Made by a program: the position numbers and the translations under genes | In this document: one piece after another, positions 1-46,255 of the stretch | How positions within the stretch are numbered: position 1 is the first letter of the stretch | Layout of the letters: each line of letters begins with the position of its first letter | Virus record (IMG/VR): IMGVR_UViG_3300032431_000015 | Span: 1-46,255 of that record | From: a virus | Strand: one strand, 5' to 3' | Length of the DNA: 46,255 nucleotides | Notes under the pieces: generated by a model | What the model saw: the letters and a program-made list of their open reading frames with translations, nothing else | The model's database searches: none | What the model was told of the DNA's origin: nothing

Positions 1-318
1 CCCAAAACCCACCAAAACCCCCAAAAACTCGCAACACGCAACCATTCCAAGCCCAAAATCCCAACCACAAAAGTCTCCACCCGGCATTCCGCCTCACCCC
101 ATACTTTTCACCACATGGCAAAACGCGATAAAAATGGCAAAACGCAAACGAAATCGTCGGGAGAGGGAGGGTGGAGGGACTACTAGGCGCGCGCGATTTT
201 TGCCCCCACCCCCCGGACCGATCGACCCCCGGCCACCCCCTGTTCCTGCCGTCGATCGGGGGGGTATGACGGCCCGAAACTTGGGGTTGGAGCGTGAGTT
301 GATCCAAGTCTGGTTGGA
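1..318. other. Left part of the terS-terL spacer
   Basis: No convincing gene lies here. With the last 46 bases of the window it forms a spacer of about 364 bases between the end of terS and the start of terL, assuming the molecule is circular. The first 120 bases of the plus strand contain only 9 G, and the first 30 contain none. From about base 134 the strand turns G and A rich. A 12-base direct repeat (ATGGCAAAACGC) sits at 115-126 and 134-145. Many phages place pac or cos sites in or next to the terminase genes, so a packaging role is plausible but not shown. Confidence 0.6.
218..259. repeat. Inverted repeat in the terS-terL spacer
   Basis: CCGATCGAC at 218-226 pairs perfectly with GTCGATCGG at 251-259, giving a 9-base-pair stem around a C-rich 24-base loop. 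There is no T tract after it in either direction, so it does not look like an intrinsic terminator. It could be a terminase recognition structure or an operator. Only the repeat itself is seen. Confidence 0.5.
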
Positions 319-849
319 TTATCGTTCATCATCAAGGGCTTGGTCGTCGTGGCCCTCTGATGATGTATCACTGAGCCGCCCGATCAGGCTCGGAGTGGGG
401 CTTATATCGACCAGGCGCTGATCCGGGCGACGGTATTCGTACCCCCCGGACGCGACGTTCACAGTCACGCTCGGACCGCTAAGTGCTTGTTCTCGTGTGA
501 AGAACTCGACCGCCCACCTCTTATCCTTCGGGTCTGTTGCGTGTTCCATCATGTCGGCTGCGATCTCGTATGCTCTGGCTCGATATTGCGTGCGCCTGCC
601 CTCGACCGCGTTGACGAAATCGGATTCTATTTGTTTTACAATGGCTTGGACGTGCGGTTTTTTGATTGCGAGGCAGTATCCGCCGACGGTGCATCCGGCT
701 TGTTCGCATGCTCGCTCGAGTGTCAAGTTACGCTCGATGCGAAGTTTGATGGCGGTCAGGACTTTTGGGCTTAGTCGGCGCTTGGGGCCTTCCCGAGGGG
801 AGGCTGCGCCCGCCTTCTTGGTCTTATGTGATGTTGTGTTGTTTGCCAT
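319..849 (-). CDS. terS: Terminase small subunit (probable)
   Basis: A 176-residue protein with a basic N-terminus followed by a helix-turn-helix-like segment at about residues 28-65 (repeated Leu/Ala, then EQAGCTVGGYCLAIKK). The middle (about 80-130) is charged and helical with the form RAYEIAADMMEHATDPKDKRWA, typical of the oligomerisation region of small terminases. The small subunit binds the packaging site and delivers DNA to the large subunit. The call is supported by position: it is the first minus-strand gene, and the next minus-strand gene across the window ends is terL. No strong ribosome site is visible before ATG 849. I recognise the architecture rather than a specific family. Confidence 0.7.
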   Translation of the reverse strand: MANNTTSHKTKKAGAASPREGPKRRLSPKVLTAIKLRIERNLTLERACEQAGCTVGGYCLAIKKPHVQAIVKQIESDFVNAVEGRRTQYRARAYEIAADMMEHATDPKDKRWAVEFFTREQALSGPSVTVNVASGGYEYRRPDQRLVDISPTPSLIGRLSDTSSEGHDDQALDDER

Positions 850-1064
850 GGGTACGGTTTAGCGGTGCGCGGGGCGGCGGCGGATGCACTCTGGGCGTCA
901 CCGGCGGCAGGCTCGACCCTGGCTCGATCTGGCGCAGCTGGGGCTTGATCTTTCCCCGATCTTTTTTTTTGCGCGATGCGCTTTTTTTCTTGCATGGTGC
1001 GACGCGTTGCGTTATGTATCGTTCATGGCCGGCGGAACTGGCCAACACCCAAGGAGAGACGCAG
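850..1064. other. Divergent control region between terS and the early operon
   Basis: No gene is seen. Two short hairpins with T tracts on the plus strand follow each other: GATC-TTTCCCC-GATC then ten T (about 949-970), and GCGC-GAT-GCGC then seven T (971-988). They could stop plus-strand transcripts entering from the left. On the minus strand they are A tracts upstream of terS. The early plus promoter lies just downstream. Confidence 0.45.
990..1018 (+). promoter_or_regulatory. Candidate early promoter
   Basis: TTGCAT at 990-995 and TATGTA at 1013-1018 are separated by 17 bases, a fair sigma-70-type match, directly downstream of two T-tract hairpins. Initiation near 1025 would leave about 40 bases of leader before the first early gene at 1065. 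Confidence 0.5.
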
Positions 1065-1235
1065 ATGCCCTACATCATGACCATCGAAGAAGCCGAGTAT
1101 AAGTTTCTGTTCGACGCCTATCAGCCCGTCTGCGCTGCCTATCGCGCCGGATTGGTGGACGCTGCAACCTTCCTGTCGGCCCGCCGCGCGATGGATTCCG
1201 CCGGAGCGGCATGGGACGCAGCTCGCAACGCCTGA
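1065..1235 (+). CDS. Small early protein, 56 residues
   Basis: Not recognised. The start is set by AAGGAG at 1051-1056, nine bases before ATG. The protein is acidic at the N-terminus and helical, with aromatic residues in the first half. It is the first gene of the plus-strand early operon. Its terminal codons GCC TGA are also the first bases of the repeated intergenic module described at 1231. Confidence 0.7.
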   Translation: MPYIMTIEEAEYKFLFDAYQPVCAAYRAGLVDAATFLSARRAMDSAGAAWDAARNA

Positions 1236-1320
1236 CGCACCGGTCACCAGCCTTCGGGCTGGCATCCCGTGCGCCACGCACCCCCGCTATGGAACGGCGG
1301 AAACCCCAAGGAGTGACCAC
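1231..1320 (+). repeat. Early-operon leader module, copy 1
   Basis: It begins CCTGACGCA at the stop of the preceding gene. A UUCG-capped hairpin follows (CCAGCC 1247-1252, TTCG, GGCTGG 1257-1262), then GGCATCCCGTGCGCCACGCA, then a second stem element containing GGAACGGCGG (1284-1300), and finally CCCCAAGGAGTGACC just before the next start. Related modules lie at 2191-2272, 2551-2590 and 2828-2886. The repeats are non-coding apart from the stop codon they supply. Confidence 0.8.
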
Positions 1321-1321
1321 T

Positions 1322-2197
1322 ATGCTTGATTTCAACACATTTGGACGCCGCGCCAAGGTTGGCGGTTCCATCCGCGCCCGTGCTGGCGAGTTTCTGACGG
1401 ATGACCAGTTGCGCGCAGTCGCACCGTCGATCTTCGCCACCGAGGCGCACGAGAGCCGCAGCGCACGGTTTGCGCCGGTGGCCACGTCCATGGTTCTGGA
1501 TGGCTTGCGCCGCGAGGGTTTTCAGCCGGTGCAGGCGATGCAGGCTCGCAGCCGGATTGAGGGCAAAGCCGAATATACGAAGCACATGCTGCGCCTTCGC
1601 CACCAGGGCGACGGTCACGCGCTTGCCGTGGGCGACAAGGCGTTCGAGATTGTCTTGGTGAACGCGAACGATGGCACCGCCGCCTATCACATGGCGCCCG
1701 GCCTTTTCCGTCTGGTTTGCCTCAACGGCTTGATGGTCAGCGAAGGCAGCTACGATGAAGTCAAGGTCCGCCATTCGGGCGATGCAGTCGGGCAGGTGAT
1801 CGAGGGTGCCTATCGGGTTCTCGGCGAATCCGAGGAAGTGATGGACCAAGCCAACCGGTTCTCCGCCTTGGCCCTCTCGCCCCCGGAGCGGCATATCATG
1901 GCCGAGGCAGCGCATACCCTGCGGTTTGGCGACAAGGAAGCCGACGCGGTTCCTGTGACCGCTGCCGACCTGTTGCGCCCCCGTCGCTATGCCGACAACG
2001 GCGCTGACCTCTGGATGACGATGAACGTGCTACAGGAGAACGTCATCCGCGGCGGGCAGTCGGGCCGGGTGACGGACGCCAACGGACGCCGCCGCAACGC
2101 TTCTGTGCGCGCCGTGGCCGGCATCGACCAGAACCGGAGCCTAAACCGCGCGTTGTGGACGCTGGCAGAGCGGATGGCGGAACTGAAAGCCGCCTGA
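1322..2197 (+). CDS. DUF932 family protein
   Basis: A 291-residue protein. The start at ATG 1322 follows AAGGAGTG with good spacing. The central part, with IVLVNANDGTAAYHMAPGLF and RLVCLNGLMV (about residues 115-145), is the DUF932 signature found in phage and plasmid proteins of unknown function. The C-terminal third contains MNVLQENVIRGG and ends in a basic helical segment. The molecular role is not known for the family. It is the largest gene of the early operon and has its own leader module on both sides, which suggests separately tuned translation. Confidence 0.85.
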   Translation: MLDFNTFGRRAKVGGSIRARAGEFLTDDQLRAVAPSIFATEAHESRSARFAPVATSMVLDGLRREGFQPVQAMQARSRIEGKAEYTKHMLRLRHQGDGHALAVGDKAFEIVLVNANDGTAAYHMAPGLFRLVCLNGLMVSEGSYDEVKVRHSGDAVGQVIEGAYRVLGESEEVMDQANRFSALALSPPERHIMAEAAHTLRFGDKEADAVPVTAADLLRPRRYADNGADLWMTMNVLQENVIRGGQSGRVTDANGRRRNASVRAVAGIDQNRSLNRALWTLAERMAELKAA

Positions 2198-2272
2198 CGC
2201 ATCGGTGTCCCGCCCCACGCTGGGCGGGCATCCCATGCGCCAAGCATGACAACCCCCAAAGGAGCGACCGAC
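2191..2272 (+). repeat. Early-operon leader module, copy 2
   Basis: CGCCTGACGCATCGG supplies the stop of the DUF932 gene. A strong hairpin CCCGCCC (2209-2215) / GGGCGGG (2222-2228) follows, then GCATCCCATGCGCCAAGCA, which matches copy 1 closely, and then CCCCCAAAGGAGCGACCGAC before ATG 2273. Confidence 0.8.
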
Positions 2273-2557
2273 ATGCAAACCACCAACGAAACGATCCTCA
2301 TCCCCATGAAGAGTGGCGATTTAGTACCTCATGACGTTTTGTCGTTCGATTGCGCCGGGCACCGCTTGAGCGTTCGGCGGGTCAATTCTGGCCTGTGCCT
2401 AATCGTGCACCGCGCCACCGGCTTGGGGATCATCGACCAATGGACCGGCGACAGCAAGGAAGCCGCAGAGGGCTTTTTTGACGGTGTAGAGGTTGGACTT
2501 TACAACCTGTCAGGGGTTGCCAAGGCCGCAGCACAGGCGAAGCAAATTAACGCCTGA
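2273..2557 (+). CDS. Hypothetical early protein, 94 residues
   Basis: Not recognised. ATG 2273 is chosen because AAAGGAG ends nine bases upstream; an in-frame ATG at 2246 lies inside the leader module and has no such site. The sequence alternates beta-like and short helical stretches (SFDCAGHRLSVRRVNSGLCL, then GLGIIDQWTGDSKEAAEGF), so it is probably a small folded alpha/beta protein. It ends with GCC TGA, which belongs to the next leader module. Confidence 0.7.
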   Translation: MQTTNETILIPMKSGDLVPHDVLSFDCAGHRLSVRRVNSGLCLIVHRATGLGIIDQWTGDSKEAAEGFFDGVEVGLYNLSGVAKAAAQAKQINA

Positions 2558-2590
2558 CGCATGGACGCCAACCCCAAGGAGTAACCGACG
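2551..2590 (+). repeat. Early-operon leader module, copy 3 (short)
   Basis: A minimal copy: CGCCTGACGCATGGACGCCAACCCCAAGGAGTAACCGACG. It keeps the stop-codon end and the Shine-Dalgarno end and lacks the internal hairpins of copies 1 and 2. Confidence 0.75.
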
Positions 2591-2827
2591 ATGCAAGCCC
2601 GCTTCACGCTTTCCGACGCTGCCTTCTCAATCCTGACCGACTTTTGTTCGGCCTACCTGAAACCTGACCTTGACGCGATGAAGTACGCAGGCGGGTTAGT
2701 TTCCGAGTGCGGGAACTGGGAAGGTAATGTGATCTTTGAAATTCGCGGTTTTCACGCGAAAACAGGCAACCCGGCGACAATCAGTTTCGACCGAGACGCT
2801 GATTTCCAGTACGCGGAAGCAGCTTAA
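2591..2827 (+). CDS. Hypothetical early protein, 78 residues
   Basis: Not recognised. The start at ATG 2591 follows AAGGAGT. The sequence is mixed alpha/beta, with an N-terminal aromatic stretch (FTLSDAAFSILTDFCSAYL) and a later beta-like run (GNVIFEIRGFHAKTGNP). The stop is TAA at 2825-2827, three bases before the CCTGACGCA element. Here the repeated element no longer provides the stop. Confidence 0.65.
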   Translation: MQARFTLSDAAFSILTDFCSAYLKPDLDAMKYAGGLVSECGNWEGNVIFEIRGFHAKTGNPATISFDRDADFQYAEAA

Positions 2828-2886
2828 CGCCTGACGCATGGACGCACTAACCGCCACGGAACGGCGGCAAACCTAAGGAGTGACCG
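2828..2886 (+). repeat. Early-operon leader module, copy 4
   Basis: CGCCTGACGCATGGACGCA is followed by a hairpin CCGCC-ACGGAAC-GGCGG (2851-2867), whose GGAACGGCGG half is identical to copy 1, and then ACCTAAGGAGTGACCG before ATG 2887. Confidence 0.75.
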
Positions 2887-3108
2887 ATGACAGACAAGAT
2901 CCCCACGCCCGTTGCCCCCGCATTCCGGCCGGGCGACTTGGTGGCCTGCAAGAACACGGAGCGCGCCACCTTGGGCCGTGTGAGGTTCCTCTACCGCCGC
3001 GAGCATGGCATCTGCGCGATTGTGGACTACCCGGACGGGCGGCAGAGCGCATTCGTGCCGATCGACTTGCTTGAGCCGCTCACCGGCAGCTTGGGGGGCG
3101 CGGGATGA
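2887..3108 (+). CDS. Small early protein, possible SH3-like fold
   Basis: A 73-residue protein. After a Pro-rich start it has FRPGDLVACKNTERATLGRV, then VRFLYRREHGICAIVDYPDG, and a final LLEPL. The pattern of a GD-V strand, a basic turn and further strands resembles small SH3-like or KOW-like domains, but I cannot assign a family. Start fixed by TAAGGAGTG. The next gene overlaps by four bases (ATGA at 3105). Confidence 0.65.
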   Translation: MTDKIPTPVAPAFRPGDLVACKNTERATLGRVRFLYRREHGICAIVDYPDGRQSAFVPIDLLEPLTGSLGGAG

Positions 3109-3218
3109 CCTGCCCGCTTCTGTTCGGCCTGCACCAACTCATTGCGGACCTGACCGGCTACGGCTGGCCCGCTGGCATCATCTGGCGCATGGTTGCGCCC
3201 ATCTGCGGAGACTTTTGA
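3105..3218 (+). CDS. Very small early protein, 37 residues
   Basis: ATG 3105 overlaps the previous stop (ATGA), and the frame runs to TGA 3216-3218, one base before the next ATG. The product is hydrophobic (LLFGLHQLIADLTGY, then GIIWRMVAPICGDF) and could associate with membrane or protein. It is supported only by tight packing between neighbours. Confidence 0.45.
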   Translation: MTCPLLFGLHQLIADLTGYGWPAGIIWRMVAPICGDF

Positions 3219-3219
3219 C

Positions 3220-3447
3220 ATGACGCGCACCAACTATCCCGACACTCCGCGCGAACTGGCCGAGCAATCCTTTAAAGCCGCAGATGCGGAATATATCCTG
3301 GAACTGGTTGCCCGGTTTGGCTGGCAAGCCATTGAGGCCCGGCACGAAGATCGTGGGCGCGGTACACCTGACGACAAACTTGGCAGGCTTTGGCTCGTGC
3401 GTGCCGAAGCGGAACTGGCGTTTCTTCAAGCTGACGCCGCGCCATGA
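3220..3447 (+). CDS. Hypothetical early protein, 75 residues
   Basis: Not recognised. Mostly helical and acidic (NYPDTPRELAEQSFKAADAE, then RLWLVRAEAELAFLQADAAP). ATG 3220 comes two bases after the previous stop, and the gene overlaps the next by ATGA at 3444, so the pair is translationally coupled. Confidence 0.6.
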   Translation: MTRTNYPDTPRELAEQSFKAADAEYILELVARFGWQAIEARHEDRGRGTPDDKLGRLWLVRAEAELAFLQADAAP

Positions 3448-3758
3448 AACCGGTCAAGATCAAGTGGACCGTCGCCCCGGTGCCGACTGGCCATTATCGC
3501 ACCTTCCACAAGCGGGGATGGCCAGTCGGCTGGGCCAATGACAGAAACCGGGTGCTGATAAGTTGTCCTGATGAGTATAGCCCCGCAAAGGTCAAGACAG
3601 GTGCCCATGCGCCGCTAACGATCAAGGTGGACGTGTTCCACAATGGAACGATGTCCCTGCGAACCATTCGGGGCACCAGCGCGACACTGGCAGACGCGAA
3701 GGCCCGCGCCTTGGCGTTCTTCCAGGACAACCCGGACTGCCTCAGGCCCGCCGCATGA
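3444..3758 (+). CDS. Hypothetical early protein, 104 residues
   Basis: A basic alpha/beta protein. It has VKIKWTVAPVPTGHYRTFHK at the N-terminus, a conserved-looking RGWPVGWA, a strand with LTIKVDVFHNGTMSL, and a final helix TLADAKARALAFFQDNP. The layout (sheet plus C-terminal helix carrying an A-D-A-K-A pattern) is seen in many small phage proteins of unknown role. It ends at TGA 3756-3758. The same frame then stays open to 3947 with a Cys-rich sequence (see next entry). Confidence 0.65.
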   Translation: MKPVKIKWTVAPVPTGHYRTFHKRGWPVGWANDRNRVLISCPDEYSPAKVKTGAHAPLTIKVDVFHNGTMSLRTIRGTSATLADAKARALAFFQDNPDCLRPAA

Positions 3759-3947
3759 CGCTCGCAGGAAGGCGGCCTACAGCCCCATGACGCTCTTGCG
3801 CTACCCCAACCGCCCTACGGCCCGATCTGGGCCTGTGGGCCGCCCTGTGGCTTGCCCCCGCCCCACTGTCACCAGTGCGGAACGGGCGGGGGCATCGCCA
3901 AGGAGACGACACCGCGCAATTACCACGCGCATCACCCTTTTGCATAG
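3759..3947 (+). other. Cys-rich open frame without a start codon
   Basis: In the frame of the gene just upstream, the 62 codons after its TGA stop are open until TAG 3945-3947. They read like real protein: QPPYGPIWACGPPCG, then PPPHCHQCGTGGG, a C-x3-C-x6-C-x2-C pattern suited to zinc. No ATG or GTG precedes it in frame, and the only TTG is inside the motif. Other frames here give Arg/Pro-rich noise, including the frame of ATG 3787. It may be a C-terminal extension made by stop readthrough, a gene broken by a frameshift, or chance. Confidence 0.4.
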
Positions 3948-3959
3948 GATGGAAGCAAC

Positions 3960-4376
3960 TTGACGCTCGAAAATCTCCGCGCCCTCGACCCCGAAACCCG
4001 CCTTGCCAGGCTTGAGGCCATGGCCGTGGAATTGTTCGGCCATGCTTGGGCAACCAAACTTGCGACGCTTCTCGAACTCGCGCCGTCAACCGTGTTCCGG
4101 TGGAAGTCGAAACCCGCATCGGTGCCATTTATGGCGCTTATCGTGCTTCATGGGATGGTCGAACAGCCCCTTCCGCAAGATGCCCCAGCGCCGCAGGTGA
4201 CGCCCGAACCGGACAAGCGGATGCAGGAAGCGGCGGCGGCACTGATCGCCGTCAGCCGCGCTTTGGCCCGGGCGGCGGAAGTGCTGGCGGTTTTTTCAGA
4301 ACCCGTGCGGGCTTTGCAAACCGTTCAGCCCGAGACGCCTCTTTCGACCGCGTGTCAGCCAACGTCCGCAGAGTAG
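3960..4376 (+). CDS. HTH-like regulator, TTG start (probable)
   Basis: A 138-residue protein. TTG 3960 is used because AGGATGGAAG lies just upstream and no ATG exists before residue 22. Residues 30-65 read as a helix-turn-helix: WATKLATLLELAPSTVFRWK, then VPFMALIVLHGM. The middle is Pro-rich and the C-terminal half is a long Ala-rich helix, possibly for oligomerisation. It is the last plus gene of the early block. Its last 125 bases overlap the convergent XRE gene at 4252. Confidence 0.65.
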   Translation: MTLENLRALDPETRLARLEAMAVELFGHAWATKLATLLELAPSTVFRWKSKPASVPFMALIVLHGMVEQPLPQDAPAPQVTPEPDKRMQEAAAALIAVSRALARAAEVLAVFSEPVRALQTVQPETPLSTACQPTSAE

Positions 4377-4764
4377 CCGCGGGAAGCAGCCCTTCGCGCA
4401 GAACCAGGTCGTACCCCAGCGCCGCCGCCAACCAGATGAACGTGTCGATGTTCGGCATTTTCGTGCAGTTCTCGATCTTGGCCAGGTGCGAAGGCTCGAC
4501 CCCTGCCGCGTCTTCCACTTCCTCGACCGACAGCCGCAACTCCTTACGCCGGCCTCGGAGCGATTCGATGGCATGGGCCCCGTGTTCCAGCGCCACGCCG
4601 CCGCGCAGATCGGGCGTGATGCGCGGCGGGATGCTGGCGCCACTGCGCAACAAGGTTCTGATCCCGCAACCGAGCACCGGACAACGCGCCTCGCAGGCCT
4701 CAGTCGTGGCCGCGACGATCACCCAGCCCCGTTTTTGCACTTCCCGCAGGAATGCCTGGTCCAT
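4252..4764 (-). CDS. XRE-family transcriptional regulator with an N-terminal Cys cluster
   Basis: A 170-residue protein. Residues 1-50 contain three closely spaced Cys (EACEARCPVLGCG), possibly a metal site. An XRE helix-turn-helix follows at about 68-128 (RRKELRLSVEEVEDAAGVEP, then HLAKIENCTKMPN and FIWLAAALGYDLVL). The C-terminus is basic and Pro-rich. ATG 4764 is preferred; TTG 4767 in frame is possible. It closes the replication operon and is preceded by two tiny coupled frames (4764-4787 and 4784-4855), hinting at translational control. The 3' end overlaps the opposing gene by 125 bases. Confidence 0.75.
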   Translation of the reverse strand: MDQAFLREVQKRGWVIVAATTEACEARCPVLGCGIRTLLRSGASIPPRITPDLRGGVALEHGAHAIESLRGRRKELRLSVEEVEDAAGVEPSHLAKIENCTKMPNIDTFIWLAAALGYDLVLREGLLPAATLRTLADTRSKEASRAERFAKPARVLKKPPALPPPGPKRG

Positions 4765-4787
4765 CAAAACCCTTCCCGTTCGGTCAT
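4764..4787 (-). CDS. Possible 7-codon leader peptide
   Basis: ATG 4787 to TGA 4764 encodes MTEREGF. The best Shine-Dalgarno of this area, AGGAGG at 4795-4800, lies seven bases before it. Its TGA shares the A of the ATG of the XRE regulator (TGATG), and its own ATG overlaps the stop of the 23-residue gene. This arrangement would couple translation along the three frames. No product has been shown. Confidence 0.4.
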   Translation of the reverse strand: MTEREGF

Positions 4788-4855
4788 ATCAGCACCTCCT
4801 GTCGCGCTGCGACCACGGCGGGCTTGGCCACGATCAGGTCGGATCGGTTTTTCAT
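4784..4855 (-). CDS. Possible 23-residue peptide
   Basis: ATG 4855 overlaps the stop of the upstream gene as ATGA, and the frame ends at TGA 4784. The peptide begins MKNRSDLIVAKPAVVAARQ. A longer frame could start at 4930, but that would overlap the neighbour by nearly 80 bases; the overlap start is more typical of this operon. Confidence 0.4.
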   Translation of the reverse strand: MKNRSDLIVAKPAVVAARQEVLI

Positions 4856-5322
4856 GGTGACTTTTCCCACAACAATTTGATCCCTGTCGGAGACTTCATT
4901 GACTGACGGGGCCGACTTGGTGATGACCATTCCCCGCCCCCGCGATGTCCGATAAGCGTCCATCCCGCGCCACGTAGAGACTCCCCCGTTTCGGTCGCCA
5001 GCGTGTAGGTCCCGATTTTTGTAAACCCGAGGGCAAATGCAGCTTTTGAAGCTCTGCCATAAAGGAAAGAACAGGCGTTGCGGGTGCCGTCCGTGCAAAG
5101 CCTCGTAACCTCGGCTGTCAGCCCGTCATCTCGCATCCGAGAAACAGGCCGCCCTACAATGACCACACCTACAAGATTGCCACCGATAAACCCCCCGATG
5201 CTAAAAAGGTGGCCGACCACTGGCGGATGGTGCCGATGAAGCAGACCGACAAAGGCGTTTGCCTCGTCCAAACTGATGCGACCATGTATGAGCCTGCAAT
5301 TCCCGATAGTGACTTCGCGCAT
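4852..5322 (-). CDS. XF1762 family (GNAT-like) phage protein
   Basis: A 156-residue protein. The conserved core is clear: NAFVGLLHRHHPPVVGHLFS, then LVGVVIVGRPVSR, then LTAEVTRLCTDGTRNACSFL, then TYTLATETGESLRGAGW. This is the phage XF1762 family, whose pattern resembles an acetyltransferase fold; substrate and role are unknown. ATG 5322 lies five bases after the stop of dnaB; an upstream in-frame ATG at 5385 would sit inside dnaB. The next small frame overlaps by ATGA. Confidence 0.8.
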   Translation of the reverse strand: MREVTIGNCRLIHGRISLDEANAFVGLLHRHHPPVVGHLFSIGGFIGGNLVGVVIVGRPVSRMRDDGLTAEVTRLCTDGTRNACSFLYGRASKAAFALGFTKIGTYTLATETGESLRGAGWTLIGHRGGGEWSSPSRPRQSMKSPTGIKLLWEKSP

Positions 5323-5327
5323 GGTTG

Positions 5328-6755
5328 TCACATCATTTCCCGTTCGTCGTCCAGCGGCCAGAACCTGTTTGTCTCGATGTGGCATCCAACCTCGACAGTC
5401 ACGGGCGCTTTTCCGTGACGGTTCTTCTGGACAATCAATTCCATGCGGTTTTCGTGACGCTTCACATCAGCCTCCCAGTCGCCTTTCGCCTCAGGCGTGA
5501 CTTCGCCCTTGCCGTTGCGCTTCGGTCCCTGCCTGCGCAGCCAGTACCCTTCCCGGTGCGTGAAAACAACTTGATCCGCGTCGTTCTCGAATTGACCTGT
5601 TTCCTTGATATCGCTCAACGATGGCCGCTTGTTTTCACGCTGGGCGATGTCGCGCGACAACTGACAAAGCGCAATGACAGGAACGCCTACCAGCCCGGCA
5701 ATCGTTTTCAACCCGATGCTGACATTCGTAAGTTGCTCATACCGTCCCTTGCCTTCGCCGCGCACCAACTGCGCATAATCGACAATGACCGCGTGAAGCC
5801 CAATGCTTTTGTCGAACTCTGCCCTTGCCCGCCTGACAGCCGCATCTATCGCCGGAATATCTCGGATACCTTTCGGAATGATCCGTATCGCCGCCGCTTC
5901 CAGCGTCTTTGCAGCGTTACACCACTTGATGAAATCTGCCTCTGCCATTTCATCGGCGGCGCGAATCTGCTCATAAGGTATGCGGCATTCGCGGCTTATC
6001 ATGCGATTGGCCAAGTCCTGCGGCTGCATTTCAAGCGATACAAAAGCAACGCCCTTTGCTGTTCCGTGCTTCGGTGCCGCGATATTCGCTGCAATTTCCA
6101 GCGCCAGCGACGTTTTCCCCATGCTGGTTGCCCCGCCGATCAGGCACAGATCGCCCGGCGACAGGCCGCGCAGCACCTTGTCCAGCGGCGTTCCCGTCTT
6201 GAGAAGCGACGTGTTGCCCTGGAAAATCTCGTTCGCCGCCGTGATCGCTTCCGTCGCGGCGCGCAGAAACGTCAAACTGCTCTCGGAACCGGATGCCTCT
6301 GGGAGGCCCAGAATGACGTGCTGGAGGCCCGAGACGACTTCGCCGATGTCGGATGACCCTACAAGGGCTGTTGCCGCCCCAGACACGGCCCCATGAAGCG
6401 TACGACGGGCCGCAAGGCTGACGATGATGCCAGCATAGCTTGGCGCGGCAAAACCGCTGATCGACGCACCCGCCAGACGCACCAGGTAGGACGGCCCGCC
6501 GTACTCCTTCAACCCGGCGTGATCCGCCATCGCGGTCTTGAGCGTCACCGGGCTGACCAGATGGCCCTTTGCGATGCGGCCGCGCGCTATCCGGTATAAA
6601 TCGGCGTGAACAGGATCGTGGAAATGATCCGGCGTCAGAATGTCGCCTACCATCTGCCCTATTGCATTGTTCGTCAGGATCGCGCCCAGCAACTGCTGTT
6701 CGGCCTCGACGTTGAAAAGGCATTGATCCACCTTGAATGTGGTTATCTCGTTCAA
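5328..6755 (-). CDS. dnaB: Replicative DNA helicase (DnaB family)
   Basis: A 475-residue protein. An N-terminal DnaB domain lies at about residues 10-125 (EAEQQLLGAILTNN), then a linker, then a RecA-like motor. Walker A is GGATSMGKTS at about 207-216, Walker B is AVIVDYAQL at about 322-330, and the later LCQLSRDIAQRENKRPSLSD and ADQVVFTHREGYW are typical DnaB motifs. It unwinds DNA at the phage fork. I use the TTG at 6755: it overlaps the upstream stop as TTGA and has GGAG eight bases before it, while the ATG at 6842 would overlap a whole gene. It follows the initiator gene by one small gene, as in lambda-type O/P modules. Confidence 0.92.
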   Translation of the reverse strand: MNEITTFKVDQCLFNVEAEQQLLGAILTNNAIGQMVGDILTPDHFHDPVHADLYRIARGRIAKGHLVSPVTLKTAMADHAGLKEYGGPSYLVRLAGASISGFAAPSYAGIIVSLAARRTLHGAVSGAATALVGSSDIGEVVSGLQHVILGLPEASGSESSLTFLRAATEAITAANEIFQGNTSLLKTGTPLDKVLRGLSPGDLCLIGGATSMGKTSLALEIAANIAAPKHGTAKGVAFVSLEMQPQDLANRMISRECRIPYEQIRAADEMAEADFIKWCNAAKTLEAAAIRIIPKGIRDIPAIDAAVRRARAEFDKSIGLHAVIVDYAQLVRGEGKGRYEQLTNVSIGLKTIAGLVGVPVIALCQLSRDIAQRENKRPSLSDIKETGQFENDADQVVFTHREGYWLRRQGPKRNGKGEVTPEAKGDWEADVKRHENRMELIVQKNRHGKAPVTVEVGCHIETNRFWPLDDEREMM

Positions 6756-6895
6756 CGCAGCTTCTCCAAATGGACCTTGCGCATTGCATAAAGATTGAAC
6801 TCCTCGGGCGTGAAATCCCGTGAAAGAGCCTTCAATGCCCACACAATGCCTTCAAGTTCCTGTAGGCTTTCGCACTTGGCGATGGCGTCGCGCAT
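6752..6895 (-). CDS. Small helical protein between initiator and DnaB
   Basis: A 47-residue helical protein (AKCESLQELEGIVWALKALS, then DFTPEEFNLYAMR). ATG 6895 follows the initiator's stop by two bases, with AGGTGA as ribosome site; its stop overlaps the dnaB start. Its position and size would suit a helicase-loading or adaptor role, but the sequence does not show this. Confidence 0.6.
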   Translation of the reverse strand: MRDAIAKCESLQELEGIVWALKALSRDFTPEEFNLYAMRKVHLEKLR

Positions 6896-6897
6896 TT

Positions 6898-7659
6898 TCA
6901 CCTGATCACCTCTCCGCGCCAAACCGTCAGGACCGGCTGGTTCTGGTGCTGCTGCCATCGCTCGCCGTTCAGCCAGGTCGTCGGCAACGGCACGAACTGC
7001 GGATCAGGGCGCGTCGCAGCATAGGCCGCGGCTCCGGCCACGATGACGCTGGCCGCGGTTCTGGGGATCCCTACGTGTTTGCCGTGGACGATCGACCAGA
7101 ACGCTTCCCGCGCCTTGGGCCTGTCGGTCTTGCGGGGCGCTGTCGGGTAGCTTGCCCAGAACGCATCGAACAAGGATTCATCCGGCTTTGGTCGGTCGGC
7201 CTGTTCTCGTGAATCCTCGATGCTTTTTGGGGTTTGGGGTTCTTGTTCATTTCCAAGGTTAGAAGTTCCAAGGTTCAAGCTGTTTAGATTTTGAACAGTC
7301 CCCTGTATAGAATTTGAACAGGGGCTGTTTAGATTTTGAACAGTCCCCCTTGCCTTTTTTGGAGCAGGTGAGGGCTGATCTTGAGCGGGGATAAGGCGCA
7401 GCACGTAGGCAGTGCTGGCCTGTGAGCCATTGTCACGCCTCCGCTGTTCTCGTTCGATCAAACCCGCCGCTTCCAAGCCGTCGAGGTGGACAACCACGGT
7501 GGCCCGAGTCATCTGGCAAAGCCTGGCAAGCGTGTTCAGACTGGGAAAGCACAGGCCGCTTTCGCCGTTGTGATGGTCGGCCAGCCAGTAAAGCACGATC
7601 TTCGCGTGGGGCTTGATGCCAGTCTGCTGCATCGCCAGAGCGGTCATGTAGTGGCTCAT
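6898..7659 (-). CDS. Phage replication initiator with N-terminal winged helix
   Basis: A 253-residue protein. Residues 1-80 form a winged helix of the HTH_36 type (HAKIVLYWLADHHNGESGLC, then LNTLARLCQMTRATVVVHLD and LEAAGLIERE). A low-complexity linker (about 95-150) holds the repeated peptide GTVQNLNS, encoded by the iteron-like DNA at 7280-7343. The C-terminal domain (DAFWASYPTAPRKTDRPKAR, then LPTTWLNGERWQQ) is found in phage replisome-organiser and DnaT-like proteins. Like lambda O, it probably binds repeats inside its own gene and recruits DnaB, encoded two genes downstream. Start ATG 7659; it overlaps the nuclease stop as ATGA. Confidence 0.85.
   Translation of the reverse strand: MSHYMTALAMQQTGIKPHAKIVLYWLADHHNGESGLCFPSLNTLARLCQMTRATVVVHLDGLEAAGLIEREQRRRDNGSQASTAYVLRLIPAQDQPSPAPKKARGTVQNLNSPCSNSIQGTVQNLNSLNLGTSNLGNEQEPQTPKSIEDSREQADRPKPDESLFDAFWASYPTAPRKTDRPKAREAFWSIVHGKHVGIPRTAASVIVAGAAAYAATRPDPQFVPLPTTWLNGERWQQHQNQPVLTVWRGEVIR
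7280..7343. repeat. Three iteron-like repeats, candidate replication origin
   Basis: Three 19-base units lie at 7280-7298, 7303-7321 and 7325-7343, spaced 23 and 22 bases start to start, about two helical turns. Units 1 and 3 are identical (CTGTTTAGATTTTGAACAG); unit 2 differs at two positions. Each has dyad ends CTGTT/AACAG. They sit in an AT-rich patch inside the initiator gene. TTCCAAGGTT is also repeated at 7251-7260 and 7266-7275 alongside. This matches the arrangement of the lambda origin inside gene O; origin function is inferred. Confidence 0.75.
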
Positions 7660-8186
7660 GTGTTTGCCCCCGCCAACTTCAACAAGCTATCGCGCGCCCA
7701 GTAGACCATACCGTGCCGTCCCCAATTCTTATGGCGGTGGCTTTCATTTTGCGCCAACACCTCAATTTCGTTTCCAAATAACCCCTTCGGACATGAAACC
7801 GGGCACCCGTGAGCAATATCCCCCACTTCTGGCTTTTCGCTGGGGTGCAGGAAAACCAGCCACACCGGAAAGGCGGTCCTGGCAGCGACCTCCTGGTACT
7901 GGTTGTAATGATGCAAATCTATGCCAGTGACCCACGTATTTGAAATGCGATGCCATGTGAAACAGCTTTTGCGCTTAACTTCAAACCAAATCGCCTTGCC
8001 ACCCTTCATTGCGAGCAAATCAGGCAATACCAAATCACCCGATACTGAAAACAACTGCGGCCCCTTGAAATCACTGCCCTCCTTTTCATACGCTGGGAAA
8101 ACCATATGCCCGCGAGATTGAAGCCACTGAGAAACCGTTCTTTCTCCGGCTTTGCCGAAGTGCAAGTCTTCCTGAAAATTACCCAT
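7656..8186 (-). CDS. PD-(D/E)XK nuclease-like protein
   Basis: A 176-residue protein. GKAGERTVSQWLQSRGH is the helix that carries Glu15. The catalytic pattern follows: PD at 55-56 (DLVLPDLLAM) and EVK at 69-71 (KAIWFEVKRKS). A later HHYNQYQEVA resembles motif IV of the fold. Likely a Holliday-junction-type or modification-sensitive endonuclease; substrate unknown. ATG 8186 lies inside the end of the methyltransferase gene (eight-base overlap), so the two are co-translated. Pairing with a methyltransferase raises a restriction-modification alternative. Confidence 0.75.
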   Translation of the reverse strand: MGNFQEDLHFGKAGERTVSQWLQSRGHMVFPAYEKEGSDFKGPQLFSVSGDLVLPDLLAMKGGKAIWFEVKRKSCFTWHRISNTWVTGIDLHHYNQYQEVAARTAFPVWLVFLHPSEKPEVGDIAHGCPVSCPKGLFGNEIEVLAQNESHRHKNWGRHGMVYWARDSLLKLAGANT

Positions 8187-9177
8187 GCGACACCACCAAA
8201 CCGAAACCACCAAACTCGCAAGTGAATGCTTCGACATCGACTCCGCAATAGATGATAGCCTGCCCCTGCAATGGCGCGCCGGGGTTGCCTTGTGGACGAA
8301 GAAACCGGATGCGCGACTTCGGGAAGCAAATAGCCGAACATGCGGCGGCAATAGTTTGAAACCATGCAGTTTCCGTCGCGTTGTTCACCAGCACGATACC
8401 CGTTGAACCGCGCTGCACCTCGGCTGCAAACCGGTCTGCAAACTGCCCCATGAGCGGCTGCGCATATGGCGGATTCAACCAGATTGCACCGATGGGCCAT
8501 TCCTGAGCCAAACCATCATCCTGCGCCGTGAATATCCGGTCGGCCTTTACCGTGCGATTTGCCACTTCGGATGATGCCGGGTCCAAGTCAAACCCACCAA
8601 GAACCGCGCGCGCAGCTTCGATAAAAACGGCTGGCGTGTACCATTCGTTTTCGCCGCTGTTGTATTGCACATGGCTTTGGCGCTGATTGATCGGCGCGGG
8701 ATCGACGTACACGGTGCGGATCGGCTTGCGGGCGGGCTGTGATACGCCGTCTTTGCCTGTAATGGTGTCCATTTTGGACACCATGCCGTCAGCCTCCATT
8801 TGGTCCCGAATTGATCCAACTGTCGTTGGCGACACACCAAGCCCAGCCGCGACCTGCCGGTTACTTTTAGCTGGGGTCTCGACAAGCTGCTCCCCGATCA
8901 GATCGCGTTTTTGCGACTGGTTGAGGTGGCGGCGGGCGAGGTTCAGTTGCCGTGCGTGAGTCCGTTTTTCGGCCTCTGTCATACCCTTCCGAACAAACCG
9001 GGGCCATTCAATGCCAAGTTCAAGACATGCCCGAACGCGGTGGTGCCCGTCCAAAATGTTGTCGGCCTCGTCATACTCGACGGGGACCAGAACGCCCCGC
9101 GCGTCTATGTCAGCTTTCAGCGCCGAAAAGTCCTCTAAGGACAGGTCGGGCATGACTTGGTAAACGCGATTTCTCAT
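8179..9177 (-). CDS. ParB-like domain fused to a phage-type DNA adenine methyltransferase
   Basis: A 332-residue protein. Residues 8-90 form a ParB N-terminal-like domain with the box LDGHHRVRAC (42-51). A helix-turn-helix follows at about 93-130 (SNRQVAAGLGVSPTTVGSIR). The C-terminal part is a Dam-type N6-adenine methyltransferase: ENEWYTPAVF (176-185), FDLDPAS (196-202) and catalytic NPPY (235-238). It probably methylates phage DNA at sites chosen by the N-terminal part. ATG 9177 overlaps the upstream stop as ATGA; an earlier in-frame ATG lies inside the neighbour. The nuclease gene overlaps its 3' end. Confidence 0.88.
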   Translation of the reverse strand: MRNRVYQVMPDLSLEDFSALKADIDARGVLVPVEYDEADNILDGHHRVRACLELGIEWPRFVRKGMTEAEKRTHARQLNLARRHLNQSQKRDLIGEQLVETPAKSNRQVAAGLGVSPTTVGSIRDQMEADGMVSKMDTITGKDGVSQPARKPIRTVYVDPAPINQRQSHVQYNSGENEWYTPAVFIEAARAVLGGFDLDPASSEVANRTVKADRIFTAQDDGLAQEWPIGAIWLNPPYAQPLMGQFADRFAAEVQRGSTGIVLVNNATETAWFQTIAAACSAICFPKSRIRFLRPQGNPGAPLQGQAIIYCGVDVEAFTCEFGGFGLVVSHG

Positions 9178-9650
9178 GCGCTTGCCCTCGCGAAATGATA
9201 GCGCCTCTGCGCCTCTGGCTGGCTGATCCCGAGCGCTGTGGCAAAAGCTGCAAGCGCAGACCATTTGCCCTTCGTCGCCAAAAGCCGCCCCGTCTCGGTT
9301 GCCAGATCAGGGCCCGCAGGTATTGGCTTCGGCGGGGGGGGCGGAACCTCTGCCCGCTTCTTTCTGAACCGGTTCGTGACGCCCCGTTTGTCACACTCAG
9401 TCTGCAACGATCGGTAGTCCACCTTGTGTTTTCGCGCCACAATCCGCACCGCAAGGCCGCTCTCATAATCGGCAACCATGGCATCCCAGTCCGGGACGTA
9501 ACGCCGCGATCCGACGCGCGGACGGCGCTGCAATCCCATTGCCTCGACCCGCAGTAAGACTTTGGCCTCAGACGTGTGCAGCATTCGCGCGATGTCTCGC
9601 TGCGCCACATTCAGATTCAGCCACAAAGCGCGCAATTCTTCGTCAGTCAT
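9174..9650 (-). CDS. DNA-binding protein with two HTH-like segments
   Basis: A 158-residue protein. Residues 2-45 look like a GcrA-type helix-turn-helix (TDEELRALWLNLNVAQRDIA, then LHTSEAKVLLRVEAMGL). A second similar unit sits at about 55-95 (DWDAMVADYESGLAVRIVAR, then YRSLQTECDKRGV). A Pro run and a third helical segment follow (WSALAAFATALGISQPEAQR). Probably a transcription or DNA-organising factor; no family assigned. ATG 9650 overlaps the upstream stop as ATGA. Confidence 0.7.
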   Translation of the reverse strand: MTDEELRALWLNLNVAQRDIARMLHTSEAKVLLRVEAMGLQRRPRVGSRRYVPDWDAMVADYESGLAVRIVARKHKVDYRSLQTECDKRGVTNRFRKKRAEVPPPPPKPIPAGPDLATETGRLLATKGKWSALAAFATALGISQPEAQRRYHFARASA

Positions 9651-10162
9651 CGGAATAATCCCCCGGCTGGTGTTGTTTGGTTGCCGCTCGTCGCGCAGGC
9701 AAAATCCCACAGCGCGGCGGCATCGGCGGCATTGTCATCGGGCACGTCCCAGCCCAGCAGCCTGCATCGCTGCATTACCTCGGACTTCATCGCCTTCTGG
9801 GCCGCATAAACGGACAGCGCCGGATAGTCGCGCTTTGCCAGCGCGCGCCCCATGAAGTGCTTTCGGATCGAATTGATCGGATAAGTCGCGACCGCCACGC
9901 CACGATTGCGCGCGACGCCGCGTATGCAAGCCACCAGTCCGATCAGCAAATGCGATGCTTTCGGGCCGCCAACAGGAGCCTCGATAGCCAGCAACCGGGG
10001 CCGGTGCTCCTCGATCAGCTTGTGCGTCAGAACGAGAGCATGGGAAAACTTGGCGTCATCGTCGCCAGGCTTTCCGAGACTCACGGACCACGTTGTGGGG
10101 GCGTTGCCGGGTTTCCCCACGGCAACGCCTGTCATGGTCGCGACATCCAGAGCGATGATCAC
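9647..10162 (-). CDS. RuvC-like Holliday junction resolvase
   Basis: A 171-residue protein with the RNase H fold of RuvC. The first strand MIIALDVATMTGVAV carries Asp6; LLAIEAPVGG carries Glu61; PDDNAADAAAL (141-151) supplies the C-terminal acidic pair on the last helix. It would resolve branched phage DNA before packaging or after recombination. The start is GTG 10162, which overlaps the upstream stop as GTGA. It lies beside a second nuclease and a methyltransferase in one operon. Confidence 0.85.
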   Translation of the reverse strand: MIIALDVATMTGVAVGKPGNAPTTWSVSLGKPGDDDAKFSHALVLTHKLIEEHRPRLLAIEAPVGGPKASHLLIGLVACIRGVARNRGVAVATYPINSIRKHFMGRALAKRDYPALSVYAAQKAMKSEVMQRCRLLGWDVPDDNAADAAALWDFACATSGNQTTPAGGLFR

Positions 10163-10605
10163 CGCCCTGCCGTGAACGGAACCACTTGCGCCAAGTGGCG
10201 GTCAAAGTCGTCGGTTTCGGCCTGCATCCCGGGGTCGCGCGGCAATGCCTCACCGTCTTGCAACGGCTCGACCGCATCGCCCTCGCCAAACATGTCAGGC
10301 GTCGTCTGGCCCGTGACGTGCTCCCGGATCATCGGCAGCGCCTTGTCCAACGACCGGATGATGTCGCGCGCCTTGTCCTCGTCCTTGTCTGCGACCTTTA
10401 GAACCTGGCGCATCCAGGACAGCGCCTTGCCGTTCATGCCGGTCTCTTCAAGGAAAGTGCCGATCTCCTGGCGGCTTTCCCCGGCGCTCGACGCCCTTTT
10501 CGCGTCCTCACGGTTGCGCGCCGCTGCGAACGCAATCAGCGCGTCGTGCTCTATGTCGGGGCCGTTCATCGCGTGACGCACCTGCGCGCCCTCACCTTGT
10601 CCCAT
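10159..10605 (-). CDS. Helical protein, possibly GapR-like
   Basis: A 148-residue protein. ATG 10605 is chosen because GAAGGA lies seven bases upstream; ATG 10569 or 10707 are alternatives. The core reads RQEIGTFLEETGMNGKALSW, then MRQVLKVADKDEDKARDIIR. Its spacing of a charged helix, a GMN turn, and a basic helix followed by an acidic helix resembles GapR (DUF2312), the alphaproteobacterial AT-rich DNA-binding protein, though identity is low. The C-terminal 50 residues are acidic and unstructured. It is the second gene after the cro-like gene. Confidence 0.55.
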   Translation of the reverse strand: MGQGEGAQVRHAMNGPDIEHDALIAFAAARNREDAKRASSAGESRQEIGTFLEETGMNGKALSWMRQVLKVADKDEDKARDIIRSLDKALPMIREHVTGQTTPDMFGEGDAVEPLQDGEALPRDPGMQAETDDFDRHLAQVVPFTAGR

Positions 10606-10734
10606 GCCATGTTCCTTCGCTCTGGGTGTGGTGCGCCGTCTCGTGGCGCGGACGCGGGTGATGGCCTTGGCGTCTTCGTCGTGTGGCGGACACGCCACGC
10701 AGGCCATCGTTGAGGGCTCTCGCGCACCCTTATC

Positions 10735-10992
10735 TCACGTCCGCCACGTTTCTGGCAGCGTCACCGTTGCAATCTGCAACGGTATCACTACATCCGATTC
10801 TCCGGCGCGCAGCCTGGCGATGTGTTCGAGCGTCAGCCCGATACCGCGCCGACCGGCGGCTGCTACCAACTTGAGGTCGCGGCTGGCGGGGATGCTACCC
10901 CGTGCCTTCCAGGCGCGAACCGTCACGCCCTTCTCGCCGATGTCTCTCGCCAGTTCCTCTTGGGACGACCACAGGTCCAACACCGCTTGCAT
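10735..10992 (-). CDS. Cro-like DNA-binding protein
   Basis: An 85-residue protein with a compact helix-turn-helix: VLDLWSSQEELARDIGEKGV, then TVRAWKARGSIPASRDLKLV. This is the pattern of small Cro/YdaS-type regulators, with the recognition helix in VTVRAWKARG. It is the first gene of the leftward operon, divergent from the CI-type repressor at 11086, so it likely competes for the operators in 10993-11085 and favours lytic growth. AAAGG lies nine bases before ATG 10992. Confidence 0.8.
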   Translation of the reverse strand: MQAVLDLWSSQEELARDIGEKGVTVRAWKARGSIPASRDLKLVAAAGRRGIGLTLEHIARLRAGESDVVIPLQIATVTLPETWRT

Positions 10993-11085
10993 CCGTCACA
11001 GCCTTTCAGAAGTCGTTGCAAAATGTATCAGTCTCAGGTCTACGTCAATCCGAAATGCAGCGCCCGCGCAGTTAATATCTCGCGC
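10993..11085. promoter_or_regulatory. Lysogeny switch: divergent promoters and operators
   Basis: A 93-base gap between cro-like (leftward) and cI-like (rightward). TAATAT at 11072-11077 is a good -10 for cI; its start point would fall at or next to the ATG at 11086, and no Shine-Dalgarno is visible, implying a leaderless message. For the leftward promoter TTGACG (complement of 11043-11048) is a good -35 with TACATT 15 bases on as a weak -10. No perfect operator dyad is evident by eye. Confidence 0.55.
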
Positions 11086-11664
11086 ATGGATCTGCATGAA
11101 CGCCTTCGCCAAGCCCGGCTCGACGCCGGATTTGAAACAGCCTCCGCCGCCTCGGCCCGGTTCGGCTGGGCCGAAAGCCGCTACCGCCACCACGAAAACG
11201 GCACCCGAGGCGTTCGGACACCGCAAGGCGTGATCTACGCAAGGGCCTATCGTGTTTCCGTCGAATGGCTCATGTTCGGCAGCGGATCACGCGACAAAAA
11301 ACAGGTTCCGGTGGTCGGAATCGTTGGCGCGGGGTCGGAGATTTTTCCGATGGATGATGGCGGGGCCCTGGAATGGATCGACGCGATGCCGGGACTCGGG
11401 CCAGATGCCGTCGCAGTCACGGTTCGCGGAAATAGCATGTTTCCCAGATACCTGGACGGCGACACGCTGGTTTATGATCGCCACGTCACCCCACGACAGG
11501 CAAACGGGCAAGAATGTGTCGTTCGGCTGAAAGATGGCCGGTGCTTGGTCAAGACCGTGCGCCACCGCGACAACATCGTGAGCCTGGACAGCTACAACGC
11601 CCCGTCGATAGAGAACGTCGCTGTCGATTGGCTTGCGCCGATCGTATGGGTGAAGCGGGCATGA
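11086..11664 (+). CDS. cI: CI-type repressor with S24 peptidase domain
   Basis: A 192-residue protein. Residues 1-65 form an HTH domain (LRQARLDAGFETASAASARF, then ESRYRHHENGTRGV). A linker leads to a probable self-cleavage Ala-Gly at 82-83 (VGIVGAGSEIF). The LexA/CI S24 domain has nucleophile Ser117 in VRGNSMFPRYLDGDTLV and general base Lys156 in GRCLVKTVRH. It should repress the lytic genes and cleave itself when host RecA is activated. ATG 11086 is the only suitable start and lacks a ribosome site. Confidence 0.92.
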   Translation: MDLHERLRQARLDAGFETASAASARFGWAESRYRHHENGTRGVRTPQGVIYARAYRVSVEWLMFGSGSRDKKQVPVVGIVGAGSEIFPMDDGGALEWIDAMPGLGPDAVAVTVRGNSMFPRYLDGDTLVYDRHVTPRQANGQECVVRLKDGRCLVKTVRHRDNIVSLDSYNAPSIENVAVDWLAPIVWVKRA

Positions 11665-11819
11665 TGAACCCCTTCGCCCGCGCATGGTTTGCCGTGTTCG
11701 GGTGCGCGCTGGCGATGATGCTGGCAACAGCCACTGGCGCGCACATCCCGGTCCACACCGAAGTCATCCTTGCCGCTGCGGCGGGTGCCTGCGGCTGGTT
11801 CTGGCCTCGCCCAAAATAA
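11661..11819 (+). CDS. Small inner-membrane protein, 52 residues
   Basis: ATG 11661 overlaps the repressor stop (ATGATG), so it is made in the lysogen if cI is. Two hydrophobic stretches are visible (AWFAVFGCALAMMLATATGA and EVILAAAAGACGWFW) with a basic C-terminus, suggesting a two-helix hairpin. Function is unknown. A membrane protein coupled to the repressor could act in superinfection exclusion or immunity, but nothing in the sequence proves this. Confidence 0.6.
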   Translation: MMNPFARAWFAVFGCALAMMLATATGAHIPVHTEVILAAAAGACGWFWPRPK

Positions 11820-11841
11820 ATTCCAAGCGTTGCGTTTTGTA

Positions 11842-11870
11842 TTGACGGCTGGTTTTCTCCGTTGCATAAA
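11842..11870 (+). promoter_or_regulatory. Strong promoter candidate before the lipoprotein gene
   Basis: TTGACG at 11842-11847 and CATAAA at 11865-11870 are separated by exactly 17 bases in an AT-richer stretch. Transcription would begin near 11877, about 50 bases before the lipoprotein ATG. It probably serves the lipoprotein and the long operon behind it. Confidence 0.65.
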
Positions 11871-11929
11871 GTATCGCATAGCGCGCCGATGCTGCGTTTT
11901 GCTCCACCTTGCAACCACAGGAACCCCTC

Positions 11930-12307
11930 ATGCCCCTTCGCATCCACTCCCCCCGCCTGAACGGATATGGCCCCACCGCTGCGATGATCGCGGCCGCACT
12001 TGCCCTTGCGGGCTGTGCCACCCCCCCCGACCAGATCGCGCCGGCCTACACCAGCCCGGCGGCATATGCCGGGCTGTCGTGCGGCCAGCTTAACGCCGAG
12101 GCTGTGCGGCTCGACGCCCGGCTTGGGTCGGCCACAGAACAGCAGGCCGCGCAGGCGGACAGCGATGCCACCACGGCGGCGATTGCCTTGCTCCTTTTCT
12201 GGCCCGCCGCGATGATGCTCGGCGGAAACGATCAGGCCCCGGCGATTGCGCAGCTTCGGGGCGACGCCGAGGCGGTTGCGAATGCCGCAGGACTGCGGGG
12301 GTGCTGA
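11930..12307 (+). CDS. Lipoprotein (probable lysogenic cargo gene)
   Basis: A 125-residue protein. The N-terminus has a basic region, a hydrophobic core (AAMIAAALALAG) and a lipobox LAGC with the lipidated Cys near residue 29. The mature part reads SPAAYAGLSCGQLNAEAVRL, then a second hydrophobic segment (AIALLLFWPAAMMLGGND) and a C-terminal helix. This layout resembles a small lipoprotein family of alphaproteobacterial chromosomes that is often misnamed a metal ABC transporter component. AGGA precedes ATG 11930. With its own promoter next to the repressor it looks like a cargo gene that alters the lysogen's envelope. Confidence 0.7.
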   Translation: MPLRIHSPRLNGYGPTAAMIAAALALAGCATPPDQIAPAYTSPAAYAGLSCGQLNAEAVRLDARLGSATEQQAAQADSDATTAAIALLLFWPAAMMLGGNDQAPAIAQLRGDAEAVANAAGLRGC

Positions 12308-12308
12308 C

Positions 12309-12608
12309 GTGACCGAAGATGCAGCAAAGTGCCGGGGTTGCGGGCGCACCTTGCATGGTAGCCCATACCACACCGGGAAGCCCGCTTGGATTAGCGATAG
12401 CAAGCGCCACGGCTTAATTCGCGCGCCCCGGTGCCATTATGGCGGGCATGTGTGTTCAGAGTCGTGTGACCGTCGCGCATGCCTCGACCTTGAGCGAACT
12501 ATGCCGGGGCATGGTGATGGCCAATCGCGCCTTGATGGCAACCTTGACCGCAAGATTTCCGTAAAGTGGGAAGAATTGCGCCGCGACTATCCAGGGGCAG
12601 ACTTATGA
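12309..12608 (+). CDS. Zinc-finger-like protein, 99 residues
   Basis: Starts at GTG 12309, one base after the lipoprotein stop. It carries CRGCGRTLHG near residue 8 and CHYGGHVCSESCDRRACLDL near 43-62, enough Cys and His for one or two zinc sites. The C-terminal third is charged and helical. Family not recognised. First of a chain of genes with ATGA overlaps. Confidence 0.65.
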   Translation: MTEDAAKCRGCGRTLHGSPYHTGKPAWISDSKRHGLIRAPRCHYGGHVCSESCDRRACLDLERTMPGHGDGQSRLDGNLDRKISVKWEELRRDYPGADL

Positions 12609-12817
12609 GCCGCCCCATGACCGGCCTTGTCGTCCACGAAATCAGCCAGACGCTCTATGGCGCGCGGGTCGTCACCTACGAGGGCGGCACCGCAGCCGAA
12701 CACGACGCAATGCTCGCGGCCAACTTCGCCGACCTTGAATGGCGCTGGGAGAACCCAGACGCATTCCCGCTGCTGACTGAGCAGATGCACCGCGACATGG
12801 ATGAGGATGACAAATGA
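12605..12817 (+). CDS. Hypothetical protein, 70 residues
   Basis: Not recognised. It starts at ATG 12605 by ATGA overlap and ends with the very acidic HRDMDEDDK. The middle, ALYGARVV-like strand then HDAMLAANFADLEWRW, suggests a small alpha/beta fold. Confidence 0.55.
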   Translation: MSRPMTGLVVHEISQTLYGARVVTYEGGTAAEHDAMLAANFADLEWRWENPDAFPLLTEQMHRDMDEDDK

Positions 12818-13050
12818 TGATCCAGAACTACGCGAATATCACATGCTGGGCGCAGATCATTTCGTGCCAATCGTATCTCGCAATGATGGACGAAGCCCGG
12901 GGCAACCCGCCGCGACCCGCCGACATTGCTGACATGCGGCGGATGGTTGCCCAGATGGCGGATGCGCTGGCTCACGCAGAACCTGCTCCACCCGCCGCCC
13001 TGACCGCCGCTGAGGAATTGGCGATGGGCATCAGGAGTGCAGCGGAATGA
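12814..13050 (+). CDS. Hypothetical protein, 78 residues
   Basis: Not recognised. It starts at ATG 12814 by ATGA overlap. Mostly helical (QIISCQSYLAMMDEARG, then DMRRMVAQMADALAHAE), with an Ala/Pro-rich link and a final helix. Confidence 0.55.
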   Translation: MMIQNYANITCWAQIISCQSYLAMMDEARGNPPRPADIADMRRMVAQMADALAHAEPAPPAALTAAEELAMGIRSAAE

Positions 13051-13283
13051 GCCTGCCTCGCGATTACGACGCATGGGTAATGGCTGACCCGCATGATGGG
13101 CCCGACCCGGTGATGGAGGATTGCCCGGCTTGCGACGGCGACGGCGACTTTGAACGCGAAAACACCGTGGTCAAGTGCGGGCGGTGCAACGGCACCGGCG
13201 AGGTCGAGGCCGAAGCCGAGGAGCCAGATGACGACTACGAATATGAACGGCGGCGGGATGCTGGATGGGAGGTGCAGCCATGA
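13047..13283 (+). CDS. DnaJ-type zinc-finger small protein
   Basis: A 78-residue protein. Two CxxCxGxG-type halves are visible: CPACDGDGD and CGRCNGTGE, which together bind one zinc as in the DnaJ cysteine-rich domain. The rest is acidic. Such lone fingers occur widely in phage early operons; the partner is unknown. It overlaps both neighbours by ATGA. Confidence 0.7.
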   Translation: MSLPRDYDAWVMADPHDGPDPVMEDCPACDGDGDFERENTVVKCGRCNGTGEVEAEAEEPDDDYEYERRRDAGWEVQP

Positions 13284-13663
13284 CCACCCCCGCACAGGAA
13301 CTTGTCGCGCCAAATCATTCCGCGCCGGACAGAGTATGGGCGTGGTGCTTCAATTCTGATCCAAGCGGCAGTTGGGCTAATTGGGGTGGATATGCGCGGC
13401 AGGATCATCTTCACCCTTTGGACAAACGTGAGGCTGCAAGCGGCGCCGTGTACGTCCGGGCTGATATTTATGACGCTGCCCTTTCCCGCGAGGCTGCATT
13501 GATCGATGCGTTTGCCCGATCGTCAGAGCGCGAGGCGGCGCTGCGGGAGGCGCTGTCCTTTTACGCCAACCCGGAGGTTTACAGGCCACACCCGCACGGC
13601 ATTGCGTTTGAACGCCGCGATATTTCAGACATCGCCATCGCAGCCCTTGAGGTGAAGCCATGA
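13280..13663 (+). CDS. Phage protein related in its C-terminus to the gene at 18328
   Basis: A 127-residue protein. The N-terminal part (VWAWCFNSDPSGSWANWGGY) looks like a small beta domain. The C-terminal half, with SEREAALREALSFYANPEVY and the ending IAALEVKP, matches the end of the protein at 18328-18762 (REAALREALHYYGDF, then ARAALEV). The shared DNA includes a run of identical bases around GAGGCGGCGCTGCGGGAGG. The two genes therefore share an exchanged or duplicated module. ATG 13280 overlaps by ATGA. Confidence 0.6.
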   Translation: MTTPAQELVAPNHSAPDRVWAWCFNSDPSGSWANWGGYARQDHLHPLDKREAASGAVYVRADIYDAALSREAALIDAFARSSEREAALREALSFYANPEVYRPHPHGIAFERRDISDIAIAALEVKP

Positions 13664-13920
13664 CCGGGACCGCAAAAGCCACATACAAATGCAAATGCTG
13701 CAAGAAACCATTCGCTGCGAGAACCGCTGATAGAGCGCGCGGATGGGCTTTGTTCTGTTCGAAAAGCTGCAAGGCAATCAAGCAGGAACAAAGAACTGGA
13801 CAGCACGCAGCCTACCGAGCGGGGCGCGGTGTGAGCAACCTGCACCCGTCGCGAATGCACAGAGACAGAACCGAAGATGATACGCACCCGTTTTCATCCG
13901 ATGCGTTGGGGCAATGGTAA
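13660..13920 (+). CDS. Small zinc-ribbon-like protein, 86 residues
   Basis: CKCCKKPF near residue 11 and FCSKSCKAIKQEQ near residue 33 supply two Cys pairs, a zinc-ribbon pattern seen in many phage small proteins. The C-terminal half is basic, then polar. Overlaps the previous gene by ATGA. Confidence 0.6.
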   Translation: MTGTAKATYKCKCCKKPFAARTADRARGWALFCSKSCKAIKQEQRTGQHAAYRAGRGVSNLHPSRMHRDRTEDDTHPFSSDALGQW

Positions 13921-14318
13921 TGACCCGCCGCCCCCGCCTGCACGCCGCCCTGACCGGCGTCACCGAATCCGCCGATCCTCCCTCGGCGGCAACTGGCCCC
14001 GAGGTGCATTACTACGCGCCTCGGGGCGTCTCTGCCGCGCTGCAACGCATCACCGAACATCCGACCCACGCGGACTGGACCGCGCACCTGATCGCAACAC
14101 AGGAGCCTCCCATGCCAACCATGCCCCCCGATCTGCCCGACCATGCCAACCCCGACAAATCCCGCTTTGGGAACGTGCGCGACGGCGGCAACCTGCCGCG
14201 GACTTGGTGGAAGCGGGAAGCGCGCTCCGACAAGGTGGTGTGGATGCTCACGGGTGCCGGGCTGGCGTTCGGGGCAGCAAGCATCGTTGTGCAAGTCGTC
14301 TTTTGGCTGTGGCCATGA
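13920..14318 (+). CDS. Tail-anchored membrane protein (hypothetical), 132 residues
   Basis: ATG 13920 overlaps the upstream stop as TAATG; ATG 13914 in frame is the alternative. The N-terminal 90 residues are polar and Pro-rich. A single C-terminal hydrophobic helix (VVWMLTGAGLAFGAASIVVQ, then VVFWLWP) ends the protein, so it is probably anchored in the inner membrane with a cytoplasmic N-terminus. Function unknown. Confidence 0.55.
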   Translation: MTRRPRLHAALTGVTESADPPSAATGPEVHYYAPRGVSAALQRITEHPTHADWTAHLIATQEPPMPTMPPDLPDHANPDKSRFGNVRDGGNLPRTWWKREARSDKVVWMLTGAGLAFGAASIVVQVVFWLWP

Positions 14319-14695
14319 CCGACTTCATGGACGGCAACATTCATGACTGGAACGGCGGCGAATGTCCGGTGCCCGAAAGGTGCACGGTGAATGTCTGGTT
14401 ACGCAATGGCGATATTTTAATGGCCCCGGCCGGATATATTCCGTGGCATCACGGGCGCGACGCCGACATGCACGCACTGGCGTTCCAAGTCACCACGCCC
14501 CGCGCCGATCCGGCCGAATCTCAACGCGTGTTTGAAGAGGGCAGGGCTGCAGCCATTGCGGCGGTCAGAGCCGGGCTTTTCCCGATCACGGGCTTTTACG
14601 AGGACAAGAGTGTCGAAATGAAGGCAGCCTTGAATCGCGCCGCCGCCGCTGAAAACAGGATCAAGGTCATGACCCTACCCGGTGACAAGCCATGA
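14315..14695 (+). CDS. Hypothetical protein, 126 residues
   Basis: Not recognised. It starts at ATG 14315 by ATGA overlap. A beta-like N-terminal half (PERCTVNVWLRNGDILMAPA) is followed by a helical half with ESQRVFEEGRAAAIAAVRAG and a long final helix. It may be two domains. Confidence 0.55.
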   Translation: MTDFMDGNIHDWNGGECPVPERCTVNVWLRNGDILMAPAGYIPWHHGRDADMHALAFQVTTPRADPAESQRVFEEGRAAAIAAVRAGLFPITGFYEDKSVEMKAALNRAAAAENRIKVMTLPGDKP

Positions 14696-14874
14696 GCGAC
14701 AGACCAACACTCACAGAACGGCTGACAGATTTTCTTGATCAGCAAGAGTCTTTCAACAGAAAAACGAAGGTGCGGCTGAACATTCTGGAATTGAAGCAGT
14801 CGCGGTGGGTGATGTTTTTCATCATCGTTTCCGGCACCCTCATTGGCAACATCATAGTAGGATTCATACAATGA
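14692..14874 (+). CDS. Small tail-anchored membrane protein, 60 residues
   Basis: A helical N-terminus (LTERLTDFLDQQESFNRKTK) with coiled-coil character is followed by a hydrophobic C-terminal helix (WVMFFIIVSGTLIGNIIVGF). Base composition is richer in A and T than its neighbours, hinting at separate origin. It overlaps both neighbours by ATGA. Confidence 0.6.
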   Translation: MSDRPTLTERLTDFLDQQESFNRKTKVRLNILELKQSRWVMFFIIVSGTLIGNIIVGFIQ

Positions 14875-15179
14875 CCGACGAGGAAACTTGGAAGCCCAAT
14901 CCTGTTTTGGGTGGCGAACACATAGAGGCCCGCAAATTGGAGGTGCTGATACACCTTCGGGCCGCAGTCGATGTCGCGTTCTACCATATCGAGGAACAGC
15001 TTTCCCGCGACATTGCCGACGCCAAAAAGAAGGCGGGCGATCAGAAGGGCAAAATGGTGGCCTTTGTGAAAAAAGCAGAGGATATGCCCGCCCTGTCGGT
15101 TGTCAGAAAGTACTGGGATCAGGACCGCGACGGCGTTCTGCATCACCTCACCGAAACGCTCATGAGGAACGCAGAGTGA
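14871..15179 (+). CDS. Hypothetical helical protein, 102 residues
   Basis: Not recognised. Helical and highly charged: ARKLEVLIHLRAAVDVAFYH, then IADAKKKAGDQKGKMVAFVK. Like the preceding gene it has a lower GC content than the surrounding operon. It overlaps the exonuclease start (GTGA). Confidence 0.55.
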   Translation: MTDEETWKPNPVLGGEHIEARKLEVLIHLRAAVDVAFYHIEEQLSRDIADAKKKAGDQKGKMVAFVKKAEDMPALSVVRKYWDQDRDGVLHHLTETLMRNAE

Positions 15180-16144
15180 GCACTGTCATCCGCGACCTCG
15201 CCCCCGACGAAATCATCACGGAACCCGGCTTCTATCGCATGAGCCTCGAAAGGCACCACAGCCAGCCATGCGCGGGCGTCAGCGTCACTTCCGGCATCTT
15301 GCGCAAGATGGAGCTGGCAACCCCTGCCGATGTGTTTGCCTTCCACCAGTTGAACCCAGAGCGATGGCAGCGGGATGAAACCGACGCGCTTCGGCTGGGC
15401 GCTGCGATGGCCTACCTGATCGAGGGCGGGGTGGACGCCCTGTTGGCTGCGTTCACCATCCACGCCGCCGACAAGCCGCGCAGGCCGACGTTGTTGCAGG
15501 CCGACGCCGTTGAGAAGGGGTGCGGCACCGAGGCCGGTATCGCATCGGTCGAGTACTGGCGCGCGGTCGAGGCCAGCCCAAGCCGGTATCTGGACCAGGG
15601 CGATTTCGAGACGATGTGCGCGATGTGGGCCGTGTCGCGACGGGATGTCGGGGCCGTGGCCGCAATGGCCGGTGTGCCCGAGGTCACGATGGCGGCCTAC
15701 GACAGCGCAACGGATCTCTGGATGCTGGCCCGGCCTGACACCGTGAATTTCGACGGCACCGTGACCGACTACAAGAAGATGAACACGCAGGGCCGTCCGT
15801 TCTCGTGGCGTCTGGTCGATCAGCGCATCACCGAACACGGCTACGACATGCAGCTTGCGCTGGCGGCGACCTGCTTTGAGGAAATCACGGGGGATTGGCC
15901 TGGCATGGCTGCAATCGTCGCCCAAGTGGATCAGCCGCCGCACCATGTCATCCTGCGCGAAGTGGCCGAGGACGACCTGCGGCTGGCGCAGTGGCGCAAT
16001 CATCGCGCCATGCGGCGTTTCCGCGCCTGTCTGAACAGCGGGAACTGGCCGGGCCCGGGCGACGACGTGGGAGCCTATATCCGGCCCGACTGGAACCGGG
16101 AACTGATCCTGTCCCTGATGGAAAGCGAAGGAATGTCGCCATGA
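15176..16144 (+). CDS. RecE/YqaJ-like exonuclease (PD-(D/E)XK)
   Basis: A 322-residue protein, GTG start at 15176 overlapping the upstream stop. The C-terminal half carries the nuclease pattern: ARPDTVNFDGTVTDYKK (Asp of PD, then the D-Y-K pair) and the downstream EHGYDMQLALAATCFEE, corresponding to the QxxxY helix of RecE-type exonucleases. It should degrade one strand of phage DNA ends and hand the other to the annealing protein encoded next, with which it overlaps by ATGA. The first 100 residues are less conserved; the usual N-terminal His motif is not evident. Confidence 0.8.
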   Translation: MSTVIRDLAPDEIITEPGFYRMSLERHHSQPCAGVSVTSGILRKMELATPADVFAFHQLNPERWQRDETDALRLGAAMAYLIEGGVDALLAAFTIHAADKPRRPTLLQADAVEKGCGTEAGIASVEYWRAVEASPSRYLDQGDFETMCAMWAVSRRDVGAVAAMAGVPEVTMAAYDSATDLWMLARPDTVNFDGTVTDYKKMNTQGRPFSWRLVDQRITEHGYDMQLALAATCFEEITGDWPGMAAIVAQVDQPPHHVILREVAEDDLRLAQWRNHRAMRRFRACLNSGNWPGPGDDVGAYIRPDWNRELILSLMESEGMSP

Positions 16145-17016
16145 CCGAAGCGAAAACAGACGCCTTGTCGCGAGACGTGCGCCGCGCGGAACTCGAAGCC
16201 CTGACGTTCAACGCCGGAGGCCAGCTTTTCCGCCCGCAGACCGGGCGGGAACTCACCGACATGGCCAACATGATGGCCGGTGCCAAGTTTATGGTGAAAG
16301 ACATCTACCGCGACAACCCCGGCGCGTGTCTGGGCCTGATTGCCATCTGCGCACCCTATGGGCTGAACCCGCTGCAAGTGTCGTGGAAAACCTACAAGGC
16401 CAGCAAGGCGGAGGACGCTCCAATCGCGTTCGAGGCACAGGTGATCGTGGCAATGGTCAACGCCAGCGGCGTTGTCCGGGGCGGCCTGCGCTATCGCTAC
16501 GAGGGTGAGGGGCAGTCCCGGTCCTGCATCGCCAGCGGGCTGCTGCCGGGATCGGATGACGCATTGGAAGTCCACAGTCCGATGCTGTCGCAGATCACCG
16601 TCAAGAACTCGCCCCTCTGGAAAGCCGACCCCGACCAACAGCTTGCCTACTACACAGGCCGGTCATGGGCGCGGCGTTACAAGCCGGAAATGCTGCTGGG
16701 CGTCTATGATGTGGACGAGTTGTCGCAATCGCCGATGCGCGATGTGACCCCCCGCGACATTTCCCCCTTGCAGCGCAAGATCGCGGTGGCGCGCGGGCAG
16801 GAACTGCCAGAGGCCGAGGTGCTGCCACCACAGGAACCGCACTGGACCGCAGCCATTGAGTGGGACGGGGCGTTCCCCGGTTCGCCCGCATGGGAAAAGG
16901 GCGTGACCGCGCATCAGGAGGGCCAGCCGGTCGAGAGCAACCCCTATGACGCCGACCAAGATGCCGCCACCGATTGGGCGGGTGGATGGCACGGCGCGGG
17001 GAGGGCCGCAGAATGA
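16141..17016 (+). CDS. recT: RecT-family single-strand annealing protein
   Basis: A 291-residue protein. The RecT core lies at about residues 40-215: YRDNPGACLGLIAICAPYGL, then NPLQVSWKTY, IAFEAQVIVAMVNASGVVRG and the aromatic WKADPDQQLAYYTGRSWARR. The tail is acidic. It pairs DNA strands made by the exonuclease in front of it and so drives phage recombination. Overlap of ATGA with the exonuclease shows a RecET-like pair. Confidence 0.88.
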   Translation: MTEAKTDALSRDVRRAELEALTFNAGGQLFRPQTGRELTDMANMMAGAKFMVKDIYRDNPGACLGLIAICAPYGLNPLQVSWKTYKASKAEDAPIAFEAQVIVAMVNASGVVRGGLRYRYEGEGQSRSCIASGLLPGSDDALEVHSPMLSQITVKNSPLWKADPDQQLAYYTGRSWARRYKPEMLLGVYDVDELSQSPMRDVTPRDISPLQRKIAVARGQELPEAEVLPPQEPHWTAAIEWDGAFPGSPAWEKGVTAHQEGQPVESNPYDADQDAATDWAGGWHGAGRAAE

Positions 17017-17216
17017 CATCGCAAGAGGAGTTTGAATCGCTGTGGGAGAAGGTGCAGCCGGTCATGCCGATGGCTTTGCGCGACGGCATGGTGGTCGCCC
17101 TTCTGTCGGCCCTCGCCTGCGCCTTCGCCACTGACGCCGACGATGCCGAAAGGATGCTCGAAGAAGCAAAGGAAGGCGTTGAGGATCAGGATTTCACCAA
17201 GGGCACGCTGCAATGA
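17013..17216 (+). CDS. Hypothetical helical protein, 67 residues
   Basis: Not recognised. Acidic and helical (SQEEFESLWEKVQPVMPMAL, then MVVALLSALACAFATDADDA). It starts by ATGA overlap with recT, so could be an accessory of the recombination pair. Confidence 0.55.
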   Translation: MTSQEEFESLWEKVQPVMPMALRDGMVVALLSALACAFATDADDAERMLEEAKEGVEDQDFTKGTLQ

Positions 17217-17497
17217 TCATGACCCCAGACGAAGCTGCAAAAATGCCCTGCCCGGCCGCGCGAACCTTTGCGGGTCACCTTGACCCTACGTGCCGTGGAC
17301 CCGGCTGCATCGTCTGGCGCTGGTCACCCGTCAGCGCGAAGGAGCCTGCGTTCGTCCGTGCCATCAAGGGGCGCATGGCAGAGGGCCACAGCCACAAGGA
17401 CGCCGTGGCATGGGTGTCGGAGCGTGCAGTCGAGTTGGGCGTCCCTACCGCCCCCTATCGCGGCTGGTGCGGCCTTGGCGGGGAGCCAATGGCATGA
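17213..17497 (+). CDS. Hypothetical Cys-containing protein, 94 residues
   Basis: ATG 17213 overlaps the previous stop; ATG 17219 is equally possible. The middle has MPCPAARTF, then DPTCRGPGCIVWRWSP, suggesting a small metal site, and the end repeats a Gly/Cys pattern (YRGWCGLGGEP). No family recognised. Confidence 0.55.
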   Translation: MIMTPDEAAKMPCPAARTFAGHLDPTCRGPGCIVWRWSPVSAKEPAFVRAIKGRMAEGHSHKDAVAWVSERAVELGVPTAPYRGWCGLGGEPMA

Positions 17498-17841
17498 GCA
17501 TCGCCTTCCTGCCCAAGGTGCGCAGCGCGGCGCTGATGGCTTCTGCCAAAGGCCAGCCCTGTGCGGTGCGCCTGCCGATGGTCTGCACCTTCAATCGGGC
17601 GCAAACCGTGCTGGCGCACCTTCCGGGCATCGGCAAGGGCATGGGCACGAAGGGCAGCGACATACACGCCGCCTTCGCCTGCACCGCTTGCCACGACGTG
17701 ATCGACCGCAGAGTCCCGCAGCCGGTCCACTTGAGCGACAGCATCATCCTGGACGCGATGCTGCGCGGCCTGGCCGAGACGCAGGCCCGCTGGGTGGACA
17801 TGGGCCTGCTGACCGCAAAGGACAGTGCAACGATATGTTGA
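17494..17841 (+). CDS. YbcO-like (DUF1364) putative nuclease
   Basis: A 115-residue protein. The family hallmarks are present in order: CAVRLPMVCTFNRAQTVLAH, GKGMGTKGSDIHAAFACTAC and HDVIDRR. Cys and His of these motifs form the predicted zinc and active site of YbcO, a small prophage nuclease of the HNH/zinc-finger type. Lambdoid phages keep it among the nin-region recombination genes, which fits its place after recT. Confidence 0.82.
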   Translation: MSIAFLPKVRSAALMASAKGQPCAVRLPMVCTFNRAQTVLAHLPGIGKGMGTKGSDIHAAFACTACHDVIDRRVPQPVHLSDSIILDAMLRGLAETQARWVDMGLLTAKDSATIC

Positions 17842-18065
17842 CCCCTGACCGCCTGAGTGCGCGCGAAGTGGCGGCCATGTTCGGCTTCTCGCGCGACACG
17901 TTGCGCCGCCGCCTTGCCGACTTCGAGGCCCACGGCTTCCCGCGGTTCGATACTCTGCTGCGCGGTTACCTGCGCGCCGACGTAGAGGCATGGCTATCGG
18001 GGCGACGCCAAGTGGGGCAGGCTTCCAAAGTCATACCCAAGGAGGTGAACCATGACGCACTTTGA
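17835..18065 (+). CDS. AlpA/MerR-type excisionase-like protein
   Basis: A 76-residue protein with a winged helix-turn-helix: LSAREVAAMFGFSRDTLRRR, then FPRFDTLLRGYLRADVEAWL. This is the layout of phage excisionases and AlpA regulators. Its place two genes before the integrase supports a role in directing excision. Its last residues, EVNHDAL, are encoded by the repeated junction module described at 18042. Confidence 0.7.
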   Translation: MLTPDRLSAREVAAMFGFSRDTLRRRLADFEAHGFPRFDTLLRGYLRADVEAWLSGRRQVGQASKVIPKEVNHDAL

Positions 18066-18082
18066 CCGAGACGAAGCCATGA
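18042..18082 (+). repeat. Repeated gene-junction module (three copies)
   Basis: GAGGTGAACCATGACGCACTTTGAC occurs at about 18042-18066, 18318-18342 and 18739-18763. In each, one frame ends a protein with EVNHDAL and stop, while the other starts the next with MTHFD. Copies 1 and 2 continue with CGAGACGAAGCCATGA (copy 2 with an extra GACGAC-type insert). The element also provides the Shine-Dalgarno (GAGGTG). A shorter relative (CTTGAGGTGAAGCCATGAC) joins the genes at 13660. Confidence 0.8.
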
Positions 18083-18291
18083 GTGATGGAAAGATTACTG
18101 AAAACCAAGGCATTATGATGAAGTTGATATATCGCAGCCCAGACTTGGGGAACGGCTGGCGACAGGTATCAAATCCGCTTTGGCGTCACGTTTTGGACCA
18201 ATCGCACCCTGACCTGACTGAAATTGACCATGACCTTCGGCGCGTCCGTTTTACGCCAGAAGGCGACACCATTATGAGGTATTTGCCATGA
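18052..18291 (+). CDS. Hypothetical protein, 79 residues
   Basis: ATG 18052 has an ideal AAGGAGGTG before it; a second in-frame ATG at 18079 may be the ancestral start, since the first nine residues come from the junction module. The rest (LIYRSPDLGNGWRQVSNPLW, then HVLDQSHPDLTEIDHDLRRV) looks like a small beta-rich domain of unknown role. Lower GC than its neighbours. Confidence 0.6.
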   Translation: MTHFDRDEAMSDGKITENQGIMMKLIYRSPDLGNGWRQVSNPLWRHVLDQSHPDLTEIDHDLRRVRFTPEGDTIMRYLP

Positions 18292-18341
18292 CCGACGTAA
18301 ACCCCCGCGCCGCTCTTGAGGTGAACCATGACGCACTTTGA
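18288..18341 (+). pseudogene. 17-codon remnant of a gene 3' end
   Basis: ATG 18288 overlaps the previous stop and encodes MTDVNPRAALEVNHDAL. Its last part matches the C-terminus of the neighbouring protein at 18328-18762 (ARAALEVNHDAL). It therefore looks like what is left after deletion of a longer gene between two junction modules. Confidence 0.55.
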
Positions 18342-18762
18342 CCGAGACGACCGAGACGAAGCCATGACCGAGACCGCCAACCTTGTCGCGCGACTGACCG
18401 GCTTCACGCCGGGGCCGTGGCGGGCTGACCGAGCATTTCAAGAAAATCTTGGGGGCTTTTCGGCCAATGAAGGGGTGATCTGCGATTTCGGTGATTCTTC
18501 CCGGTCTTACCCGACAGAGGGCGTCCCGCCCAGCGCCGCCAACGCCGCCCTGATCGCGGCCGCGCCGGACCTGCACCGCCACGTTGTGGAATTGTTGGAT
18601 CGCCAAGCCGCCGCGATCGCCCGCGAGGCGGCGCTGCGGGAGGCGCTGCACTATTACGGCGACTTTACTGACGACCCGCACGACGGCCCTTGGGGTGTAA
18701 ACAGCGATGACTATGGCACGAAAGCCCGCGCAGCCCTTGAGGTGAACCATGACGCACTTTGA
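18328..18762 (+). CDS. Conserved phage protein of unknown function, 144 residues
   Basis: The start at 18328 lies in the junction module; ATG 18364 (MTETANLV) may be the original start. Characteristic segments are TGFTPGPWRAD and AANAALIAAAPDLHRHVVEL, common in phage early proteins of unknown function, and then REAALREALHYYGDF, shared with the gene at 13280. It ends in EVNHDAL from the third module copy. Confidence 0.65.
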   Translation: MTHFDRDDRDEAMTETANLVARLTGFTPGPWRADRAFQENLGGFSANEGVICDFGDSSRSYPTEGVPPSAANAALIAAAPDLHRHVVELLDRQAAAIAREAALREALHYYGDFTDDPHDGPWGVNSDDYGTKARAALEVNHDAL

Positions 18763-19945
18763 CAAGGCCCTGACGGACGGCAGCAATGCGCTCTATGCGC
18801 CGCTGATCGCAAAGGTGAACGCCTGGGCCTATTGGCGGCCCACAGAGAAGTGGCGCAAGCTGGGCTACACGGGCAAGGCCCTGCGCCTGCCCGGCAAGAT
18901 CGGCGACACCCACGACCTTGACCGCGCCGCCGAATGCCGCCGCCTGACCGTTGCCATGCTGGATTCTCTGGGCATGGGCACCGGCGCGCAGCCCGGCACA
19001 TGGGGATGGCTGATCGAGAGGTATCAGGGCGACAGCTACAGCCCCTATGCCGCCGTGAAGGGTTCGACGCGCGCCAACTACGCATGGATGCTGACGCGCT
19101 GGAAAGAGGCAATCGGCCATCTGGACTTTGCCGATATGACCTACGTGAGCATCAAGGAAATCGAAGCCGCGATGCAGGCCAAGGGCCGCTCGATCAGCTA
19201 TATCCGCCGCATGTTCGTCATGCTGCGCACGATTGCATCCTACGGGCGCAAGCTGGGCGTGAAAGAGGTTCGCGAAGTGCGGGAAATCATGGCCGACATC
19301 CGGTTCAAGATGCCGGCCAAGCGCGCCGTCACAGCCAGCCGCGAGCAGGCTATGGCTGTCATCGCCGAGGCCGACGCAAGGGGCATGGTCGGATTCGCGA
19401 CGGGTGTTCTGATCCAGTGGGTGACCATGCTGCGCGGGGTCGATGTGTTCGGCCAGTGGCTTCCTGCACTGGGGGAGGGCGGCATCATCGTGGACGGCCA
19501 GCGGTGGCAGGATGGTCTGACCTGGGACATGTTCGACGCCGACCTGATGGGGTTTCGCAAGGTCGTCTCCAAGACCGCATCAAGTTTGCCCGGCCCGATC
19601 TACTTCTCTCTGGCCGATTGCCCTGATGTGCGCGCCAGGCTGGCGCTGTTGGCCAGTGGCGGCAGGATCGGCCCCGTCATCCGATCCAGCAGCGGCCTGC
19701 CCTACACCACACAAGGGCGGGGCAGGGCATGGCGACGGATATCCGACCGGCTGAAACTGCCGCGCGAAGTTCTGATGATGGACTTGCGCGCCGGGGGCAT
19801 CACGGAGGCCATGACCATGGGAGCCTCGACGCAAATGCTGCGCGATGCAGCGGGCCACCTGAATGAAACGACCACGAACGGCTATATGCGCGGTCGCGAA
19901 CGGCACGTCGCCGAGGTCATCGCGCTGCGGTCCAAGGCCGAATGA
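18749..19945 (+). CDS. int: Tyrosine-type integrase
   Basis: A 398-residue recombinase. A core-binding domain (about 80-180, including TRANYAWMLTRWKEAIGHLD) precedes the catalytic domain. Catalytic residues seen: Arg229 (VTMLRGVD), Lys275 (VVSKT), Arg347 (MDLRAGG), His370 (AAGHLNETTT) and nucleophile Tyr379 (NGYMRG). The first His of the usual HxxR box is Met344. It should recombine attP, 75 bases downstream, with a host tRNA-Lys gene. The start at 18749 uses GAGGTG from the junction module. Confidence 0.92.
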   Translation: MTHFDKALTDGSNALYAPLIAKVNAWAYWRPTEKWRKLGYTGKALRLPGKIGDTHDLDRAAECRRLTVAMLDSLGMGTGAQPGTWGWLIERYQGDSYSPYAAVKGSTRANYAWMLTRWKEAIGHLDFADMTYVSIKEIEAAMQAKGRSISYIRRMFVMLRTIASYGRKLGVKEVREVREIMADIRFKMPAKRAVTASREQAMAVIAEADARGMVGFATGVLIQWVTMLRGVDVFGQWLPALGEGGIIVDGQRWQDGLTWDMFDADLMGFRKVVSKTASSLPGPIYFSLADCPDVRARLALLASGGRIGPVIRSSSGLPYTTQGRGRAWRRISDRLKLPREVLMMDLRAGGITEAMTMGASTQMLRDAAGHLNETTTNGYMRGRERHVAEVIALRSKAE

Positions 19946-19953
19946 AGAACACC

Positions 19954-20128
19954 CGCTCCAAGTCTCGCTCCAAGTGGGCGTTTTGATCCAAGCCGGAAAA
20001 GACGCAAGCCATTGAAATCGTGGTGAGCCGTGCAGGGCTCGAACCTGCGACCTACTGATTAAAAGTCAGAGCCAGACGTGATGAAAATCAAACGGTTTCA
20101 GATGGTTAATCGTCTCGACTTGGAGCGG
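19954..20128. repeat. Candidate arm-type integrase sites around attP
   Basis: CGCTCCAAGT occurs as direct repeats at 19954-19963 and 19966-19975 and as an inverted copy (ACTTGGAGCG) at 20119-20128. They flank the att core on both sides. Paired arm sites of this spacing are typical for phage integrases; binding is inferred. Confidence 0.6.
20021..20069 (-). other. attP: attP core: 3' part of a tRNA-Lys (anticodon TTT) gene
   Basis: Read on the minus strand this is the anticodon stem and loop (CTGACTTTTAATCAG), variable loop, T arm (GCAGGTTCGAGCCCTGC) and 3' acceptor strand ending ACCA of an alphaproteobacterial tRNA-Lys. There is no D arm or 5' acceptor strand, so it is not a working tRNA gene. 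A phage that carries the 3' half of a tRNA gene restores that gene on integration. It lies 75 bases after int. Confidence 0.88.
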
Positions 20129-20188
20129 TTTCTTCGCACGAAACGACATCTACCGGCATATCGCCGCGCAAAATAGGAGTGATGCGCC

Positions 20189-20530
20189 ATGACCCCCATC
20201 GACCACCTGACCCTCCCCGACGCGCGGGCCGAGGTTGCCCGGTTGCGATTGGATATTGCCGAGATGACGCGCCGCCGAGATGAATGGCGCGCGAAGTGTG
20301 ACGGCTACGACGCACTGCGCGCCGCCGTTCGGGTCGGGATTGACGAGGCCGGGGACCGCAACTTGTCGCGGGTATTCCTGCGCGGCGCGCTTCTCGAACG
20401 CGACCTGACGCTATCCGATGCCCGCGCGGCATGGCTGGCGTTCTGCGCCGCGCCCACAACCGACGATCATTTCGCCGCTGTGGCCAAGCTGGACGCTGCG
20501 CTCGGGACGGAGGGGCGGGCCGATGACTGA
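20189..20530 (+). CDS. Hypothetical helical protein, 113 residues
   Basis: AGGAGTG precedes ATG 20189. The N-terminal half is a strong coiled coil (ARAEVARLRLDIAEMTRRRD); the rest is helical. Not recognised. It follows attP, so after integration it would lie at the far end of the prophage from int, with its own ribosome site but no clear promoter. Confidence 0.55.
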   Translation: MTPIDHLTLPDARAEVARLRLDIAEMTRRRDEWRAKCDGYDALRAAVRVGIDEAGDRNLSRVFLRGALLERDLTLSDARAAWLAFCAAPTTDDHFAAVAKLDAALGTEGRADD

Positions 20531-20729
20531 CGCCCGCACTGACGCCCTGATATGGGCATGGTTCCAGGCCCAGCCGCGCGACAAGTGGTGCGCGAAGTGC
20601 GGCAGGTTCGGGATGCGGTGGCACAAGCACTTTGGCCGGTGCGAGAGACCCGCGCTGCCAGACGTGAAGCCGGGACACCTGCGCCCTGATCTGCATGGGG
20701 GCGGCCCACCAGTGGGTCGGATCAGGTGA
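20523..20729 (+). CDS. Small zinc-binding-like protein, 68 residues
   Basis: It overlaps the previous gene by eight bases (ATG 20523). WCAKCGRFGMRWHKHFGRCE carries three Cys and two His that could bind zinc. The stop lies eight bases inside the convergent late gene ending at 20722, leaving no room for a terminator. Confidence 0.55.
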   Translation: MTDARTDALIWAWFQAQPRDKWCAKCGRFGMRWHKHFGRCERPALPDVKPGHLRPDLHGGGPPVGRIR

Positions 20730-21639
20730 ACGAACCCGCGATGCAGACCTGATCCAGCAGGACAGCGCCAGTGTTGCTGTGTGCAGCCCCGGTTGTCACG
20801 CCGACGCCAAGCCCCAGCGGGAACCGATAGCCGTAGGTGCCGAAGCCCACTTGCACCGTCGCTTTGGTCGGCACCAGGATCGTCCGCACCGGAACGTCAG
20901 TACCCACGATGGGCGCGGTGGCCTTGTTGTACAGCTTCACGAACACGCTCGTTGCGCCATCGTTTGACAGCGTGAGATCGTTGAGGTTGCCACCCGTCGC
21001 CTTGACCAGCGTGGCGTTCGTGCTGGCCGCGCTGATGACGTTGAATGTTGTCGCCGCGCCGAGGCTCGCGCTGGGTGACAGGGCCGTGCTGGCAACCGTC
21101 ACTGTGCCAGATACCGTCACTGAGCCAGACACAGCTTGGGTTGCGCTTGCCTGTGCTGCCGGTATGGGTTCGGTCGCATAAGAGCCGCGCTGGATTTGAT
21201 AGGCCGCCGTGCCGCTGACGTGCGCGGTCGCGCGCACCCGCATGAATGCCAGCCCGTTGACGGACGCTTCCCACGCATAGATCGGCGTTGCCGCCAACAC
21301 GCCGCTGGTCGTCTCGATGGTATTGGCGTTCGACCTGACAACCTGGATGGAAAACCAGCTTCCGTCTATCCCGTTCGTACTGTTCAGAGATCCCTCGAAT
21401 GTCACGTTATGGCCGACGAGAGACGCCGCCTCCATGAACACCATCACGTTTGACGCGCGGTCCACCTGACAGAAAACCGTCTGCGTGTTGCCTGTGATGC
21501 TGCCCGTTGCGAGGGGATAGAGGGCAGGCTGTACGGATGCTTTAAGGCGGCCCACGGCGTCGATCTGCAACGGAACGTAGTCACCGACTGCGCCCGAAGT
21601 CGTTTCCCCGTCCTGACGTACACCCACCGACAGAGGCAC
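20722..21639 (-). CDS. Virion structural protein, last gene of the late operon
   Basis: A 305-residue protein starting at GTG 21639. The N-terminus (GVRQDGETTSGAVGDYVPLQ, then IDAVGRLKASVQP) is a pattern common in phage surface proteins. The middle is beta-rich, and residues 170-200 are Ser/Thr/Val repeats (SGSVTVSGTVTVAS). It is probably an outer virion, decoration or receptor-binding protein, encoded beyond the lysis genes at the end of the operon. No specific family assigned. Confidence 0.6.
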   Translation of the reverse strand: MPLSVGVRQDGETTSGAVGDYVPLQIDAVGRLKASVQPALYPLATGSITGNTQTVFCQVDRASNVMVFMEAASLVGHNVTFEGSLNSTNGIDGSWFSIQVVRSNANTIETTSGVLAATPIYAWEASVNGLAFMRVRATAHVSGTAAYQIQRGSYATEPIPAAQASATQAVSGSVTVSGTVTVASTALSPSASLGAATTFNVISAASTNATLVKATGGNLNDLTLSNDGATSVFVKLYNKATAPIVGTDVPVRTILVPTKATVQVGFGTYGYRFPLGLGVGVTTGAAHSNTGAVLLDQVCIAGSFT

Positions 21640-21643
21640 GGTG

Positions 21644-21850
21644 CTACGCCCTGTTCCGGGTCATGTACGAGGCCAGAAGCCCAACTGCGGCGGTGATGGC
21701 GGCGGTGATGGCCGGGGAAAGCGTTGTCCCCATGCCGGGCCAGTACGCGTCCACCCCGGCGATGATTGCCACCGTGATGGCCGAGGCTATGGCGCCGGCG
21801 GTCCACTTGCGGGTCGGGGCGGCAGTCGTTTGGTTGATCAGGTCGCTCAT
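21644..21850 (-). CDS. Holin (probable)
   Basis: A 68-residue protein preceded by a good AGGAG. Two hydrophobic helices (AGAIASAITVAIIAGVDAYW and LSPAITAAITAAVGLLASYM) with a basic C-terminus form the class II holin layout. It would make the membrane lesion that lets the amidase at 22103 reach the wall. Two lysis-type genes lie just upstream. Confidence 0.65.
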   Translation of the reverse strand: MSDLINQTTAAPTRKWTAGAIASAITVAIIAGVDAYWPGMGTTLSPAITAAITAAVGLLASYMTRNRA

Positions 21851-21868
21851 GGTCGTGTCTCCTACATT

Positions 21869-22090
21869 TCAGCTATAGACGGATGATGTTTTGGACCTTC
21901 CACCGCAAGTAGCCGCGCCGTAGCGGTGCGGCCAGATTGGCATGGGAGTGGGGGATGGCAACGGCAGAGCCGGATAGTCTGTCACCGTCGCCAGCTTGGC
22001 TTGAATTGCGGCCCATTGGGCAGCGTCCGGCGCGTCCTTGATCGAAAGGGCCATGCCGGAAAGAAAGGCGCGAAACTCACCGATAGTCAT
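21869..22090 (-). CDS. Hypothetical protein, 73 residues
   Basis: GGAG precedes ATG 22090. The first half is helical (FRAFLSGMALSIKDAPDAAQ), the second Pro-rich and Cys/Ser-containing with no clear fold. It lies between endolysin and holin, so may be a lysis accessory, but the sequence does not show how. Confidence 0.5.
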   Translation of the reverse strand: MTIGEFRAFLSGMALSIKDAPDAAQWAAIQAKLATVTDYPALPLPSPTPMPIWPHRYGAATCGGRSKTSSVYS

Positions 22091-22102
22091 TGCGGTCTCC
22101 GT

Positions 22103-22852
22103 TCAGGGGTTGAGTGCGCGGCGATCCGCGACGAATGCCAATGCGGCCTCGACCTGCGCCGCCGCCAGTTGGCCTTTGCGTTCTTGGGCAATCATACATT
22201 CACGCCGATTGCTGCCAAAGTACGGCTCGGTGATGATGATAGGGACGCCGGGCAATGCAAAGACCGACCTGCCGCCCCGCAACTCGGTGGCGCTCAACCG
22301 TTTGGTCCCGCGCGACTTGGTGCCCAGCGCCTTGACGGTCGCCTCCTGAACCATCGCCGCCAGCCTTGAACTGCCCGGCGTCCCGTTGTGCAGCATTTCA
22401 CAGCCGTTCGCCGATGGGTCCGAGAAAGCGTTGAAGTGCAATTCGAGCACCGCGTCCGCCCCCCAATCCCTGATGGCCTCATAGGCAATGGCAATCTCGC
22501 GGGGGTAGCTTCCGACCGAGCGGCGCTTGAACACCTTGATCCGATCGGGCGACAATGCGGCCATCATCTTTGCCAGATCGCCGTTCCAGTCGTATTCGCT
22601 GCGTCCATCGGTGGCTCGCACCGCCCCTTGCGATGCGGCGTTGTGCCCCACCAGGACGGCAAGTCGCCCGCCGCCCTGCACAGGGACCGACGGGGGCGGG
22701 ATGGGCACTGTAGGCGTCTGTTTGAGGGCAGGAAGGGCAATATCCAGCGCACCCCTACTGCGAGGGCCGAAAATGCCGTCGATCGCGCCAAGATCGAAAC
22801 CGTTGTCCCGAAGCCTGGTCTGCACCAGCCTGACTGCATCGTTGTCGTTCAT
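22103..22852 (-). CDS. Endolysin: N-acetylmuramoyl-L-alanine amidase
   Basis: A 249-residue protein. Residues 5-45 form a peptidoglycan-binding repeat (RLRDNGFDLGAIDGIFGPRS). After a Pro linker, an Amidase_3 domain follows with zinc ligands His70 (LVGHNA), Glu86 (RSEYDWN) and His139 (LELHFNA) and catalytic Glu209 (IITEPYF). It cleaves the amide bond between muramic acid and the stem peptide at lysis. No signal peptide is seen, so it depends on the holin. Its start overlaps the upstream gene by ATGA. Confidence 0.9.
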   Translation of the reverse strand: MNDNDAVRLVQTRLRDNGFDLGAIDGIFGPRSRGALDIALPALKQTPTVPIPPPSVPVQGGGRLAVLVGHNAASQGAVRATDGRSEYDWNGDLAKMMAALSPDRIKVFKRRSVGSYPREIAIAYEAIRDWGADAVLELHFNAFSDPSANGCEMLHNGTPGSSRLAAMVQEATVKALGTKSRGTKRLSATELRGGRSVFALPGVPIIITEPYFGSNRRECMIAQERKGQLAAAQVEAALAFVADRRALNP

Positions 22853-23136
22853 TCTATAACCACCTCCAACTTTCTTTCGATCCGGGCCAATGTCCCGACG
22901 ATGTTGATCAGTCGTTCGTCGGTCTGTGCGCGCGACAGTTCGAGCGTTCGGATGCGTATCTCGTTCTCGCGGGCGTTCGCTGTAACCAATACCGCCGCCG
23001 CCTCAACTGCGCCCAGCCGGTGCGTCTGTTGGCTGGCCCACCAAATGACGCCGCCAGTTTGCAGCACAATCGTCAGGATCAGTGCGACGGGTACTCGTTT
23101 GTCCAGATGCCAAGGTCCCATATCTTCGTCAGCCAT
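22849..23136 (-). CDS. Single-pass membrane protein with coiled coil, lysis-associated
   Basis: A 95-residue protein. One membrane helix near the N-terminus (VPVALILTIVLQTGGVIWWA) is followed by a periplasmic-type coiled coil (RENEIRIRTLELSRAQTDER, then LARIERKLEVVIE). The layout resembles inner-membrane spanins or accessory holins placed before endolysins. No lipoprotein partner is nested in it. It overlaps the endolysin start by ATGA. Confidence 0.6.
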   Translation of the reverse strand: MADEDMGPWHLDKRVPVALILTIVLQTGGVIWWASQQTHRLGAVEAAAVLVTANARENEIRIRTLELSRAQTDERLINIVGTLARIERKLEVVIE

Positions 23137-23663
23137 CAGTAATGTCCCTGTGCGACCAGCGCGTTTTGCGCTTCGATCTCGCCCATGATTTCGATTACGG
23201 CGCGGAACGCACCAACAGCGCCGGGTGCCAGTTCGTTAGCTTCGCGCAACGCTTTCAGCCAGTCGTTGGCCTCCTGAGCAAAGCCGAACCGCAGATGCGC
23301 GCAGGAATAGCCGATAGGTTCCAGCCGCTTGCGGATCACAGCGCCGCCCCGAAGGTGCGCACCGCAAAAGATGTACGCCGCCCCGCCGATCAGCATCGTC
23401 CCGGACAGCGACTTGGCAAACCGGCGCGCTGCCAGATTGTCGCGCCCCTGCGCCGGTAGCGTCACCGACATATCCAGCAGCAATTCGCCGCTGCGCTGCA
23501 AACACGGCGGAAGGTGCAGGTCGAGTTCGGCATGAACAATCGCCTGCGCCCGCAGCCAGTCGGCCCATTCCTGCCTGCCGATCAGGCCCTTGGCCATCCG
23601 CTGGCCCCACGGGTGGCTTTCCGCATCGTGGTGCAGGGCTTTGGTGGCCTCATACAGGTTCAC
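23136..23663 (-). CDS. Heme-oxygenase-like protein
   Basis: A 175-residue protein starting at GTG 23663 (GTGA overlap). The N-terminus LYEATKALHHDAESHPWGQR matches the proximal-helix pattern of heme oxygenases (ATxxxHxxAE), with His11 or His12 as heme ligand, and continues MAKGLIGRQEWADWLRAQAI in the expected place. The distal helix signature appears as YIFCGAHLRGGAVI (97-110), close to the usual YLGDLSGGQ motif, but the Asp of that motif is His or Ala here. The fold is well supported; enzymatic activity is uncertain. It sits between tail and lysis genes. Confidence 0.7.
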   Translation of the reverse strand: MNLYEATKALHHDAESHPWGQRMAKGLIGRQEWADWLRAQAIVHAELDLHLPPCLQRSGELLLDMSVTLPAQGRDNLAARRFAKSLSGTMLIGGAAYIFCGAHLRGGAVIRKRLEPIGYSCAHLRFGFAQEANDWLKALREANELAPGAVGAFRAVIEIMGEIEAQNALVAQGHY

Positions 23664-23920
23664 TTCGATCTGCCCTCGGCGCGCGCGGCCGCGACCTGCA
23701 ATTCGCTGACCTGTCCGACCAGCTTCGCCATTGCGGGTGCCATGACCGTCTCGAAGTCCTCCGCGTCAACCGGCTGCGGATCGGCCTCGCCTTCGGCCCA
23801 CACCTTGCCCGTCTCCTCGTCCCACACCTTGACCATGTATTTCTGATGCGCGCCGACCAGGCCGTTTTCATCGAACCGGAACAGGATTTCGTAAAGGTAG
23901 CGATCTTCCTTGATAGCCAT
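23660..23920 (-). CDS. Hypothetical protein, 86 residues
   Basis: AGGAAAA precedes ATG 23920. The first half alternates strands (YLYEILFRFDENGLVGAHQK, then YMVKVWDEETGKVWAEG); the second is helical. It is translationally coupled to the heme-oxygenase-like gene (GTGA) and follows a tail fibre gene, so it may be a fibre chaperone or adaptor. That is inference only. Confidence 0.55.
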   Translation of the reverse strand: MAIKEDRYLYEILFRFDENGLVGAHQKYMVKVWDEETGKVWAEGEADPQPVDAEDFETVMAPAMAKLVGQVSELQVAAARAEGRSK

Positions 23921-23930
23921 GATATTTTCC

Positions 23931-25721
23931 TTAGCTGATGATTACGCGGTCGGTGACGCGCCGCCAGTTGACTGCATCCGAGAACGCGAGCACCGCGCCG
24001 CCCGTTTCGTTGCTCACATAAATCTGCGCCCCGGCACCGCTGCCGCTTGCGCTGGGGACGGTGGCAACGGTGTAGCTGGCGCAGCGGATAGGGCCGTTCA
24101 CCTGCAACGGGCAGGTGGGAGTGTTGACCCCGATCCCGACGGTTTGCGTCTGGGTGATACGCAGGCCGGTCACCATAACGCCTGCCGCATCTGCCGTGCG
24201 GAAATCTATGTTCCCGGGAACGATGCCAGCAGAGATCGTGCCAACCGCCGACACCTGGATGATTGCCGCCTGCTGAAACTGCGTCCCGTCCGTGCCCAGA
24301 AATCGCAGCGCGCCGAGCAGATCATTGGCCTGCACAGTCGCATAGTTGCCGACTGTCGCGCCGCGCGATTTGCCAAAGTTCTGGGATACCGCCGCATTGT
24401 CATTCGCCCAACGCGCGGCGGTAAAACCCGTGGCTTCCCCCACCAACGCATTGGTCTGGAACGCCCCGACCCCTATTCCCACCAGTGCAGTCGGTCCTCT
24501 CAGGTAAATCTGGTTTGAGGTCCAGCCCAGCGCCGTCAGCATGTCGCGGTCCAGTATCGTGCGCCACGCAGCCCCGGCCACGTATTGCAGCGCGGCACGA
24601 CCCGCCACCGGATCATCCGTTACGGTAATCAGGTCGCCTTCTGCCGTCGCCGCGGACGGGCGGGTGGCCGTGGTATAATCGCTGGGGTTGATCCGCCCCC
24701 GCAGGGTCACAGGATCCGTGCGCCGCGAGTCCATAACCCTTCCGCCGCCGACTTCGGGCGAACCATAGATATTGGTGCCACCAAGAACGCCCGTCCCGAT
24801 CCACGTCAGGCCGCCGTTGTCGAGGATGTCCAAGCCATTGTCATTGCCGACGGTTTTGCGAAAGTTCGACGTGCCGGAGATCATGGTCGTGCCCGACTGC
24901 GTGGTTTGGATGCCGATGCCGAACGCGCCCCGACCGTCATGGTCCGAGATCGAAAGGCGCGACGTGAAGTTCTGGAGGTTTGCAGCGCGGTTATCTGAAA
25001 TCCTCATGCGCGACAGTGCAAACGAACTGTTCTGGAACAACGCCCCGATGCTGAAATTGGTAAACCCGCCCTGGTGTATCTGGGCTGGCGTCAACTGCCA
25101 CATTCCTGTGCAGGAAATCGCCCTGACGCCGTAGACAAGGATACCGCCCGCCGTCAGATCGCTGTCCGGGCCGGTCCAGGTCGCATTGTCCAGCCTGAAC
25201 AGGCAATTAAGCCGGGGCATCCCCGCCAGCAGGCCACTGAAAAACGCCCGCCCCTCCGGCAGGACACCTGCGGGACGAAAAATCGAGCAGGCCGATACAG
25301 GCACGTCGATTTGTGCATCGTCAGAATAAATGAACACCCACGACAGGTTCAAACCAAGCAGGATAACCGGGCGCGCAGGGACATAGCCGGTCAGGATGCG
25401 GACCGCGCCGCCAAACTCTACGGGGTCGTCGCTGTTGGGCGCGATCTTGGTCGCGAAAAAGGCCAGCGCGTCGTCAAGCTCGGCATACTCACCGCCCGGC
25501 CCTACGGTCACGGTGTTGGGCGCGGCGGGCAGTTGGGCGGTCAGAGGACGCCACTCGCCGTTGACGGCTTCCCAGATATTGCCTTGCAGGTCGCGCACAA
25601 ACTGATCGGCATAGGCCGCCGCGTCCAGGGTCAGAACGTCCGTATAGCGCAGCGGGGCGGGCAGGGACCGGACGCGACCGGATGCCAGGGGGGGGACGAA
25701 GCTGGGGGGGACAGTGCTCAT
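23931..25721 (-). CDS. Tail fibre or spike protein with beta-helix
   Basis: A 596-residue protein. A short Pro-rich N-terminus is followed by a domain typical of spike bases (DVLTLDAAAYADQFVRDLQG, then VTVGPGGEYAELDDALAFFA), then a long stretch of short strands with Asn/Gly turns, consistent with a right-handed beta-helix. The C-terminal part (about 480-596) with TQTVGIGVNTPTCPLQVNGP and VLAFSDAVNWRRVTDR is common in fibre tips. It probably recognises the host surface. No catalytic motif was identified. Confidence 0.75.
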   Translation of the reverse strand: MSTVPPSFVPPLASGRVRSLPAPLRYTDVLTLDAAAYADQFVRDLQGNIWEAVNGEWRPLTAQLPAAPNTVTVGPGGEYAELDDALAFFATKIAPNSDDPVEFGGAVRILTGYVPARPVILLGLNLSWVFIYSDDAQIDVPVSACSIFRPAGVLPEGRAFFSGLLAGMPRLNCLFRLDNATWTGPDSDLTAGGILVYGVRAISCTGMWQLTPAQIHQGGFTNFSIGALFQNSSFALSRMRISDNRAANLQNFTSRLSISDHDGRGAFGIGIQTTQSGTTMISGTSNFRKTVGNDNGLDILDNGGLTWIGTGVLGGTNIYGSPEVGGGRVMDSRRTDPVTLRGRINPSDYTTATRPSAATAEGDLITVTDDPVAGRAALQYVAGAAWRTILDRDMLTALGWTSNQIYLRGPTALVGIGVGAFQTNALVGEATGFTAARWANDNAAVSQNFGKSRGATVGNYATVQANDLLGALRFLGTDGTQFQQAAIIQVSAVGTISAGIVPGNIDFRTADAAGVMVTGLRITQTQTVGIGVNTPTCPLQVNGPIRCASYTVATVPSASGSGAGAQIYVSNETGGAVLAFSDAVNWRRVTDRVIIS

Positions 25722-25724
25722 GCG

Positions 25725-26168
25725 CTACACCGTGACCGGATCATGAATGTCTGCCGACTTTTGCAGAGCCGACCCGAACAGGTCGAACACGGCTGCAACC
25801 TCGGCGCGCGCTTGCAGCCTGTCGCCGACGGCTGTGGCGGCCAACAGCTTGAACAGGCTCAACCCCTGCACCGGCAACAGGCCCTGATCCATGCCGGGAA
25901 TGATCCAGCGCCCCAGAAAGGTAACGGCACCGCTTTCGTTCAGTACCCGCAATTCGATCCACCGCAGGGTGCCGCTCTTGTTGGTCACGTTGAGCGGCCG
26001 GCTCAAAAACACCTCGCCCGGCGTCACCTCGCGGTTGCCATCGCCGTCGCTGTCGGGCGTGTCGAAATCGGGCGCTTCGATGATGTTGGTCCAGCCGGTC
26101 GGAAGATCGGTCAGGGCAACGCGGACGGCGGCCCCGGATGACGGGCTGCGGGTAATGATCCTTGGCAT
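25725..26168 (-). CDS. Hypothetical tail-associated protein, 147 residues
   Basis: GGGAG lies just before ATG 26168. Mostly beta: SGAAVRVALTDLPTGWTNII, an acidic loop (DFDTPDSDGDGNREVTPGE), then SGTLRWIELRVLNESGAVTF. It lies between two fibre genes, suggesting a linker or adaptor in the fibre complex. The acidic loop might bind calcium. Confidence 0.6.
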   Translation of the reverse strand: MPRIITRSPSSGAAVRVALTDLPTGWTNIIEAPDFDTPDSDGDGNREVTPGEVFLSRPLNVTNKSGTLRWIELRVLNESGAVTFLGRWIIPGMDQGLLPVQGLSLFKLLAATAVGDRLQARAEVAAVFDLFGSALQKSADIHDPVTV

Positions 26169-26169
26169 G

Positions 26170-28359
26170 TCAGAAACTCCCTGCGATTGAGGCCCGAAGC
26201 GCCCTGATGCGGATGGAACGGTCGAACGGCGGGCCGCGCAATTCGCCAGACCGGGCGTCTATTTCCATGCCGCCGACAAACAGGGCGTTGCCTTGATCGT
26301 CCTGACCTGAACTGACGACGCGCCCTCCGTTCAGTTGAAGCAGGGAACGGCGGATATTGTTTCCGATCACCGGCTGCGGCGGTATCTTTGCCAAATCGAC
26401 GCCGGTGAACGGCGCGGTCCACTGGTGATTGATCGACGTGACCAGCGACGGCAGATCGGCCCGGTTGGGCGTGTTGACCGTCGCGTTCAACTTGAGCACA
26501 AAATCGGTGATCATGCTGATGGCACCCGCTGACAAGCCAAGCGCGATCATCTGGTCGCGCAGATGGTTGAAGGCGAAAACGAAAGCTGCCGTCATGGGTG
26601 CCGCCCAGACCGGCTGGGCGTTCCAGTCGAACAGCCCCTTCTGAAACGCGCGCATCGGCCCGTCCTGCCCTGCGCGCAGCGAAAGGGTGACTGCAAGAAT
26701 TAACGTGCCGGTATCTTGCCGGGTGAACGCTTCGTCCAGAGCCGTCCATCCTGCCGTGAAGCCGCCCGCCACCAGCGCATTCCAGGTGCTGTTCGTCAGG
26801 GCAACCGTCGCCGCCGTGATGGCCGTGGCGGCTCCGCTCTGCACCGAAAGCGTCACGGTGGCGGCGCGCGGCACGATGACCAGACGCTTGCCATTGGCCA
26901 CCAGCGTCCAGTCGCCGAACTGGCTGGAACAGCTTGAACAGATCACCTGACCGCCTTCCAGTGCGACGTAATGCATGTGGCACCAGATGGCGACAGCGTT
27001 GACAGCGTTTATCAAGGCCCCTTTGCGCGCGACGTAACCCATGCCGTTCGGCGATGAAGGGGTTGCCCCCCAAGTCATGATGTTGGGAAAGGGAGAGTGT
27101 TGCGAACAGACCGACCCATCGGCCAGCACCACGCCGCCGCCGCGCGGATAATTCGGGTTGCCGTTGTAGGGGTCGGTCGGGGCAGTGATAACGACTGGCA
27201 GACTTGAACGATAGACCGTGATGTCGTGCGCGTAGGGCACACGGCGGATGACTGCACCGGGCCGGAACGACACGGCGAAACCTTCGGTCGGATCGGTAAA
27301 ACTGTTGACCCGCCAGCCCTCGAAGGAAAACCCGGAAAGGTATGCGCCGTCGCCCATGCGAAAGACGTTGCGTTCCTCAAACCCGACCGCTGGCACGATC
27401 TTGGTGACCCGCGCCCGGCCAATGCCGATGATGCTGCACATGTCGGGCATGTTCAGGTGCCCTTGCGTGACGTAGGTGCCCGGATAGACGTAGATCGCAG
27501 AGAAATCGCCGTCGTCGTCCCAAGCCGCCTGCGCCAGCACGATTGCGCGCTCGATTGTCGCCACGGCACGGTTCAGGATGCGCCCGTCATTGCTGTTGTT
27601 GCCGCCGGGTTCGACGTAAAAGGTCTGGTTGATAGGCCGCTCAAAATAGGTCGTGGTCAGCGGGCCAGCGTTATACCACTGACCATCATCCCAGATGTAG
27701 ATGATGATGCCGCCGCCGGTGATGTGGCCCCATGCCTGCCCGTCAAGCGCGCTTCCGGGGCGGTCTGCGAGGTTGGTGGATGCCCCGATCAGCGTCAGCC
27801 CCAGATAGTTGCCGGGGTCGCCCTTCGGCCCGATGGGGCCACGGGGGCCGATCGGTCCAATGGGGCCGCGGGGGCCGGGGGGCCCCGGGGGGCCGGGCAC
27901 ACTTTCGCCGAGTTCCCACATCAGGGCTGCGTTCACGCGCGCATACAGGCCGGGAACGGGGTTCAGCATGGGGCTGGCCGGGCCGGTCAGGCGCGGCGCG
28001 CGGTCCACCTCTTGCCGCAGTTCAACGTCCACAGCCGTCTGGCGGCCCAGTTCGATGTTGATCTTGCGCGTCAGGCCGGGGTCGGCCGGCAGGTAGTTCT
28101 CACCGCGATCCGGGCGCATCGCGCCGAAAATCTCGACCTTTGCATCCGGCGGCGCGGCTATCCCCAACATGATGGTTGCGGCGTCGGAATATCCGTTGGC
28201 GAACGCCGCATCGACCGTGAAGCTGACGTTGCGCACGTTGTTTACGTAAACGTCCAGGGCATCGGTCTCGAACAGGCGGAAGCCGACAAGGAACGGCCCC
28301 TCCGACGCCACGGCGAGGACAATACGGGTGATGCGCGGGGTTGCTGGAACAGTTGCCAT
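26170..28359 (-). CDS. Tail fibre with T7-type N-terminus and collagen-like repeat
   Basis: A 729-residue protein. Residues 5-90 (RIVLAVASEGPFLVGFRLFE, then ALDVYVNNVRNVSFTVD) resemble the N-terminal tail-attachment domain of T7 gp17. At about 156-183 there are nine collagen-like Gly-X-Y triplets (GPPGPPGPRGPIGPIGPRGP). A beta-helix-like region follows (TFYVEPGGNNSNDGRILNRA, then IYVYPGTYVTQGHLNM). ATG 28359 is used; an upstream TTG at 28371 is less likely. Expected to form trimers that attach to the tail and contact the host. Confidence 0.82.
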   Translation of the reverse strand: MATVPATPRITRIVLAVASEGPFLVGFRLFETDALDVYVNNVRNVSFTVDAAFANGYSDAATIMLGIAAPPDAKVEIFGAMRPDRGENYLPADPGLTRKINIELGRQTAVDVELRQEVDRAPRLTGPASPMLNPVPGLYARVNAALMWELGESVPGPPGPPGPRGPIGPIGPRGPIGPKGDPGNYLGLTLIGASTNLADRPGSALDGQAWGHITGGGIIIYIWDDGQWYNAGPLTTTYFERPINQTFYVEPGGNNSNDGRILNRAVATIERAIVLAQAAWDDDGDFSAIYVYPGTYVTQGHLNMPDMCSIIGIGRARVTKIVPAVGFEERNVFRMGDGAYLSGFSFEGWRVNSFTDPTEGFAVSFRPGAVIRRVPYAHDITVYRSSLPVVITAPTDPYNGNPNYPRGGGVVLADGSVCSQHSPFPNIMTWGATPSSPNGMGYVARKGALINAVNAVAIWCHMHYVALEGGQVICSSCSSQFGDWTLVANGKRLVIVPRAATVTLSVQSGAATAITAATVALTNSTWNALVAGGFTAGWTALDEAFTRQDTGTLILAVTLSLRAGQDGPMRAFQKGLFDWNAQPVWAAPMTAAFVFAFNHLRDQMIALGLSAGAISMITDFVLKLNATVNTPNRADLPSLVTSINHQWTAPFTGVDLAKIPPQPVIGNNIRRSLLQLNGGRVVSSGQDDQGNALFVGGMEIDARSGELRGPPFDRSIRIRALRASIAGSF

Positions 28360-28402
28360 GATGCCGAGCAAGGTGCGTCAGGCACGGCGCAGTCTAAATG
28401 CA

Positions 28403-30988
28403 CTAACCCCCGGACAGGAAGTTCCCTTGGCCTTCGAGCGACGGTGCGCGCGATGGCAGCGGGCTTCCGGGAAGCCACCATGACTCATTGCCGTGGCGCT
28501 GTTGCTGGCGTTGGGCCTGTTGCAGAAGCTGCGTTCTGCTCTCGGGGTCCAGCAGGATTTGCATCTGGTCCAGCACAAGCCGATCGAAGGCGGGGCCGAG
28601 GAACGGCGGTTCGGCGATCATGTAGCGGTCCATGAACCGGCGCAGTTCGGGAACCGCGTTGGTGTCGATAGGCTCGCCCGCCATCAGGTTGCCCATGGCT
28701 TGCGACAGGTTCCCCGCGGTCAGCGCCACCAGGTCAGTCCCTGCGGCAACCACGGGGCCGGTCACAAAATCCGTCAACGACATGCCGTTCGGGCTGGTCC
28801 CCAGGAACAGCAGGTCTCCCGCGATGGCCAGCCCGCCACCGGCCACAAGCGCCTGAAACCAGAAGCCGGGGGCGGTCATGTCGCGGGGGTCGTTGCCCTT
28901 GAGAAGTTCCTTGAGTTGCAGCGACACGGCGGCCAGCATTGCGGCGGTCGCGGCATGTTCTGCCAGATACATCCACTTGGTCATCTTCGTCGGTCGCAGC
29001 CGCCACTGATGGGCGATGTTCATCGTGATGGCCCCGACGAACGACTTGAACATGGTCGGGGATTTCACAAGTTCGTACATCGGCGCACCCGGCGTCAGGC
29101 CGTATGCGGTCGGGTTGATCATGCTGTCCACGAAAAGCGAGCGGGTCGGGATGGCCAGTTCCATGTGATGCTCGACGGCGCTTTGCATCTTGATGAACAG
29201 GTCGTCGGCCTGTTTGGGCGGCATCTTCGTGCCAGATCGCCACCAGACCGGCATCAGAAACCGCGCGCCGTTTTCGGCCACAAAGAACGCATCGGGGTCC
29301 AGCCGGATTCTATCCCAGTCCTGTGTCGTAATCCCGTGGGTCTCGAAGTGCTTTTGCAGGAATGGCGGCAGTTGCGCCATCGGCCTGTTTGCCATGTTCG
29401 ACAGGTGCGCCCCGAACTCCTGATAGTTGATCCGGCGGCCCCAGTCCGTCAGCGCGGCAAGCCCCTGAACCCTCATCGAGGCGTTGTTGTATTTCTGCGC
29501 CCACTCCGCTGCGCCCAACTCCTGCGAAAACCGCGCCTGCGTTGCGCCGGGCTGGATCGCCGTGTCCGCAATCCATTGATGTTGCAGAAGTTCTTCGCGC
29601 GACAGCGATTTGGCAAACCCAAGGTACTTCGACACCACGTTTTCGGGGTTCATGCCGACAGCCTTCGCCGCCATCCGGGTATTCGCCAGATCGGGGATGG
29701 CCATCACGACGGCGCGTTCCAGCAGAGAGCCGCCCAACACCTGCCGCGACGAGGCAAAGAAGATCGCCGACGCTTGCTGCATTTGGCTGTTCGGCAGGTC
29801 GGGGCCGTTCAGGACGTTCATCATGCGTTGGGCGCGGCTTCCGTCACGCCGGGCCAGGTCCAGCATCGCCACGTCCTCGGCATCGGCGGCCTTCTTCTCG
29901 AAAAGCTGCGTCCGGTAATCCAGTCCCGTAGACGGCGAAGGGCCGAACTCGCGCATCAGGGCAATGTCCTTGGCCATGGTGCCGATATGGCTGTAAAGGC
30001 TGCGCATCGGGCCGCCCGTGCCGTAGACCTTGTTGTAGGCCAGCCAGTCGTCTGCCGACTTGAAGTGCAGGATGCGTTCTGCCGAAATCCGGCGGGCCGT
30101 AGCCTGGCCCCCAGGACGCCCGTACTCGGCCTTGCGCGATGCGCGGCCAAAAACGATGTTCTGGAACACTTCGCGCAAGAACCGCTCGCGATCCGCCCGT
30201 GACGGCGCTCCGCCTGAAATCGGTTCGCCCGTGATCGGGTGCTTGATCCGCTTCCAGTTCATGCGCGGGTCGATCTCGTCAAACCAGACGGTGAACGCCC
30301 GGTCCTGTACCTGCCTGCGCAACACCGGGTCGCGCATTGTAGACCAATAGGCTCTTGCGGTGCGCCCGAACCCTTCGGGCTGCGCCTTGACGTAGGCATT
30401 GAACCCCGACCGCATGATCGTTTGGCGGTTGTGCTCTTGCGGAAAATAGTTGTTGAGCTTGCCGATGGTTGCCCCGGCTTCGTTGGCCTGCAATCGCAAC
30501 GATTCAAGTGTGTCCGTGACCGCGCTGCCCATCGCGGTTGCATCTGGGGTTGTCGTCGGCTCGCCGTATATCGCGCGCACCATGTCGGCTTCCGTAGCGG
30601 GGCTTCTTCCTTGCGACAGCACGTTCGTTCGGGTGGCGTCATACAGCCGCACCAACTGCCCATGGGCGAGGCGTTCGATGGACCGGGTGGCATTGTCCAC
30701 AGCCGTCATGCGCGCCGTGCTGTCGGGCCCGGTGGCGGCCATCACGTCGAAATGGGCGCGCTGCATGAAGCCCAGCCGTGCCAGGTTCTCATGCCTGGCT
30801 TGGGCTGTCTCCGCCGCGAGTTCCGTTTTGACACGTTGCGCGGCGATCTGTTCGGCGACATGGCGGGGCGATCCGTTGTTCTCGGCCAGCTTGGCATAGG
30901 CCGCCCAGCGGGCTTGTGCATCCTTGCCGAACTGGCGTCCGACGGCGTTGTCGTCGATGGCCCGCTGCACACAGTCGAAGAAGCTCAT
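28403..30988 (-). CDS. Internal virion (DNA ejection) protein, 861 residues
   Basis: ATG 30988 overlaps the upstream stop as ATGA. A long, largely helical protein with Ala/Gln-rich N-terminal coils (AEQIAAQRVKTELAAETAQA) and an apparent membrane-active region near 690-760 (AATAAMLAAVSLQLKELLKG, then FWFQALVAGGGLAIAGDLLF). Third of three large consecutive genes in the position of T7 gp14-gp16. Such proteins leave the capsid and form the conduit through the cell envelope. Confidence 0.72.
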   Translation of the reverse strand: MSFFDCVQRAIDDNAVGRQFGKDAQARWAAYAKLAENNGSPRHVAEQIAAQRVKTELAAETAQARHENLARLGFMQRAHFDVMAATGPDSTARMTAVDNATRSIERLAHGQLVRLYDATRTNVLSQGRSPATEADMVRAIYGEPTTTPDATAMGSAVTDTLESLRLQANEAGATIGKLNNYFPQEHNRQTIMRSGFNAYVKAQPEGFGRTARAYWSTMRDPVLRRQVQDRAFTVWFDEIDPRMNWKRIKHPITGEPISGGAPSRADRERFLREVFQNIVFGRASRKAEYGRPGGQATARRISAERILHFKSADDWLAYNKVYGTGGPMRSLYSHIGTMAKDIALMREFGPSPSTGLDYRTQLFEKKAADAEDVAMLDLARRDGSRAQRMMNVLNGPDLPNSQMQQASAIFFASSRQVLGGSLLERAVVMAIPDLANTRMAAKAVGMNPENVVSKYLGFAKSLSREELLQHQWIADTAIQPGATQARFSQELGAAEWAQKYNNASMRVQGLAALTDWGRRINYQEFGAHLSNMANRPMAQLPPFLQKHFETHGITTQDWDRIRLDPDAFFVAENGARFLMPVWWRSGTKMPPKQADDLFIKMQSAVEHHMELAIPTRSLFVDSMINPTAYGLTPGAPMYELVKSPTMFKSFVGAITMNIAHQWRLRPTKMTKWMYLAEHAATAAMLAAVSLQLKELLKGNDPRDMTAPGFWFQALVAGGGLAIAGDLLFLGTSPNGMSLTDFVTGPVVAAGTDLVALTAGNLSQAMGNLMAGEPIDTNAVPELRRFMDRYMIAEPPFLGPAFDRLVLDQMQILLDPESRTQLLQQAQRQQQRHGNESWWLPGSPLPSRAPSLEGQGNFLSGG

Positions 30989-33165
30989 GGCTGCATCCCG
31001 CAAAGTTTGATCTGGGCAAGGTTGATGTCCGCCTGATCCATGTCGTTGAGGACTTCGGACGCAGGGCGCATCGTGCCGTCCTCGGCCATCACGGGGAAAT
31101 CTCCATCCCTTGCAATGGCTTCCCGCATGTCGCTGGTCATTTGGTCGCGCATCCGTTCGGCGGCTGGCGTCGTCATGTTGTCGAACAGATCGGCGCGCAC
31201 CCTGCTGCCGGGGTCGAACAGGCCGCCGATTTCGGTATCGCTGGCCCGTTCGTCGGCCCGCAACGCCTCGTTCTGCCGCGCCTCTATTCGCTCTCGCTGG
31301 GTAATAGGGGCTGTTCCGGGGGTAAGGAATTGCTCTCCGGCGCTGGTTTGTTCGGTCGCAGCATCGCCGCGAGGTTCCGTTCCAGCCGCTGGGCTTCCAT
31401 CAGCCTCTTGCCCGGCGGTGCCTTCGAGATCAGCATCACGGCCCGCCGGTGCAGAGCCGTCAATCGCTTGGTCCGCGTCTGGTCCATAGAATCGTTCCTC
31501 ATGTTCGAGCCGACGCTGAAACACCCGTTCCACCAGAAAGTCGGCATCGCCGCCTCTTTGCGACAACTCGCCCAGCGTTTCGCTGCGCTCGCCCGGTGTC
31601 AACTCATAGTCGCGCGCAACCAGCCATTCGTCAAACTCGCGGCCCAACCGCATCGAGCCTTCGTCCCCGGCATAGACGACGGGATCGACAAAGAAGCCGT
31701 TATCCCCCGCGTATGCGCCGCCAAGGAAATCCATCTGCGCGCCGATTTCGCTCTCGAACCGTTCCAGTGCGTTGAGCCGCTGCTGCATGTCGAGGCTGTT
31801 CGGGATGCGTTCTCCGGCAAACTCTCGCGTGATCAGGTCGAGGATGTTGTCGGGGTTACCAAAGCCGGAACCCTGCAATATCTCGCCATCGACCTCTTGG
31901 CGTCTCCCGATGATGTCGAGCATCGAACTTTCAAAGGTGAGTTCGTCAAAGTTCTCAACGCCGGTCCTGTTATTGAAAAGCCACGGCAGGGTGCGGGGCG
32001 TGATGTCGCGCGCGGCCAGTTCACCGGCCAGATAGCTTTGGACACGGTTTCCCTGCACCATGCGCGATGACTGAATGCCGCCCATGTTGCGGATCATTCG
32101 CGCAAAAGGCATCCGCCCTGTCATCCATGGGCCATAGTCGCGTTCCAGCGATGCGCGTTCCTCGTCGGCTGCGCGCTGCATGTCTGCGCGAAGGTCGGCT
32201 TGGACTTCCTCGCGGGCCGATGAAAGGCCGGATGTCGGCCCGCCGTCTGGCCTCGGGCCGGGATCGGGCACGTCGAAGTCGGAAGGGTCTCGCGGCGGCG
32301 GTGGCTCGTTGATCAGCGGCGGCAGGTCAGGTTCAAAGTCGATCGGGGCGGCGTTGCGCAGATCGGTCACGGGGTCGTCGCTGGTGTTCAGGATTCCGGC
32401 GGCGCGTTCGGTTTCCATTTCCGCCGTCTGGCGCGTGTGGCCGGGCGGACGGGGTGCCCTCATGCCAGCGGCGTAGGACAGGCCGCGGCCCAGGGCTTCA
32501 AAGCCGACACCGAAAGCCGCGCCGAAAGCCGCTGCGATGACCAGTTCCCGGGCGACGTTGGGATCCTCCATGCCGAACATGCGGTGCGCGCGGAATTGGG
32601 CGGGCATGAGGGACGTTTCGATGGCCACATTGATGGAGGCTTCGCGGGCTGCGACCTTCAAGAACGATCCGCCTGGCCCGCCAAGCATCAGGAACGGCAG
32701 CGTTTTCCAGTTGAATATGGCCGCTCCGAAGGAGGCCCCGAGTTCTGCCACTACCGACGATTCCGGGGCGGCGGCGATGTCTGCAAGCAGCGTGTCGCGC
32801 TGTGCGTTCAGGCGGGCTTGCGTTTCGGTGAACACGAACGTCTCGGAAACGTCCAGATCGGCCCATGAATCGGGGTCCAGAGCCGCGGCACGGCGCGCCT
32901 CGTAGACAATACCGGCATAATACATATCGGTGCCGGGCAGGCCGCCGCCGATGCCCCGTGGCGGCAGTCTGGATTCTGCCTCCCGGCCCAGTTCGGTCAT
33001 GATCGCATCTTCGACCCTGCGATCTTCAAAGTTCAGAAAGCCTTGTTGCAGATAACCCAAATCCCATTGCGACCAGAAGCTGTCGGCGCTGGACGAAATG
33101 CCTCCGGTGCGGCCAGACGGGGGCCCGGGGGACGGGTCTTGCGGCGCGTTCAGGAAATAGGTCAC
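30985..33165 (-). CDS. Internal virion protein, 726 residues
   Basis: The start is GTG 33165, overlapping the upstream stop as GTGA. Residues 1-230 hold helical and hydrophobic stretches (SSVVAELGASFGAAIFNWKT, then ELVIAAAFGAAFGVGFEALG) that could insert in a membrane. The remainder is hydrophilic, acidic and Arg/Glu-rich, with a low-complexity part around 560-620. No catalytic motif recognised. Position and size suggest a DNA-ejection protein. Confidence 0.68.
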   Translation of the reverse strand: MTYFLNAPQDPSPGPPSGRTGGISSSADSFWSQWDLGYLQQGFLNFEDRRVEDAIMTELGREAESRLPPRGIGGGLPGTDMYYAGIVYEARRAAALDPDSWADLDVSETFVFTETQARLNAQRDTLLADIAAAPESSVVAELGASFGAAIFNWKTLPFLMLGGPGGSFLKVAAREASINVAIETSLMPAQFRAHRMFGMEDPNVARELVIAAAFGAAFGVGFEALGRGLSYAAGMRAPRPPGHTRQTAEMETERAAGILNTSDDPVTDLRNAAPIDFEPDLPPLINEPPPPRDPSDFDVPDPGPRPDGGPTSGLSSAREEVQADLRADMQRAADEERASLERDYGPWMTGRMPFARMIRNMGGIQSSRMVQGNRVQSYLAGELAARDITPRTLPWLFNNRTGVENFDELTFESSMLDIIGRRQEVDGEILQGSGFGNPDNILDLITREFAGERIPNSLDMQQRLNALERFESEIGAQMDFLGGAYAGDNGFFVDPVVYAGDEGSMRLGREFDEWLVARDYELTPGERSETLGELSQRGGDADFLVERVFQRRLEHEERFYGPDADQAIDGSAPAGRDADLEGTAGQEADGSPAAGTEPRGDAATEQTSAGEQFLTPGTAPITQRERIEARQNEALRADERASDTEIGGLFDPGSRVRADLFDNMTTPAAERMRDQMTSDMREAIARDGDFPVMAEDGTMRPASEVLNDMDQADINLAQIKLCGMQP

Positions 33166-36100
33166 TGCGTCGCGCCCATAAAGCGGGTCAGGTCGATTAT
33201 CAGACGCCCGCCGCCCGCGCGCTCGACAGGCTCGGGTCGGCCAGCCAGATGGACATCAGCCTCGAACAACCCGTCGCCGCGCGGCACAAGGCGCAGGGTG
33301 CCATCGTTGAGCACCGACGATGGCATGGGTTCGCCGTTCACATAGGGCATCGAACCGGCCAGGTTGAAGTCGGGGAAGGTGCTGGCCGTCATCCAGGGAT
33401 TGGGCCGGGGATTGTTCACGTCGCCGAAACCAAAGACGCCACGTATGCCCGTGACGATCTGCTCACCCCGGTTTGTGACGCGCGATTGCAAACCCATGCT
33501 TTGCCGCAAGGCCCGGTCCAAGTCGCGCCCGTTCACATTGGCGGGCAGAAACAACGGTGCGCCAAGTACGGTCTGGACGCCGCCGATCAACTGCCCGTCG
33601 CTGGCACGGGTGGTCTGGCCCATTGCCGATTGCATCGCCACTGCCATCTGCTCAGGCGTTGGGTCGCCAGCGGGCACACGGGCCGCCAGCAAGCCCCTTG
33701 CGACTTCCGTGACACTGTGGCGCTGATCCTGCGTCAGGCCCGTCAGGACGACGCTCATGTCCGCTGTGGGCACGATGGCCGATGGGGCGCGCGCCTGACC
33801 GGAGGCAAGTGCTGTCTGGCCGCGCATGGCTTCCAGCCCCAGCGCGTAGGTCGCGCGCTCGCCGCCCATGATTCCGGCGAACTGGATCACCGGATCATCT
33901 GCGCCGATCTGGCGAAACACCGCTGCTGCCTGGCCTTCAAAACCGGCGTTCAGAGCCGCCGCCACGGCCAGCCGCGCTTCGGGGGCAACATCCGTTGCCA
34001 TCGCCATTGCAAGTTCATCGGCCTCCTCGTTCGAGAAGAACACCGGCTGCGTCACGTAGCCCGCCCCCGCCAGCGCCATCCCGTAATCGCGCCGCGCGTT
34101 CAGGCCATCAATAAACGGCTGCGGGTTGTCGATGTCGTATAGTGGCAGGACCGGCGGCGGAACCGGCAACACGGCCTCTGCCTGTGCCATCGGATCACTC
34201 GCCCATGCCTCACGCGCCCGCGCTGCGGCCTGCTCTGCCGTGCGCACCATCGTCAGTTGATACTGGTCCGTGATTCCACTGGCGCGCATCTGGTCGATTT
34301 CGGCCTGCTGCGCCGGTGGCGGCAATGCCTCAAAGCCCGGAAACTGTGCGCGAAACTCCGTCCATTGCATCAGTTCCTGTGCCAGTTCGGGCTGCAATTC
34401 CCACGTCGCCGCATCGTTCAGGATTGCCTCATCGGCTCCGATCATGCCTTGCTCGCGAGCGGCAATCGCCGTCTGCAACTGCTGTTTCAGTTCGGCGGAT
34501 CGCGCGTCGGCTTGCGTTCCGGCCAGACGTTGCGCTGAATCGTGTGCTGCCAACAGGACATTCTGTGACTGTTCGCGCGTCCAGGCCAGACCGGGCAGGC
34601 TTTCGCGCGCAACAAGAACCTGTTCCAGCCGCGTTTGCGCCGCTCCGATCTCTGCCTGGTCCCCGGTCACAAGCGCCTCGGCATAGTCCTGCGCCCACCG
34701 CTCGATCAGTGCCGCCGACGAGTTTTCTGCGCGCTGCCGCGTTTCGGCATAGCGTTCCTCGACCATGCCAAGAAAGCGCCGCTCGGATTCCTGTCCGACT
34801 TGCTGACGCACATCGCGCACCAGCATCGGGTCCAGATCGCGCACCAGTTGATCGCCGTATTCCTGCGCCGCCTGTTGAAACCCTTCCGGGTCGCCGACGA
34901 ATTGTTCGGACAGCGCCATCATGTTCGTCCGCACCGCCAGCGATGTTTCCGAGAGCACCGCGACGCGCAGGCCCGCGTTGTAGGCTTGGCCGATCTCGGT
35001 CAGCCCCAGCCACATATGGGCCTGTCGCAGCCTCCCGCTGGAATCGCGTACCATCGTGGGCGCAGGGGCGTTGGGGGCCTGCGCAGGGACCGGGAAGGAC
35101 GGTTGGGTCATCTGCGGCGTCACCGGGGCGGGCGCGGCCACAGGCGGCGGAAACAGCGCGCTGCGCACGTCAGCGCCAAGGGTGGTATCGGCAAAGCCGC
35201 CTGACGGGGCCCGGGACGGAATCGACGTGCCAAGGGTATCCTGCGCAGGACCGCCGATCAGCGTGTCGGTGCCGCGCGGCGCACCGACGGCTTCTGCGGC
35301 CCAACTCGGCAGACTGCTGGAACTGTAGTCCGAGCCCCAATGCCGCGTGGGCCCCACGTCGAAGTGCAGCGTATTGGCGTAGACACCCACGCCGCCGAAC
35401 CCCGCCGCCCGCGCCTGACGGATCAGGGCGACACGATCCGGCTCGCTCATCCCAGACACGTTGATGTCGAACGCATTGCCGTGAATGTGTTGCGATTGCC
35501 GCGCCCCGCCCGCAGAGGTGTTCTCGCCTGCCGTGCGATGCGCCGAATTGATATCGAACGTCATCCCGGACGACTGTTCCAGCCGTGCCAGCGCGCCCAC
35601 AGCGGCAGGCGTCACGCCGTCGCGGTCAAACTCTGACCGGGGGGCTGCAATGCGGTCGCTGCCTGCACCGCCCCATGCCACGTCGTCGCCTTGATGGCGC
35701 GCAAGATAGTCCGAAAGGCTGGTGCCGTAAGCGTCGGTGCGGTCCTCTCGCCCCCCCGATGTCAGGAAGCGCCGCAGACCGGCATTGCCGCCCAGATGCG
35801 CCACCGCCATCATGCCGTTTGGGGTGACGGTTACGCCGCCGATGGTGGTGCCGATAAAACGCATGAGGTCGTTGTCGCGCGCGAACTGACCGATTGAATC
35901 AATCTGCCACTGCTCGACACGCGCCTGCACTTCCAGCGGCTGTTGCGCGTATTGGGCACCCGTCATCGCGCTGGGAAGAACCCCGGCCTCGAACGCCTCT
36001 TGCAGCCTGGCCGTGCCGAATTGCCCTCTGCCGCCGTATCCGAGGGTGTTCACCAGCCCCAGATTGCCGCCGCTTTCGCTCGTCACCAGCGATGCGGGCA

Positions 36101-36473
36101 ACGGGCTCATGTTGACTTGCAGCGGGGCGGTCATTGCCGTGGCCGGGGCCTCGTTCGGGTCGCGCGGCGCACCCGTATTCATCAAGCCGGTCTGCCACTC
36201 GTACTGCGTCCCGCCCTGCATCCCGGGTTGCGTCCCGGGTTGCAGTCCGGGCGGCAGGGCAAGGCGGGTGTCGGCTGCGATCTGCCGTCCAATCGCGCGG
36301 CCTGCCTCGTCGCTCAGTTGCGCGGCTTCCTCGACCGCCAGCGGCGCGATGGCCTGATATGCCTGCCCCGCGGCCTCTGCCAGAACGGCAAAAGCCGAAC
36401 CGCCGGTCGCCGTGTCCTGCCGGAAGTTGGAAAGCCCGCCGCCGCTGCGGTCGATCTTGCGAATGACAGCCAT
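33162..36473 (-). CDS. Internal virion protein with two putative wall-degrading domains
   Basis: A 1103-residue protein. Residues 128-260 look like a lysozyme or transglycosylase-type domain (VTSESGGNLGLVNTLGYGGR with Glu133, then GQFGTARLQEAFEAG). Residues 285-380 form an M15-type peptidase: SQHIHGNAFDINV gives His329 and Asp336, and ANTLHFDVGP gives His370 and Asp372. The C-terminal 700 residues are helical and Ala/Gln-rich. It may open the peptidoglycan during DNA entry, like T7 gp16. ATG 36473 overlaps the upstream stop (TAATG). Confidence 0.78.
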   Translation of the reverse strand: MAVIRKIDRSGGGLSNFRQDTATGGSAFAVLAEAAGQAYQAIAPLAVEEAAQLSDEAGRAIGRQIAADTRLALPPGLQPGTQPGMQGGTQYEWQTGLMNTGAPRDPNEAPATAMTAPLQVNMSPLPASLVTSESGGNLGLVNTLGYGGRGQFGTARLQEAFEAGVLPSAMTGAQYAQQPLEVQARVEQWQIDSIGQFARDNDLMRFIGTTIGGVTVTPNGMMAVAHLGGNAGLRRFLTSGGREDRTDAYGTSLSDYLARHQGDDVAWGGAGSDRIAAPRSEFDRDGVTPAAVGALARLEQSSGMTFDINSAHRTAGENTSAGGARQSQHIHGNAFDINVSGMSEPDRVALIRQARAAGFGGVGVYANTLHFDVGPTRHWGSDYSSSSLPSWAAEAVGAPRGTDTLIGGPAQDTLGTSIPSRAPSGGFADTTLGADVRSALFPPPVAAPAPVTPQMTQPSFPVPAQAPNAPAPTMVRDSSGRLRQAHMWLGLTEIGQAYNAGLRVAVLSETSLAVRTNMMALSEQFVGDPEGFQQAAQEYGDQLVRDLDPMLVRDVRQQVGQESERRFLGMVEERYAETRQRAENSSAALIERWAQDYAEALVTGDQAEIGAAQTRLEQVLVARESLPGLAWTREQSQNVLLAAHDSAQRLAGTQADARSAELKQQLQTAIAAREQGMIGADEAILNDAATWELQPELAQELMQWTEFRAQFPGFEALPPPAQQAEIDQMRASGITDQYQLTMVRTAEQAAARAREAWASDPMAQAEAVLPVPPPVLPLYDIDNPQPFIDGLNARRDYGMALAGAGYVTQPVFFSNEEADELAMAMATDVAPEARLAVAAALNAGFEGQAAAVFRQIGADDPVIQFAGIMGGERATYALGLEAMRGQTALASGQARAPSAIVPTADMSVVLTGLTQDQRHSVTEVARGLLAARVPAGDPTPEQMAVAMQSAMGQTTRASDGQLIGGVQTVLGAPLFLPANVNGRDLDRALRQSMGLQSRVTNRGEQIVTGIRGVFGFGDVNNPRPNPWMTASTFPDFNLAGSMPYVNGEPMPSSVLNDGTLRLVPRGDGLFEADVHLAGRPEPVERAGGGRLIIDLTRFMGATQ

Positions 36474-36940
36474 TACCGGCCCCCTCGCAGAAAGCCGCTC
36501 ACGGGCGACGGGCTGTCGGACGGCCCGCGCTGGATTGCGTTGAAGCCCGCCAGGCTGAACATGGACGTGCCGAAGGTCGCCAGCGGCTCCAAAGACCTGC
36601 CGATGGCCGACGCCGACTGTGCCGCGCCTTGCGAGCGGTAGTCGGCCCCAAGCTGTCGCTCGTTTGCCACTGCAACGCGCGCCTGACGCTGCCGCAGTTT
36701 GCGCAATTCCTGAAAAAACTCCGAACCACCGCCCTGACCGTTCGCAGCGAAGGTGGCGCGCAGCGTTGCCAGTTCGTCAGCCAGCCCGAGGTTGGCACTG
36801 GTCTGCGTCTGGATCGCCCGCGTCCCGGAGATGTAGGAATTGATCTGTGATTGCTGTCTGGCGGCGCGGGCTTGGGAAAGGCCGCTCAGGAACCCGAAGG
36901 CCCCGGATGCGGCGCGCAGGCCGAGAGCGAATGGGATCAT
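36473..36940 (-). CDS. Internal core protein (T7 gp14-like position)
   Basis: A 155-residue protein. ATG 36940 overlaps the tail nozzle stop by ATGA. A hydrophobic N-terminus (MIPFALGLRAASGAFGFLSG) precedes a long Gln/Arg/Ala helix (RQQSQINSYISGTRAIQTQT, then FFQELRKLRQRQARVAVANE). Size, composition and place between tail nozzle and large ejection proteins match gp14-type core proteins. Confidence 0.65.
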   Translation of the reverse strand: MIPFALGLRAASGAFGFLSGLSQARAARQQSQINSYISGTRAIQTQTSANLGLADELATLRATFAANGQGGGSEFFQELRKLRQRQARVAVANERQLGADYRSQGAAQSASAIGRSLEPLATFGTSMFSLAGFNAIQRGPSDSPSPVSGFLRGGR

Positions 36941-39051
36941 CCTTGAACCTCTTGAGTAAGAGCCAGAATCCGCCAAGCGCCCGGGTCGTCGCGCTTGACG
37001 ATGATGTCGTTGTGCCGGGGCCGGCCGGTGACCGGCACGATGAAAACCCCTTCCCGCAAGGGCGGCGGCTGGGACCAGTCCTCATTGAAAGCGTAGCCCC
37101 CGACGGTTCGCGACTGGAAATTGCAGGAGATTTGAAACGGCCCGGTGTGCTGGACCGAAACCCCGACGCGGAAGGTGCGGACCTGCTTTAGGCCGGCGTA
37201 GGGGCTTTCGATCAGTTCGACCGGCCACGGCCTCACCAGGCAGTTGAACGGCAGGCCGATTTCGGCTTCCCCCTGCACATCCTGCATTCCCGCGACGGCA
37301 CCCAGATCGACCAGCCCCAAACCAACGAACCTGCCTTGCCACGTTACCGCAACGGTTGACCCTTCAAGATGGTCTGCCGCGCCCGGGGCGTTGGGATCGG
37401 CAAACACCGAACAGTCGAGCGTCGCGCTGTAATCCAGCCATTCGATGCTGCGCACGTTTTCATCGCCGATGATCCGGTCCACCAGAAACCAGTAGCTTCC
37501 GAAAATCGGCGCGATGGTGACAAAGAACCCATTGGTCTGCCATGTGACAAAGCCGGGCGTCGTTTGCTCACCCGTCTGGGACCAGGACATGGCCGACACT
37601 GTGCCGTCATTGTGCAGCGCAAGCAGATAGCTTTCCGGCTGAGTTGCCGCCAGGGACGGGCCGCAGAGGAACTGCACCTTCTTGTCGCGCGACCGGGCCA
37701 GAAGGTTGAGCGGGCGCACCGACCATTTCAGGTAGATGTTCCCGTCCAGCAGCGCCGCCAGGATAGTTTGCTCGTCGCTGCCAACGAATACGACCCCATC
37801 CGCCACGACAGCCGGGCTGACCCCGCTACAGGCTCGGGCGTCCACCAGAACCGGCGAGAAGGTGGAGGGCGTCAGCAGCGCGTCCCGCAAGTCCTGAACG
37901 TAGGTGCCCTTGTCCGAGAACAGCAGCAGGTCGCCAGCCGAAACGCCGTGCCGGAACCGGGGGCCATTGTCGCCCATGCGGCGCACGATGGCGTCGTCGT
38001 CTGCCGTGCCCACCTGAAAGTCGCGGAACGACCGTGCCGAGGAAATCGCTATCGCGTCAGGGGCTTGCGGAAAGTCCAGAAAGCACAGCCGCCCCGCCAC
38101 GGCGCAGGCCGCCCGTGGTCCGCCACGATGCAGCGAGATCATCTGTTCATCCCAGATGATGCTGGGCAATGGCGCAATCGGTGTTTTCGCGACCACATCC
38201 TGCGTGGCGTTCGGGCCTGACAGCTTTTCGGCGACATCGGGGCCGTCGAAGTTTTCTGTCGTCAGCACCTTGAGGATGGTGGCCGAGTCGATTTCCGCGA
38301 TGATGCCGGTAAAGCCGCTGTCCTGCCCGATGACGACCTGACCGACGGCAAACTCTGCGGTCGAAGCAACCTGGATGTCGAACGAAGGCGGCAGACTGCT
38401 TCTGACTTCGCCCGTCACCTGCGTCGGCGAGTCATAGCTGAGGACGACGATTTCCTGCCCGACATACCGGATGATGGTTCCCGGCTGCGTTACGCCGAAA
38501 ACGTCTGCGTCGGCGGTCACGGTGACGATGCCGGTGCGGCCTGACGGCGTGATCGTCCTGCCTGTTTCAAAGGCCCAATAGGGTTGGCGCGCCGTGTCGG
38601 TCCCGAAGCCATCGAAAGTAAATCCGCCCATGCGCCATGACCCGGACGGACTGCGGCGCAGGCCGAAAACGTCGCCGCGCGGATCCCCGATGATGGCCCA
38701 TCCCTCGATGATCTGGACCCACAGCGCCGATGCGTCGGTCCAGAAGCCATCTGACGATTGCTGGAACGCGATGCTGCCATCCTGGTTCATCACGATGAGG
38801 GCTTGGTCCGTGAGCAGCAGCGCGTAGGTTTGCCCGGCCAGCGTGGCGTCCAGCAGGCGCACATAATCGCCATTGCCCACCCAGCGCGTTCCGGGGCGTT
38901 GTTCCAGCCCCCCGGCGGTCAGCAGGCGCACGTTCGCTGCGGTCTGCAAGGCGCGGCCCCGCAGTTCGGTGTCGTCGCGTTCGAGGAAGTCGGCGGACAG
39001 TTCGCCACCGGAAAAGTCGCGCTGGGTGACGGCCTGCTTAATACGAGCCAC
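36937..39051 (-). CDS. Tail tubular protein B / nozzle (T7 gp12-like)
   Basis: A 704-residue protein. The start is GTG 39051, inside the end of the upstream gene. The N-terminal FSGGELSADFLERDDTELRG, then RLLTAGGLEQRPGTRWVG, is the conserved opening of gp12-type nozzle proteins (pattern S.R....D.....G....NF....GG...RPGT). The rest is beta-rich, as expected for a beta-propeller nozzle. It forms the lower tail through which DNA leaves. Confidence 0.8.
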   Translation of the reverse strand: MARIKQAVTQRDFSGGELSADFLERDDTELRGRALQTAANVRLLTAGGLEQRPGTRWVGNGDYVRLLDATLAGQTYALLLTDQALIVMNQDGSIAFQQSSDGFWTDASALWVQIIEGWAIIGDPRGDVFGLRRSPSGSWRMGGFTFDGFGTDTARQPYWAFETGRTITPSGRTGIVTVTADADVFGVTQPGTIIRYVGQEIVVLSYDSPTQVTGEVRSSLPPSFDIQVASTAEFAVGQVVIGQDSGFTGIIAEIDSATILKVLTTENFDGPDVAEKLSGPNATQDVVAKTPIAPLPSIIWDEQMISLHRGGPRAACAVAGRLCFLDFPQAPDAIAISSARSFRDFQVGTADDDAIVRRMGDNGPRFRHGVSAGDLLLFSDKGTYVQDLRDALLTPSTFSPVLVDARACSGVSPAVVADGVVFVGSDEQTILAALLDGNIYLKWSVRPLNLLARSRDKKVQFLCGPSLAATQPESYLLALHNDGTVSAMSWSQTGEQTTPGFVTWQTNGFFVTIAPIFGSYWFLVDRIIGDENVRSIEWLDYSATLDCSVFADPNAPGAADHLEGSTVAVTWQGRFVGLGLVDLGAVAGMQDVQGEAEIGLPFNCLVRPWPVELIESPYAGLKQVRTFRVGVSVQHTGPFQISCNFQSRTVGGYAFNEDWSQPPPLREGVFIVPVTGRPRHNDIIVKRDDPGAWRILALTQEVQG

Positions 39052-39637
39052 TGTCGAACCTCGCCATGGCAAACGCGCTTTTCCGCAGGAGCGGTCGGGC
39101 GGCGCGTTGCTGCGAAGCCAGCGTCCGGGCTGTCTGGAACGCTATTTCTGCCATCATTTCCGCCTCTTGGGCTTCTCGCGCCTCGCCTTCAAGCGCGCGG
39201 ATCAGCACTGCCTCAAGACGATGCTGGACGCCTCTCGAAAAGTTCGCCGACCAGATGGAGGGGTCAGGAACGGTCAGGTATTCGATATGGCATCCGCTGG
39301 GGCTGTCCACATAGACTGCCTCGCCATCTGCAACCCAGTCCACAAAGTTGCGGGCCCCCGATCCGGCGAGCCACAGGTGGCGCACGGTCAGCGCGTCATT
39401 GGGGATCAGGAAGCCGTCGCGCTTGCCAAAGCGGCCTTCGATGCGGGTGACAAGGGAGGCCTGGGCCTTGCTGAACTCATATTTGCCCCCCTCCAATTCC
39501 GCCTCAACGATGCTGGGCCAGTTGCGCATCATCACGCGAAACTCTGCCGTGCCATCGTTTTCCGACGTGATTTCATCCCAGCCCCGCGAGACGAGGGCCG
39601 TGTTCATGATGCTGAGCATGGAATACTGGTGTGACAT
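39038..39637 (-). CDS. Tail tubular protein A / adaptor (T7 gp11-like)
   Basis: A 199-residue protein starting at ATG 39637. It begins with a helix and MNTALVSRGWDEIT, then VEAELEGGKYEFSKAQASLV, LIPNDALTVRHLWLAG and later QHRLEAVLIRALEGEAREAQ, the helical/beta layout of gp11-type adaptors that join portal and nozzle. The first gene after the 39638-39936 spacer. Confidence 0.7.
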   Translation of the reverse strand: MSHQYSMLSIMNTALVSRGWDEITSENDGTAEFRVMMRNWPSIVEAELEGGKYEFSKAQASLVTRIEGRFGKRDGFLIPNDALTVRHLWLAGSGARNFVDWVADGEAVYVDSPSGCHIEYLTVPDPSIWSANFSRGVQHRLEAVLIRALEGEAREAQEAEMMAEIAFQTARTLASQQRAARPLLRKSAFAMARFDSGSY

Positions 39638-39936
39638 GGCCTGACCATGCGCGGGCGCGCTGCGCAGGCCACATGCACCAAAAACCAAAAGGCTTGAACG
39701 ACCGGGCCGGACGCGCTATCGTTTCAGCACGCACCAGTGAAGGGGTCGCGTTTTTGGTTCAGCTTGAGAAGGCTGCTAAAAGTGACGGGGTCGGGGATGT
39801 AAGCCCCGGCCCCGTTTCTTTTGGTGCATCCGACCATCGGCGGGCGCGGTGCGCAGGCGATATGCACCAAAATGACGGGGCCGAGGTTTCCCCCGGCCCC
39901 GTCCTCGGTCCAGTAGCCTTTATGGCGTAGCCGGGC
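39638..39936. terminator. Spacer with two terminator-like hairpins and a direct repeat
   Basis: No gene. The hairpin 39874-39903 has a perfect 10-base-pair stem (GACGGGGCCG/CGGCCCCGTC) followed on the minus strand by ATTTT. A second hairpin, 39785-39796 with 39804-39815, has a 7-base loop and is followed by T-rich bases on both strands. A 32-base direct repeat, 29 of 32 identical, lies at 39652-39683 and 39841-39872. The spacer separates capsid genes from tail genes, so it likely sets their relative expression; any restart promoter is not obvious. Confidence 0.7.
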
Positions 39937-40272
39937 CTATTCCACCTCTACGGAGGCCAGCTTGGCGGCGATCAGGGCGACCAGATCGGTCTTCTTGATC
40001 TTGCCTTCCAGAACGATGCCTTGCCCTGCCGCGAGGATCTTCAACTGTTCGACGCTCATGCTTTCCAGCGATGCCGGGGGCGGCAATGCCGCTTTTGGCG
40101 CATCAACGACGAGGCGGTAGAGGCCTCTGGACATGCGGATGTTGTCCAGCGCGACATCGTAGACCGCATCAATCTCGCCTTGCGCCTTGGCGACAGTGAC
40201 GGCGGCGTCATCGGTTTGGGTCTGCGCTACGAATGCCGGATCGTAAACGATCTTTGCCATGTTCGGCATCAT
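39937..40272 (-). CDS. Head protein with HeH/LEM-like C-terminus, 111 residues
   Basis: The start at 40272 overlaps the upstream stop (ATGATG). The N-terminal 60 residues are mixed (KIVYDPAFVAQTQTDDAAVT); residues 70-105, MSVEQLKILAAGQGIVLEGK, then TDLVALIAAKL, form the short helix-extended loop-helix motif found at the end of small phage head proteins. Position suggests a head completion or decoration role. Confidence 0.6.
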   Translation of the reverse strand: MMPNMAKIVYDPAFVAQTQTDDAAVTVAKAQGEIDAVYDVALDNIRMSRGLYRLVVDAPKAALPPPASLESMSVEQLKILAAGQGIVLEGKIKKTDLVALIAAKLASVEVE

Positions 40273-40700
40273 TTCACCTTCGCAAAGTGCGCGCCGAACG
40301 TGACCGACGGCGCGGTTCCCGCAACGGTCAGATGCAGGTCGATGTAGCGAAACGCCGTAGCAGTCCGCTCGGTGCGCGAGCGCATGACGAATTGATCTCC
40401 GGCCAGGGTGTCGCGGGTTTCGATGGTGATCGTTCCGGCGTGGCCGATCACCATCATGTCCAGCACCTGGGCATCCGAACGGTTGACCGCGTTCGATCCG
40501 GTGATGCGAAAGGTGTAGGTTTCGTTGCCCGCGCTGATCTTGCAGGCTGCGACGTTCACGATGGCGGCCACGTCGGAAAACACCGCGCCGCCTTGATCCC
40601 ACTGGGTTCCGATGTAGCCGGTAGTGGTCACGGCGGCCAGACCGACCTCGCGTTTGACCAGTCCGGGTGCGGCGTCGAACTCGAATACTTGGCTTGTCAT
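40269..40700 (-). CDS. Probable capsid decoration or minor head protein, 143 residues
   Basis: AAGGGA precedes ATG 40700. It is beta-rich (REVGLAAVTTTGYIGTQWDQ, then KISAGNETYTFRITGSNAVN and TAFRYIDLHLTVAGTAPSVT). It directly follows the major capsid gene and has the size of decoration proteins. No specific family recognised. Confidence 0.6.
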   Translation of the reverse strand: MTSQVFEFDAAPGLVKREVGLAAVTTTGYIGTQWDQGGAVFSDVAAIVNVAACKISAGNETYTFRITGSNAVNRSDAQVLDMMVIGHAGTITIETRDTLAGDQFVMRSRTERTATAFRYIDLHLTVAGTAPSVTFGAHFAKVK

Positions 40701-40712
40701 GGCTGGGTTCCC

Positions 40713-41675
40713 TTACTTGATAATGGGGGCGTTGGTGATGGACGACAGGCGCATCGCGGAGAACGGATCGAGGACGGCCATGCCGACATCATGTTCGATG
40801 TTCACGCGGTAGTGGACGCCATTGTCGATCATGCCCATTTCGGTGACTTCCATCGGGCGCGTTTCCAGGCCGACCACGCCGTCGTTGCCGAGGCGGACGA
40901 TGTAGATCGAGGATGTGACCGCCCCGCCGCCGCCGGAGCCGACTTCGTTGAACGGCAGGAACTCGCCCAGGTTCGTGACGCCATAGCCGGTGTAGATCGG
41001 CAGGCCGTTGTAGCGTGTCACGACTTTGCCCATGTCATTTTCGGCGACACTGACAAATCCGCCGATGGCCGTGTCGCGCTGTGCGGCGGCAAAACGGTCC
41101 AGCAGCATCTTCGGCATGATCAGTGCGTTCGGCATTTCCGTCAGGCCGATGGCGCGGTCGAGTTGGGCCAACGAAAGGGGGCCGCCACCCGAGGCGTTGT
41201 TGTTGGTCATGATGCGCGAGCGGAAGTTGGTTCCGTCGATCGATCCGGCAACCGCGCGCAGGCGACCGCGCAACCCGTTGTATTCGCGCGGGTTGGTCTG
41301 GTTGTTGCCGTACATGAAGGTGTTGGCCCAGATAATGGCCTTTGCCTTGAGGGCCATCGCGATCCGGCGGGTTTTGGCTTCGGGCCCGTGGCGCGAGATC
41401 AAGACCCGATCGACGTCGAGGTTGCCCGCCAGCGGGAACACTTGTTCGACGCGATCCAGCAGCAGGCCGGAGCCTTCCGCCGGGACTTCGTTGATGCCCC
41501 GGAAGGCCACGTTGTTGGCGAGTGCGCCTTCTTCCATGTAGCGCAGGCTTCCGCCCGGCGCGGTTTCAAACGGCAGCGCGCCGAAGAAATCGACCATTTC
41601 AGGCCACAGTTCGATCACGCCGCGACGGAAAGGATCTTCCACGCCTTTGGCATATTCAATGTAGGTCATCGGCAT
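40713..41675 (-). CDS. Major capsid protein
   Basis: A 320-residue protein. AAAGGA precedes ATG 41675. The sequence has the layout of HK97-fold capsids: an early YMEEGALANNVAFRGINEVP loop region, the VDRVLISRHGPEAKTRRIAM helix, ANTFMYGNNQTNPREYNGLR and a C-terminal part with SSIYIVRLGNDGVVGLETRP and GMIDNGVHYRVNIEHDVGMA. It follows the scaffold gene directly. Confidence 0.85.
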   Translation of the reverse strand: MPMTYIEYAKGVEDPFRRGVIELWPEMVDFFGALPFETAPGGSLRYMEEGALANNVAFRGINEVPAEGSGLLLDRVEQVFPLAGNLDVDRVLISRHGPEAKTRRIAMALKAKAIIWANTFMYGNNQTNPREYNGLRGRLRAVAGSIDGTNFRSRIMTNNNASGGGPLSLAQLDRAIGLTEMPNALIMPKMLLDRFAAAQRDTAIGGFVSVAENDMGKVVTRYNGLPIYTGYGVTNLGEFLPFNEVGSGGGGAVTSSIYIVRLGNDGVVGLETRPMEVTEMGMIDNGVHYRVNIEHDVGMAVLDPFSAMRLSSITNAPIIK

Positions 41676-41681
41676 GATTTG

Positions 41682-42407
41682 TTATCCTTTTGCCCGGCTG
41701 TTGAAGTAGGCGTTGAGTAGGTCCGACCCGCGCATTCCCTGGAAACGGTGGTTGGAGTTTTGCGGCACAGCGGCGGCTGGCCCCAGGTTGTGCGACATCA
41801 GGCGTTCGAGGGCTTTGAGCCCGGCTGCGGTTGTGGTGGTGGCCATGATGGCTTTGGCTTCATCGGGAGAGAGTCGGGATTGGATGGCCGCTGCGACCTT
41901 GTTGACGCGGGCATCGCGGGCGGCGGGCGTCTGGCCCAGCGTCGCGAAATCGGCCACCGCGGCCTTGTAGGCTTTGGATTGCGATGTGGCTTGGGCGCGG
42001 GCCATCACGGCGGCAAGGCCGGTGGCGGCGGATTGTGGCAGGCCCTGTTCTTTCAGGAACGTGCCGACCTCATCGAAGATCGGGGCGAAGTCGGGATCGT
42101 CGGCGAGGCTGGCGGCCTGGTAGCCTTCCGGCAGGGTCATTTCGCCGAACGAGAAATCCTCGGGCAGCTTGAAGTCGTAGGATTCCGGGGCCGCGGGGGC
42201 TTCACTGCGGCGGGTGTGGTCGGCCAGCAGGTCGGAATAGTGGCCTTTGAAGGCGTCCAGATCGGGCTGGCCGTCTTTCACGTAGGTTTCGGGTATCCAC
42301 GAAAAATCGGTGGTCGGCGCGGCAGCGGGCGCATGATCGGCTGGCGCTTGTGCGCCGCTGTCATCGTTTGGTGCCCATAGGCGGGGGTCGCGCAGTATTT
42401 TGAACAT
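41682..42407 (-). CDS. Capsid scaffolding protein
   Basis: A 241-residue acidic protein. After a Pro/Ala-rich, disordered N-terminus (about 15-45) it is helical with APESYDFKLPEDFSFGEMTL, LPQSAATGLAAVMARAQATS and SRLSPDEAKAIMATTTTAAG, typical of podovirus scaffolds. It ends in a small basic segment (RGSDLLNAYFNSRAKG) that would bind the capsid protein. It lies between portal and capsid genes. Its 5' end overlaps the gene at 42361 by 47 bases. Confidence 0.8.
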   Translation of the reverse strand: MFKILRDPRLWAPNDDSGAQAPADHAPAAAPTTDFSWIPETYVKDGQPDLDAFKGHYSDLLADHTRRSEAPAAPESYDFKLPEDFSFGEMTLPEGYQAASLADDPDFAPIFDEVGTFLKEQGLPQSAATGLAAVMARAQATSQSKAYKAAVADFATLGQTPAARDARVNKVAAAIQSRLSPDEAKAIMATTTTAAGLKALERLMSHNLGPAAAVPQNSNHRFQGMRGSDLLNAYFNSRAKG

Positions 42408-42684
42408 GGTTGCTCGCGATGCGTTTCAGATCGAGCGGGATTTGACGCTGCGCGTTCAAAGCGTCACATGCACGAATGTCTGCATCGGGCGGCAGCACGA
42501 ATTGCACTGTCGCTTTATCCAGCAAATCCAACAGGATAGCGCCATCTGGCGTTGCCATGAGGCGTTGGATGACGCGGGTGGTTTCGCGCGCTGTTGCGGC
42601 GTGGGCTTCGCTTACTGTGGCCAGCCAGTTCAGATATCCGATGACGGGGCCTGCTTCACACAGGCGCTGGGGCAGGTTGCTCAG
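42361..42684 (-). CDS. Conserved-looking protein between portal and scaffold, probable CTG start
   Basis: The frame is open from 42708 to 42361 but contains no ATG, GTG or TTG before residue 43 (ATG 42558). CTG 42684 has AGAGGAA six bases before it and gives a 107-residue helical protein (GPVIGYLNWLATVSEAHAAT, then RETTRVIQRLMATPDGAILL, LDLLDKATVQFVLPPDADIR). Protein-like composition runs across the whole frame, so the 65-residue form from ATG 42558 looks truncated. It overlaps portal by 29 bases and scaffold by 47. Confidence 0.55.
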   Translation of the reverse strand: MSNLPQRLCEAGPVIGYLNWLATVSEAHAATARETTRVIQRLMATPDGAILLDLLDKATVQFVLPPDADIRACDALNAQRQIPLDLKRIASNHVQNTARPPPMGTKR

Positions 42685-44158
42685 GGGCTTGTTCCTCTGC
42701 GATGACGGTCAGGCGGTCACCGGATGCGCTGACGATATTGGTGAAGGTGGCACGCAGATCGACAAATGCGGCGGGTCCGCCTTCCATGCCTGCGGATGCG
42801 CCGGCGGCCAGTTCGAGGTTCGCCCGGGCGATCATCACGTCGTCCAGGTTCTGCGCCTTTTGAAGCGGGCTGATCGGGCGGGTAATGACGGCTTTTCCGT
42901 CCAGCATCAGAACCGGCTCGATAAGGCCTGTCAGGGCTGCGAGGTATTCGACCCTTTGGAGAAGGGGGCCGTACAGTTCGCTCCACAGCGGCGCTGATGG
43001 CTTGCCGAGGCGTTGCTGGACGCGGCGGCGTTCGTCTTGCCATTGGGTTGCCGTTGGCGGGGTATCGCCGCGCTGGCGGGGCCCGTCCTGAAAGAACGCC
43101 TGGCGGATGCGGCCTTCCAGTTCGGCGCGGGTGTAGAATCCCACGTCGATGTTCGTTGACTTGTTCAGTTCGTAGATTTGGTCGCGTGTGAACCGGCGGT
43201 CTGCGGGATAGGTGTTGCCGGGCGTGATGCCTTCGGACAGGTCGAGCCCTGCATCGCCGGAATAGATCAGGGTCGTTTTCATCGCATCTTCTGCGCCGAG
43301 CAGGACGATTTCCTCCACCTTGTCGAGGACGCGCATGTCGGGCAGCGATTTGAGGCCCGGGCCCCGGCCCCACGGCTTGCGCGGCTGCGGGTTGAACCGC
43401 CCGACGAGCAGGGGGCAGGCTCCGACGATATCGCCGAGGATCAGGTTTTCTTCGGTGACGCGCTCGCCGTCCACCACGATTTCCATATTCCAGACCGGTC
43501 GGCCCGGGTCGGTCCAGTTCAGCCAGAAGGCCCATGTGCATTGCGACGTTGCGGATGGCTGGTCCATGCGGCGCTTGATCTTGTCCGAGAGCGTGACATC
43601 GTAGCCGTTGAGCAGGGTTTCGATGGTCGAGCTCTGGACCCATTGTTCGCGGAACCTGTCGAGCAGGCCGAGGTGTCCTGGCGTGATGAGCAGTTCGGCC
43701 GGCGGCACGGTTTCAAAGAAGATCGGCTGCGCCATGTGGGCTTGCTGGACCCAGACGGCGGCGGTGCCGTGGGTTGCCTCGAAGGTGATCTGCGGCGCGA
43801 TGTCGTAGTAGTTCGACGCGGCGATGGCGGATGCGATGTCGTTTTCGCGTTGTTCCGCCAGTTCGATGGCCATCCGGGCGAATTGTTCGGGAACCGGCGT
43901 GACGATTTCCGCCTGAAACCAGCGAGCTTCCGGCGGGGTGAAGTAGTTCACCAGATCGCCCGCGAGGTCCTGGGCGCATTCTTCGCCGAGCGAGTGGAAC
44001 CGGGTGGTTTCGTCGTTGTTGCGGCGTTTCTGGCGTTCAAACTCATCTTCGCGGCCCGGGGCGGCAAACGAATAAAACTCGCGCAGCAGCGGGCGCACTT
44101 CATCGCGCCACTGTTTGGCGGCCTGATGGCGTGTCTGGTATTCCTTCGACGGTTTCAT
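42656..44158 (-). CDS. Portal / head-to-tail connector protein (T7 gp8-like)
   Basis: A 500-residue protein. ATG 44158 overlaps the upstream gene by ATGA. Characteristic pieces of the podovirus connector family are visible: a charged N-terminal helix with LLREFYSFAAPGREDE, GEECAQDLAGDLVNYFTPPE, ARWFQ, GRFNPQPRKPWGRGPGLKSL and the later AELEGRIRQAFFQDGPRQRG, TATQWQDERRRVQQRLG. Twelve copies form the ring through which DNA is packaged and released. Confidence 0.9.
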   Translation of the reverse strand: MKPSKEYQTRHQAAKQWRDEVRPLLREFYSFAAPGREDEFERQKRRNNDETTRFHSLGEECAQDLAGDLVNYFTPPEARWFQAEIVTPVPEQFARMAIELAEQRENDIASAIAASNYYDIAPQITFEATHGTAAVWVQQAHMAQPIFFETVPPAELLITPGHLGLLDRFREQWVQSSTIETLLNGYDVTLSDKIKRRMDQPSATSQCTWAFWLNWTDPGRPVWNMEIVVDGERVTEENLILGDIVGACPLLVGRFNPQPRKPWGRGPGLKSLPDMRVLDKVEEIVLLGAEDAMKTTLIYSGDAGLDLSEGITPGNTYPADRRFTRDQIYELNKSTNIDVGFYTRAELEGRIRQAFFQDGPRQRGDTPPTATQWQDERRRVQQRLGKPSAPLWSELYGPLLQRVEYLAALTGLIEPVLMLDGKAVITRPISPLQKAQNLDDVMIARANLELAAGASAGMEGGPAAFVDLRATFTNIVSASGDRLTVIAEEQAPEQPAPAPV

Positions 44159-44316
44159 CGCATTCCGAACATGGAGAAGCGCGGGCCATAGAGGCGTCCG
44201 ATATCGGAGGTCATGCCCGCGGCGAGTTCTTCGGTGCTGTCGGTGCGTTCCTGCGAGGCCAGTTTGCGCTCACGCAGCCTGGATCGCTTCGCTTCGGGAT
44301 CTTCCTTGGGTGCCAT
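44155..44316 (-). CDS. Small charged protein before portal, 53 residues
   Basis: ATG 44316 (MAPKEDPEAKRSRLRERKLA) is nested in the end of the upstream gene; a longer frame from 44382 is less likely. Highly charged and helical, then SDIGRLYGPRFSMFGMR. Such tiny genes commonly lie between terL and portal in T7-type cassettes; function unknown. Confidence 0.6.
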   Translation of the reverse strand: MAPKEDPEAKRSRLRERKLASQERTDSTEELAAGMTSDIGRLYGPRFSMFGMR

Positions 44317-44701
44317 TCGGGCTGCGCTCCATCGCTCCGTTGGCCAGCAAGATGCGATGAAGGGCGCGCGGCGTGTATGCACGGTGCCCAGCGACGTGTC
44401 CGCAGATCGCGGCGCAGTTCATGGTCAGGTGCAGCGGCAGGCCCACACGCGCCTCGTTGGGCCTGTAGCGCAGCACTGAGCGGCAGACTTCCAGTCGCCG
44501 TGCGTGGCGTTCGTCAAAGTCGGCGGGATCGGCGGTCAGGTGCAGGCGTGTCCGGTCGCATCGGGGGTCGAGAAAGAAGAACAGGCCCGTTTCGGCGATG
44601 CCCCAGACTTCGACGTGGGTGAACATCGACCAGTCGCGGCGGCGGAGGGCTTCGCGCCAGGTGCTGGTCGGGTGAAAGCCGAAAAACAGGATCATCGCCA
44701 T
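44270..44701 (-). CDS. Papain-fold-like (NlpC/P60 or LRAT type) protein
   Basis: A 143-residue protein. It starts at ATG 44701 by overlap with terL. The order His29 (FTHVEVWG), strand (GLFFFLDPRC), then Cys96/Cys100 (TMNCAAICGH) followed by YTPRALHRILLA resembles the circularly permuted NlpC/P60 (LRAT-like) arrangement with His before Cys. The role could be peptidase, acylase or structural. The fold call is tentative and based on residue order only. Confidence 0.5.
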   Translation of the reverse strand: MAMILFFGFHPTSTWREALRRRDWSMFTHVEVWGIAETGLFFFLDPRCDRTRLHLTADPADFDERHARRLEVCRSVLRYRPNEARVGLPLHLTMNCAAICGHVAGHRAYTPRALHRILLANGAMERSPNGTQGRSRSEAIQAA

Positions 44702-46209
44702 TGCACCCTTCGCGGCGGGGCCTTCCCGACATGCAGCGGCACGATATTGCTGGCGCGGATCAGCGCGCGGCCTTCGCCCCCGCCCAGCACGGCGTTTTCC
44801 AGGGCTTCAACGATGTGGGAGTAGCCGTTCTTGACCGGCTTTTCGGTGAACATCCCGTTCACGCCCTTGATCGCGCGGTAATGGTAGCCGCCGGCGAGCC
44901 CCATTTTCAGCGTCAGGCAGGTCCGGTTGATTTGCAGCCCGTATCGCCGGTTCAGCACCCGTTCCAGCGTCGAGCGGCGCATTTCCGGGTTGTTGTCGTT
45001 CGTCGCGGGAAGCACCTTCATGCCCCGGGCGTGGAAAATGTCGTAGGCCGTCACTTCGGTCGCCTGATTGCCGTCGGCCCCGCGCGGATCGCCCCAGAAG
45101 TCCACCTGAAACCCGGGATACCGCTGCGCGATGTGCCGGGCAACGCGAGGCGCGAACCGTTCCGCGCTTTCGTTGTCGCCGATCACCTCCGACAGCACAT
45201 GCCAGGTCTCGCCGCGAAGCTGGCAAAAACACGCCGCAGGGTCGCGCCCGAAATCCATCCCGACGACAATCGGAATCCCGACATGCGCCGGCATGTCATC
45301 CGACAGCACATGGTCATGCGACAGAAACGTCGGATACACCGGCTTGCCCCGCCGCGTCAGGCCGACCTTGTTCAGCACCAACCGGTCGATCCGGCCCTTG
45401 TCCCAGCCCTCGATCTTCCCAAGGTACGGCTCCGCCAGCCATTTCAGGTTTTCCGCCGCAGGGTTCGCCTCATAGGCAATCCGGCCATCCACCATCTTCT
45501 CGATCAGCCCGGGCGGCTGCACATGAAAAGTCCAGTCGCGCGGCTTCTGAAACTGCCGGCGCATGTCCTCCGGCCAATCCGGCGGAACAGGAATGTCCCC
45601 GCGCATGTACGGAATCCAGTGCCCCTCCTCCGGCGCGTTCAAATCAATGAACCCACCAAACCACGTCGGCCCGGGTCCGTCCTTCTTCGCAGGGTAACGC
45701 CCCGTCCGCGACAACAGCATCACAACCACAGCCAGCGACGTGAACTGGCCCTCGTTCATGAAAAAACCCGTGATCTCCATCGAAGGCAATATCCGCTCCG
45801 CAGCCTCCTCGTGCTCCAACGCCAGAAACGTCACACGCGCCTCCGTCGTCGTCCCGTCCCCAGACCAGTGCGGCTTGCTCAACATGTGGCTCATCGGCTC
45901 CGTCCGAACCATCTGACCCCACTCCTCCTCAGGAAACCACTGCGGCCACGTCGTCCGCAAAATGCTCTCCCGCAACAGCGGATACGTCTCCCGCGTCACC
46001 AGCCACGAAGTCCGGCGAACACCGTCAAAATCCGGCAACTGCTCATTCGCCAACAACCACATCCGCTGAATCGAACACGTCGATGTCCCCGAACCGATCG
46101 GCCCCTGGATCACCGACAGCTTCGACCGATCCCAAAGGTATCGCTCCAAGACCGAACCGTCCGGAATGTACATCCGGTTCCCCCGGGGCGTCACAAACCG
46201 CTCAGACAT
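44692..46209 (-). CDS. terL: Terminase large subunit
   Basis: A 505-residue protein. AAGGGG precedes ATG 46209. The ATPase has Walker A GPIGSGTS (36-43) and Walker B MEITGFFMNE (144-153) with the catalytic Glu at its end. The RNase-H-like nuclease has VVGMDFGRDP (Asp319) and DFWGDPRGADG (Asp374). It cuts the concatemer and pumps DNA through the portal. The 5' third of the gene is strongly G-ending in third codon positions, more than neighbouring genes. Confidence 0.95.
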   Translation of the reverse strand: MSERFVTPRGNRMYIPDGSVLERYLWDRSKLSVIQGPIGSGTSTCSIQRMWLLANEQLPDFDGVRRTSWLVTRETYPLLRESILRTTWPQWFPEEEWGQMVRTEPMSHMLSKPHWSGDGTTTEARVTFLALEHEEAAERILPSMEITGFFMNEGQFTSLAVVVMLLSRTGRYPAKKDGPGPTWFGGFIDLNAPEEGHWIPYMRGDIPVPPDWPEDMRRQFQKPRDWTFHVQPPGLIEKMVDGRIAYEANPAAENLKWLAEPYLGKIEGWDKGRIDRLVLNKVGLTRRGKPVYPTFLSHDHVLSDDMPAHVGIPIVVGMDFGRDPAACFCQLRGETWHVLSEVIGDNESAERFAPRVARHIAQRYPGFQVDFWGDPRGADGNQATEVTAYDIFHARGMKVLPATNDNNPEMRRSTLERVLNRRYGLQINRTCLTLKMGLAGGYHYRAIKGVNGMFTEKPVKNGYSHIVEALENAVLGGGEGRALIRASNIVPLHVGKAPPRRVQWR

Positions 46210-46255
46210 CCATCATCCCCTTCGCAAAGCGCAAACCACGCCAAAAAACAAAACC
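46210..46255. other. Right part of the terS-terL spacer
   Basis: It contains the terL ribosome site (AAGGGG read on the minus strand) and an A/C-rich end. The final bases, CCAAAAAACAAAACC, continue directly into the CCCAAAACCCACC of base 1, forming one G-free tract if the molecule is circular. Confidence 0.6.

Follow-up and report, generated by a model that had tools for sequence, protein, structure and literature searches.

A phage protein with the heme oxygenase fold and an altered distal motif: a predicted virus-specific branch of the heme oxygenase superfamily

A gene resembling heme oxygenases (HOs) that lies among the tail and lysis genes of a phage raises the question of whether its product truly belongs to the HO superfamily and, if it does, whether it would act on heme or serve as a part of the virion or of the lysis programme. 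The gene is found in a virus record of 46,255 nucleotides (IMG/VR IMGVR_UViG_3300032431_000015), the whole of which was analysed and is called the window here. A preliminary description of this DNA had assigned the HO fold from two helix motifs, noted that the catalytic Asp of the distal motif seemed lost, and suggested heme binding or a new structural or lysis-timing role.

The HO-like gene occupies positions 23136..23663 and was found to lie on the minus strand, which the preliminary description had not given; it starts with GTG and codes for a protein of 175 amino acids, in which ATKALHHDAE forms residues 6-15 and GAHLRGGAV residues 101-109. The GTG start codon overlaps by 4 bp (GTGA) the stop of the ORF directly upstream (23660..23920, minus; 86 amino acids, no function assigned), and the stop codon overlaps by 1 bp (TGATG) the ATG of the ORF directly downstream (22849..23136, minus), which encodes a 95 amino-acid protein with one apparent membrane segment that falls into phrog_8909, a family with no function assigned. 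Also on the minus strand and upstream are a tail-fibre-like gene (23931..25721; 596 amino acids, phrog_9942, 2.5e-11), a conserved partner of the tail-fibre module (25725..26168; 147 amino acids, cluster c3 with 24 members) and the gene for a 733 amino-acid protein that matches tail proteins (26170..28371; cluster c1, 38 members). Downstream lie an endolysin gene for an N-acetylmuramoyl-L-alanine amidase (Amidase_3, PF01520, 2.2e-17; 22103..22852, minus) and a weak holin match (21644-21850, 4e-4). The placement between tail-fibre and lysis genes and the GTGA overlap, both described previously, are thus borne out. The 147 amino-acid protein has no family match and adjoins tail genes in many of the loci described below.

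The window also encodes a head-tail adaptor, a major head protein, two tail proteins and an integrase. The co-occurrence of tail genes of phrog_376 and phrog_394 and a head-tail adaptor of phrog_332 (36937-39688 and 18749-19945) with the integrase gene suggests that the phage is temperate and has a podovirus-like tail.

Taken singly, the window protein gives little indication of its origin. It scored 14 bits (E 0.045) against the Pfam heme oxygenase model PF01126, below the cut-off of 23 bits, and single-sequence searches found no NCBIfam match, no PHROG match and, with phmmer, no HO in the PDB. Since the protein alone fell below the Pfam cut-off, we collected its family for profile work, initially as eight loci and then as 63 in IMG/VR, together with two good and three partial examples in genome assemblies. 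Both the family profile and the residue counts given below are based on the same 46 members. When this profile was run against PDB sequences HO-1 was the best match (1.4e-7), and all matches better than about E 1 were HOs. PF01126 was matched by 37 of the 46 members (best 1.3e-6), and profile-profile alignment with hhalign covered nearly the full length both against bacterial HOs of the BphO type (5e-17 over 156 columns) and against HO-1-type HOs (2e-12). As a control, a BphO-type profile was scored against the real proteins and 2,300 shuffled family proteins: the window protein reached 23.6 bits, the best shuffle 9.0 bits, and more than 10 bits was reached by 46/46 members and 0/2300 shuffles. 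We conclude that the window protein is a member of the HO superfamily.

The predicted structure leads to the same assignment. An AlphaFold (AF2) model of the window protein was obtained with high confidence (pLDDT 96.7, pTM 0.92) and has the all-helical HO fold; the best 50 listed matches to it in the PDB are all HOs, with TM scores normalised by the query of about 0.7-0.83. The preliminary description had named a predicted fold unlike HO as the outcome that would overturn its assignment, and with this confident model and these matches the fold withstands that check; the assignment of the proximal and distal helices is likewise supported by the sequence and structure comparisons. A single-sequence fold of the family member L021 was poor (pLDDT 53) and was left out of the analysis.

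Conserved residues can be placed on this fold. The proximal helix segment, residues 6-16 (ATKALHHDAES; 23616..23648, minus), contains His11 and Glu15, which the HMM alignment equates with the heme ligand His25 and with Glu29 of HO-1, and His11, His12 and Glu15 are each invariant (46/46). Arg140 (23244..23246, minus; Arg in 45 of the 46 members and Lys in one) aligns with HO-1 Arg183, a residue in contact with a heme propionate. His123 and Asp48 are also invariant and His44 is present in 44/46. These last residues bring in the possibility of a non-heme metal enzyme of the diiron type built on an HO-like scaffold, with His44, Asp48, His103 or His123 as metal ligands, the more so as ribonucleotide reductase has an iron ligand at the HO-1 Tyr58 place, with which His44 aligns (PMC5623701). 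However, heme-binding HOs account for every match by sequence or fold, the heme-ligand pair His11/Glu15 never varies, and places 44 and 48 are also occupied by His and Glu in many BphO-type HOs. HO-like diiron oxygenases were matched neither by the family profile in the PDB nor by the family members in Pfam, and neither diiron nor TenA-type proteins appear among the best 50 listed structure matches. We therefore regard such an enzyme as very improbable. We also considered that His44 might stand in for HO-1 Tyr58 in a new pair of histidines, but no longer count this as peculiar to the family, because many BphO-type HOs share this His.

The feature that sets the family apart appears to be its distal helix. 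The motif at residues 97-111 (YIFCGAHLRGGAVIR; 23331..23375, minus) has Tyr97, equivalent to HO-1 Tyr134, and Gly101, Ala102, Gly106 and Gly107 invariant in the 46 members, while position 103 is His in 44, Asn in one, Gly in one and Asp in none. The family pattern is thus YxxxGAHxxGG, compared with YxxEGSxLGG in BphO-type and YxRYLGDLSGG in HO-1-type enzymes, and the family has neither the distal GDLSGG with Asp140 that marks the HO-1 type nor the EGSxLG(G/A) of the BphO/HemO type. Gly101 and Gly106-Gly107 are spaced by five, whereas the two distal glycines are four apart in the characterised HO classes.

With enzymes of the BphO/HemO (PigA) type the family shares the fold, the proximal TxxxHxxxE/D, a His at position 44 (in many of these enzymes), the YxxxG start of the distal motif and the lack of a distal Asp; it differs in having lost the Glu before the Gly, in a shorter loop after the distal helix and in forming a separate clade. 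With the HO-1 type (human HO-1, HmuO, and cyanobacterial and cyanophage HO) it shares the fold (TM about 0.8), the proximal His and Glu, equivalents of Tyr134, Gly143-Gly144 and Arg183, and an equal spacing from the Tyr to the Gly-Gly; it lacks Asp140, has Ala at the Gly139 place, has no equivalents of His132, Arg136 and Tyr58, and is smaller (about 165-175 amino acids as against over 200). Judged from the alignments, what is unusual is that the distal motif has one residue more than in the BphO type and includes Ala and His.

The preliminary description took loss of the catalytic Asp as a sign that the protein may bind heme or be a new structural or lysis-timing part. This loss is literally true in comparison with the HO-1 type; however, BphO-type HOs, which carry EGSxLGG and lack a distal Asp, include active enzymes (PigA/HemO and BphO), so that the missing Asp does not by itself indicate loss of activity. 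Inactivity might come from the Ala-His motif, which may block HO chemistry and perhaps provide His103 as a second heme ligand, and would leave a heme-binding pseudo-oxygenase that acts as a heme buffer, sensor, scavenger or peroxidase and opens no ring. The alignment with HO-1 is ungapped and sets Ala102 at Gly139 and His103 at Asp140. According to PMC5623701 and PMC5542595 (which cite Liu 2000, Lad 2005 and Lightning 2001), the G139A and D140A changes shift human HO-1 towards peroxidase chemistry at the expense of its HO activity. There is also a precedent in HO-fold proteins without HO activity, PfHO of Plasmodium and HO2 of Arabidopsis (PMC11634067), although both of these have lost the heme-ligand His that every family member keeps. 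The higher-scoring alignment with the BphO type places a one-residue insertion within the motif, and in this register it is Gly101 that would correspond to the catalytic glycine, with His103 falling outside the Asp140 place. We therefore did not accept His103 as an exact match of Asp140. We hold a pseudo-oxygenase or peroxidase without ring opening to be a serious rival, credible but short of probable.

To ask where the gene resides, its surroundings were compared across carriers. The family is present on over 60 environmental IMG/VR phage contigs. Tail genes (clusters c1 or c2) were found within 6 kb upstream in 39 of the 50 loci that have >3 kb of upstream sequence, the Roseovarius locus being taken at 10 kb and some loci being near-copies of one another. 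Many loci then have a baseplate-hub protein (Phage_phiJL001_Gp84_N), a short gene that is NlpC/P60-like by eye, and a large gene, and across loci the HO-like gene often overlaps the preceding ORF by 4 bp. This arrangement shows why the protein might be read as an HO scaffold put to new use and produced alongside the tail fibre, either as a part associated with tail or baseplate or as a tail-fibre chaperone; from the window alone the chaperone reading was attractive.

It is weakened, however, by carriers in which the gene has no recognised tail neighbours. In the freshwater clade L021-L036 genes for YkuD, RNase H-like and Dps/ferritin proteins lie nearby instead, in L047 the gene is near DnaB and ThyX, and in L066 near a superoxide dismutase (SOD); judged by gene content only, these carriers look like larger, T4-like phages. 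As some large phages carry the gene away from recognised tail genes, an auxiliary role is most likely, rather than one in the tail or in lysis timing, and the structural or lysis-timing role first suggested was not upheld. The residues that are conserved are, moreover, those of the heme pocket. We consider a structural part quite unlikely; like the non-heme metal enzyme, it is less likely than a heme-related function. From these varied neighbours the gene seems, in the manner of auxiliary genes, to pass from one type of phage to another, its favoured site being behind the tail fibre.

In L066 a gene for an Fe/Mn superoxide dismutase (5247-5813, plus strand; PF02777, 4.7e-26) lies two genes upstream, and the genes from there to the HO-like gene overlap one another by 4 bp. 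In the freshwater clade a Dps/ferritin-like gene follows the HO-like gene at some 2-3 kb downstream in L022 (8082-8525), L034 (9453-9893) and their relatives, and the ferritin family occurs in six of the 50 carrier records.

The family is nearly absent from sampled host genomes: a strong match was found in only two of 298 Roseovarius-family genomes, one being the query genome itself. The preliminary description had looked to Rhodobacterales phages, and relatives do occur in one genome of Roseovarius and one MAG of the Rhodobacteraceae; for the window's own phage a Rhodobacterales host is presumed. Queries with the window protein and with two other members brought up no relative among 50,697 phage records, while an HO-1-type query of the same records returned only cyanophages and marine virus records (20 records). 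No PHROG covers the family, the matches being spread among unrelated families, none matched by more than five members and most of them no better than chance. In the tree the family forms a separate monophyletic clade (support 100/99). Long branches make its deep placement beside the HO-1 type (91/80) unreliable. Purifying selection is evident (dN/dS 0.03-0.33 in 17 pairs).

From these findings the gene product appears to be a genuine member of the HO fold in a virus-specific branch, in which the heme-holding residues are kept and the oxygen-handling motif has been rebuilt. The reading that we favour, with modest confidence, is that of an auxiliary, late-expressed, heme-binding and probably heme-oxidising protein, which would probably act on host heme. 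Homology, fold, conserved heme-pocket residues, purifying selection and placement are its demonstrated part; the mechanism that follows is conditional. The gene would be expressed late through translational coupling, and His11 of the proximal helix would bind host heme, while Arg140, Arg/Lys8 and Tyr97 would position the propionates and the distal helix, kinked by Gly101 and Gly106-Gly107, would lie over the heme. More tentatively, the bound heme might be oxidised, either with O2 and host reductants, the ring being opened to give biliverdin, CO and Fe2+, or by a peroxide-driven reaction, the latter proposed on account of the Ala-His distal motif. Points against this reading are that GAHxxGG matches neither of the active classes compared, that equivalents of HO-1 His132, Arg136 and Tyr58 are missing, and that the 50 carrier records contain no ferredoxin or bilin reductase gene. 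In the dying host the outcome would be to free iron or to remove toxic heme. The Dps/ferritin and SOD neighbours would fit a role in iron or oxidative stress in part of the family, although few carriers have them and the window's phage has none. We also entertain, as a speculation that is probably wrong, a natural phage heme enzyme in which the distal Ala-His is fixed like the engineered Gly139/Asp140 changes of HO-1, so that the HO scaffold would serve as a heme peroxidase or a bis-histidine heme carrier; in the tail-linked branch the protein might even travel with the virion and make use of host heme receptors.

Phage HOs as such were known, as the preliminary description stated for cyanophages, but those published from outside cyanophages also belong to bilin cassettes (PMC11480375): cyanophages carry ho1, and vHemO occurs with PcyX/PcyA and AlaS. 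Our family resembles the bilin-cassette HemO in being encoded by HO-superfamily genes of aquatic phages; however, neither a bilin reductase (PF05996) nor a plant-type ferredoxin domain was found in the 50 carrier records, many of which are fragments, and the cyanophage enzymes compared are of the HO-1 type with GDLSGG. Literature searches for a comparable phage HO family yielded only the bilin-cassette work. Two BFVD entries from uncultured Caudovirales phages (A0A6J5KN38 and A0A6J5RJ96), compared by fold and identity alone, have the same fold as the window protein (TM 0.85-0.86) at 23% and 19% sequence identity. As they are already named haem oxygenase-like or heme oxygenase, such phage proteins are not a new idea; what is added here is the clade, its distal motif, which was not seen in the enzymes compared, and its genomic context. 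While known phage HOs serve bilin pigment synthesis, this family spans several phage types with no bilin reductase found. If active, it would suggest that phages attack host heme for iron, redox or CO effects late in infection; if inactive, it would offer a natural experiment on how oxygenase or peroxidase chemistry is selected by the distal helix.

A possible cellular cousin was noted in a Planctomycete MAG HO (L070 and L071), which has a proximal helix, LHHAAEHHP, very like that of the phage family and a distal EGSxxGG.
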